A stretch of DNA of 64,000 bases from Cloeon dipterum (lineage: Eukaryota; Arthropoda; Insecta; Ephemeroptera; Baetidae). Made by a program: the position numbers and the translations under genes. The notes below the pieces were generated by a model. The model had not been told where the DNA came from, searched no databases, and saw nothing but the letters and a program-made list of their open reading frames with translations. The DNA lies in assembly GCF_949628265.1 (NCBI RefSeq), contig NC_088786.1, forward strand, positions 32,013,681 through 32,077,680, written 5' to 3'. Of this stretch, positions 1 to 64,000 are shown piece by piece. The stretch's first letter is position 1. Each line of letters begins with the position of its first letter.

Positions 1-84
1 TTTAAACGATTTTTAAGAATAAAAATTGATTTTAAAATATAGCTTTTGTTAATTTGAGCTGAAATTTAGCTTACATAACAACAT

Positions 85-480
85 TGTTCAACAAATTAAA
101 TCAATTGGTGACAACAAAAATGGAGCTACATGAACATGACCCGATAGTCATATCAGAATGATTGATCACATTTTCTTGAACTTTGATGAGCTATGCTTTG
201 AGCTATTTGCGAAATTCCATTTCCACGGAAAGTCAGGAGAGTCAAAAATAGCCCACCGATCGATTTGTCTCGTCAAGTTGTCTGTCTATCAAATATCACC
301 ACGATTGAATGAAAACTGGCTTCACAAGTCTATTTTGAATGGTTTCTCATGCGTAAATCCCATAAGGATTTTTACATTCGGAGCTCCATAGCTCGCGCAA
401 ACCCCGTAGAATCAGAATTTTCCCCTGGAATAATATCATAACTCGTTGGATACTTCAAAAATTCAATGGCTCATCCAAAA
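85..480 (+). repeat. Dispersed repeat, copy A
   Basis: Member of an interspersed family with two other copies in this window (about 33468-33715 on the same strand, 59030-59345 on the opposite strand). The shared core at 293-327 reads ATCAC, CGATTGAATGAAAACTGGC, TTCACAA. Similarity extends on both sides: upstream a segment around CAAAAATGGAGCTA is shared with copy B, and downstream segments such as AACTCGTTG are shared with copy C. No open reading frame or terminal repeat is evident, so the class is unknown; it may be an old non-autonomous element. Boundaries are approximate. Confidence 0.6.
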
Positions 481-3400
481 ACATCAAATTCTAAGAGTTA
501 CCTTGTAAGTTTTAAAATGAGGCCCCTTAAATTAATCAAAATCAGCAACGAAAAATTAATCAATTTGTGTAAATTTCCGAGGTATTCGGCAATGCCTGTT
601 TTTTCAATTATAAATTGTCGCACTGAATTACGTATACAATTTAATTAACCATTCACATGGCAGATGAAACAATGCACAACAGTGAATTTAATTTTGTTTT
701 CTTCCTTAAAGAGTGTTTTTCATCAAACAAGCGCAAAGAAAATTAATTGTTGGCGCACAATGCACAAAGTAAACAGCGCAGTGCGTTCAAGTTCACGCCC
801 AGAACCCGGAACAGAGCTACTGGAAGAGAAAAACGTGCTTGCTAAACAAATTTACGAAAAATCCAGCAGCACGTAGCAGACCAAAACAAAAGAGGCTCAA
901 TTTTCGGTCGTCATTGTTCGTTATTCTCCGTACCATTAGCTGCGGACAAAAAGTCAGCTTTCTTTCGCAGCACGAGACTCATTTGGCTCGCATTCTGTGC
1001 GTCGCTCGCTAATTTCGCGTACAATGCTGCTGAGAGCCGGCAGCAAAATCAGTTTATCTCTGCGCGAGCGAAACGCGAGCGCCGTGTGTAATGTAATCTT
1101 GACGCTGTACGAAAAAAAGGGACGCGAAAGCGGATCTATCCGGCGTAAGGGCAATTCAAATGACTCGACCGTCCGCACAATTTGCAGCCTCTTCACGCCC
1201 ACTCGGCACGTATTATCCCCCCGTTCTCGCAGCTCTCCACGCGAAATATCTCCGCGCATTCCTACCGCTCGGATTTGCCATATCCACGTGCTCCTTCCCA
1301 CGCTTTCCGCCACGCGATCTGCCCGAAAAAAGGGTTGCCATGATGCTCCAAAGGTTTTAGTTATATCCTGTGTTTTTAGGGTGCTCGATCCTGTGTAAAA
1401 CCTTTCTTTTTGCATCTCGCCCAAACGATTTCCTAGTATGACAGTAAAAGAGGGGATGTAAAACAATGTTGTTCAGAAATTAATTTTTTAAATAAATTTA
1501 TCAAAGCAAACCCTTTGTTAAACAGTAAAAAACTTTGATTTTTTTCTTAACTCCACAACAAATGACTCTTTATTAATTTTAAAAATATTTTTAGCATAAA
1601 TATAACAGATACAAATTTAAAACTAATACTTTTCTACTAGAATTGGTTGAAAAATTGATTTAATTACATTTAAAATGTTTGAAATGCAGCCGTTGTATGT
1701 CTTGAAAACTATATTGTTGTCCTCCTGTTCCTAACCGACACAGAGTAGTGAATGTAGCGTCCAGAGTTCTATGTTTTTGGAGTGCCGCCATTTAAATAAT
1801 TTTTTGCTTCACGCCGAAAGACTTCTTAAGAGATGCAGACTTAAAAAAATTACGTTTTAAGAAATATCCCAAAAAGCAAAGGAATTTGCACGAAAGAAAT
1901 TAGCCAAAGTTTGTCCTTGAGCTAATTAAATTTAATTATTTAAAATAAAATCTCAAAGGCAAATAATTTTTACGCATTTTTGCGGCTACCAAGAATTGCT
2001 ATTCCGATTGCTTTTCTAGTTCATACTGAGAGATTCCCCCTGGCAACCTTACAAGGATCAGGATTAGATTTGCACGAAGCAAACTCATGTGCGCTGAACC
2101 ACGTCTCACCGCCTTATTTTTCAATTAGACCATTTCTCGGCCTTTGAAAGGATCGTGGAACCCTTCTCGGCGCCGAGATATATATATACTGAGACCAAGT
2201 GCGGCTCCATTTTTCTCATTTCTGCAAGATTTAACCTCGTGACGCGCGCAGTTGCCGTGATTTTAAAAAATGCTGCTCCCTTTTCGCTTTAATGATTAGC
2301 TTGGGCACACTTTTTGTCGGGCCAACTTTTCGTTTCGACCACCCTTTCTTTGGCATCATTCTTGGAGGACAAAAACGCTGACTCACGAGAACAGTATTTC
2401 ATCACGCTTTTTACTGCCGAAACACACACAGAGGTGCACCAGCTAGCACGCTGGACGTTTTTGCTCGCCAGATTTATCATGTTTTACGTGAAACGCGCCG
2501 CAGAAAGTGCGCAAGAGAATAAATTTTCGCTTCCATTCCCACTTTTCAGCCTAAGCAAACACTCAAAAGCCAATTTTATTTCCTCTCATCTTGATCTATG
2601 ATCATTTTTAATATATAAATCTTGATTCTCATTCATTCTCCACGTCCCACCCTATTTCGTTTCTCCTTCTATTGAAATTTGGAGGACACAGAAAATGTTG
2701 CTTTGGAAAGCACAGCGATTTTCTGCTCTCTGATCTCTCGTCTCTATACCTTTTCTGTTTTGGCTTCACAGAAAACAAATTTCTGGCGTTTCAATCACAA
2801 CACGACTGGGCTTCTCTTATTGCAGTCTGTGAGCTCGAGTGATCAAGATTGGTACACAAGGCTGATCCAGTTGGCTTCTCTCAAAAGAATCAAAGACAGT
2901 TTTAATCAACACCGTCATTCAGTAAAACCATACGTAACATGTAGAGGTCTCAGCCACGTAATTTTGAGGCGCCGGCCGGCTGCCTGGCTTAAGCCGAATT
3001 TTAGCCATCCTGCTTTTGGCGCAGCTGACAAAACTTTAAAAGTGAGCTTAGATATAGTGCTTAACGGCCCAAAGGGTCAGAGACTAAAATTTTCCCTGGT
3101 TTCTGGATGACCACGTGAGCGAAAATTAGCCGACTGGCGTGATGCATCTTGTTGAGACCTCAAGTAACAAGATCAGCTTGATCATCATGGAAACTTCTAT
3201 ATTATCTCCGCTCTGATTCGCTAAATGCAAATAGCTCACTCATCAAATAACAGGTTCTGCTGGCAAGCCGCGTTGCAGAAAAATGCGTTTCTGCGTGAAA
3301 AATGCGTATTATATAATGTGATTTCTCTTTTGCATGGCTGGAGGGAAACGCGGCGAGGCAGTCAAGTGAATCGAATTGGCTGCCGCACCGAGAGATGTTT

Positions 3401-4493
3401 CATTTCATTTGCGATTCCGCATATTGCGGCCCGTGGCGTTTCCCCCCATTGGAAAAAGTTATCGTCCGGCCGTCCGTCCGCTTTTTTTACGTTTTTGACC
3501 GCGTCGCTCGACAGCCGGGCCGGGTCTTTGCTATGAATTATTGACTCGCTGATGCGACTGTTGATATAAGTAATAATTTCCAGTTGCGCGGACCACGCGT
3601 CACTCTGCAATCTGTGCACGTTTTCAAGGGATTATCAAATAAATGTGCAAATTTCTGTTGTGCTCGCAGTAAAAGTTTTAAGGCTTTTTACGTGTTCTGT
3701 CGGGAACACTTGGGGAACAACATTTACATAATTTATTTGCCATGGACTCCAAAACGGTGGGGCTTTTTTTTAAAAAAAAAACTGACGTTACAGTGTTGGA
3801 TCGAATTATAAAAAGGGTTTAAAATTACCTGTGTTTGGAACTATGGAGAGAGTTTGCATACAGACCGGTATTGAAATAATAATTAAATCATTTTGAGTGT
3901 TTTAGTTTAATTAGACCAGCTCAATCCCATGTGGAAATCTTTCTTTATTTGCCCATCAATTTTCTCTTGCCTGACAGTCTCTAATTACGTCGACCTTTGT
4001 TTTTGTTTCACTGCGTTACATAAAAAACAAAACTGTTCCGATTGAGAGCTTTTAATCTCTTTAAGTGTATGAAGTTGAATTTAAAAGAAAAAGCTGTTCA
4101 GCCTTTTCACGCGATGTTTCCACCAAGTTTACTTTCGTGAACAAAAAAGTATATATTGAGGTTATAAAAATGTAATTTAATCGCACTTCTGTAGAGAGGG
4201 GCTTCCCAAGGGCATATACATTAATCATATTTAATCCTTGAGTGTAAAAAACCTCCATACTATATCAATACTTATAAAAGGATTAAAAGTAGCAGTTTTT
4301 TACGTATTCCTACAAAAATGCCCCGCTAATTGCAACTCATGTTTCATTCTAGCTCGTGAATTAGAGCTGCCACCGCAGCGTCCAAAACTAGTTGATCAGG
4401 ACATGTCTTCTGTAGAAATACTGAAAAATAATCAACTTGATTTACACCGGAGAAGCTGTGTTTAATTTAATCGGAAAAATTATAATGACTGTG
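481..4493. other. Non-coding stretch with two GC-rich islands
   Basis: No supportable gene. Islands of higher GC at about 900-1350 and 2000-3560 sit in AT-rich DNA. The open frames here lack splice-consistent neighbours and recognisable domains. An octamer-type POU site (ATGCAAAT) is visible near 3225. The islands could be regulatory DNA, but nothing in the sequence proves it. Confidence 0.5.
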
Positions 4494-4609
4494 AAATTTA
4501 GACGATCGACTAGTTTTTTCGGAGCTCTTCCAATAGTTGCTGGACCAACCAATGAGCACGAAAAATGCGATTTTAAGGCATTTGAATCATACTTAAAATC
4601 GTCTAAATT
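4494..4609. repeat. Small inverted-repeat element
   Basis: A perfect 12-bp inverted repeat, AATTTAGACGAT at 4495-4506 and ATCGTCTAAATT at 4598-4609, bounds about 115 bp of unrelated sequence. It could be a minimal MITE or a chance hairpin. No convincing target duplication was seen. Confidence 0.35.
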
Positions 4610-7600
4610 AACTCAAAATCTGATAATTAAGTTTACGATTTTCCTTCGTTAGTAGATATTTTCCCCACAGTTAATTTTTAAGGAAATTTTTCATGCAAAG
4701 GGGATAAAAATCATGCTTTTTTGTCACCGTTTTCAGTGGTTTGGGTGGGTCTTAAATTCAGACGTCTCTTCAACCCCATAACCACCCCTTCAACACTAAT
4801 CCTAACTATACCCAAAAAGAATTGAATATTGCATTTTAAAATATTCGCTACTATTATGAATTTTTAATATTATTTTTTTGCAATCTTCTTCACTTCGATT
4901 GATAGGAATGGTTGAAGGGTTGATTGATGGAACAATATTGGAATAACTTTTGACTTGAGTTCCTCCAAGTAAAGCATAAATGATAGATTATAGTTTAGCT
5001 CAACACTGTCTATTTCAAATCGTGAGTTTTTGCTATTTTTTCGTGCTTTTGGAGCATCCCTGCTCGTCAAGAAAATGACTTTTATAATAACGTTTGGGCA
5101 AGAACATCAGAAAAATGCAAAATTGTAGCCTAAGAATGTGTTAATTGAGCTAAAATTAAGTATAAAAACTGTCTATTTTGCATCAAAAAACGGTCTGAAA
5201 ATTGTCTACTATTTCCCAAAAAAAAACATCTTATTTTCAAGGCCCTAATGATTACTCTTCATTGGCATCTATCAACAACTTAAAAAAGGGTGCGGTAAAC
5301 AGAAGTTTGGGAAGCAAAGGGGCGTCCTGCTACTTTTGGGATCAGCATGATTTGCATACCAGTTTATTGAAATCAATTAACTGTACCTAAAGGAATAAAT
5401 TTAACATGCTTTTACATCGATTTTCGATGTGATTGCATTTGGCATTGACATATTTTGAAGTGAGTGAAACAAAGTGACATGATCTGTCTCAGCACTAGCA
5501 GCAGGTCAGGGGAGATATTTTTTTCGAAATTGGGTAGCTCTCAATAAGAAATATCAGGGGAAACGAGAGAATTTCAGAAAGTTAGGTTCAATTTCGCAAA
5601 GATCTCATGAAACCCCATTTGATACTCTCACCAAAAGAGAGCGTGGCTCCACTCAGAGTATTTAATTAGAGTAAGATGAATGGAGAAAGGGAGCCCGCCC
5701 GGTAAACAGCTTATAATTTAGCAAGTTCACTCATTATAATCTCTTGTGCTCATTTCTCAAAGGGTTGTCCGTCGGCTTGGAAGTGAATGGCAGGCGTAAA
5801 AAGTGGCACGTGGGGCGGCTAATGCGTTTGATATTGACTGACTAGGTCCCCTCCGCGGTTGCTGTAATAATAACAACAACAACAGAGATGCCGCACCGCC
5901 AACAACAAAGTGCACCCATAAAGGAGATGATTGCACGCGCGCGCGCGGACAAAAAGTACACACACTTCGCGAGCGAACGCGCGCCTGGCAAGAAAATTTA
6001 CGGAGAATAAACGGCGGCGACGACGCTTAAACTCGGTTTGAGCCTCTGAGAGAGAGAGAGATGATGTATTCACTTTTTGCCGCAAATCCAATTTGCACGC
6101 CCCTCTCAACACCCGGCCTTTTTCTTCTGCTCATTGTTGCTGCCGACGCCAAATAATAATACAAACACACATTATACACTCTCGCACTCAGGCACAATAA
6201 AATGCTGCAGCATCACGCCTGCTGGTGATGAACTTCTCGTTAATCAAACTGCCGGACTCCATTGTGAGCGTTGCACACAATCCTCCAGTAAACCCAACTT
6301 TCCACGTCTTTTTGTCCCTTTTCTCGCACGTCCAATCTGCGCGGTCTTCATTTTTGACGGGACCGACTTAACGGTTCCACTTTCGCGCATGGATGCCGCC
6401 TGCTAATTACGCTGAGAAGAAATGCAATATTTCGATGAATTTTCAAAATCTGTTAAATTTAAGTTAATATTCCGTTCGCGCGGGAGTTTACAGAATGTTA
6501 TATTACCTTGACCGGTAAGGAATGGTAAAATAGATGTTCAAATTAAAGAAAATTTCCAAGGTGTGAAGTGGAAATTTTAAAATCGTGCAATGATATATCC
6601 ATAGCAGAATCAATTTAGAAAGCAAACATCGCCGATGAGGCTTGCGATTAGCCGAAACTGCAACACATCTTGAGAATTTTCTCATTTATGTTTTAACATC
6701 CTTCTTGCAGGTCATTCACCAAGAATCTAAACTTCCCAAGATACATACAACTAAAAGATTATAGTGGGAGGGAGAGAAAGATCAGCATTACGAGAAAATA
6801 TTATACAACGTGGTGACATACGGCTCTTGAAATAGGATTTTACCATCCTAAAGTGAAAATAAGAAAAGTGACACTGATAAGTTTATTTTCGGAAGAACGA
6901 TGAGGCAACACGCAAAGTCAACCAGCTGTCGAACGCTTAGTCTCTATCAATGTGAGCACCTAAATTCTAGAGGGGATGATCCGAAGCATTTATAAACTTC
7001 GCACAGTCAAAAAGGGGTCAAGACTTTTGTCAATATGTTCTTCCACACACGCGTTTTATAGATAATTTTAGTTATTCGCCTCTTTTCTTTGCTATTTTCA
7101 TGATAAGAGTAACCAAGTTAGATTTCTGGTATCATTCATTGCCCAATTTAGCACAAAATAAAATTGCTTCATTGTTCTTTTAGTTATATTTATGAGCATT
7201 TTACGAACCAATGACCTAAACAAATATATATTTTTTAATGGTTTTCAAAACAATAGCAAAATAAAAAATCAAGAGTTAAGAAAATATTTTTCTAATCGTT
7301 TGATTTAAATAAATTCTAACATTCAATAAGAGTGTCTTCCTTGCAAAATGGGATGTGTTGAAAACTAAATCAAGTCGCACTGTTCCCTTCACGACCAGAC
7401 GCGCAAACAACTCTGCTTCAATTCTTCGGTTTCTCGAGCTCACTGATCCGGAAATTTCCTCTCGCTCTCTTTCTCTTGGCCGTCGAGTTATCCTGCGGCA
7501 ATAATTCTGGCACGTCCCTTTCCGCAAAAGCCGCAAAAATCTTCCTTTGCGCCTGCAAGCGGGCAGGTATATTTCCTCGGCCGTTTTGGCAGCCCTCAAA

Positions 7601-9179
7601 GAGATCAATATTATCTAAACTATAAGCACTCTTTCAGTGTGCGCCGCCCTTATGCTCACCGCCACCCCTTTGTTGCTGCAGAAAAAGCACGTGATGAGCA
7701 CCGAAAGCACCTTTTTATGGAAACAAAAACCTTGCGGGATCACGCTGAGATCTTTTCCTGCAAGTCTGCGTTTTCGACGCCAACTGCTCTCATGAATAAT
7801 GCTAGATTTTCTTATTTATAACATCAGCAAATGATTATAAATTGCATATAGGAAGAGACAAACAGAACTTAACGAAAAGTTTAAAACAAGATTTTGCAGT
7901 CTCGCTGCATAGAATCTTTCTTATTTTAGATGTAATATAAATTCAAGTTCGAACACAGTATGATATTAATTTGGTAATCTGATATAAAAATAATTCCTGC
8001 TTAAATTTGAATTCTTTAACATGTTGGAACACAACTAACGTCGAGTATTATTTGAAATTGATGTTATTGTGCTCTAGTGGCAAACATTATTTGTGATTTA
8101 TTTATTGTTTTTTATTTTAGCAGCTCTTGTTTCACTGTCAACCGTTTTGCAATTTTGAGCGTGTGTGGCATTGAATGAATAATAAACGAAAATTTAATAT
8201 TTTACTTTGCCGATGGCGTTTCATGTTAACGTTTAACATTGCTAATGACAGCATACCTTTCAATCGCTCTGATTGAATCCTGACATTAAAAACTGAACAA
8301 AGCAACAGCAAATTGTTTTTCCTGAACCATTTTTTGAGCTTACAATTAGTCTGCCTGCGAGAGAACTAAATTAATAAAAAAAACGTGTCCATAATGATTT
8401 CCTCCTCATTGGTAGACCACTGCTCCCTTCCGCCGGCCTCGTTCATTTCGAAATAGAGCCGAGCCGTTCGGGTAGAAATGTGTGTATAATTAAATAGGAT
8501 ATTTTTTTCATGCCCGGCCGCGGATTTTTATAAAACGCGTCGCCGGCCAGATTTTGTCGGGGCCAATTTCACGTGAGGGTGCACCGATATATTTTCGGCA
8601 CACTCACCCTCGCCGGCTAATTGGCCCGCTCTCTCTGGCTCTTCTCACTTCTCTCGAGCGACTAAACTGCGAACTGCGCCGGCGGCGAGCAACGCTCTAT
8701 GCCGACGTGTTAATTCCGGGAGCGGCCAAATTAGCATAACAAAATAATGCGATAATGCTAACTTTTGTCCGGCCGATTATACTTTGAAATAAGCAGCTGC
8801 GGCTGCAGCGTGTCGCGAAAAAATGAGGCTATCTGTTTTAATTTTAGCCCGACCTGCTGCTCCCTCCACCGCGCGCGCGACACATGCTCTCGCGTGCACG
8901 CGCTCGAGTGTAATTAATTGCGGGTCAGGCCTCTTGCTTGCGGAACGCAGGGTGCGACTGCTTGCTTATTGCTCCCTTTGTAACTCTGAATTATCTGCCG
9001 AAATTTCTCGCACGGCTGTCAACGTGCTGATGCTAAATTTTGTTGTCATGCCAACAAATTGTTTTTACAAGCTCATTTTCAGAACCGTTTTGTTTCGTTA
9101 ATTATATAGCTGAAATCAAAACGTTTATTTTGTAGAATTGCTCGAGCTGGACTGTGACTTTGTCGCCCCCATTTAAAGT
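4610..9179. other. Non-coding stretch
   Basis: No gene recognised. GC-rich islands lie at about 5680-6410 (with a GA dinucleotide run near 6048-6060 and CG-alternating tracts near 5935) and 8400-9060. The rest is AT-rich. Open frames are short and show no family signature. Confidence 0.5.
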
Positions 9180-9309
9180 CACTGAGGCAACGCCTTTTCC
9201 CAGTAACTTCACACAGTGAAACGCAAATTTGAGTGCGTGGCAAAAATTGCTGAATAATTGATGTTCTTTTAAATGTCGAAGAATACTGGGAAAAGGCGGT
9301 GCCACAGCG
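9180..9309. repeat. Long-armed stem-loop
   Basis: Arms of about 31 nt (9180-9210 and 9278-9309) are complementary at most positions; the core is ACGCCTTTTCCCAGTA against TACTGGGAAAAGGCGGT. The loop is about 67 nt. It may be a tiny foldback transposon or a precursor-like hairpin. There is no sign of coding. Confidence 0.45.
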
Positions 9310-11954
9310 AAATTAGAGCTTTAGAGGCCAACAATTAAGAACATTTTGCATTGCTGACTATTAGCAAGTGGTTCATTGAGTCTGTTATTTGTGGAATTGA
9401 GTGACAGTTGATCTCTGCAATTTGCAAAAAAAGAAATCAGGACCAAATAACAGTTAAATTTCAGAATGTGCCAAATTTCTCGCAAAAATTTTCGCTTGAT
9501 TTTTATTTCTCTCCAATGGTGTGCGAATTTCAGCAGGTGAATTTCCCTACTGGCGAAATAAATCCTAATTTTCGATAGGGAGACAGAGCTCCCCGCTTGA
9601 TTTGCATGCAAGCTTTGGAGCCAATTTTCTCGCAAATTTAAATGGCATAATCTGGGCGAATTTTGGCTGTTTCCCAACATTTAAAGAGTATTTCAAAAGG
9701 ATATCTTTCACAATTTTTCTGTACAGCTTTACTTTAAAGTCGATTCATGTTGAGCATTTACCTGAAAATGTGAAAAGTGATTTTTTTTATTGGAGCAGCT
9801 ATTGAAAACTGTGAAAATTGAAGAAGGTAAGGAATGCAAAGAACTTCCACGTTGGAGGGGGTGGTACTAAATGAAAAACAAATTTAACAATCAAACAAAA
9901 CATAAAATAAACGTTTGGCCATTATTGGTTTAGGATAGTATACTTAAGGATTGTGGGTTATGTTGTGGCAACAAGGATTTTTCTTGGTACGCAGAAACAT
10001 TTTTTTATGAGTTACGAAAAAAATTCAATTGTTCCGAGAGTCAATTTTTTATTTTGAGAATTAAGCATCAAGCACCAAAATGAAGTTAACGTTCTTAACT
10101 TTAATTTTATTTCAAAGTTGGTAGCAAATTAAGCATTGAGGTACGATTTCCGCAAGTTTGAAACACTAACAATGAGGAATATCAAAGTCGATAATGAAAT
10201 CAGTTTCAATATATTATTGCGGATATTTTCTTTGTAAAAGGCCTAAAAGGGTTAAGATGTTTTTACCAATTTACTGCCACAATTAACGTAGAAATCCTTA
10301 GCAAGCTTCATACTGAAATGTATCATTCTGGGGTTGCTGCTCTGGTGGGAGGAAGAAATGAATCACGCAGTTTTAGTTCCCGAGATAGACTAATTTATCA
10401 CCCACTCTCGCACTCTCTGCGTGCCCAACATGCACTTAGCCCTTTAAGCAATTAACTGATAGTGCAAAACTTGCGAGATGTGGCTTAAAATTGAGATTAG
10501 CATATATTTCATAATTTCAACTAGAAATTTTGACTATATTTTACTATGCAGGCTTTCGAATTAAAATTGTAGTCTTTCAAATAACTTCCAACTGGTCTGA
10601 TATAGCCCTATTTAATTGATTTTGCATTGAATTTCGCAAGGGAATGGCGCATCAGGTGCTTCAGACCGCAACAGGATCCCTCCCTCTTTGCAAAGGACGG
10701 ATTTGGTCCTGTTAGTCAAATCTCTCACGTTTCGAATGGCAAACACAAATACGTGATAGGCCACAAAGGAGAGGCATAGCGTCATATTAATATCGGGTAG
10801 GATTTCAATTTACTTAACGATATGTTAGGAAATTTGATCCTGGAGGTGCGACACAAAAAATTGCTTTTCCTTGTGTCAGCAGCAGAAACGTATGGAAATG
10901 CTGGGGAATCGATCGCGTCGTGGGCCGGTTCGCACACACTCGCATCGGCACTCAAGGGCCAAATTTGCAGCAAGTTCAAGCACACACACACACAGCGGGC
11001 GGGCAGAAATCAACGTCGTGAATTATAATTGAGCCGTCAGTCGGCGCGTAATTGGCGCCCCGCTGCAGGTCAGCCAGGCAGCTCGCATATATGTGACCCT
11101 CGGCCGGGTGGGCATAAGGGGCGAGCCGAAAACGAGCGGCACACGTGCACGCATTTCCATAAACGCGAACGTGCCGCAAATAAAAAGAGGCGATTCATTA
11201 AAAAGCGGAGAGCGACATTTTTAACAGCAGTTTTGACGTTTGTCTGGCCCGTTTGGGCCGGGACGTGCCCCGCGCCGGTGTTGTGCGTTGCGTGTGTCTC
11301 TTTTTCGCCTACCTGCCCGTCCATCGTCCGCGTGCGGAGCAGCGCGATGGCCACAACGTGCCTCCCTCGCGCGTGCACCAGCCGCCGCATCAAATATTGA
11401 AGCGCCAAGCGCACGTGACCGCCCGCAATTATTATTTGCATGCATCATTTAGCCCGCCGCGTTTCCTTCCTGCTTCTCCTCTGCGCTCGGCGTTTTCCCG
11501 GCCGTCCGGCCGACCGACCAACCGACCGACCGGCCAGACGAACCGCCGCCGCTAATCAATTATTTCGCTAAACCGCCGCAGGTGCAACACACCATCGTCT
11601 ATGCCATCCCGACCGACCGACCCACGGCCGGCTAACGATGCTTTCATTGCCGCTTCAAATTGTTCAGCGCGTTATGCTGCGGCGCGCGCGTGAAATATTA
11701 TGCTGCAGCCTGATTAATTGTTTTCACGACCGAAAGTTGACTCCTAAATGATTTGAAATGCGCGTATTGTGTAGTTGTTGCACCTGCCCCTGCAGACAGC
11801 AAAATTGAATAAATAATGTTATTCTGGGCATTATAACATTTATTCCTCTCCATACGCACAAATTATTAAATTTCTCTGTTAAAACTACAGAGATCCAAAG
11901 AGGAATGCTTCTAAATTTCATTTTCTGAGTAAAAAAATCCGAAGGGTTCTAATC
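9310..11954. other. Non-coding stretch with a strongly GC-rich island
   Basis: AT-rich to about 10800, then a GC-rich island at about 10860-11710. The island carries a CA run at 10980-10993, ACCG-type tetranucleotide runs near 11508-11535 and 11608-11625, and an octamer site (ATTTGCAT) near 11434. Many overlapping open frames on both strands reflect base composition, not genes. Confidence 0.5.
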
Positions 11955-12400
11955 TTAAAGAGGAATGATACTGCAAAAGCCTTGAAAATGCTTGTTGCCA
12001 GTGCATAAACTCGTCCCTTAGGATTCAGTTAAAGCCTAAATTGACCTAAGAAGCGCTGTAATTTTTCGAGAAAATTGACTGGAAAGTTAGCGTGCTTTTC
12101 AAATGGTAATGGCTGTCTCCTTACTTGAAATCCGATTTAATTTCAAAACCAAGAGTTTCCCCAATAAATGGCATACACCGTTGGACAGATCTCGACGAGA
12201 GCAATCGGAATATGCCAAGAAAATATGTTCAAGCACTGTACATTTTGGAGAAAATTGGCAAAATTTTGAATTTTTATTGTAAGAAGGTCTGTTTTTTATT
12301 ATTGCAAATTTTTGAACATATTGTTAATCGATCAATTGTTTATGGCATCCAACAATTTAAATAATTTACAATTGTTGCCCAGTATCATTCCACTTTTTAA
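11955..12400. mobile_element. MITE, copy 1
   Basis: A non-autonomous element of about 446 bp. Inverted ends GGAATGATACTG (11962-11973) and CAGTATCATTCC (12380-12391) are perfect over 12 bp and extend imperfectly outward to a TTAA on each side (11955-11958 and 12397-12400), which could be the target duplication. A diverged copy in the same orientation lies at about 15943-16370 and aligns along its whole length. No transposase frame is present. Confidence 0.7.
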
Positions 12401-15400
12401 GTTGATACGTACACGTCAGGCTAAACAGAGAGTTTGGTATAATTCTTAAACTCTTCGATTGTTGCTAAGCAATAACGATCACTGAATTCAGAATTCCCTG
12501 CAGAATGAAGTTGGATTTGGAGATGAAGTACTGCTGATCCGAGGTCTTTGTTGTCCAAAAATAGACGCTGTACAATACGATGAAGTGATCTTCGATTTTT
12601 CATTCCTCTCAAAATATCCTTAATTCCTCTCCATCCTGAGTAAATCCGCGCAGAAATGGAAAATAAAAGATAAACAAGTTTTTTGATAAATTCGGCAAAG
12701 ATGCAGGCAAGCGTTTTTCCGGATATATTTAAATTTTTTGCTGAATCCGAATTAAATATCCTTAATCTTGAAGTTAAATTCATTTTCACAAAATCTGCTG
12801 AATTGGGAACGAATACCCTTTACGTTTTTGCCATGCCATGAAATATCTAAATTAATACAGTAGAGAATTTACATCAAAAAGAAATTTCTAAGCAAAATTA
12901 TGTCACACTGACTCACTTGAAACTTTTGCGAGTAAAAAGATATATGCAGAGGAAAGAAATCGCAAAAGTTTTTGCTTTCCACCTTCCGGAGTGGTGTGTG
13001 TATATCTTGGTTATTAAAATGCTCCGACTTTAAATTCACCTTTTGGTTCGTGGAAAAAGAGTAATTCACCCTCGTGTAGTGCACCCTTTGCGTCCGGTTC
13101 TTTTTCAAGGTGTGACACGGTTATAATTGCGCCAAGCGCCTTGACAAAAGTTGAGCAATTTCGGATGCACCGTCGTTTTAATTAAAGCAGGCGTGATTAA
13201 TTATTAAAACGGCTGTCGTTTCGCCCGTTCTTCCTTCGCTCGTGCCGGAGAGAGTTGTTATTGCGATACACACCTTGTTTGCAGCATGAATTTAAAAAAA
13301 ATCCTTGGGCGAGGCGTATAATTAAGTAAAAAAAGGCTCGCGAGTTGCACGGGGGAGCGTGAGTAGAGCAGGGATAAAATGGAATAAGAGCGGAGACGGT
13401 TTTAATAACACGGGCGGATTTTGAGAGGCGCGCAACTGCTTTTTCAAGCGGCTGCAACAAACAAATAAACAAGCGCAAAATATAAATAAAGCTGTAGGGG
13501 CTATTTTAACCGGGGTGCCGCTCTCGTCGCGCTCTTTGAAGATCTGAGAGCACTTATTATTTTTTCTCGTCGACTTCTGGGAACACCCGTTTGAGAATCG
13601 AGCCGCAGCAACCCCTTGTTTTGTCTTCAATGCGAGTGGAGAGGGCGGGGGATGAAATCCCGACGAGTCTGTCTGTTCTGCTTAATTGGGTGATTTCGTG
13701 CGGAAAAGTGGATTTTAGACTAATTTTATTGCCGCTCTCATTTGCCAACCACACCCATTGGAGAACACTGAAGCGTGCTGGGTATTGAGTCCTTGCTTTG
13801 CAACAAAAAGCAGACTCTCGCATGTCAATTTGAATAGGCACAACTCGAATTGTAAATAAATTAAGCAACATTTAACTCTCTAGAGTTTTGGCTGATGAGT
13901 AAATAGCTAGCCAATGTTGTTTTTGAATTAACAAACGTTTGAATCAACACGATCGTCCTTTATCCTTTTGTTTCGCTCGTTGATCTTCACTAAAATAAAA
14001 AGAATCGAATGTATATAGCTCAAATAAATATACGTTATTTACGTTTTTTTTTTTAAAGAAAGAAGTTGTCTCAAACGTTCGTCACACATTCCTCTTTCCG
14101 TTTGAGCTCATTGTCAGCAAAAAGCAGTGCAATCGCTCTTTTACTGCCGATGATACAGAATTATCTGCATTTAATTCTGTGGTATCATTTTTTTGTTTAG
14201 CTGATGTTGTCTGAGGAGCCAAAACAGCCACTATCCAATAAGAGAACGTGCGAGATAGTTATTAAATTTTCACTCTTAGTCGCCCATCCTTAAATAAACA
14301 GAGAAGCATTTATTTGTAAAACGTTTTGTTATATAGTTTTATTTTTAATAATTACCGATTTAAATCTATTTAATTTTCATTAGATTAAAATGATATGTAG
14401 ATCTAAAAATCCATCGAATCAAACAGACCTCCTATTTTATGAAATCCAAACAAATTTGCTGCTATAAAGTCAATTTTTGAAATGGTGAGTTGGGGGTTGT
14501 TTAGAGAGGGTGTGTAAAACCATTTTTAGGGGGATTTCAATCATTCAGGGCCAGTGCAATTGGAATTAAAAATGAATTCCTTTAAGACGCGGGGTGTAGG
14601 AGGGATGAAAAGGGGTGGGACTACCACGCTGAAACCTTTTTGGCTCGTCAGGGGGCATCAAAACGATTTAAAAGGTAATCAGTTTTTGTGTTTTTGATCA
14701 GCATAAGCCGAGATCTCGCGTTCACAATATATTTCAACTTTCGACCCAAAGCCCGATTTTAACCTTCACCTGAAATATTTAAAAAAAAAAAATAAAAATC
14801 CGAGAAAGAGCTCAAAATTTTGATTTGAAAGTTTTGCCAGTTATATGACGGGAACAAATGTAGGTAAAATTTATTTAATGAACAAAATTGTTTTCTCCGT
14901 TTTTTATTGTAAGAAACATTCTCGCCCTTCTTAAGCCGGAAAACGTGGGGAAGCGCTGAAACATTAACAACTGCTGTTGTCGCAATAACAATCAAATATT
15001 AATTTGCGCACACGACGTGCGGATTAGGATCAAATCCGCGCGAGACAATGAAAAATAATTTACAGCCCGCATGAAAACACGGCCGGCAGGTTGTTGTTGC
15101 TGTGTTGTTGGTGGTGGCGGCGGCAATAATTGCGGCCATGTATCATGGGGGGGCCCGGCGCGGCGTGCTGGTTGTTCATGGGACGACGCCTCCGACATCA
15201 ATTTCAATTATTGCGCTCGACAACATGCATATGCGGAGCGTGTGTTCGGACAATTTGCACTCGGCGCGCTCGCTCTCATTTGCATAAGTTATTCAAGGGA
15301 CCGAATGAATGGCTGCTGACTCGCGAATGGCTCAGCTGGGGATGCGAAATTCGCGAAAGTCACCCGCAATTAACAGACAAAAGGCGAGTGGCGCACTTTA

Positions 15401-15942
15401 TGGGCGCGTCTCATGTTGCCTTCCTCGCAGCCCCTGCGCTTGCGACGACGCTGATTTGTGCAGGTTTGCGGCGGCAGAACTCCGCGCTCCTCGCGCGGCC
15501 GGGGATGTGACGCACAGTCCACTTTCACTTTTAGCTCGCTTTTCCGCAGTAAATTTAACTTCGTAATTTGATTTCGTCCACCGAAACTAATAATTACGAC
15601 GAAGGTATTGCCACTTAATTTCGTTTTACGATAACAATAAACATTCAGTTTATGATTTATATTGAAAACACAATTTGTAGAGGAAACAAAACTAATTAAT
15701 CGACTATTTTCAAGCTCTGAAGATGGAAACTGACTACATATCATTACAAAATTTGGAATTTATGATTTCCCAAAATTGTTAAAATCGTTAAAATTGAACC
15801 AAAAAGATCAGAATAAATCGGCAAAGATGATATGTAATGCACAATCCCGATACCTGTCAATAGATATCAATATATATGTATGTATGTATTGTCTGGCTCT
15901 TCCAAACGGTTCAAACCATTTGAAAAATTTAGACGAGTTAAT
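12401..15942. other. Non-coding stretch between the two MITE copies
   Basis: No supportable gene. A GC-rich island at about 15060-15540 carries a GTT/GGC-rich tract near 15090-15125 and an octamer-like site (ATTTGCATAA) near 15278. Short TATG repeats lie near 15875-15890. The open frames in the island overlap on both strands and look compositional. Confidence 0.5.
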
Positions 15943-16370
15943 TTAAAAAGGATTTGATACTGCAAAATCCTTGTTGCCAAAGCAAGAACTCATCCCTTAG
16001 GATTCAGTTGAAGCCAAAATTGAGCTAAATTAAGAGCACTGTAAATTTGCTATAAAAGTGGCTGCAAAGTTAGCATGCATTTCAAATGGCGAGGACTGTC
16101 TCGTTATTTGAAATCCAATTTCATTTCACAAAAAAACAGTCTCTCTTAAAGGTTTCATACGCTGTAGAACAGTTCTCAACGAGAGGAATCGAAATCTGCC
16201 AAGAAAATATGCTCGCAGCGTAGTAAATTTTGGAGAAATTTGAAATTTTTTAATTTTTTCTATAGTAAAAGGTCCCTTTATGACTATGGCGAAGTGAAGA
16301 ACAAATTGCTTATTGCATCCAACAATTCAGACAATTTTCAATTGTAGCCCTGTATCGATCCATTCACTGG
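15943..16370. mobile_element. MITE, copy 2 (diverged)
   Basis: Direct relative of the element at 11955-12400. Shared blocks include GATACTGCAAAA, CCCTTAGGATTCAGTT, AAAGTTAGC and GCATCCAACAATT in the same order. The ends are degraded (GGATTTGATACTG on the left, CTGTATCGATCC on the right). A TTAA sits at the left border (15943-15946) but not at the right, consistent with an older insertion. Confidence 0.65.
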
Positions 16371-19300
16371 TTGGTAATCACCAAGAATGTAATTCTGTTA
16401 TGCAGCTTGGTGGAATTAGGTTATCTGTGTAAGTTTTGTGGTTAGTGTCATGTGCATGGGGAAATTGTTCAATATCAGTTCGCTATAATCTCGAAAAGTC
16501 AGCTTGGATGTGCCTGCTGGAATTTCATTAAGGGTTTACTTTGTTTATTACCGTTCTTGTTACAGCTACAGCTGCAAAAACATTCATTAATCTTTTATGC
16601 TGCGAAATGATTCAGGCAGCGGCCGCTTGTTAATTAACTCATTCATTCATTCATTTTTTTAAAGGGCGAGGAAAACATTTTGCAATATCCGTGCAAAAAT
16701 CCATTTTTCACACCCCCGGTGGCGGTGAGGCGGAGGAAATAAGTAGTGGTGCTGTGCGGGTGGCGGTGCTCTGCTTTTGCGGGCGCCCGCAATCGATTTT
16801 CTCATTAATTGCCGACATACACGCAGTTGCAGCCTGACGAATAGGCATTTCTTATTTGTTTTCCAAGTGCGGTGAAGTCGCCCTCGGCGCAATTGAAAGT
16901 GCCGGATCGACGGAGCGTGAAATACTTTATAGTAGCATGTGTCCCGCGCCTTTGCTTAAAGTATGCTGTGTGCTCTCTGTGAGGATTTTGAGGCACAAAA
17001 GTAGTTTGGCGCTCGGCACACGCTTTGTGTGTGTGCTTGTGCTTGTGCTTGCCTCGACAGGAAATGTTTTGAAAAGAGGGAAAGTAAGTTATCTCTCTGC
17101 CGGGGAGGAAGCGCTTGTAAAACTCCCTCGTATCATTTTTGCCAACAATGTAAGGCTTCAGAGTAAATGGAAGGAGTGAAACAGAATGTGATGACAATAA
17201 CCGCCAGCTCCTGTATTAACGTTGAAATGAATAAATATTAATTTAAACAACTTGACAGAAAAGCTTTTAATGGAAAAGTTTGAGTTGTGTTAATTCCACA
17301 GGCTTTGGCAAAAGGTCGGACAGTTGAAAAAGACTGTTACAGAGTAAAGTCTTAACAAGGTGTTTGCCAGGAATGGTGCCCTTTCTTACAGATTTTCCAT
17401 GATTATGTGATTTTTATAAATATATGATATAAGATAAAGTCGAGCTTTGTTTCTGAAATTTCCAAAGATTTTTGAAATTTTTTATTCCAGTTTTTGGAAT
17501 AATTTGATCAGGAATCCCACCTCCCACGGCTGTAAAATCTCGAAAACCTTTGCCTTGAACTGAAATTTGTGAATTTGATATTTCACACACACATCCAAGA
17601 TAATAAAAACTAAATTCAAAAAGGCTACCGCAATTTAGAGCATTTAATTGCTGTTTTCCCCACTTTGGGCCAGCAACAAGGATATTAATGTACAATTTAG
17701 CGTCAGCAACTCTGTTGTTAAAAGTGAAACTATTGGATTTTATCAATTATTATATTTTTTTAAATAATTTCGGGCTGTAATCTTTTGATTTGCAAATTTT
17801 CGTAGTTTGTAGTGAAAATGCGGATCGAAATTTCTATTGTTTGGAAAAACCCCGAACCTTTCTTTTTAGTTTTCACTCTAAAGACGACGTAGGATATTTA
17901 TTATCAGACTAACTGTTCCCTCTTCCCAGATATCTCGAGCAAAGATAATTTAATCGAACACTCACTCCTTCTTATAAAAGCTAACAATTCATTGTTGTTT
18001 TGTATCCTCTAGTCTAAACTCCCATTTATTTAATGATAACACAAAGCAATGCAGAGAGACTTCGCACCTGTGGCCCTAGGCCTCTAATTGAGAAGGAGTT
18101 ATCTTTCAAGTGCGGGGATGGGGATGCGGGCACCTTCGGCCGGGCCAAGTAAACAGATCCGAAATTATCGGAATGAATGTACCGAAGCGAGGAATAATAT
18201 TTGTGCAAAATGCCAGGCAAACACAACCCTTCGCGGCCGGGGTCAGGATTTTGCAAAGTGGTGCGCGCGTGCCTCCCGTCATTTTCCAGCCGACTGGAGG
18301 CGAAATTAATTCCCACCTGCCGGCGGAACCCCAAATAACCGCAACGACGTCGCGAAAACGGCGCCCGCCGATTCAGTCAGCGCTTTCATAAATAAAGTGT
18401 GCGCGCGGAATGCAGAAGAAATTATAAATATCACGCGGCGTGTTGGTTGCTCAGTCAGTCGGTCGGTCAGTCCGTCTGCCTGTTAGTTCTAGGTTAGGCC
18501 TGTCACTGCCTGTGTTGTTCTTCGGGGAGGGGCGCAGCGACAAGCGAGAGCAAGCGCTCCTGAAATAAAATTGTCTAGCTGAGTGTGCCAAGATGTTACG
18601 ATAAAGATTTCCATCACGAAAACACTATACCTGCACCAGCAGCCCATCCCTATATATTTCCGATTTCCCAATTTCCAAAGAATAATAAATAACCTGCTAT
18701 TTTTACTCAGTTAGCAGAACTCAGACGAAACATTCGCATTATTCAGCAAACACGTTGCTGCAGAGCTGCGATTTGATGAGAAAAAAAGAGATTTTGCAAA
18801 TGGCCACGAGTGGATTTTAATTTACAGCCCCGACTAATTTGTTTGCTTTGCTTCGTTTTAAGCGTTGCCTGTGGGACCCGATTCATATATGTGAAGCGCA
18901 ACTGTCTCCACGTGAAAAGCGTATTTGTGATGTAAAGAGTAAATGTTTGCTTTTGCGGCAGCAGCAGGGCAAATATTCGCATTGACGCTGTGTGTCAATT
19001 TTTAGTGACGTTCGGCTTGCTCTGCAAGTAATGATATAGACGAGATGTTTCTGTTTCTAAGTGAGTAGCTCGGGAGAAAACTACTCTCAAAAGTGAAAAC
19101 CATCCTTAGCTAGAATTAATTGATTTACTGTAAAGGAAACCCGAAACAAAAATCAGCTCAAAGCAGCATAACCTTGACTCTCAATTTTATTTAATCAACT
19201 CTGGGATTTCCGCAACAGTTAATTATAGGTTCCATCGAAGGATGGACCTTATTAGTTCTGATTGGAATCAGCCATGCATGTTATTTGTCTAATTCTGGCT

Positions 19301-19905
19301 TGTTAAATCAACAGCCAGATTGGATCTGATAGATTACTTCAAACAAATCTCCCCATTAATTGTTAAGCTTTGATAACGAAGCACGATCAATTAATTCTAA
19401 CATTTCTAAACATTAAAAAAATGCGTTTTTATTCTCCTAAGATTTCTTTTCCTTGCATCGTACGAAAATATAGGGGATAAAGCAGTAAATTTGATATATT
19501 TAAATTAATTTTTATCGATCGCAAACTACGCAGAACGCACATTTCCTTATTACATTCATCATCGCTGTAGAGGAATCAGCTGGCACCGCTAGTGAACAGC
19601 TCATTGAAAACTCCCAGTCATAACACCAATATATGAGTCATTCATGGTTTTGCTCTCTCAGAAATGCTGCCAATATTAATTAAACGTGCCATTGTGGAGA
19701 ATTCCTTTAGCTATTTTGAGAATAATATTTTCAGATATCTTTAAACAATATATTGAATTGAAGTGACAGATCCCTAAACTACACCGAGTGGCGATGCGGA
19801 AAAAATTTAAATTTTGCATTTTCCGTAAAATAAATGGTAAAATTAAAGAAGCGATAGAACGAAGCGCTTTTTTTGAATTTCTCTCTCTCGGCAGCCCCTT
19901 TTTGA
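16371..19905. other. Non-coding stretch
   Basis: No gene recognised. GC-rich islands lie at about 16650-17200 and 18050-18650; the second contains CAGT/CGGT tetranucleotide runs near 18450-18475. The rest is AT-rich with TAATTA-type homeodomain-like words. Confidence 0.5.
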
Positions 19906-19920
19906 ATCGTCAATAGAGCA

Positions 19921-20055
19921 CTGTGCGGTTGCGGTTTTGGTACTAAAAAACCGCAAACCGCCCACCACAACCGCAGATGCGGTTATAATTTTGCGGTTGC
20001 GGTGCGGTTGCGGTTTAATTTTTGCGGTTGCGGTGGAACCGCAAAAAACCGCAAA
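19921..20055. repeat. GCGGTT-type simple repeat inside the hAT element
   Basis: Irregular runs of TGCGGT/ACCGCA hexamers occur on both strands between the left transposon end and the minisatellite. The runs occur in both orientations, so the segment can fold on itself. Confidence 0.7.
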
Positions 20056-20103
20056 TCTTGAGAAACAAAATTTACCATTTTTATTATGCGACTGTTTTGC
20101 ACG

Positions 20104-21174
20104 GATAAGACGTCCCGCGGATAGGGCGTCCTGCGGGACGGGTAGGGCGTCCTGCGGGACGGGTAGGCGTCGCGCGGGACGGGTAGGGCGTTACGCGTAA
20201 CGGGTAGGGCGTTACGCGGGACGGGTAGGGCGTTACGCGTAACGGGTAGGGCGTTACGCGTAACGGGTAGGGCGTTACGCGTAACGGGGAGGGCGTTACG
20301 CGTAACGGGTAGGGCGTTACGCGTAACGGGTAGGGCGTTACGCGTAACGGGGAGGGCGTTACGCGTAACGGGTAGGGCGTTACGCATAACGGGGAGGGCG
20401 TTACGCGTAACGGGTAGGCCGTTACGCGTAACGGGTAGGGCGTTACGCGTAACGGGTAGGCCGTTACGCGTAACGGGTAGGCCGTTACGCATAACGGGGA
20501 GGGCGTTACGCATAACGGGTAGAGCGTTACGCGGGACGGGTAGGGCGTTACGCGTAACGGGTAGGGCGTTACGCGTAACGGGTAGGGCGTTACGCGTAAC
20601 GGGTAGAGCGTTACGCGGGACGGGGAGGGCGTTACGCGTAACGGGTAGGGCGTTACGCGGGACGGGGAGGGCGTTACGCGTAACGGGTAGGGCGTTACGC
20701 GTAACGGGTAGGGCGTTACGCGTAACGGGTAGGGCGTTACGCGTAACGGGTAGGGCGTTACGCGTAACGGGTAGGGCGTTACGCGTAACGGGTAGGGCGT
20801 TACGCGTAACGGGTAGGGCGTTACGCGAAACGGGTAGGGCGTTACGCGTAACGGGTAGGGCGTTACGCGTAACGCGTAGGGCGTTACGCGTAACGGGTAG
20901 GGCGTTACGCGAAACGGGTAGGGCGTTACGCGAAACGGGTAGGGCGTTACGCGTAACGGGTAGGGCGTTACGCGGGACGGGGAGGGCGTTACGCGTAACG
21001 GGTAGGCCGTTACGCGTAACGGGTAGGGCGTTACGCGTAACGGGTAGGGCGTTACGCGTAACGGGTAGGCCGTTACGCATAACGGGGAGGGCGTTACGCA
21101 AAACGGGTAGAGCGTTACGCGGGACGGGTAGGGCGTTACGCGAAACGGGTAGGGCGTTACGCGTAACGGGTAGG
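20104..21174. repeat. 21-bp palindromic minisatellite, about 50 copies
   Basis: Head-to-tail array of a 21-bp unit, GGGCGTTACGCGTAACGGGTA. The core GTTACGCGTAAC is a perfect 12-bp palindrome containing an MluI site. Variant units carry GGGAC, GAAAC or CATAAC in place of the right half, and the leftmost units have GTCCTGCGGGAC, itself nearly palindromic. Because 21 is divisible by three and the unit lacks stops, the minus strand stays open in two frames, giving 7-residue repeats (NALPVTR and RVTPYPL). These are repeat artefacts, not genes. Confidence 0.95.
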
Positions 21175-21193
21175 ACAGTGCTCTAATCGTCAA

Positions 21194-23034
21194 ACGCGAG
21201 ATAATCTATTTTTTATTGGAATTTATGCATAAAAATATGATTTTGTAGCGATAAATACAATAAAAAATTTAACTTGTGTTTAGATTCTAAAATTTTTGAT
21301 CATTTGAGAGAAAAAACTTCATATAGGTAAATTTACGTGTGTTCTGCATGTTTCAGTTTCTTCTATTTGCAATACATGCTAGCAAGTATTGCTAAAAAGT
21401 TAAATAAAGCATCATTGGAATTGAATTTATGAAAAGTAAATGATAATTTTCGTCCCTATATAGAACACGTGTCTTGGTAAATTTCATAAATATATGACTC
21501 ATCAAACTAAAGGTTCCTGAATTTGTGTATTTTCACTTTAAGTATAGGTGAAAATTTATTCTAATGCAATTGGTGCACCGAAACTGGTTTAAATCTTCAA
21601 GAATTCAGTCTTTTTAAGGATTTAATAAGGTTGTCTTCACTTTCACTTTAGGAAATTTAACGTGGAGCCCATTTGAAGACACTATATGAGCTTCAATTTG
21701 AGGCAGTTAGGGAGGCAACAGTTTGCTACAGCTATGGTTAAGTAAGGGCTGTCTCTGCTCTCGCGCACAATGGCTTTGCGCGACCGCGGCCAGAATGGAG
21801 CGGCGGCGTATGTAGTTTTGGTGTGTGTTTGCACACATGTAAATTTACGCAATTTGTATCCGCGGCCGTCGCGGCGCGGGGCGGCTGCCGCTGATGCTGT
21901 TTTGGCCGACCCACATTCGCAGGAGGTAACTGGCTCCAAGTGACACATGCGAGGCTAAATATAGCCGCGCCACGTCTTGGCAAAAAAATAGGTAAAAAAA
22001 GCAGCGTGCAGCAGAGAGAGGGAGCGAGAGCGACCCCTTTTTCGAAGCAAATAACAAAATTGGCCGCTGCCGGAAGCCCGCAAAATTCGAACCGCATCAA
22101 GCAACAACTTAAATAAAATTGGCCGGCGTGTGCGGATGAATAGGCCCGAATTCCTGTTTGCCCCGGTCCTCGCGGCGCTGTGAACGAGAAAAAGACGTTC
22201 CGTTTGAGATAGGATCTGTAGTAGTTGGCTCTCTTTTACGGGCACTAATGGTCAATTATTTACAACGGGAAACAACCAAACTGTTGTAGATTGAGCTAAT
22301 TGATTTTAGTTCGGGGGGAACGCCAAGTTGTTTAATTTAATTTGCGGATTATTTGCAATATGGTAATAATTACACCTATTTTGTGTTTACTCGAACATAT
22401 CCAGGAAAATGCATAGTTCTAGAAGGGTCAAAGGATCTTTATGAATGTTATGTTGAAAATAGACCTCATTTGACAAAAAAAAAATTAAAAAACGCCCTTG
22501 ATAAATCCACGACTATCCCATATTTGTGGGTTTAGAATTTCGGAATTTTCGAGTTTTCTCCAAATCAGATCAAATTGGTATTAGAACAAAAATTCCAAGT
22601 CATCTCATCAAGAGGAACAACGTTCTTGTTAACCTCAAAGTGGAAGGTCAAGTGATGCAAGGTGCAAGGTCACTGAAATCGAATTTTCGAAATGTTTAAA
22701 CGCCTTAATCTCAGCTTTTAACTGTCAGATTTTCCAATATCACACACCGCTAGACTAGTCTCAAGCTCCCATAGATAGTTGTGGTATAGTTTAATGGTGT
22801 CAACCCTTCAATCCCCTATTTTCACCATAAAAAATGTAACATTTTACAATTTTTTGTTGTTTGCACCTCACTGCGCAACGTAATGGAATATTTATCACCC
22901 TGAAACTACTTTAGTACATCATTTGACGTGAACACGAGTTCAATGGTATGCAGTTTTTTTTAATGCAACTCTTGTAACCTATGATTTTGCTGTCACATCA
23001 TTTTCGATTCTGCCGGTCACCAAATCTTCGCTAG
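21194..23034. other. Non-coding stretch
   Basis: AT-rich apart from a GC-rich island at about 21730-22190. No gene, RNA or splice-consistent exon chain was recognised. Confidence 0.5.
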
Positions 23035-23545
23035 TAACCATCAGAAGTACATAAACTGAGCACCATTCGAATCTTCATGAAGCATTCAAAGTGTCTAAAC
23101 CCCTTAAACCCCTTTTCAACCACATCAAAAATGATTTTTTTGCAGGTTACAAGCAAATGACGTGACTGAAAATAAGCACGAAAACAATTAAAAATTACTA
23201 GAATTTAATCTGATCAATCATCCCTGTTTCTCATCCTTTGAATACGAGTGCTAAGACCTAAAAAAGATTGGTTGTAATTGGTTGTAGAGATTAGTTGTAA
23301 AATAACAGTCTTATTCAGCATGAATTTACTCACGCTTCCGCTTTCTTAATGCAGTTTACCCCTTTTTTAACTATCTACATGCTTCATTACTTCCGTCATT
23401 TGCTTTTAACCTGCGAAAAATGCATTTTTAACATTTTATGAAGGGGTTGAAAAGGGTTTGAAGGGGTTTAGATCCTTTGACTGCTTCAGATATATAGGGG
23501 AGATCATGAAGAGTCGAAAGATGTTCAATTTCTATAATTCTGATG
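23035..23545. mobile_element. Foldback element
   Basis: Two arms of about 140-160 bp are inverted copies of each other: 23035-23175 and 23385-23545. Matching blocks, read on the left arm, include CCATCAGAA, TCTTCATGA, TCTAAACCCCTT, CCCTTTTCAACC and GCAGGTTA followed by AGCAAATGAC. The right arm carries their complements in reverse order. The loop is about 200 bp. This is the architecture of a foldback or long-inverted-repeat MITE. No coding capacity was found. Arm limits are approximate. Confidence 0.65.
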
Positions 23546-26500
23546 GCTCTCGTCAAACACCTTTTAAAATAATCATGATTTAACGAAAACTGGCACAACG
23601 CACCGCACTTAAATTAAAAAATTCTTCTGAACTTCTTCTCTCCTAGCATTGTTGAAAAGTGTTTGAATGCAGTAAATTCACCACGAAGTAAAATTAAGCA
23701 TATCCTATGAGTTTCCTTGTCAGTATTATAGTAAATTTCAAAATACTTTTCCCCTCGTATGTAAATTGTGTCGAAGATTTCTGGTGGTGCGGGCAGCTAG
23801 CCTGGCAGCAGCTAGAAATCTGTTCCCTGGGGGCGGCACTTTGGCCCGCTAGCACTCCATTTACATTTGTCAGGAATTCGTCGATGCCCCTCGCGTTCAG
23901 TGAGAGTGAGACGTTCGCTTTTCCTCCACGCGCTGCGTGTGTGTATCGAAAAATAATCAAACGGAGAAGCCACGCCGGCCCGACGTGCGAACATCATTGT
24001 TCAAAGATAAACAACCGCAAGGTCGCTGCTTGCGGCGGAATTTTCATCGACACGCACATGCTTTCTCTGGCGGAGAGGGGCCCTCGCTTTTTATTTTTAT
24101 TTTGCTGCGGAAGGAACGCTTGAGAAAGAAGCAGACTGTGTGTGTGTACAGCACAGATGCGAGACGACGAAAAGGGCGGGCTTTGTGCGAGTGTTTGCTG
24201 CTTCGATATTGCTTTCCACGGACGGATCACTGTGCGCTGCGGAAAAGCGAATTTATGAGCCGACAGCTCTGTTTTGAGAGCAATTTCAAGAGATTTATTC
24301 TTGTCATATCGGAGCATCTCCTGTTTGCGATTAATAAAGGAACGGATAATCCGCAGGTCCTTCTATTGTGAGCGTTACGGGCTCGAGAGTGCCGTGTTTT
24401 TTCTGCAAACAGACAGATCGACGAAATTCCTCGATAATCCGGAACGGCTGGTCCGCAATAATCGTCATCTTGCTTTTTTCTTGCAATTTATCTAGTTATT
24501 TTTAGGATAAATTTTATTTGTGACAATCGAAAACTGCAAAAGTCTCGTCACGGCATTGAACTGCAAAAAACATTTATTTGTTATCATGTGATCACAGCGT
24601 TCACAGAAATAATATTTGCACAGGATTGGAATTCGAATAAAATCTTTCATAATTTACTCGATTGAGCCATTGAATGGAACTGCTGCCTCATTTTTTAAGC
24701 TACTACTGTGAAGTTTGTCTTGGTTGTTTGTCTATTTTTTATTTTGCCTCTTTCCTATCCTTGTCGTTATTTTTTCCGTTTTTACCTTATCGTGGTTGCT
24801 AGCTAAATAAATAACGCACAAGCCGATAATCCGGTTTGCTGTGCTGTAAAAAAGGTTATTCAGGCATTCATGACATATTTTTCTCCTTTCAATAAAATGC
24901 GTGCAAATACCGACTTTTTTATTGATGCATTCTCAAGCGGTGATCAATATAGTCTTGAGTTTATCTCGGGCTAACTTTTTTATATCTTTTGTTACAATTA
25001 GGATGGAGTAGAGGGAGCAAAGCCTCATATATCTCATATAATACCATATAATATCATAAAGTGGATTCTGCTATCATCACGGAGAACGCACTTTGAGAAT
25101 CGTGTTTGAGTTGCTGTTGAGAGATACAGGTCATCTCGACTTTTCGCTTTTCTCATTTCACATGAGCAGTAGCGAAACTTTTTAATGAGTCCGTTCATCG
25201 TTTACGGCGCAGACGATTTTCAGCTTAATCTTCTTAAGCGAGAGTGGAAGTGGCTCTGGTTCTGGCGCCGACACAGCATCCAATCCACTATGAGCCATTG
25301 CAAAGCCGGGCGCTAACTTGTTGATTGAAAATTTCAACTAGAGCAGGAAAAGACGGCGGAGGTGCTATACACAGCATAACAGATTCAAACTTTGTCGGCA
25401 AATATACGGCGTCAGCGTGAAAAAGTTTTTTATCGGCGCCGAGGAGAAGACCGACGTGGTCTAAAATAATGTACAAAGAGGGCGGAAAGAGAAGAAAGAC
25501 GGCAGCGGTGGCGTATGCGTCGGTGGAGGCTCAATAATCTCTCGGGAGCGAAACGAGAGAGCCACTGGCAACACTCATTCTCCGCGCGCCGCAAAAAGCA
25601 CACGCCGCTGGATGGGAAGAACTCACGGGATTTTCAAACCAATCAAACACACATTACCCGCTGAAACGAGGAGATGAGAGGCACGCAAGCTCTGTCAGCT
25701 TGGACCGTTTTTTCCTCTTTTGACGGAAAAGACGGAAGTTCAACATCATTTCTCTAGGCACTCGACACGAGACACAGAATGAAGCGCTCGAAGATAAGAA
25801 AAACGGTTGGATCATCAAGTTACATAGATGTTGTTGTGAATGAATAATTTATTTTAAGTGCAATGTACATACAAGAATAAATATAGGCGTTCACAATTAT
25901 ATTTATCATTGGTGGCTTTATACTGTATAACGTTCCGTTATTTTTACCACGGTACAAAATATGGTAAAATGCAATTAGCAAATCAAGTTGAAAAATAGAG
26001 CCATTCGTCACAGTGGCGTGACACTGTTTGTTTTTACAAATTAAAAAATGGGAGCCATGGTAGGCGCGTCGTTTTTTAAAAAAGTTCTGGTGACAAAAAA
26101 TTCAGGATCTATTTGGGACATTTTAAAAAGCTGGTTCTGAACGAATTTAATATAATTTTCTGTGCAAGAAGGATAATTTTTTGAGTAGATCATCAAAGAA
26201 GAAGCCCGAGTCAGCCAGCATTCCGTAAATTTAGACAGAAATCTGAATATTGCTGATTATAATTTTTTAAAATATTTAAATAAAGTTAAGAATCAAATTT
26301 TAGAGTGAACGACGTTTCCCGTTCATAACCTCAGCTTATAAAATCCACTAGACAAGTACATTGAATGTATTCTCAATTCTCAAGCTCAAAGGTTGGCTCG
26401 TGTCTTCGGCAAAAGTTTATTGATTTTAGAGGAGAATTTTAATGCACAAATACATATGTACGTTTCAATTCATTTTGATAATATTTATTCATTATACAGT

Positions 26501-27856
26501 TGATTATATTATTAAAAATGGTTATTAATATTTGTCAGTGGGTTAAACGCAATTATTATAACTTCAAAACAATATATTATGTCTTTCGTAACTTTTATAA
26601 ATCACATATAAAATATTATTTCAAGTCAAAAAATTCTCTCTCAGAAGCTATTTTAACCACTTTCAAGAAGTCAACGAAATCGAACTATATTTTTCACAGC
26701 CAGTAGAAGTTGACAGTAATTTCAAGGAATATTCATTGCAGAGATTTGCACTTCTATATTGATGGACAAATAGATCAGTTTTTTTAACTGTCAATTTTCC
26801 CTTCCACTTCCAAAGAAGCACTTGACAACCTATTTATTACAGTCAGAAATTTTTTCCTTTCGCCTTTTCATTTTTTAAACTAACTTTCCAAGTTTAAAAC
26901 TCACAAAAAAATTTCAAATTAATTAATTTAAACTGAAAATTAAGTGTGATCGTTGAAAATTTTATGAAGATTTAATTTTACTCAAAATCAAGAGGGAAGA
27001 AAGAAGCAGACTTCTTTGGGCAAAGCAAGTATAAACTTCTTCACACTCCGGCCCGGGCTTATCTATGCAGGCGTGAATCGCAAAGGGTGCTCAGCCGCAG
27101 CCGCTCGCCGTTTTCAACAAGTAAGGAGAGCTGGCTGGTTGCAAAAAGTGGGCTCGTGTATTAAGGGCACGGACGCGGCGTTTAATAAAATTCTATTACA
27201 ACTCCTTCGCTCGCCGCTATATTGCTGGCTAGAGCGTGACACGATATTGAGCACATGTATGAATAATAAAACGGGCGCATTATCCCCAGCTTTCGAGGAG
27301 CATTGTTATTATTCCACTCGACAGAATCATCTTCTATTTATTCGCGCATGATGAGTTGTGTGGCGCGGCGCTCGTTTGCACTCCGTAATTGCACACGAGG
27401 CCCGATGCGACCGACCGCACTTGCTCAACAAACAAATTGAGCAAATTGCTGCAAACCGTGTCAGTCGGTGCCTCCGAGGGAATCTTTGCTTTGCCTTGCT
27501 TTGATTCGCCTCCCTTGTGAAACAACGCTCGTCTGCCGGGACTCGAACGGCAACGTCAAGCCAACTCCTAGTGACCCTGCTCCGAGTTGACGTGATAATT
27601 AGATTTGGGAATTCCAGTTGATTATTGGCTCTTTAAGTTGTTTGATAAAAATTTTATGAACTTTTTTTTAGAAAGCAATTAAAAATTGCTAAAGCTTAAA
27701 CAGAATTGATTAATTAATTTTAATTTTAGATGAATTAAATAGAAAGTAGCAATACTCTAGAGAAATATCGAGGAAATAGAAAAAATTAACGGGGATGTTT
27801 AAATTCCACTTTTACCCGCAAGGGAATTTACGGATCGTAAGCCTTTGGCCAGCAGC
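23546..27856. other. Non-coding stretch
   Basis: GC-rich islands lie at about 23760-24460, 25180-25760 and 27030-27600 within AT-rich DNA. A hAT-like end motif (CACAGTGGCGTGACACTG) stands alone near 26010-26027. No gene was recognised. Confidence 0.45.
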
Positions 27857-28100
27857 GTAATTTTAAGATGTTGAATAGGAAAATTGAATCTCATGTTGGA
27901 ATAAGATATTTTTCCAAGATTTTCCAGGAAAATAAAATATTATTCAAACGTTTAATGAAGAATTAGAGGATTTTAATTAGTCTCTCGCATTTTCCATTAA
28001 ACATTTGGATAATATTTCAATTTCAGGCCGTAAAATCATAGAAAAATATCTCATTCCATATTGAGACTTTATTTTCCTATTGAATATAATTAAAACCAGG
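27857..28100. mobile_element. Near-loopless palindromic element
   Basis: About 245 bp that fold back on themselves with the centre near 27977. The left arm carries AATAGGAAAAT, GGAATAAGATATTTTTC, ATATTATTCAAACGTTTAAT in order; the right arm carries the complements (ATTAAACATTTGGATAATAT, GAAAAATATCTCATTCC, ATTTTCCTATT). The loop is short, so a transcript would form a stem of more than 100 imperfect base pairs. Most likely a palindromic MITE. Confidence 0.65.
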
Positions 28101-31100
28101 CTTCATCCTCGTTGTCAATAAAAGAGAAATTCGTTTTCTTTATTCCTCGACCAGTTTTTTATTTTCCTAGTTAATATCTTAAAAAAGGGAGATATTGACT
28201 CGAAAATATTTGTTTATACTTCAAATTAATTTTTTTATTTATATAAATTTTCTGGATGACGCTGAGCTGGTATCACCGAATTTCCCCGAAAACAGAGTAA
28301 TTTAGTTTGAAATAAATCCATCATAACTAATGTGTGCTGCCTAACGTTCATCATGTAAGTCTCAAAGAAGCTGGGAATTTAGAAAGGCCTGCGGCTGCGA
28401 CGAAGCGTTCCTTTGAGTGCTACCAGAATGTTAATTAGTTCGCTTTGATTCTGAAGAAAATAAATGTTGAAACTCTTTGTGCTTTCCCTGTAACACATGC
28501 TTTGACGAATCTAATCTGCGTTCCAAATTCACAATTCGAGGGATTTTCATAGTAAGATTAAATACGCGCTCGGCGTCACACTTGCTCTTCATGCATGACC
28601 TTTCAAACTGAAAGAATTTGAAGGCTCCTCATCTCCTCTCTGATTCATCAGAAGGTGCGAGAATTCTCTTTTCCGAGTTATGCAACGCGGTGTGCACGTC
28701 TGCCTGGCGCGTTGCATGGCCCGTCGTTCGGCAGGCGCGCATCCGCGACACGCAATGTCAATGTCGTTTTGAGAGAGGCACTTTGGCCCATTCGGCTTCT
28801 CTGATAACTAATTATCGACGCGTAACGATGCAATCAACTGCTAATTGAGCTAATTAGTCGGTGCGCTCGAGAATGTACGTGTACATTCGCACGTATTAAC
28901 AAATGAAGCGGGTGGGCCTGGCGGCGTGGGCGGTTCGATTTAATTAACGGCATCCATGCACGCTGGCTGCTTTTCAGTCTCGCGTGCACGAGAGTTTCCA
29001 CGCGCCGTACGCAGCAGAAATTATTTGATATACCGGTCGTCTCGGGACGTTATTTGTGAATCGTGTTGTGAGCGTTTCAATCAGCCGGTTGCAATTACAA
29101 AGTGACGGCCGGTCGGCAATTGATTTGTTGGGTTTATCGAAAGAGTGATCTGATTAATTGACAGCTGTGTACGATTCGAGGCCGGAATTGATTGGTGCTG
29201 CATGTAAATGATGTTGATAAAAGCTGTGTTCCACACTACAGCCGTCGGAATCGCACCGTTCAACTCAATTTCGTCAGCGGGAAACATGTTAAATGCGATC
29301 AGAAATGAAAGGGGCTGCCATAATTTGAATAAAATTGCTGCCGCTTGGTTTATCCTCTCAATTTAGAGTTTTCATCGGATTAACCTGTTTAGAGCTATTG
29401 AAATTGACGATTGTATCATCACTTGATCAAGGGAGTATATTTACACTAGGGCTAAAATGTTACAAATATTGTCATAGTAACACTGTTTTATTTTTTTCTA
29501 TTTTTTAGAATTTTTATAAAACAAGTTCTGTCTTTTTAGAATGTTTTTCCTTGCTATTAGACAGTTTCTGAGCCGATTTAGAAGGTTTTTGAGATATTGT
29601 TTAAACCTCGTTGACATATATGTTTTTCCGCAAAAACTAAAGCATTGTACTGAAAAAGGTTACAAAATGTCATGCATGAACTTGAACGTTTGAACGTTTG
29701 GCTTTTTTTAATACTTTTACCAATACCACGAAAACGAAGGAGAAAATGTTTCATATTGGGAATGTGTGTGGATTTGAACATGTACAAAAATTACAGCATT
29801 TTTCATTGCTGGAATTTAACTGGCTAAAAATTCCACTAAATATGAAACCATGATAAAAATTTCCTAACATGAAGCCCAAATTATTTGCACTTCTCCGTAG
29901 AACATTAGCCTATAAAGACGGGTTTAGACTGTTTTTAGAAGCATTTCAAACTAGTTTAGATGATTTTGGTAGTTTTAAGTCTGGTTAAAATATCTTATTG
30001 TGTAATTTGTACTCATTTGATGGCCCCGGACCGATTGGAAGCTCACAAAATAGTCGATCGTCTCAATTTTAAAGCCCTTAATTATTAAATTGAGGTTCAA
30101 TGGATTATTTTAAGTTCGAAATTTTTGGAAAATGTAACTGCTACGCTGATTTAAAATATAAATCAAATGTTATACAGCAATCTTCAGTTTTTGACCGCAA
30201 CTAGATGATTAATCATTTTTGTCTGTTTGTTTGAAAAACTCAGTTTCAAGACATCATTTTCATATCGGAGTTCGACCGTCTTTTAAAGACATTTTATCAG
30301 TTGTCACAAACAGGGCTCAGAAAAAATCACAAGTTAACTGACAAGTAAAAAAGTTTCGATTTCCAACCGATCCGGAAATAAATCGCTTATCAAAGGTAGT
30401 GAAACCACTCTGGCCGATCCAACGATTTAACTTCATCTTTTCGAAAGGGTCGGAATCATAGAAACATGATTTTTCGGAACGACGCGTAATTGTTGCGTTA
30501 AATTGCGTTTAAGGTACATTTAAGCGGGCGGCACCTCTTCAAGCGCCTCATTCATTCTAATTTTGCCGCATGCACGTACATGTGTGCACGGCGGCGGCGG
30601 CGGTGGCGGCGACGGCAGCGGCTCTCCAAACAAAAATAATCGCGAACGGGCCGCGGCGGCGAGCGTGTGCCGCGCGCGTCCCACTCGGTGTCAACGCGCG
30701 CGCGACTTGCTCGTTGGAAGCGAAACAAAAAGCACCGGCTGGCCAAGTTTGTATCAATAAGAGCCAATTCCGAGTCACGTGGCGGCCGAAATGCCAGCCG
30801 GCAGCTAGCTGAGTCTTATTTGCGGCGGATGGGCCTTGACCTCCCTTTTCGTCTCGGCGGCAGCGGCTGTCAATTAAGAGGGAAAACTAACTCACCGAAC
30901 GCTTGGCCGCCAACCAGACGAAAAATGGGCTTCTCAGTTTCGCCGGACATGGACGCGGCCGGGAGCCTCGAGGCGTACGACACTGTCCCAAGGGGCACGC
31001 GTTGCGTGCATCAGCACACCGGCCGGCCGGGAACCGTACGTCGACCACACAACGATGTGCAGAAAGGGTGCTTGCTTTCGGCTGCTGCTGCTGCTGCTGC

Positions 31101-31680
31101 GCGACCACCGCTCGCTCGCTCGCTCTCTCGCTCGCCCGCTCGCCACCTACTGAACTAAACTGCGAGAGCGCCGCCGAACCGCTCTCTGGTGTCTCCCATC
31201 ATCATCGCGGTGCCAAATTTACTCAGCACCACCCTTGATCTTAGGGAGGCTGCGCAGCACACGCGGAATCTCATCACCGCCGGCTGGCTGCCGGCTGCCG
31301 ACCAGCCGACTCATTCCGCCTGCTCTCGCTGCCTTGGCTGTGTTGCTTCTTCCTCGCCATCAGTTTCTTTTCAGCCAGACACTCGACTGACCATTCCCGC
31401 ACACCGATGTCACTTTTAGCGGACGCCAAAAAGGGTCGCTAGAAATGTTTTTTCTATCTCTTCTCCTGCTGGATTGAGGCGTGATTTTTTGAGTGATTTG
31501 GACGGACGTCTGTTTGACTTACTTCATGATTGGTTCAAAATCATACGAGTTGCCCGGCTATTCATACCAGCAGATCTTCAGCGTAATACTATTTTAGCAT
31601 TGGGAATTTTAATTCGAGTTTTAATCTCTGCATACGGCAAACAAATAAAATATCTTTACGAATTTAAAAAAAGACAAATC
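28101..31680. other. Non-coding stretch with the most GC-rich island
   Basis: An island at about 28570-29290 includes GATTAATTGACAGCTGTG, a combination of homeodomain, TGIF/Meis-like and E-box words. The island at about 30500-31440 has a GGC run (30590-30610), a GCT run (31080-31100) and CGCT runs (31107-31142). Overlapping open frames on both strands in the second island follow from composition. Confidence 0.45.
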
Positions 31681-31716
31681 AAGATGAGGCCTGTGCGGCC
31701 GAAACAGCAGCTGTAA
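31681..31716 (+). ncRNA. Degenerate hammerhead-ribozyme-like motif 1
   Basis: GATGA (31683-31687) is followed by a perfect 4-bp stem II (GGCC 31688-31691 with GGCC 31697-31700, loop TGTGC). Then comes GAAA (31701-31704), a 4-bp stem III (ACAG 31704-31707 with CTGT 31711-31714, loop CAG) and a cleavage-type GTA (31713-31715). This order matches a minimal type I hammerhead as found in Penelope-like elements and retrozymes. The first two core bases (CU) are replaced by AA and stem I is not obvious, so self-cleavage is doubtful. Confidence 0.4.
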
Positions 31717-32270
31717 AGTATGATACTTATAAATTCTATTTTTTTAATATTTCAAATTTTGTAGACACACATTCCCTGTTGTTTTCTCATGGAAATCCCC
31801 GCTGTAATGTCAATTTTACAATTTACTTTTACTGGCCAAAAAGGAAACACAATTTTATAGCTGAAAGATAATTGTAAATTTAAAAAATATGTATTCCAAC
31901 TTCGGCTGAGTTTTTTCACAAACATAAAAAAGGGACAAAATTGGTTTTGAAATCTCATTAAAGCAGCAATATTCCCAGAAAACAAATTTGTTGCCAACCG
32001 CACTGTATAATTAGGAAAAAATCACTTTTAAAAAAAAATAAAATCCTTTTTGTCATTAATTAGAAACAAAAAATCCCTTTTAAAGGGATTTCATCATTCA
32101 CAAGTCTTTAAGCAGGACAATTTTGGAAAAATTGGATTTATCCTCTTTGTTAGTATGTTGGGACTTTAAGGATTTTATTTTCCTCCACTTGTTTCGGATC
32201 CTACTGGCGCCAATGTTCATGGCGGATGTACTTCGTCTGAAATGGGTTATTTGGAATTTTTACGAACTGT
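31717..32270. other. Spacer between the hammerhead-like motifs
   Basis: AT-rich, about 555 bp, no open frame of note. A short palindrome (AAATCCCTTT followed by TAAAGGGATTT) lies near 32071-32091. If the flanking motifs are genuine, this would be the body of a small retrozyme- or Penelope-like unit. Confidence 0.35.
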
Positions 32271-32305
32271 TGATGAGGCCTGTGGAACCGAAATAGCGAG
32301 CTGTT
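32271..32305 (+). ncRNA. Degenerate hammerhead-ribozyme-like motif 2
   Basis: Second copy, about 589 bp downstream in the same orientation. TGATGA (32271-32276) precedes a weakened stem II (GG/CC outer pairs only) and GAAA (32290-32293). Stem III (ATAG 32293-32296 with CTGT 32301-32304, one wobble) is followed by GTT. The core retains TGATGA and GAAA, but one stem is broken, as expected of a decayed copy. Confidence 0.35.
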
Positions 32306-33467
32306 ATACATTAAGAAAACGTATTTAATATTATCTAACAAAAATTCTGTCTTAGCTCCTCCCATCCTAAATAAGATCAGTGCAGAGAATAATAGCTATT
32401 TCGGAAATTTGTGTGTTCTAATTTGTATTATCATAAAGCAATTAATTCTTTGAAATTGAAAAATATAAATGTTATGGTATTATCAGGTTTGTTGTTGTGT
32501 CTTTTAAAATTCAGTGAAAATCCTCAGAAACTCAGCTCTTTGCTGCGTATTGCGTACGCATCAACATTGAATCACTCTTTACCAGCTTGACAAATCTCGC
32601 AGGTATTTAAAATAAGATAAAGATGGCGAGATAGAGAGGTAGATTAATATTCTGTTTTTGGTGATTGGTATGGAGTGACGCGAAAGGTGATTCGGCTGAA
32701 ATTGGAGTCGACGGAGCAGCACGTCTGGGCTCTTTTGCTGCTCGATTTATAATCGAGTGCAGGCTCTGCCGCTCAGCTCACTCGGCAGGCGGCTGAGCAG
32801 GCAAGCGGGCTTAATTCGCACAGGAGCGTCCAACGCCCCAGCATACATAGTAATTAACGCCGCGCGCGGCGCGGCTCCGGCAATCGATGCCGCCAGCAGA
32901 GCGATTATGATTTCCTCGCATGCATATTTTTATTTCGCTCCGCAGCGAGAAACAGCCGTTTCAGATTGTTATTAATGACGCCGCGGCCGCGAGACGCTGA
33001 TTGATACTCATTCCGTTCGGCGCCGTGCCCTCGCGCCGACCGCTGCATATTTTTTTTTTATTCGAAGAAAGAATGTCTCACTCGCTACCGCCGACGCGTT
33101 TTGTAAATTGAATTTTGCTAACTGCGTCGCTGACATCTTTTTTAGAGGGACGCATTTTTCATGCGCCCCCTCTGACTGCGGGCAGAGTTCGGAGAAGAAT
33201 CAAACCGCAATTTATCTTCAATGATGTCTTTTCCTGCTGTTTTGCCATTCAAATTTTCGAGCCCGCCTCCTCTTCTGCTGCTGAAACGACAATCTGAACA
33301 GGAAGATATTTATGCACATGCCAGGAATCGGAATAACATCTCTCTCTTTTCAATTGATTCACAACAGCAATTTTTCTTTAAAAAAGTTCCGAGCATTGCG
33401 CGCCGCACTCTTTTGCATGAAAAAAATTGTAAAAAAAGTAATTTAAAGTTTTTTAATTTTGATTTCA
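32306..33467. other. Non-coding stretch
   Basis: A GC-rich island at about 32680-33050 contains CpG-dense words and GCATGCAT-like motifs. No gene was recognised. Confidence 0.45.
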
Positions 33468-33715
33468 ACAAAAAATGGAGCTATACATGACGTGGAAGTT
33501 GAGCTCAGATATTTCCATAGCATTTACTCGAACCAATCAGGAACCAATAAGCCAATTTCCCTACAAATCTAAAAATTAGGGACTTTCCAGAGAGTCTACT
33601 CTTGAAATAGCATCACGATTGGATGAAAACTGGCTTTACAATTCGATTTTGAAACATATATTCCGTGTTAATAAATCTCATAAGGATTTTTTAACCTTGT
33701 TTGCTTTTTATCCCT
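33468..33715 (+). repeat. Dispersed repeat, copy B
   Basis: Shares with copy A the upstream AAATGGAGCTA word, the core ATCACGATTGGATGAAAACT with GGCTTTACAA (33611-33643) and the downstream TCTCATAAGGATTTTT. Similarity stops near 33715. Weak family similarity resumes around 33960-34060 (TATCTCTTAACTCGTTAA), so this copy may be split by about 245 bp of GC-richer DNA. Confidence 0.55.
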
Positions 33716-36106
33716 GTCTGAGGACCGGGAAGGGCGCGCACTGTGCTAGCATATATGTATATATGAATGCTAAAACCCGGCTTCCAATAACACCGCGAAC
33801 GGATAACATGGGCGCACCAGGCCGCACTGAAGAGCCACTTGCCTCCGCACCGAGGACTTTTTAAAACGCTAGACATTCGTCCCGTGTTGCCAAATCACGC
33901 ATGCTGGAAAGGTGCAAACCAGCAAGAATAGCGAGAAAAACCAACCTTCAGAACCCATAACAAGCAAATTCAGTTGAATCATAAAATACCCTGGTGGTAT
34001 CTCTTAACTCGTTAATTTTACATGATTTAAAAATCATTTCGCCAAAACCAAATCATTGAATCATATAAATTTCCTTATAGAAAAATTGGAATCACTAAAT
34101 TAACTAATTTAGCAAATTAAGTATGGAACAATTTATTCCCTTTAAATTTCAAGACCTTTTTTGCATTCGTGACAATCTAATGGTCAAATATATTCTATTC
34201 TGGACAGAAACGTATGATTATTTGAAATTTCATAACTTGAGTTAAAGGGTTAAGATCGAATTATTGATATATACTTAAAAAATAATATCAGGGAAACCAC
34301 AATTATTATAGATGAAATTTGCAATTCTTTATCTAACAATTAGTGGCAAAAACATTTTACACAGTAACTTAATGTTATCCATTTTAACAATTTTGAAATG
34401 TATTCTCTAAAACATTATAATTCGTCTGATTTTCCCTTTAAATTGGGGGAAATGAGCTAAGTAATTTGAATGAGGAAATCTAATCGCAATTCTCATTTAG
34501 TATAGGGGCGTGCAGAAAATGTGGATTTGTAGGTTTGCAATTTCTTTGAAATGGTTTCACCCAACTATGTCTCAATGCAAGCTTTCAATGCCTAGGATAA
34601 TCCTGTGGAGCCGACTTTGTGATTAAAAACCATCACATATTATGCATTATTCAGCTTGAAAGCAACCGTTTTAGTCATCTATCTCCTAGAGAAAAACAGT
34701 TGATCAAAAATTGCAAAAACTCGAGGTCTGTGAACTCAAAGTGTTTTACTCACATTAAATGAAAATTCTGTTTATTGATTGATGCACGTGTTGTTTGAAT
34801 GTGAACTAAAATTCCTCATTATTTGCAGGTACAATTTGTCGAAGTCGCGAGAGCTGGTGCTCACTCACGTTCGAATTGCATGATCTGCGGGAGAAAATGA
34901 ACCGACCGCAAAGGTGGCTTGTCGTAAGCGTGTAACCAAAAGCACATTCACTACAGTAGATGAGGAGAACTCGGAGTACTTAATATTAACATACAAGATA
35001 GTACAGTTCGATCAATTATAATAGCAATAAATATCGGTCCAGCAGATTAACCATCGTCAAGCAGATTGATGTTTGGGCACGGAATACGGAAATGTTTGTG
35101 TGTATGTGGTTGCTGTCATTTCACTTGCTGGATGGTCGGTGGAACGGAGCATTGGTTTGGTGTGTGAGCCTCCGGCCGCAACTAGCAAAGAAGACGCGTG
35201 TTGGATGGCAGGTCACGATTTTTCTTGTCTGCACAAATGCGGCCAGATCTGGATTACTTGCTGCTGCTGCTGCTTCTGCCTTTGAAAACTCTTTGACCAA
35301 CAATGACACCTAACATCTGTAACGATATTTAAGCAGAGATTGCGTTTATTAGGGGCTATTATGAAATATAAATTAAAAGAAAACTTCATCAAGATAAACA
35401 GCTTTTCAAGACCAATTAACAGGTTTTCAACTTAAACTGTCCATATTTTCGCCAGAGAATAAATTAATACAGAAGTAAAATATTTTCTGGCCTTAAATTA
35501 TACTGCTCAACTCTACTTAGGGTTCTAAACACATTATTTTTTGAGAGGAAAGAGAATTTAAGAAGGTAAATGTTGCAAATATTTTCTCCAATTTTGTTCT
35601 TTAAATATAAATAATTTTTGCTGCTGCTGAACAGCTGCTTGAGATGGACAAAAAAACTATTTAGACAAAAATCAATAAAAAATTACTGACATATCCTAAT
35701 AAATTGTGGGTTTGATAAGATTTTGAACACTAGTAGGATTTCAGAGAGCCAATCAATCAATTAATCTCACCAACAAATTGCATACTTTTTTAAACTTCCA
35801 AAGATAGAAAGAATTGCCGAATAAATTCAATCACTGAACTTGATTCACATCATACCAGGCTACACAAATTCAATAAATTCACTACCATGTAAATCCTTCC
35901 CTAGTGACGAAATAGTAAGTAGGAAACTGCAACTTGAATCCACAAATATATTTCAGGGATATCATAATAATCTTTTTTTGTGAGATTCCACAGTAAATTA
36001 TCATTAGTATGTTTTATTCTAGCCCTCCAATAAGGACTTAACAACATTTTTACTCCATCCTGAGTCTAATTTTCATTTGAACATAACGATCACATAGCCA
36101 AATTAC
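33716..36106. other. Non-coding stretch upstream of the gene-rich half
   Basis: Mostly AT-rich, with a short mixed island at about 34830-35300 containing a GCT run (35262-35274). No exon could be supported. A minus-strand AATAAA (36018-36013) about 90 nt past the lolal stop is the likely poly(A) signal of that gene. Confidence 0.5.
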
Positions 36107-36561
36107 CTAATGTTCCCTCTTAATCGATTGGGGCGCCTCAGCCAGTCCTTTCACTTTCAACCGCTCGGCTGTCTTCAAGAAGGCGGGCAGCTGATCCTGG
36201 GAAACATTCACCTCCCCAGCGTACATGAACTCTAGGATTGCCTGCAGGTGGGAAAATGGCACATCTTTGAGGATGATGATCGGGTGCTTTGAAGGATTTT
36301 CCTGCACAAACAAAAGCCAGCTTAAGTTAGCAACCGCGAGTCCATCCGTGCGGGCGAACAAAGCCAGCTCACCTCAAGTAACGACTTGAAGTAGGGACTA
36401 CAAGCTGAAAGGACCATTTTGTGCGCTTTGCAGGTTTGGCCGTCGCAGGCCAGCGTCACGTCTGTGAAGCTCTTCTCGTCACGCAGGTGCTTGAAAGATG
36501 AGACCATGTTTGACTGGAAGTCGTTCCATTTCAGGAAAAATTGCTGCTGTTCTGCCGCCAT
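36107..36561 (-). CDS. lolal: Lolal (Batman) BTB/POZ protein
   Basis: Two coding exons, 36561-36373 and 36301-36107, join in phase 0 across a GT-AG intron to give 127 residues, the same length as Drosophila Lolal. The protein is a BTB/POZ domain and little else: FFLKWNDFQSNMVSSFKHLR near the start, then DVTLAC, KAHKMVLSACSPYF, ENPSKHPIIILKD, EFMYAGEVNVSQ and the basic tail SIKREH. It lacks zinc fingers, as expected. In flies Lolal is a small nuclear adaptor that associates with GAGA factor and Pipsqueak and takes part in Polycomb/Trithorax control; that role is inferred here from the family. A splice acceptor (exon from 36579) lies just before the ATG, so a 5' non-coding exon is likely. Head to head with Vha13. 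Confidence 0.93.
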
Positions 36562-37570
36562 TTCAGTGTTTTGTAGTTTCTGAAATTCAGAGATGCGCGT
36601 TAATAAAATGCAGTAAAAAAATCAATAGCAGCAAAGCAAGTACGCAATAGGAGGAAAATTTTTAACCTAAATATACCAAATTTATATAATATAATGAATA
36701 ATACTGTTTTTTTCTGAGGATAATGACCTAACATGATTGCTAGCTTGCATAATTGGAATAAAATTTCAACCAAAAGAAATTACTGCGCAATAATAAGAAT
36801 AAAAAAGTTTTTCTTGTAAAGCAAATGCATTTAAATTTTTAAGCCTGATGTACAGCATTCATTTTGCCACTAACACGGATCACAAAGGAGGGCATTAGAC
36901 GAAACTCTGTTTTTTGTAAATTACAGTTATGATAGCAGTTAAAATGCACGGCGAACTAATTGCAATAATTCGCAACTTTCGCACGCGGGCCTCTGCGAGA
37001 ATCAGTCACGCATTTCTTCGAAAAAACCACGGAATTGGCCTCATAGCAGACCGGCGGTAAATATTCCGGTCCAATTAAGCGACTGGCGCACAAACAATCA
37101 ATCAGACATAAATAAAATGGTAATAAGATGGCCGCAAATTCGATATTCAGCAGTGTTTTGGAAAATCTCCAAGACGGACTTTGAACTCGTGGCCGCCGTT
37201 TCGGACGCCAAACAGATTGAAAAGCGCTTTCAGCCGTGCATACCTGATCGATCGCTAGGGTTTATAGTCGAAAAGCAAAATGTCACGCGGCCTCGGCAAG
37301 CCAAAACAACATGAAAAGACCGAAATTCACTCTCTTGTTTTCTTGCTAGCTTCCTAGTTGGTCAGGCTGCCAGGCTGGAGAGAAGACGCGGCCTTTGGCG
37401 TCATGAGAGACCTCTGGCGGCCGTGCCGTCACTTAGCGAGACATGTGATTCGATCGATAACACCCAAGTCACACACACACACACCTACCTGGGCCCATTA
37501 ACTACGCTAGCTCGGTCCGTCGATCCTTGGAGAAGTCTTTTCATTCAGAAACATTTAATATCTGCTGAAA
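36562..37570. promoter_or_regulatory. Divergent intergenic region, lolal / Vha13
   Basis: About 1 kb separates the two start codons. The left part is AT-rich and probably includes the lolal 5' leader intron. The part at 36950-37560 is GC-richer, with a CA run at 37473-37484, and probably includes the Vha13 transcription start. No TATA box was identified. Confidence 0.5.
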
Positions 37571-38920
37571 ATGGCCAGCCAAACTCAGGGCATCCAGCAG
37601 CTGCTGGCAGCTGAGAAAAGGGCCGCCGAGAAGGTGTCTGAGGCAAGGAAGAGTGAGTATTGTCTGATTGAAAATTCCGAGCCGATGCTCGGTCAAGTCA
37701 TTTCCATATGTTCGGAGCCAGACAAGGGAATTTTCCAGTTTTGCAATTTTAGCTTCGGCTGTCTCGTTAAGCTATGGTAATTTCACTTAGCACTTCTAAA
37801 TTTGGTTGTAAAATAAGATTTTTCTTAATAAAAAATTATAAGACCTAATTAACAATTCCAAATAAGTGATCTAATTTTCTTCTGAAAATATTTTTTAAGA
37901 ACCTATCTATTTTCATTTTTTTTAAATAGTCTGGAATTTTCATGAAAATATTGCTTCATTAGGTGGATTTTAACCTTGTTCAGGTACTGAGTTTTAATTT
38001 TTCCAACTTTAAAATTATTGAATATTTAAAAATGAATTCCAAGATATTAAAGATTGTTCTCACAATGGAAGGCGCATCTAAAACTAAATTATCTGTTCTA
38101 TTGTCTCCAGGGAAAGCTCGCAGGTTGAAGCAGGCCAAGGAAGAAGCCCAGGAAGAAATTGAGAAGTACAGGCAGGAACGGGAGAGCCAGTTCAAGGAAT
38201 TTGAGACCAAGGTCATTATTTAATTATCAAATTTAGATCCAATATGAAGTTACTTGCACCACTCTTTTAGAAGCAACTTTTTCAAATCATCCCTTCATAT
38301 CTCTGTTGAGCTAGCTTAATTAACTAAAATTACTTCAGAGATTCAAATAGTACTTAAAAAGGAACAAATTCGCACTATTTGTGCACAGATTCACTTAGTT
38401 AAAGAAAAGAGAAACTATTATCCTTGGCTTAATGTGTTGTTAGTCGTTATCAGTTTAAAATAATCAGTATTTTCATGGGAGTGAAAATAGATAAATTCTG
38501 GTTTCTCACAAACCATAAAGACAAAAATTAGTTTTGTATTTCAAATTCTCATAATATAATTATGGTTTTGGAGCATTGCATTACTCACGCTGAATCAAAT
38601 CCATGGCTATTTTTTAATGTATCACACTTTTTATTAAAAATATATTACCATAAAACATGGACGGAGTGTTGTCACAATTTGTTTTCAAATTACAGCACAT
38701 GGGTTCCCGTGAAGATGTTGCTGCCAGAATTGATGCTGACACAAAGATCAAAATTGAAGAGATGAACCGAGCTGTAAAAATGCAGAAAAGCGCTGTAAGT
38801 ATTTGTCTTATTGAGAATTGCAGACGGAGACTAAATTTTGTTTGGAAATAGGTCGTCGAACATCTGCTTAGCTTGGTTTATGATATCAAGCCAGAGGTCC
38901 ACAAGAACTTCCAAAAATAA
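37571..38920 (+). CDS. Vha13: V-type proton ATPase subunit G
   Basis: Four exons, 37571-37652, 38111-38211, 38696-38794 and 38852-38920, give 116 residues; the family is usually about 117. The start [20 protein letters not shown], the basic [20 protein letters not shown] and the HMGSRED block are diagnostic of subunit G, a long helical part of the peripheral stator stalk of the V1 sector. It pairs with subunit E and resists rotation while V1 hydrolyses ATP to acidify organelles. The C-terminus reads [12 protein letters not shown]. The donor after exon 2 (AAG then GTCATT) is weak but is fixed by homology. An AATAAA lies at 39254-39259. Confidence 0.95.
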
Positions 38921-39779
38921 GCAAAACATCTTGTTGACTCCCGAACATGCGCCAGTGGTTTCATAAATTGGTAAATTCATCCATTTCACATTCCATAATT
39001 AGAATTTTGGCTGGGATTTTCGATTAATGAAATTTTCTGGTGCGAATAACCATGTTTAAATGTTAATATCTGTAGTCTGTAGCGAAATGGTCGCGTTCTG
39101 ATGTTAATAAGATGTATCATGAAAAATATATCAACTGTTAATTAGCATGTTGCGCAAGAAATGGCGAATTTTGGGTTAGTGAACTGTAAATATGTGAAAA
39201 CCATCTTCCTGAGTATTGTTTCCCCTCATTTCTTATGTTCAACAGAAATGCACAATAAATTTTTCGGTCAAAATTAAAATCATCTTTGGTTGAAAAGTAA
39301 ACACGGACGGAAAGTAGTGCGTAAAACATAGAGTGCGCAAAGGGACACTTAGTGCCAAAGTTTGTGCGAAAGTGCAGAGTGAGGATTTTTTTAGCTAGGT
39401 GCAGATTTTGTGCTCAAGTGCATTCACACAGTGCATGATGCACTTACCACAAGAATTGCGCGGGGCGTGAATTTGTTAAAATTGTTGAGGGCCCGTGTGA
39501 TTTTGCAAATTTGACTCGGCAGCTGCGGCAGAGCCCCGACACCACCGACGTCTTTGCTTAGCAACTCAAAGACGACGGATGTTGTCGAGAAGTGCCGTCA
39601 ACTGATTCTCTCCTATATGATGTTATATAAAATTGCTGTCTAAATAAGTGGAAGTCGTGCCGCAACACGTGACAAAGATTCCCGTAACCAGAAAAATACA
39701 GCTTTTTGAGTGCTCTTTAATTTGCCTTTTTTGAGGGGGGGGGGGGGCGTGCGATTGGAAATAGTACCTTTTGTTCGGC
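38921..39779. other. Convergent intergenic region, Vha13 / IFT52
   Basis: Holds the 3' ends of two tail-to-tail genes. A Vha13 AATAAA is at 39254-39259. A run of 13 G (39735-39747) lies 33-45 nt past the IFT52 stop, so it would be poly-C in that transcript. A minus-strand ATTAAA follows near 39716-39721. Confidence 0.6.
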
Positions 39780-41443
39780 TTAGAAAATATCCAGCGGCGT
39801 TTGTCCTTGCTTCTTGAACGAGGCAATCTGCAGAGCCATTGAGTAGAGCATTTCTTTTTCGCTTTTTTGACTTATTGAGTTGCCAGCGTTCATGCCGAGG
39901 ATTTCGTACGCGCTGGAGATGAAGTAGGCCAAGTCGCTGTCTCCGCACTTGTTCGCAACCTGCGCGATTCTCGCCGCTTCTGAGCTAAACGCCTCGTCCA
40001 AGTCGTAAAGCTCCAAAGGCGGCACTGACAGTTCGCGAAAGGTTGGAGGAAAAACCTGAAATTTTTGAAAGTTTCATCAAATTTCCTGCTAATTTTTTTT
40101 ACAAAAACTCACCGAAGGTTGCAACGCGGGTAGTGGAGTTTCAAACTCTGGCATGATCAGTTTAAGCTGCTCGTATTTTACTCCCAAGAGCTCATACGAG
40201 TTTTTCGCCTCCAAAAAGTGATTCGTGTTGATGGAAGTGAGGCTGAAGTCGAAAAGGTCCATGTAGGAGGCGGGAATGTCTTGAGGAGCGTTTAGAGACA
40301 CTTTCAAATTTTCTGCAAGCCGCGCCGTGTCTGGTACCATGTAATAGTCTGATACCTTTAAAAAAGATAAAATATTAAAATTGGAAATTATTCAAGTTGT
40401 AGTCAAAGTGTTACCTCAATATCATCAGCATCCATGTAGCTGATATCAATCGAGTCGGTGCACAGAAAGGTAAAAAGCACGTCTTTGAACTTCCCGTTGT
40501 CCTCCTTGTCCAGATACGCGTCTGAGAACATGTGTCCGGATCCGACCACTGCAATTTTACCAACGCCTTGCTTATGGTACAAGGCACAAAGTGGTCTGCA
40601 AGATGGAAAGCATAGGTGTCCTGAAGAGAGAATGGGCACAGCAGGCTTCGCCACATTCAGAGTGGCGCCATAAGGGTAGACGAGATTAAAGGCGCTGCTA
40701 AAAATTCAAAATCTCATTAGAGAAAAGAGAAAATTTAAAAATTATACCGAGCAGCCTTCTTCCCACTTGATGAAGTGTGTGGCAAAGCTCCAATTAAGGT
40801 TGGATTCGAGATTGCGTTTGGGAGGTGGCACTCTTTTGGGTGGAAGTATTTGTAGTAATGGGTGCGAATCACGGAATCTGCGAAAGTAAATTGCTTTTTA
40901 ATCTCGCTGCGGTCCGGGTGAGCTGGCCTGAGTAATACCATTATTGATCATGATGCCATATTCTTCGAGCAGGAAATTGATATTTGTAGAGTATTGATTT
41001 TCTCCGCCGTCGCCCAGCATCACTAGCAGGCTTCCGCCTCCGTCTACGTACTTTTTTAGGCAGTCCAGCTCGCTCTGGTTGAATTTCTCCCTCGGCGCGG
41101 CCAGAATAAAAACCCGAGCTGATTTTAACGCCTCGTCGCAAATCTCCTCCTTATTTCTGCGGATGGGAAATTCGTGTGATCCCCGCGGCAAATTTATGGA
41201 ATAAAAAATTTACATTTCCACGGGGAGCACAGTGCCGAGCTGGCCGTGCAGGCTCCTGTACTGATCGAGCACGCGGAACTGCTCGCTTTTTGTCTCGTCA
41301 AAAAGAATAGAGGTCATCGCACCCTGAGATACCTGCAATTGACGACGGACAGAACGGGTGCACACATGAGCTATAAATAGAATCGGCTTGGGGCTGCTTC
41401 ACGGGCGAGTTACCTGTTCCTCTGCCTCGGCTTTCGGAGTCAT
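39780..41443 (-). CDS. IFT52: Intraflagellar transport protein 52 (IFT52)
   Basis: Seven exons join in frame: 41443-41414, 41332-41214, 41156-40939, 40877-40748, 40694-40415, 40355-40113, 40055-39780. They encode 431 residues (human about 437). Landmarks in order: AAPREKFNQSELDCLKKYVD, a glycine-rich GGGSLLVMLGDGGE, NINFLLEEYGIMINN, YYKYFHPKE, VYPYGATLNV, GHMFSDAYLDKEDN, FETPLPALQPSVFPP and LELYDLDEAFSSE. This is the GIFT domain followed by the C-terminal part that binds other IFT-B core subunits. IFT52 is needed to build cilia; in insects that means mainly sensory neurons. The start is the ATG in the short first exon; a second ATG in exon 2 is possible. Acceptor 5 is ambiguous (TAGCAG), allowing one extra serine. 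An RFX X-box lies about 220 bp upstream. Confidence 0.95.
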
Positions 41444-41897
41444 TCTGCGCCAGGAACCACTCACAGGAACGGCGCCGAGATTCGCATTTTGCGGGGAGAA
41501 GGTTCACGAAGCGAGCGCCGCGGCCTAAAGACCTTTTCCAAATGACTTGAACCCAAAAGAAGGGAAAATCGTTATTTTCCAAGGTGCTCCCGCTATCGAG
41601 ATGGAAGCAACCCTCTGGATATTGACCCGATTCAGGTGCGGCGGGCGAGGGGTGCGCGCACCGTTGCTAGGTAACCGCGGGGCGCAAGGCAACCGAGTGT
41701 GCAGCCCCCCGCCGCCACCGCTGGTGCAAATTTAATACGAGTCAGTGGTGCCACTTTATCGAATTATGTGTCACGCTCCACAGCGTCAGTATAACAAACA
41801 GCATTAATATTCTTGATAATCACTCGCATTTTTTATTTAATAACAACCATTGAAAATAAAGCTCTTGTAAAACACAACACACAAGGATTGCACAGCA
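41444..41897. promoter_or_regulatory. IFT52 promoter region, also GMPPA 3' flank
   Basis: A CpG-rich segment (about 41440-41730) upstream of IFT52 contains an X-box. To its right lies the AT-rich 3' flank of GMPPA, with a minus-strand AATAAA at 41837-41832, about 60 nt past its stop. The two minus-strand genes are therefore only about 0.4 kb apart. Confidence 0.6.
41663..41675. promoter_or_regulatory. RFX X-box
   Basis: GTTGCTAGGTAAC is an inverted repeat of RFX half-sites (GTTGCY, 1-bp spacer, GGTAAC). A further half-site GGCAAC lies at 41688-41693. RFX factors are known activators of ciliary genes through such sites in proximal promoters, and this one is 220 bp upstream of the IFT52 start codon. 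Confidence 0.7.
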
Positions 41898-43770
41898 TTA
41901 TAAAATTATTTCATTTTTGAAGCTTCTGGTCAGCTCTTTGTATGGCAGCACTATGGAATTGAGAAGAATGACTTCTGCAGGAACAGACACGTTGCAACCT
42001 GAAACAAAAACATTAATTTCTTTTAAAGAAATATCATTTTAAAAATATAACGACGATTTGTGTTTTTAGTTTCTGAATACAAATTTATTTTTTAAGTGAT
42101 TATTAACTGCTCACCTAATATAGAAATGGAAGGGTTGAGTCTTCCATCGGCATTGAAAAGCGGCACATTATCCATTTTGGCGAAAGGCTTGTTAGGGTTG
42201 GGATCACATGGCGTGCCCTCGACCCTTGCCCAGGCGCCAACAGTGCAGCTCTTGCCGACGATGCTTTGGAGAATGACACTATGGTCCTCAATGTGCACAC
42301 CCTCCAGCAAAATAGACTCTCGAATCCTGGCACCAGGTCCAACCACTACGTTGGGTCCAATGCTCACATTTGGTCCAAGCTGAAATCAACATTTTTTTTT
42401 AATTTTCTCCTCCAAAGACTGATCTATACAGTTGATCTATACTGACCACAGCTGTGGGGTGAACAGAAGCTGTCGGATGGACGTAGACGTCGCCAATGAC
42501 ATTGGGTTGGTCGCCTTGCATGAGGCGCTCAGCGTGGCCTTGCTTCCTGTACAGCTGCAGGTAGTGTCTGTTGGCGTAGATCGCAGAGCCTGCCGTCTTC
42601 AGCTGAGACCACCACCTGGTCGTGGTGTAGACAAACGCACGACCTGTGCCCGCCAAAGGCATCAAAATATCCTGCTCCAGCTGGATGGCCTCCTTACCGG
42701 CAACCCCATTGCCGTTTTCATGACCCTCACTAAAAATATTTTTAAGTGTTGGACCACCAAAGAAAGTTTTTTTTCCAAAGAAAACGCTAGTTAAAAATTT
42801 AAAAATAATAACTTGAAACCAGCAACTGTCTGAATCTTGTTGGGCCATGCCCTTTTAGCAGTAGGCAAATCTCTGCCAAATAATACTACCCTTAATTTAT
42901 TATTTCCCAGAACCTCATAAAAATAAAATTATTTTCTTCTCATCAAATTCCCCTAAATGCTCTATTTAAGTGTTAACTGTACCTGTAGTATTGTTCCTGT
43001 TTCTTTGTAAAAGCTGCAGCGATGATTTGGAAAATGGCGATCGAACATACGTAGGCACCACAATTGATTAGCGGAGAGACGAACGTGGAAGGCTTTTCCA
43101 CGTAATGCGTTATGGAGTTGGTTGTTTTATCTTCAACGATGCATCCGTAGATGAGGGACTGCTGCCTTGTGGCCTCAGTCGCCATCACTGTGATCAGGGC
43201 ACTGCTTTCTCTGGCCTTGTGCGCTTCGACCATGTCCGTCAAGGGGAAATCGGCGCAGACATCGCCGTTTAAGACAATAAACGCCTCAGGATTCCCGCAA
43301 CGAATTTGGTCTCTGAAGTGGTAGATTCCACCAGCAGTGCCGAGAGCGGTGTACTCCTGCAGATACCTGATTTTTTTTAAAAAAAAATAGTATTTTTTCG
43401 TTTTTGATTATTTTGCTGCTAACCGAATGTTGATTTTGTATTCCTGAGTCATATCGTTGATGAATTGTGCGAGTTCTGATACGGGGTAGTAGCCCAAAAT
43501 AATTATTTCTTTGAGGTTCTCCACTTTTACGCAGGCCTCAATGTGGTGCTGGATCATTGGTAGACCAGCCACAGGAAATAATGGCTTTGGTGTGTCCAAA
43601 GAAAGTGGCCGGAATCTGGTCCCTATGGTTGAGAAATGCGTAATTTATTAAAATTTAAATCCAACAAATTAATTAATTTAATTAAACAATTAAAATTTCT
43701 AAATAATGCAAATGTTTTTACGTCATTTACCTTTTTGAGGGCCACCAATCAGTATCACTGCTTTCAGCAT
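41898..43770 (-). CDS. GMPPA: Mannose-1-phosphate guanyltransferase alpha (GMPPA)
   Basis: Six exons, 43770-43731, 43622-43424, 43366-42983, 42729-42447, 42379-42115 and 41998-41898, give 423 residues (human 420). The N-terminal nucleotidyltransferase fold begins [20 protein letters not shown]; the PQKG insertion is typical of the alpha, regulatory subunit rather than the catalytic beta subunit. It continues with [30 protein letters not shown] and [19 protein letters not shown]. The C-terminal half has left-handed beta-helix hexapeptides ([38 protein letters not shown]) and ends [12 protein letters not shown]. In the known complex GMPPA senses GDP-mannose and restrains GMPPB, tuning the donor for N-glycans and GPI anchors. 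Tandem with IFT52 and robl on the same strand. Confidence 0.95.
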
Positions 43771-45021
43771 GGGTGATTATTGTTGTTTTTCCTTTCCAAA
43801 AGACTCTTCTCGTTGCAGTGTCTGTTATGAGCTGACAAAGGTAAAAAATATGAGAATAATATAAAATAATATTTATTTTTTTTATCAATTTTGCTTTTCT
43901 AGTTAAAAATTTAACCAAACTCCTATTTTTTTATACCTTTGAAAACGTTCATATATATAATATTGCGAATACAATAGATTCAACTACATACATAGTGAAT
44001 ATAATGAGAATAGACAGAAAGTAATTTGTCTAATTTAATACAAATATAATTAAACTGCAGCAATCAAATCCCACATTGCAGTTTATACACTTTTTGGAGT
44101 TTAAAAATAATTTATTACGAAAGAGATGCAGGCAAATAAAAAACATTAATATTTGAGAATATCAGCTGGAATATTAAATGTAAATGACTTTACTTTGAAG
44201 AAAATCTACTTGAATACCTACGTTGTAATGAAATTCGGCCAGTTTAGTTGACGTCAAAGCAATGTTTTGACTGTGATTACTACTACGTGGAACGCCCACT
44301 GTTGGCTGACTAATGCACACTTCCCCCACTACAACAGCTGATTCCTTCCTCCAGTAAAAAATAGGGTTGTCTGATGTCTGCTTTGCAATAATTCCCATCA
44401 TATTAAAATTTTGCAGATTGTTGGGATTGGGGGTTGAATTAATTGTAAGAGCAATGAACGGAATAATAATTATAATAAATTGGTCTCCAACACTTAAATG
44501 AGAGCTTAAAATAAAGTTATAAAAGACAAAAAGCTAGTATTTTTCTGCCGAGACTTATTTCATCACACAATCAATTGAAAAGCCACAAATTTGATATGAA
44601 AACGAGGATGATGATTAGCACAACAATATAAACATTCGTATTAATGTAATTACTTAAATATTTTATTATTTGATTGAAGAAATTTCATAATACAAAGGAT
44701 AATATCAATAATGTTACATGTAAGAGAATGAAACTTTCAGCCAAATACTATAATTCAGAAATTAGTAATGATTTATATTGAAAACGAATAAACTATCTAG
44801 TGAAGTATAAATAATATTATAGCGTCTTGGTGCAATAAAAATCGCGCATAGCCCGGTAACAACCAAACATGATTTTCCTTGTTGTAATAAAAGTGAAACA
44901 ATCAATTCGACAATGAAAATTTAGGTGTTTGTTGAGCTGTGCGCAATTCTTACGGCACCAAGAAAATAGGTCTGAACAGACAGCAGCTGTTGTGAATCTT
45001 GTTGAAATTCAGCAGTTTTCT
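43771..45021. other. Intergenic, robl to GMPPA
   Basis: About 1.25 kb of AT-rich DNA holding the 3' flank of robl and the 5' leader of GMPPA. A 75-residue minus-strand open frame at 44174-44401 has no recognised domain and is not supported as a gene. Confidence 0.5.
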
Positions 45022-45653
45022 TCAGTCAGATGGGTTCTGAATGACAATCAAGATGTAATCCTTATCTGCAAATAGCATGAAAATAAGAAAAATAATGATA
45101 TATTTACGGTTTGCGAGCTTGCATTACCAGGGGCTAACATGATTTCATGCTTCTTAGTCCTGACTCTTAGGAATGTAAGGTCATTTGTTGGATCCAAATC
45201 TCGAACGACGCTTCTCGCCTTATCGGCCAACTGACTCACAAGACCAGCATACTGAACAGTTGATGTGTTGTCCATGGTAGTCTTAATAGGAATACCTTAA
45301 AGAATTGCAAAATTACAATATCGACCGTTATTTTAAGGTTAACAGGCTGCACCTTCGGAGTTCACCACAATTGTGCCGAATACGCCCTTGTGCGACTGAA
45401 TCCTTTTGAGAGTTTCTTCCACTTCAGCAGCCTGTATAAATTTTAATGAACATAATATATTATAAATAAGACATTTCTTTGGATAGCAAAAATCAGGAAA
45501 TTTTCAAAAAGGAAATGGCTAAAAAAATAGAAGCAAATAGATAGACATGAAAAGACACTGCGCGTTAGGTTTTTAGATTTAATTTATTTTTTACGATTAA
45601 AAAATTTAGATAATTCCAAGAGTAATAATATATTTATGATTATTTCATACCAT
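45022..45653 (-). CDS. robl: Dynein light chain roadblock-type
   Basis: Four exons, 45653-45651, 45431-45353, 45295-45128 and 45065-45022, give 97 residues, exactly the usual length of Roadblock. Diagnostic blocks are [69 protein letters not shown] and [12 protein letters not shown]. The protein is a single Roadblock/LC7 domain that dimerises on the dynein intermediate chain in cytoplasmic (and possibly axonemal) dynein. The first coding exon contributes only the ATG, followed at once by the donor GTATGA; this start is chosen because the next exon opens in frame with the conserved AAEVEE sequence and has no Met. Confidence 0.93.
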
Positions 45654-48600
45654 TGTTGGTAGTCTTTGTCCAGAGAGTACACAAAAATCTAAGATAGTGC
45701 TGTAGAAAGAATTTCAGGTCTTTACAGACGTGTCTTCGTTTGTTTATGTTGTACAACACAACTCCTAGATACGGCTCCGTCCTATGTTCCTATTTATTTG
45801 GTATGCAACCAGACATCCAGAGAGATCTAGTACCAACCTATGTTATCGATCAAGTTTTATAATTTTTAATTTGAGTATATAAAATACCTGTGCAAAACAC
45901 TGCTTTTGTGTAAAAATTTATTTTAAGATTTATCGATGCTTTTGAAAATTAATATATTTTGAGTTAAACTATTATCACAGATTCAATGAAAGTTTGTTTG
46001 GTTGGCATTTAGTCCAACAGGCTAGGAGGTTTGCACGAGAAAAGGGCGTTTGCGATTTGCCCACCGCTCTGCTCTGGCCCCGGTTCTCCGTTCTCTGCTA
46101 CATTTTCTCTTCTCCTTGTACGATCCTTCCTTGTAGGCCGTGGTTGCATTCGCCTGTCGCATGACGAGTTACTACTAAAACAGTCGTTTCTCGGGGGTGT
46201 TTGTGCCGTCGTCCAGTCGCGGTTCGTCGTTTGTCAAGTTCCAGCCACCACGGAGACCGTACCGCCCTGACGAAGAGGCAACCACGCGCCTACAGAGCAC
46301 AAACCACTCCTTTCTCTCGTGGGTCGCAGAGCCCGCAGCAGTTGTCATCCTCGATTGGACCTGTATGGTGTCGTGAAGAGGCCCTCACAGACCTCCAAAT
46401 TCAGCGACGATCCCTCTTTTTGAGACTCAAGTTTAACAAGCAATCACCATTACGCCGATAACAGCAAGCCAGCCGAAAGGGTGGCAGTCTTTGGGCCAGG
46501 TATAACCTATTGATATATAAATGGGAGGCACCCTTCAGGGTGCCTCTCTATCTGTACTCGACCAGTTTTTTGCATTTCATTATTGTTTTCTCTCGTGATC
46601 GGAATAATCGTTAACGGCGCTCGCTTGCCCTCTCGTGTTGGGAGCCTCAAAATTGGTCGCGCAAACCTTTAAAATATTATTTCGTAAAAATCGAATGTTC
46701 AGCTCGATTGCAGACACAGCAGCCTCAGCTATGTACTCTATTTAATTGTTATTGCTTGTTGATGTGGATGTTATGAAGCACCAAAAGACATGATCGTGAT
46801 ATTTTATTTATTTCTTCATTAAATCTCAGAGGAGAGACGTGAAATCTGAAGTGGACGATGAATAAATTTAATATTGTTGAAATAAACAATATTATTTGCT
46901 TAATAAAAACAGAACATTAATTTTAGAAATTTTTAATAAAATTAATCTCTAATCTTGCAACACAGATCGAAGATGGGCATAATATACTTCAGGATTTAAT
47001 TTTAGGCCTTTCGTCAACTCAAACATTACATATATTTGCATAATAATTATCATCTCTTATCTTTATAAGTCAACCGTTATGAACCGAGAAATTGAAACGT
47101 TCTATATATTTTCAAGCTGACGAGCTAGCGATAGGGCGCCTAGTTTTTGCTGACTCTCTTTTGGCTCGTTTTGCCAAGAGTGGCTGTGGCTTGTTAGTTG
47201 GGGTGGCCATGAACTGATTTTTTGTTAATTACTCTCAAACGAAAAGCGTCACCCCCTCGTCAGCGACGACGAACTAGGACTAGGGCCGTCGTCAATGTCA
47301 TTGCGTCTGTTTCCAACAGATTAACGTTTTATCGGCCTTAATTCGGGTCAATCGTCTCTTGCCAAAAAAAAAAAAAAACTAAAATTAATTATGCTTCATA
47401 AATATATTAGTCATAGTTTCTTACTTGTGTTGAGTTCAGTCAAATCGACGAAAGTTACAAAATTCTAGAAAACCAGTTATTTATTTTGTGGAGGACCAAC
47501 CGCTTTGTTTTCAAAGCAATCAAATAATATTTTGGTTCATCTAGTTTTGATTTCATGCGAGTCTAGCGCAACCAATTATTAGTGTTTTGTTGTTACCTTT
47601 AATCTTCAGGCGGAAATAAAATAAATATTTTATTTTGGTGGTAGTTAGCTCGATTAGTTTTCAAATAAAGGGAAAGTCACGTACTTCTGTCACAACAAAG
47701 AAAAAGCGATAAGGGGCCCCACAAACCCTCAGTAACACTAAAGATCGACACTTTCTACTGAGAATGTTGGGCTGAGAGGACGCTCCGAGGTGAGAGACTT
47801 TTCGTTTATTGAAAGCAAGATTCAAGTTGGAGACAACAATTATTACATATTTGCTAGTTTTAAGTTATTGAGCTCTTGAATCTAAAACTACATTATTTAT
47901 CGCCGCATTATTTTATTTTAGTTATTTCTTTATTGTTGTTTCTCACTTGTAATATTTGCCAATTTTGCCATCCGCTCTCCTGATCTGCGTCGTTAGGAAG
48001 TTGGCTAGCTTACAAAAACCACCGCAAACATTTCACCGCAAAACGGATTTTGAGACCTTAAGTTTTAAGGACATTTTCATACTTTTTGTCGCTGCTCCTT
48101 TTATGTTTGCAGTGGTTTAAAATCTAAAATTCTGTCCGTTTTTCTTCGACTAAATCGTTCCCTTCTCGACGCTTTTACGTGCTTTTCAACAATGTATAAG
48201 CTGAAAAGTTAGCAGAATCACATCAGAAAAAAATTCAACACACAAATTAAAACAGTCATAAACTTCGAAAATGACAGTTGTTATTCGTAGTGTTATGAGT
48301 TTTAAATTGTTTGTTAATTACATTGAAAACAGGTAGTTGCATTAATTTCTTGTAAAATGTAACTTCCTTGTTCTTGAAATTTGAAACAAACATCACACGT
48401 GACCGGGAGACCTCATCATTAGTTTCCGTCCAATGAATGAAAGTAATAAAAACCCACGGAATGCAAGGGCCAAAAGCCAGCCACAATTAATGTACCAATG
48501 CCACGCGCTTCGGCAAACACAAACTCGTCTTGGAATTAATTCCGTCTCACTTTGACATGGCAATGGAAATCATTTAATCAATTCCTCTCCGAAATTAGCT

Positions 48601-50860
48601 CTGCTTCCGACTTTGTCTGTGCGTAGTACCCTTGACACAAAAAGCGGACCGAATTCATTGATAAACGCCGTCGACTTCCTCGTCACCTTCGCACGAGTCG
48701 ACAACCGCAGATTTGATGAGATATTATTTGCTCATTCCGACCTTGTCTCGAGATTTATCTTTGAATGCCGACGAGCACGTGCTTGCTTGCCGTTCGTCTC
48801 TCGACGACTCAGATCATTATAAACTGGCACTGGCATGTGCGCCGCCAATTATTATTTGCCTAGGAGAGGACGTTAACTTTGGTGTTTTGTTGCGGTGCGT
48901 AATTAATAATTAATTGCTGCTAATTACCATGGTGTCATTTCATTTGCCAGATAAGCACGCAAACAGATGCATTTTGATCATCACCCGCTCGCTACTTGAA
49001 CTTTGACAATGGCCGGGCGACTGGTTGTTTCCAATTTGCTCTTAGCAACACGCATTAGTGCGTTGTTGCATGGTCGAAATTGACAATTTCAGTCATTTAT
49101 CAAATAGGGTGGATATTTGGGGAATTGAGCGGGTAGAAATGATGAAGACCGATTAATTCACATGAATAATTTTGTTGATGGAATGGTTAACAGTTGTTAC
49201 AATCCGATCGGACTCTAACCAGAACTGAAATTGTTTTACAATATAATAAGTGACAAATTCATTCGGTTAATCTTACGGAACTAAATTATTATTTTAAAAT
49301 CATCTTTCTGCTGTTAAATTACAATAATTCAAATTACCCGCAACAGATACAACGTTTTAGTAACTAAGTTAATTGAGAAAGAGTTTAGCTTTATTTTGCT
49401 CAGAACGTTCAGGCCTAATTTAACTATTTTGTGTGCATTCCATGCATTTAAATAACACTTTACGTATTTTGCTTACATAACTAACTGTGAAGCTCATTTC
49501 AAAACATTGATTCATTAAATGCAAAGTCTTCAATCATTCATCGTTGACGAGGAGAAAGATTAAATTTTTAGTGGGTAGAGTCAGAGCCAGATAAAATCGA
49601 CACCTCTGAAATTGTACACGCTGAGTGATATTGTGATATCACATCGATCTTCTTTTGCAAAAGAGACACTGACTTTACATTCAACCTCCTCTTATTTATT
49701 ATTGACGCCTCGTGCTGTTCGGAAAACTGCGACGCCGTATGTCTTAACTTTAGTGCAATATGTTCGTTCTATTAAAATATACTTCATTGATAGAGAGAAG
49801 CCTGGCTTTGCATCCTTTCTACTCGGCCACGTTTCCAATTGATAAGGTTTCGCCAAGGTCCATTGGAAAAAGCCAAAGTAATTGAGTTATGTGGTTCGTT
49901 CTGCCGAACGACCAACTGTTAAAAAGCGCTTTTTATGTGTATGGGTGCGTGGACCGAAAATTGCTTGGCGATGGGAAAGTTTTCGCTCAATGCTGTCAAT
50001 TACTCGTGTTGCCGAAATCCGCTGGCAGTTTCCCTGCTCCTTGTAGCAGTCGTATGTATTATATAATAGCCTGTTGGACTTTTAGAGAGATGAAAATGAA
50101 ATGATAAGGCTCTTAACTTGACCTTATTTTTATCTCATCTTTTGGCCTCATTTCAATTTCTTATCTGGCGCCCAAAAGGGTGTGCGGAAGGCTTGTCTGG
50201 CGCAATTCAGAAACAAAGATCACGAAATTAAATGTGAACGGTGACGCCGCTCTGTCCCTTCGATTAAATTGTTTAAACTACAAAGTTGATTTTTGAAGAA
50301 TCCTCATTTCTTCAAGAAAATTTACCGAAACAATAAACAAAACAATTGCGAAATATCGAAAGAATCTATTTGGTTTTTGAACATGCATGAACGTTCAGCT
50401 TTTATTTTCATTGTTTTGAAATTCCTGTGGCATTATTTATTAGTTGACATTAGTATTTCATTTTACTTGTGGTGTCATCTACGGGAAATTGCGAGAACTA
50501 CGGACAGTGAGTCATTGAAAAGATACCGCGGAAATTACGCAGGAAAAGTGCGTAGGCAATATCTTTTAATGTGCTGAAATTGAATACAAATATTTTATTT
50601 CATGCACTTTATCTGGCCGCAGCAGGATTAATCCAGTGAACCGAACATACAAGTTGTCTTTAATTGGAGCAAAAGCCACGTCTGTTCATTTTCAAGCACG
50701 CAAGTGGGGAAAAATCCGGTCGGCGTATAATTTCATTCGGACTTTCCTCCAATCAGCGGCTGACGTCACAGACGTCCACTGAATGACTAATCCCTTGCAA
50801 GGGATGGATGAGATTCGAGGAATTAGTCGGTCGGAGTTGAATGCCTAAGGTCTTCTACCA
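45654..50860. other. Intergenic, robl to ODC
   Basis: About 5.2 kb with no supportable gene. The part at 45990-46560 is GC-richer and contains an open plus-strand frame without recognised domains. The part at 48480-49100 is another GC-rich island with CCAATTATTATTTGCC-type words. The remainder is AT-rich. Confidence 0.5.
46514..46546 (+). promoter_or_regulatory. TATA-like box followed by a perfect hairpin
   Basis: TATATAAA at 46514-46521 is followed four bases later by a perfect 9-bp hairpin (GAGGCACCC 46525-46533, loop TTCA, GGGTGCCTC 46538-46546). Together with the GC-rich flank this could be a core promoter, or part of a solo LTR. No terminal dinucleotides or target duplication could be assigned. 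Confidence 0.3.
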
Positions 50861-51892
50861 GTCAAAACCGGATTTTTCCACCTTGATAGTCCCTACCACT
50901 GCGGCCAATTTTCGGCTCAAGGCGCAGCCGGTGTTGTGGAGGCGAGCTTTGTCGTGACCAAACAGACAGTGCTTCCTTCGCCGCCGCCACCGACAGACAC
51001 CACCTTTGTTTTCGCTGCTGCTCCGGCTTTCTTTTACTCTGACCAATGGTCTTGTGTCGCTGCTCGTGACCAAGATTTCGTTAGTCGAACAAAGTATTGC
51101 GAGAATGCGGTGACACCGGCTTTACCTTAAGCAACCTTTTTAAATGTAAGTCTGATTGGGCGATAAGACTGTTTTTAAGTTTGCAGTAGTTGTGTTTTTC
51201 GCATCGGTGGTGTGACGTTATGTTATCTTGTTTTTTCTTTTAATATACATAGGTTCCGCTTGTCTGTTGGGAAGTTTATTAAAGTTGTTGGCGGTTTCTG
51301 GGAATCGGATACCCTCCACAGAAATTATATATTGCGGGGAAAACTACGACTGATTTTTTGTTTGTTTGAAGTTTTAGAAATGCCAAACCAAACTCGACCA
51401 GTTTCAACAAACGGTAAAATTAGATAAGAGCTCGCTTTCAAACTTTGTATTATCAACTAATATTTGATGACTTAAGACAACGTTGAATTTATTTTAAATT
51501 TTTGTTTTAAATGTGTTTCAGTTGACAACATCACCAAGGCTTCCAGCACCGCCTGTTGTTAGCATCTACAACAACAACTGGCGCCTGGTCCTCAACGGAG
51601 ATCCTCCCTGGGTCACCCTAGAAGGCTGAGACTAACCGTGCTTGTACACTACATTTAAGTAAGAAAATGATTCAATGTTTTTAAAATTAATTGCTAATCC
51701 AAATGGAAACAATCAACACTTATGGAATGTCAATTAGCATTCCCATTATTGTAACATCTTTCTGTTCCTAGGTTATCTATGATTAATCGGAACCTTAATC
51801 TGTTACAGAAGCTCCAAAACGCTTATATCTTCGAATAGTTTTCTATCTTGTTGTCATTTAAGACCCATTTGCTAAACATACCAACCAAAACC
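50861..51892 (+). promoter_or_regulatory. Predicted ODC promoter and non-coding leader exons
   Basis: Splice signals outline a spliced 5' leader. A first exon ends at 51145 (donor GTAAGT). A middle exon lies at 51522-51658 (acceptor TTTCAG, donor GTAAGA). The start-codon exon opens at 51772 (acceptor CCTAG). The middle exon contains no ATG. These exons are inferred from splice sites alone. Confidence 0.45.
51779..51838 (+). CDS. Upstream ORF in the predicted ODC leader
   Basis: ATG to TAG encoding 19 residues (MINRNLNLLQKLQNAYIFE), lying in the last leader exon and ending 54 nt before the ODC start codon. Mammalian ODC mRNAs are known to carry a repressive upstream ORF, so a translational-control role is plausible. 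The ORF is also short enough to occur by chance. Confidence 0.35.
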   Translation: MINRNLNLLQKLQNAYIFE

Positions 51893-54400
51893 ATGAAGTT
51901 CGACGAGAACATCACTCTGCTTGAGCCAGAACGTTCCGTTTGGCAGGTGATCGAACAGATCGCCTATTCAGGGGTAAGTTATATATGAAAATTTTTATTT
52001 TTAACTTCAAATGCAAATTATGTTCGCACCGATCAAGGCAATGCCTTTAGCTAGTTGTTGCCACTGCCTCATAATTGCTAGCTGCTGCTGCTGAACTGAT
52101 TTTGGTCTTTCGACAGATGCAAGAAGAAGCTTTCTATGTTCTGGACATTGGGGATATAGTGCGCAAACATGAAGAGTGGAAGTTGAAGCTTCCCAAAGTT
52201 GAGCCTCACTATGGTAATGATCTTGTTGCTTTTTCCTCACGCCAGACTAACTCTGTATAATTGGTCAATTGCAGCCGTCAAATGCAATGACAGCATGATG
52301 GTGCTGGAAGTCTTGAATTCGCTTGGAACCAGCTTTGACTGTGCCTCCAAGGTAAGCTAACTCTTAACTTTTTCTACCTGTCTTATTTGAGATGTGCGTG
52401 ATGCTAATTGGGAGTCAAATTGCAGGCTGAAATAGCTAAGGTCATGCAGTTGGGCGTGGACCCCAGCAAGATCATCTTCGCCAACCCTGTCAAGCAGGCC
52501 TCGCACATCCGCTACGCTGCCAACGCGGGTGTGGCCACTATGACATTTGACAATGAGACAGAGCTGCACAAGATTAAGTCTCTCTACCCCTCTGCTAAGT
52601 AAGTCCGTGTTCTATTTGAGATGAGCCAAAATATTAAAAAATATCGGTTTCTAAGTTTGCTAATTTTTATCACGAATTTTTTGGTGTTCTACATTGAAAA
52701 TGTTTAAAAAAAACAACTATTTTATTTTTATTTTTGCAAGTCTAAGGGTAAATTTGCCAGTTTTTAACGTTAAATATTAAAAAAACGCTGCTTTTTTATC
52801 TACACCTCAAAATTTATCCACACACCTAATAATATTATGTCCTCAATCTCTAGGCTGGTGATTCGCATTCGTTGCGATGCGACTGCTGCCCAATGTCCCC
52901 TGGGCATGAAATTTGGTGTCGAGGTTGAAAACGCCTTTGCCCTTCTGGAGACGGCCTACTCCCTTGAACTGGATGTGATTGGGGTCAGCTTCCACGTGGG
53001 CTCTGGATGCTCTGACCCTCCAGTGTTCCACCGAGCCATTCAGGCTGCTAGGGCCTTATTCGATGATGCCAAACGAATTGGATTTGAGTTTACTCTACTT
53101 GACATTGGAGGCGGCTTCCCAGGCAATAAGGGTTCCTCTCTTACCAAGGTAATTGTCCACTGCTGACTTGAGAAAAATTATATTTTGAAACACATTCTTT
53201 AATGGTTTGATATGAATATTGTGTCAATTGTCAGAGATCTAGCCATCACTCATATTTTTGGATTGTTTACTGTATACAGAGGGATCTTTGTAATGCCCTT
53301 CCTCTATTTTGTAATATAATTATATCTTATGAAAGTAGTATGCTGAGTACATCAAATTTAGTATTTTTATATTAATTCAAATTTGTGGTGAAAAGCGGTG
53401 TAAATGCATAATGGTCAATATGCTAAAATATCCTGCAATCTCTTGACATATTAATTTCCCTATTAAAATGCACATTTTAAATGTGACTCGTTTATCAATA
53501 TTTATGGATGCCGCACATTCTTTGACATGCAAATACATATTACCTTTCCTTGTTTGAACTGGTAGTGTCTATAAAAACCCATGCTTAAGATTAATTTTTT
53601 CTTGCGTTAGATTGCTGAGGTGGTGAATGGTGCACTAGACAAGTTCTTCCCAGACGGTTGCGGAGTCAAGGTCATCGCTGAACCAGGCCGATTCTACGTT
53701 GCATCTGCCTACACCTTGGCTACCCTGATCCATTCCAAGCGCGAGGTGAAAAACGTGGACGGCACTCATTCTTTCATGTACTACATCAATGACGGCGTTT
53801 ACGGAAGCTTCAACTGTCTGCTCTACGACCACGCTGTCGTCACACCCATTCCTCTAAAGGTACTTCCTCGAATTTTGTAATTAAATCAATTTTATTACAT
53901 TTGACGTTTTGTTATTTTTAGGAGACAGCAAACACCAAGAAGCAAATCACCGGCACCATCTGGGGCCCAACCTGTGACGGCCTGGACCAAGTGACTGGGC
54001 CAGTGATGCTGCCTGAAATGGAGATTGGAGAGTGGTTCGTGTTCCAGAACATGGGCGCCTACACCCTGCCCGTTGCCAGCACCTTCAACGGAATGCCCAT
54101 CCCGAAAGTTAACGCCATTGCCAATGAAAGCACTCTGTGAGTTGGAATATTTTAATTTTGGTCGCGTTTATAACTGACCGTTTATCTGTTTTTAGTCTCA
54201 TGCTAAAGGATGTTCCATCTCTGAATGAGGACAACTTCAAAGGCAATGATATGCCTAACAACCTGCTGGCGGAACTGGACCTGAGTGAGCAAAATCGTTA
54301 TCACGTTGACCAGCAGTCCACCTCCTCGTCGCTGGCCAGCTTCCCAATGAGTTTCTCCTCTGACAGCTTCATCGACGATTTTGTGGAGCCAGTTAACTGA
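51893..54400 (+). CDS. ODC1: Ornithine decarboxylase
   Basis: Eight coding exons join in frame: 51893-51973, 52117-52213, 52275-52351, 52426-52598, 52854-53148, 53611-53859, 53922-54136, 54196-54400. They encode 463 residues (human ODC 461). This is the group IV PLP enzyme that makes putrescine from ornithine, the first and rate-limiting step of polyamine synthesis, acting as a cytosolic homodimer. The PLP lysine is in PHYAVKCNDS; the signature [19 protein letters not shown], the glycine loop [22 protein letters not shown] and the active-site cysteine in WGPTCDGLD are intact. This favours a working enzyme over an antizyme inhibitor. The serine-rich tail ending [10 protein letters not shown] is the less conserved region. 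AATAAA at 54539-54544. Confidence 0.95.
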
Positions 54401-54538
54401 TTGTTAGGGAACATTTTGGGTTTACGCGTCACTAAAAGCCCCACGTTATATTCCTTTTATAAATATTTTACTCCTCGATGCTGTTGGCTCACTCACGGTC
54501 CAGATCAGAAATATCATGTAATCTGTTTTTTGAAGATC

Positions 54539-54544
54539 AATAAA
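54539..54544 (+). terminator. ODC poly(A) signal
   Basis: AATAAA about 140 nt past the ODC stop. It faces the opposing poly(A) signal of the convergent 107-residue gene (54585-54580), so the two 3' ends nearly or actually overlap. Confidence 0.7.
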
Positions 54545-54579
54545 ATATTGCTGGTATGTGAAACTCTTATTTCAGAGGT

Positions 54580-54585
54580 TTTATT
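54580..54585 (-). terminator. Poly(A) signal of the 107-residue gene
   Basis: AATAAA on the minus strand, about 100 nt past the stop of the gene at 54683-55800. Cleavage 10-30 nt further would fall within the expected ODC cleavage zone. Confidence 0.6.
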
Positions 54586-54682
54586 CAAATCAGATCAACA
54601 TTCTCAAAAAATATGAACCTTATTTCCTGAATAGTGAGCACTTTGGGAGCATTGCAGCTGTTGAACTTTGGTCACCAGGACT

Positions 54683-55800
54683 TCATTCGTTGACAATCTT
54701 GTCAATTCTAGCCTTTGCCTTATCATTGAGATAAGAATATTTACTGCGAATGAGAGCGTTTCCTTCTTTCAATACAGACTGCAATATAGTAAATTCTCTC
54801 TGCAAAGTGAGAGCTTTTTCAGCCAGAGCGTCATAATTTGGTCTGCCATTGAAGAAGGCAAATTCTTCTTTTGTAAAGTTGTCTCGCACTCTTGGAAGAT
54901 CTATGAGGGGCAGATTAGACCTGAAAGGAGGGAGAAAGAGAGCCAATCACATACAAATTTCCTTAATAATTTAAAATAGATTGTTTCACACGACTCTGGA
55001 ACAAAAAGCGCCCTTTTGGAATTTTAGACAACTACATAATCGCTCGTGAATCGCAAAATCATCTGGAATATCAGCTTCTAGTGTCATATTGCGTTTATAT
55101 TAATCATAATTCCATATAAAATACTCAACTTTTTTCTGTCTAAAGGTAACATCAGCCCTATTTATTTTAAGATTATTTTAAATATTTCCTCTGCCACAGC
55201 AATGATTGGAATTCAGGCAATGTTTAATGCATTTATTAAACATTAAAAAGCGCAAAACTTAAGTCATAAAAATTTATTTTCATCATTTGCAGCAATTGTT
55301 TGGCCAATTTACTGTCAACAGATGCCGCAACTTTAAATTAAAATCGCTAATTTGATTTGAAGACATGAAAAGATGTGTTCCAATGCCGTGAAAAAGGTGT
55401 GGAATCATATCGTTCCAGAGCCGTGTGCGATGCGTTCCAGAGTCATATATGTATAATTATTTCGTTCCAGAGTCATACAAATCGACAGCTTTCATAAATT
55501 CATGGTTATATTCTTATTTTTCATTTATTAAAAACCGGTTAAGTAGTTAAAACTGTTGGCATTAGCTCCGAAAAAACACGTTCTGTGTGTTAAGGAAATC
55601 GGATTTTGGACGAACAAATCTGTTTATGAATTATATTAGCGATAAATGCAAAACGTCGTTCCAGAGTCGTGTGAAACGGATAACTTTAGAATATTTAAAT
55701 TATTTTTAACTTACTTGCTTTCCATCTTGTAAAACGTCTTTCTTTCATCGAGTAGATTGATCCACTCCACGATTTGTGGATCTTTTTCAGCAGTCGTCAT
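54683..55800 (-). CDS. Unrecognised 107-residue helical protein
   Basis: Two exons, 55800-55715 and 54920-54683, join across a GT-AG intron (donor GTAAGT, phase 2) to give 107 residues. The start is MTTAEKDPQIVEWINLLDER, the middle SNLPLIDLPRVRDNF with FFNGRPNYDALAEKA, and the end an amphipathic helix (LTLQREFTILQSVLKEGNAL) finishing DKIVNE. No signal peptide, membrane segment or cysteine is seen. Coding status is supported by clean splicing, a poly(A) signal and a divergent promoter shared with ABCF3. I do not recognise the family; a small subunit of a larger complex would fit the composition, but that is a guess. The intron is largely filled by a DNA transposon. Confidence 0.7.
54983..55677. 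mobile_element. Non-autonomous DNA transposon in an intron
   Basis: Perfect 20-bp terminal inverted repeats, GTTTCACACGACTCTGGAAC at 54983-55002 and its complement at 55658-55677, bound 695 bp. Partial copies of the end motif (GTTCCAGAG followed by CCGTGTG or TCATA) occur at 55412, 55434 and 55464 as subterminal repeats, which often bind transposase. No transposase frame and no clear target duplication, so the superfamily is unassigned. It occupies most of the 794-bp intron of the 107-residue gene. Confidence 0.8.
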
Positions 55801-56544
55801 TCTTAGAAAATAATATTCATGATTAATTCAATCTAAAATTAAAACCTACATATGTACTTCTGATATTTTAATTATTGTTATACGGCTACATACCTGGGAG
55901 ATTTTCAAGGAACTTAAACACAAAAATGCGATGGCTAAGGAGTTTGCGTCGCGATACAACAACCTTACTAGATACAACTCCTACAACTCAAAACAGATTA
56001 TTTATAACTGCGCGGGCAGTCAGGCAATTTCAGCTGAATTCAGTTTGTTATTGTTATTAGGCTGTCGTTTGTCATTTGTTTTACTTTCGGCGAGTATACA
56101 ACGGAGTAAAGGCATCGTGTTTGTTTACATTAATTTACATCAGAAAGTCCAAAATTTGTACACTGTTTTTATTAAAATTGAAATAATGGTATAATAAAAA
56201 TGAAACATTCATTTATTTTAAATTTTGTAACTTTATTTCTTGTTAAACCTTTATCTCGCTTTTCAACACCCCTCTTACTTTGTTGCTCCGGGTAAATAGA
56301 CCAATTCTAGCTCGTGTAAATAGGCGTATTCGCTTTGCTCATCAACCTCGCCTTTCAACCAAAGTGACACGGTGCAAGCATGGCATTGTGCATTTGTTCA
56401 ATTAATTTTTGAGCCCCGTTAATTAGTTTGCGTTCCTATTTTGCTTATGTTCGCATTTAGGAACAGGTGACGGCTATTTCCGCAAACGCAGGCCCAGTTC
56501 TCTCACTCTTTCGATCGAACGTCGTCGCTTCAAGTCCTCCAAAC
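55801..56544. promoter_or_regulatory. Divergent promoter region, 107-residue gene / ABCF3
   Basis: About 745 bp between start codons of two head-to-head genes. The segment next to ABCF3 (56440-56540) is GC-richer and includes TTTCGATCGAACGTCGTCGC. No TATA box was seen. Confidence 0.5.
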
Positions 56545-60649
<4,105 letters not shown>

Positions 60650-62969
60650 ACACTTCTTGTTGTTTAATTTGAATTATACACATTATTACGAAAACCAATT
60701 GGCGTCTTTCAATGAAATTGCCTTGGCGTTTCTTAAACATGCATGCAATGTGATCAATCATCCCTTGGGGATCGGATGGCATTGTCTCTTCTGATGAGCA
60801 CGAGCTGAGGTTATCTCCCACGCTATTTTGCGCACGAATAAATTAGGTCTGGCCTCATGGGCATAAAACTAATTCATTATTCGTGTGCTTTCTTTACTAT
60901 TACAATGGTTATCAGCGGGAAATGCATTTAGGTCACACATCAAAAAGAGCCAACGACCCCTGCGGCGTGCGCCTATAATTCATGCGACTAATGACAGGAA
61001 AATTTACTACCTTAATTTTCTGTGTTCAGTTTTATATTTCCAATAAAGTTGAATTCTTTCTTACAAAAAATTGCGTTGAAATTATTGCAAAAATCACCGC
61101 CAGAACTGCCAATGTGCAATTTTTTTATTATTATTTTCTTTCATGTGTACATAGGCTTTGATGTATGTATTTTGCTCTATTTATTCGCAATAAGTGCGGA
61201 CTAATTTTGCTTGAGTGTTTTGGTCATTAAACGCCACGCGGCAATTGCACAAAATGATAAAAAGAGTCGGCGAGAGTGTACATAAACTCTTCCGGCTGAC
61301 CTCGGCGCAGGTTGTGGTCTTGGTTGCCATAGTGACGCGTCCTCATTGAGTGCAGCCGAGTGGTCAATGAGAGGAGAGCGAAAATATAGTTTGCTCGCTA
61401 AATTCCACTGACACACTTCTCCGCTCCCGACATGACCGCTGGCCTGTAGTGGCACTTCGGACTTTGCTTTCTTGTTGCGTCTGCATGAAATGAGGTGAGT
61501 CCCGATAACGTTTTCATAAAACAAATCCAATATTTTGCTTCACACTTCCGCATTATATTATATAGGTCGTTCACAGAAGAACCGGAATAGAAATGCATAG
61601 ATATTTTAGCAAATAATAATTTAACTTAAATTTAAAGGAAATAATTCCGCATTGTTTTTAAATTTCTCGCTAGAATCGTATTAGAGATTTCATTTAATTT
61701 TTTCATTTATAAACTATACCATAAAATTTATTTTGAGCAGTAAGATATTTTCAAAAATATTTTAAAAGCGACACATATATTTTTTCAAAAATTTCCTATT
61801 AGCGTGGCGATCAGTTTTAAATTTAAAAACCCGGCCAAAAAACCAAATGAAATAAGAAAATTAATTATATCACCCTATTCAAATTTTATTGTGGATCGGC
61901 AGGGGAGCGATCCTTGCTTTAACTATATCTCTAATTAAATTTAATGGAAAATTAAGTCATACTTTTGTATTGTGTTCTAAGACCAAGACTGCGTTGTTTT
62001 TTTCGGGTTGCAATCTTTCTGACAATGCAGAAGGAACAACCCATTTTTTTTTTAATTTTATGAATGCTTGGTTGAAAAATTCTCATTTAAAATGCAAGTA
62101 TAATAATCACCCATTTTTCATAATAACAGCTCCTACTTCTTTAGAGCCGCAGCAAAACAATAAGTTACACGCTCTAGAATTTTCCTCAATATAAGAAAGT
62201 GAAAATTAGTATTCAGATTTTCGCATGCATATGCAAATTTGAATTTTGCTTACAGCCAAGGCTGATGTACGCATTTATTTATTGTTCTAGTAGCAAGCAA
62301 GATAAAGAGTAATTTATGAGGCGATAAGGCAAAATTTTGCAATGCAAATTCCACCGGCGAAAAATGCGGCTAAGAAATAGCTAACGATGAGATCGATTAG
62401 CGGCGGGAAGGTATCAAAATAACAGAATGGCAGGTAGAGGAGGAAAGCGCGCGGCGGCGGGCTAGTCCACTTTCCGCACTTTGGACCATACGTATATATA
62501 TGCATATGCACGCGCGTTCGACCTAATTTGCTCTTTGGCTCTCTTTCCACCCCCTGAGGGGATTCTTCTCGCGTGCGTGCAACCCAGCACCAACAGCAGC
62601 AGCCGCTCTCCAACACGTCTGCCGGCTCATTTCGAAGTGCTATTTCGAAAATGTTCACTCTATCGATCGAACGTTTCCTCGCACTCAATTGATCGCACAC
62701 ACTGGGAAGTCTGTTAAAACGATAACACTCTGTGACCATGCAAAAAATAAATATGTGCCGATTTAGAAATTGACATGAATATTGTACTGTGGAAAAAAAT
62801 TCACATTCTACAAATTTCCTTTCCCCTTCATTTCCAGATTTTGTGGCACAGGTTCATTTTTTTTCTTCGAGATATTTTGGATTCAAGACACAATTTTGAT
62901 GTAATTTTCCTTTCTGTCTGCGTCAGGAGGCAAGTTGGAAGGCAGCGTTAGCAAGCTCTCTGCCAGTGT
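60650..62969. other. Intergenic, ABCF3 to ankyrin gene, with predicted leader exon
   Basis: Holds the ABCF3 3' flank, an X-box at 61323-61336, and a likely non-coding first exon ending at 61493 (donor GAG then GTGAGT). The start-codon exon opens at 62927 (acceptor TGCGTCAG). A GC-richer patch at 62400-62690 contains an octamer-like site nearby (ATGCAAAT near 62231). Confidence 0.5.
61323..61336. promoter_or_regulatory. RFX X-box upstream of the ankyrin gene
   Basis: GTTGCCATAGTGAC fits the X-box consensus RYYNYY, 2-bp spacer, RRNRAC at every position. It lies about 100 bp before the predicted first exon. In insects such sites mark genes active in ciliated sensory neurons. Confidence 0.6.
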
Positions 62970-63870
62970 ATGCCCTTAGTGGAAAATGGTAGTAGCGAGA
63001 GGACAGGCAGCTTTAGAACCGCCGAGCACCGACACCAGGGCAAACGACACGTCACGTCCTTAATGTACGCCTGCCAGCAAAACCGCGACGGCCAAGTGCG
63101 CGAGCTGCTCGCACAAAACAAGGTAAATTCGACTCGAAACAAGGTAATCCTTCTTCAATCCTGACTCCAGCGCCTGCCAGTTGAGCAAATGCTGTGCCGC
63201 AACACACTTGTGACACACCAGTTGCAAACTCTATTGTGTTTTAGAATTATTGATTTAATATCTCCTTGGCTAATCTAAAATATGAAAAAATCGGTTTTCT
63301 ACTTTTCCTCAAAGTAGGTTTTAACCAGAAGAAAATCAAGCAAAAAAATAAATCTGTATGGAAATTTCTAATTTTTAAACCATAATTTTATTTCTTATTT
63401 TATCGTCTTGGCCAAAATACAAAAACCGCATTTTTTTAAACTTCAGAAATATTTTGGAATAAAATATAAACAGAGTTTCAAGGCCTCTTTGTTGGAGTTT
63501 ATAATATTTATTCTCGTCTAAAAGGTCTAAAATGCTGTGTTAAGTGGTCGCCTCTCTGCATCTGAATAATTGATTCACAATACGGCGAATTGATTCCAAT
63601 TTTATTTCCAGTCGCAGTTGATCAAGCAGCGGGACCGCACGATGAAGAGCGCCCTGCACTATTGTGTGGAGAATTCTTCGGCGACCAGCGCTGAGTTGGT
63701 GCTGGCAGCGGCGCCCGAGCTGCTGGACGCGCGCGACAAGGATGGCTTCACTCCGCTCAACCTTGCTATCATCGCGGGCAACATCAGCCTGGTGCGCTTC
63801 CTGCTGCACAAACGAGCCGACCTCAACGCCGTCGACAACGAAAAGCACTCGCTCGTCCACTGGGCCACCG
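62970..63870 (+). CDS. Ankyrin-repeat protein, 5' part (gene continues beyond the window)
   Basis: Two exons are visible, 62970-63122 and 63612-63870, joined in phase 0; the next donor (GTATAC at 63871) leads out of the window. The start ATG is the first after an in-frame TAG at 62949-62951. The 137 visible residues begin MPLVENGSSERTGSFRTAEH and then show ankyrin units: VTSLMYACQQNRDGQVRELL, KSALHYCVENSSATSAELVL, GFTPLNLAIIAGNISLVRFL and HSLVHWATG. Ankyrin repeats bind other proteins. The exact family is not certain; an inversin- or Diego-like protein is possible. The upstream X-box points to a ciliary role, by inference. Confidence 0.75.
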
Positions 63871-64000
63871 GTATACACTCATTACGAACTTTTCAAAATG
63901 ACCTGCTTGCAAAGTTATCAGCCAGAAAGACAAAATTGCACTTTTTTCATTTGGTCAGATGAAGATTTAATATTTAAAAAAAATTATCTAATTTTTCTCT
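63871..64000 (+). other. Intron of the ankyrin gene, cut by the window edge
   Basis: Sequence after the donor at 63871 is AT-rich with stops in frame; no further exon is seen before the end. Confidence 0.6.

Follow-up and report, generated by a model that had tools for sequence, protein, structure and literature searches.

Transposon-internal tandem repeats that make satellites are already known. As described in the portions of the article drawn on here, the closest known case to be compared with the hAT minisatellite carrier of Cloeon dipterum is the foldback transposon Tetris of Drosophila virilis, the internal tandem repeats of which (the TIR-220 satellite) also form kb-size satellite-like arrays, and the ends of which are common to another element, both being likely moved by one autonomous transposon (PMC4079207). 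Tetris and the Cloeon element are alike in being non-autonomous DNA transposons with internal repeats that are also arrayed in a satellite-like manner, but Tetris is a foldback element with ~220-bp repeats in its inverted repeats, whereas the Cloeon element is a hAT transposon with a 21-bp repeat in its interior (PMC4079207). The MITE-satellite miDNA4 of Xenopus tropicalis, a tandem array within a miniature transposon that is thought to drive satellite growth, is similar to the Cloeon element in that a miniature transposon holds the array, but is listed under Tc1-mariner, and no hAT element is among the MITE-borne satellites in the part of the review's table considered here, although many other transposon-borne repeats of this kind are included (PMC9659126). 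Lastly, the passages available on Galileo of Drosophila willistoni describe one copy with long direct tandem repeats inside the element, which is again comparable, except that Galileo is a member of the P superfamily and its ~140-bp repeats lie in the inverted repeats (PMC4168063). Within the titles, abstracts and passages covered (including PMC10794571; most subscription journals lie outside this set), we could not find a hAT element with an internal minisatellite, and no publication on the present end and unit sequences was found by title or start of abstract. The family described here is hence the hAT counterpart of a known phenomenon, the stages of which are represented with unusual completeness within a single genome.

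The window, i.e., the whole stretch of 64,000 nucleotides that was analysed (C1:32013681-32077680 of a 190-Mb assembly in 10 contigs), contains a hAT element of 1272 bp at positions 19914-21185, arranged as ATCGTCAA / TAGAGCACTGT ... ACAGTGCTCTA / ATCGTCAA. In four contig ends of this assembly, no familiar telomere motif was recognised. The perfect 8-bp target-site duplication ATCGTCAA occupies 19906-19913 on the left and 21186-21193 on the right (neither with a strand), and encloses terminal inverted repeats of 11 bp at 19914-19924 (TAGAGCACTGT, plus strand) and 21175-21185 (minus strand). Between them, on the plus strand, lie the subterminal GCGGT/ACCGC repeats (19924-20052; 14 of them in 19914-20090), the remainder of the end segment together with the array junction (20053-20117, with the reverse complement of CCGTGCAAAACAGTCGCA at 20087-20104), and the minisatellite array (20118-21174), which comprises ~50 units of 21 bp, each made of the linker GGGTAGGGC and the palindromic core GTTACGCGTAAC, and begins on the left with B-like units (GTCCTGCGGGAC, GTCGCGCGGGAC). 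Tandem-repeat detection places the 21-bp array at 20138-21174 (49.4 copies, 92% matches, score 1731), and a further analysis puts its start at ~20118. The core GTTACGCGTAAC is a perfect palindrome of six pairs and accounts for 32 of the 49 cores parsed. As such, the duplication, the hAT-type 11-bp inverted ends and the approximately 50 units with a 12-bp palindromic core that had been proposed in the first-pass annotation were all confirmed, although the ends of the family are longer (16 bp). The GCGGTT tract reported there is likewise present, but represents the subterminal repeat region that occurs at both ends of the three members in which it was counted.

The same annotation had considered the element to be built almost entirely of minisatellite. 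This holds for the window copy, but not for the family, since fuller copies possess a long flank of up to ~970 bp and, opposite to it, a short one of ~180 bp, both of which are common to array-bearing and array-less members. In the window, the short side and the array are kept and the ~970-bp side is gone down to the 11-bp end, so that the copy looks array-only because it is devoid of ~1 kb on that side. For the resulting right junction between array and 11-bp end, the genome contains a single exact match, and looser matches (24 in all) stay below the control (44). The edge units of the window copy are, as judged by eye, common to L024. All open frames of at least 150 aa in the element run through the tandem array and none represents a transposase of its own; the window element is an internally deleted, non-autonomous hAT transposon.

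Further copies with the same ends and 8-bp duplications do exist in the genome. Matches to the 16-bp end with up to two mismatches number 124 (control, 63), the looser ones being largely due to chance, and from 100 of these 124, together with the matches to the 11-mer end, we obtained 29 loci in which both ends are paired, each with up to two mismatches of 16 and with the window and a 43-kb copy included; single matches to the 11-mer end (96 vs 55 in the control) are in many cases due to chance. The number of 29 is a count of the loci read and no census, as copies escape it when their ends have diverged or decayed further. These loci range from 129 bp (the remnant L046) to 43,450 bp, and 16 of them have perfect 8-bp duplications, namely the window, the 43-kb copy and 14 of the 27 others, three more of which match at 7 of 8 positions, compared with identical next-outer octamers in 0 of 27 loci. 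The inverted ends correspond to the 16 bp TAGAGCACTGTGCGGT in 18 of 19 end pairs, and the right end of the window copy retains 11 of them. Among 19 octamers, scored on the plus strand irrespective of element orientation, A is found at position 7 in 18 and T at position 2 in 12. The duplication consensus of Ac-type hAT elements is nTnnnnAn, and terminal inverted repeats such as TAGAGCACTGTGCGGT are hAT-like. From the 8-bp duplications, the short inverted ends and the transposase pieces in a same-ended member, it follows that the window element belongs to the hAT superfamily. A foldback element, which was considered as a candidate, is ruled out, as the inverted repeats measure merely 11-16 bp and long inverted repeats are lacking.

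An array is present in 17 of the 29 loci (the window, L002+L003, L010, L011, L012, L016-L026 and L040) and absent from 12 (L009, L013, L015, L027, L039, L041-L046 and L055). Perfect duplications flank 13 of the 17 array-bearers, all except L010, L011, L018 and L026, as well as the array-less copies L009, L055 and L027. To these can be added single-ended array-bearing copies (L047, L048 with L083, L049, L050 and L078; both sides of the L048-L083 interval were read, with ~1.2 kb between them outside the reading) and the array-bearing remnants L075 and L076. The array-less copies L009, L013, L015, L039 and L044 measure 1337-1379 bp, and the array occupies the place of ~200-240 bp of such copies. 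Over the first 250 bp, GCGGT/ACCGC motifs number 10 in L009, 13 in L039 and 14 in L027, and over the last 250 bp 13, 9 and 9, respectively, compared with a single motif in the central part of each copy. As in other hAT elements, these subterminal repeats are probably transposase-binding sites.

Some members of the family show peculiarities of their own. In the neighbouring copies L013, L014 and L015 (C3:640723-653785), the flanking octamers of one copy match those of its neighbours as reverse complements, while the two octamers of a single copy do not match each other, a pattern that an inversion or an exchange involving two copies would leave. L041 (C4:32254693-32260248) is a 4956-bp copy with an inserted segment (L041:2343-3464) that has an open frame of 373 aa with C2H2 zinc fingers. 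L051, L052 and L053 (C4:31.71-31.77 Mb) lie ~25 kb apart and have the outer flank CCGCGCATGAGA in common, which points to segmental duplication, and L055 (C4:34266268-34271568), the left flank of which matches 12 other places, seems to sit within a dispersed repeat.

With regard to mobility, a search of the genome for the hAT dimerisation domain returned 13 places, one of which lies inside L027 and another near the single end of L054. L027 is an array-less copy of 4234 bp with the duplication GTGGAAAC and the same ends as the family. One of the seven pieces scanned contains PF05699 (50.1 bits; cut-off 21.4), and three pieces match the solved structures of Hermes, itself of the hAT superfamily, in collinear order. 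Taken singly, these matches are weak (E 0.055, 0.15-0.34 and 0.01-0.014), and the transposase frame of the gene is split into pieces, by introns or decay. Where the first-pass annotation had proposed to look for an autonomous hAT with the same ends, a transposase-bearing member does exist, with Hermes-like pieces in a split frame. From the shared ends and these pieces we infer that the window element and its family are moved by a Hermes-like hAT transposase of the L027 kind.

Empty sites, which the first-pass annotation had suggested looking for in other individuals, were found as paralogous sites for two copies. When, for each of the 16 perfectly duplicated insertions, the two flanks were joined and searched against the same genome, the array-bearing copy L012 had a paralogous empty site at C2:6601891-6602032 that is 89% identical and contains a single GCTGATAA, and L027 had five spanning matches of 90-100% identity, the best of which shows no difference along the full 140 bp. 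For 13 of the 16 copies, including the window, no spanning match was present in their own genome, and for L055 all matches end 7 bases past the junction and were not counted.

The arrays vary greatly in length between end-paired copies, with L010 (17 linkers) and L017 (269 linkers) at the two extremes of the counts. The copy at C1:7497544-7540993 (L002+L003) spans 43,450 bp with CTTTAGAG on both sides. All five samples taken from it (L002, L088, L071, L089 and L003) consist of array apart from the end flanks and contain about one linker per 25 bp, which by extrapolation would amount to perhaps ~1,700 units; long arrays of this kind are known from one assembly. Among the units, type A has the core GTTACGCGTAAC, type B has the core GTCCCGCGGGAC, often together with the 20-bp core GTCCCGCAGTCACGCGGGAC, and type M is GTTACGCGTCTCGCGTAAC with GTTACGCATAAC. 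Two compensated pairs distinguish the cores of types A and B. In L021, no core is more frequent than the imperfect GTTACGCATAAC (89 units).

A tree of 27 rows was built from the 970-bp side with the array excluded. It has no row for the window, since the left side of the window copy is missing, nor for L010, L014, L026, L027, L041, L046, L049, L050, L054, L056, L058, L075 and L076, most of which are short of that side; L042, L043 and L055 were omitted though most of the 970-bp side is present in them. One branch with a support of 100/99 separates 17 array-bearing from 10 array-less rows. Because the array-bearing copies lie on one side of this supported branch, the array was probably acquired once and then carried along by the element, and the proposal that the array is the cargo of a mobile element is borne out on a tree that is itself free of array sequence. 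Array types are clustered on the tree as well, with 2 changes for type B (shuffled mean 7.2; 0 of 500 shuffles as low), 4 changes for type A (4 of 500 as low) and 4 changes for all labels (shuffled mean 13.6; 0 of 200 as low), figures for which the shuffles include array-less rows and many forks among the array-bearers are unresolved. The 43-kb copy groups with L012 (58 linkers) and L017 at a support of 93/82, which is below the mark of the tool. An odd unit of 35 bases near the array edge, found in the A-type copies L010 and L023 and in the B-type copies L016, L019, L025 and L083, speaks for one founder. The array junction (CCGTGCAAAACAGTCGCA) has 17 genome matches with at most one mismatch, 16 of them in both-ended copies and one in the truncated L083, and the 15 further matches with two mismatches are at control level (22 in all); the array-bearing L021 has no match to this junction.

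Our best explanation, to which as a whole we assign a probability of about 0.82, combines one capture, spread by transposition, array growth and the trimming of the window copy. In one ancestral element of ~1.35 kb, a stretch of palindromic minisatellite would have taken the place of 200-240 bp of internal sequence, most likely because a gap was repaired incorrectly with an already dispersed array as template. The array-bearing copy then spread by cut-and-paste, as is shown by the 8-bp duplications, the single tree branch and the empty site of one array-bearing copy. Within the copies, unequal exchange or replication slippage may have lengthened, shortened and homogenised the arrays, with an outcome between 17 counted units and perhaps 1,700 (extrapolated) in the 43-kb element, and in the window copy the second flank was trimmed to its terminal 11 bp.

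The repeat is not confined to the element. Its exact 21-mer occurs 1598 times in the genome (225 forward, 1373 reverse) vs 0 times for the reversed pattern, and six consecutive units have 158 matches. The family and array loci sampled account for 275 of the exact 21-mers (290 counted, 15 of them twice, as L028 and L040 are one locus; L001, L008, L029, L061 and L066 were omitted for overlap). Among the matches listed, free blocks span at least 35 kb at C2:31508138-31542938 and at least 17 kb at C4:5534929-5552060, and samples of the two (L084, L085 and L086) have a 240-bp spacer in common between runs of the 21-bp unit. No match to a hAT flank was found in these samples, the two block borders read included, nor in the parts read of the arrays at L074, L077, L079, L080 and L081. 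By eye, parts of the 240-bp spacer extend into both borders read. A second spacer, of 165 bp with flanking cores, occurs ten times in the hAT copy L026 (C5:23779809-23784758), and one copy of 90% identity is present in the free array L079 (C1:1192500-1194500), from which it can be concluded that repeat DNA moved between hAT-borne and free arrays, one way or the other. The hAT element is one carrier of the minisatellite and not its sole home. It may also have seeded free satellites. That it acts as a satellite spreader, which carries a growing minisatellite between intact ends in copies of up to 43 kb and frees blocks of tens of kb when its ends are lost, is from our point of view a tentative and rather unlikely idea. 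As a separate observation, the array of ~61 units at L074:470-3501 (C5:28047000-28050500) is centred in an inverted repeat of ~3 kb with 84.9% identity, and a separate array of 3 units lies at L074:294-361.

One could imagine that the minisatellite was instead born inside the hAT element and that hAT copies which lost their ends seeded the free arrays later. Such an origin would be in line with L075, L076 and L078, arrays with one hAT side for which the other was not found, as well as with the occurrence of A-type and M-type units in both hAT and free arrays and of exact B-type doublets in hAT copies alone (11 of 11 matches). However, the replaced segment of the three array-less copies tested holds no precursor of the unit, the best candidate having 10 mismatches in 21 and being no better than shuffles. 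As no unit-like sequence exists in the replaced stretch, the repeat would have come from outside or from filler DNA, and the idea that the element carries "its own satellite" becomes doubtful, the more so as the unit is also arrayed without hAT sequence, both in the samples of the C2 and C4 blocks and in what was read of the five arrays named above. Moreover, hAT arrays have B-like units at their edges, but units of type A or M make up the free arrays that were read. We thus consider an origin within the element unlikely and favour the capture of an existing repeat.

A second alternative holds that the palindromic core is maintained as a binding site, or as a hairpin needed for transposition or array growth, in keeping with the earlier claim that variant cores preserve near-palindromy. 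The two compensated pairs that set GTTACGCGTAAC and GTCCCGCGGGAC families apart could be read in this way, and so could the paired arms kept by longer cores and the folding of single-stranded DNA, in which the four consensus units with perfect arms reach z values of -4.2 to -5.9 relative to shuffles. However, the variant test, which covers the 12-bp cores alone and leaves 19- and 20-bp cores outside, does not bear out the claim, since core pairs are lost at a random rate. The 68 unique variant cores of hAT arrays retain 293 pairs, where random substitution predicts 291.8 +/- 3.2 (a value at least as high was reached in 757 of 2000 simulations), and the 29 variant cores of free arrays retain 121 pairs vs 122.5 +/- 2.4, with compensated double changes in 1 of 33 cases for hAT arrays and 0 of 11 for free arrays. 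In addition, the imperfect GTTACGCATAAC, dominant in L021, folds weakly (z -1.7), and the array-less L009, L055 and L027 have perfect duplications. Maintenance of the core is accordingly improbable; the ability of the units to fold back would seem to stem from the repeat that founded the arrays, and selection on it is not supported by the 12-bp variant test. A G-quadruplex formed by the linker GGGNNGGG around the hairpin was rejected as a candidate, as ViennaRNA (RNA energies, quadruplexes allowed) gave hairpins for three of four unit types, with the type B unit alone folding as a quadruplex. Among 602 units of hAT arrays, the second G-run is frequently interrupted, with deviations at position 6 in 11% and at position 8 in 10%.

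Lastly, coincidental flanking octamers around an array that was in place before the ends would agree with the missing empty site of the window copy, but are hardly credible given the same ends with 8-bp duplications at 16 of 29 loci against 0 of 27 control octamers, the same ends in array-less copies and the empty sites of two copies.

Overall, the probable capture of the minisatellite by a hAT element and its subsequent transport bear on the question of how satellites spread between chromosomes, which is still open and for which this family shows one route by transposon. One genome contains array-less copies, array-bearing copies of variable length, decayed copies with part of a flank, and free arrays of the same repeat. 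As all stages are present in one genome, the steps from cargo to satellite block can be compared between individuals and related species.
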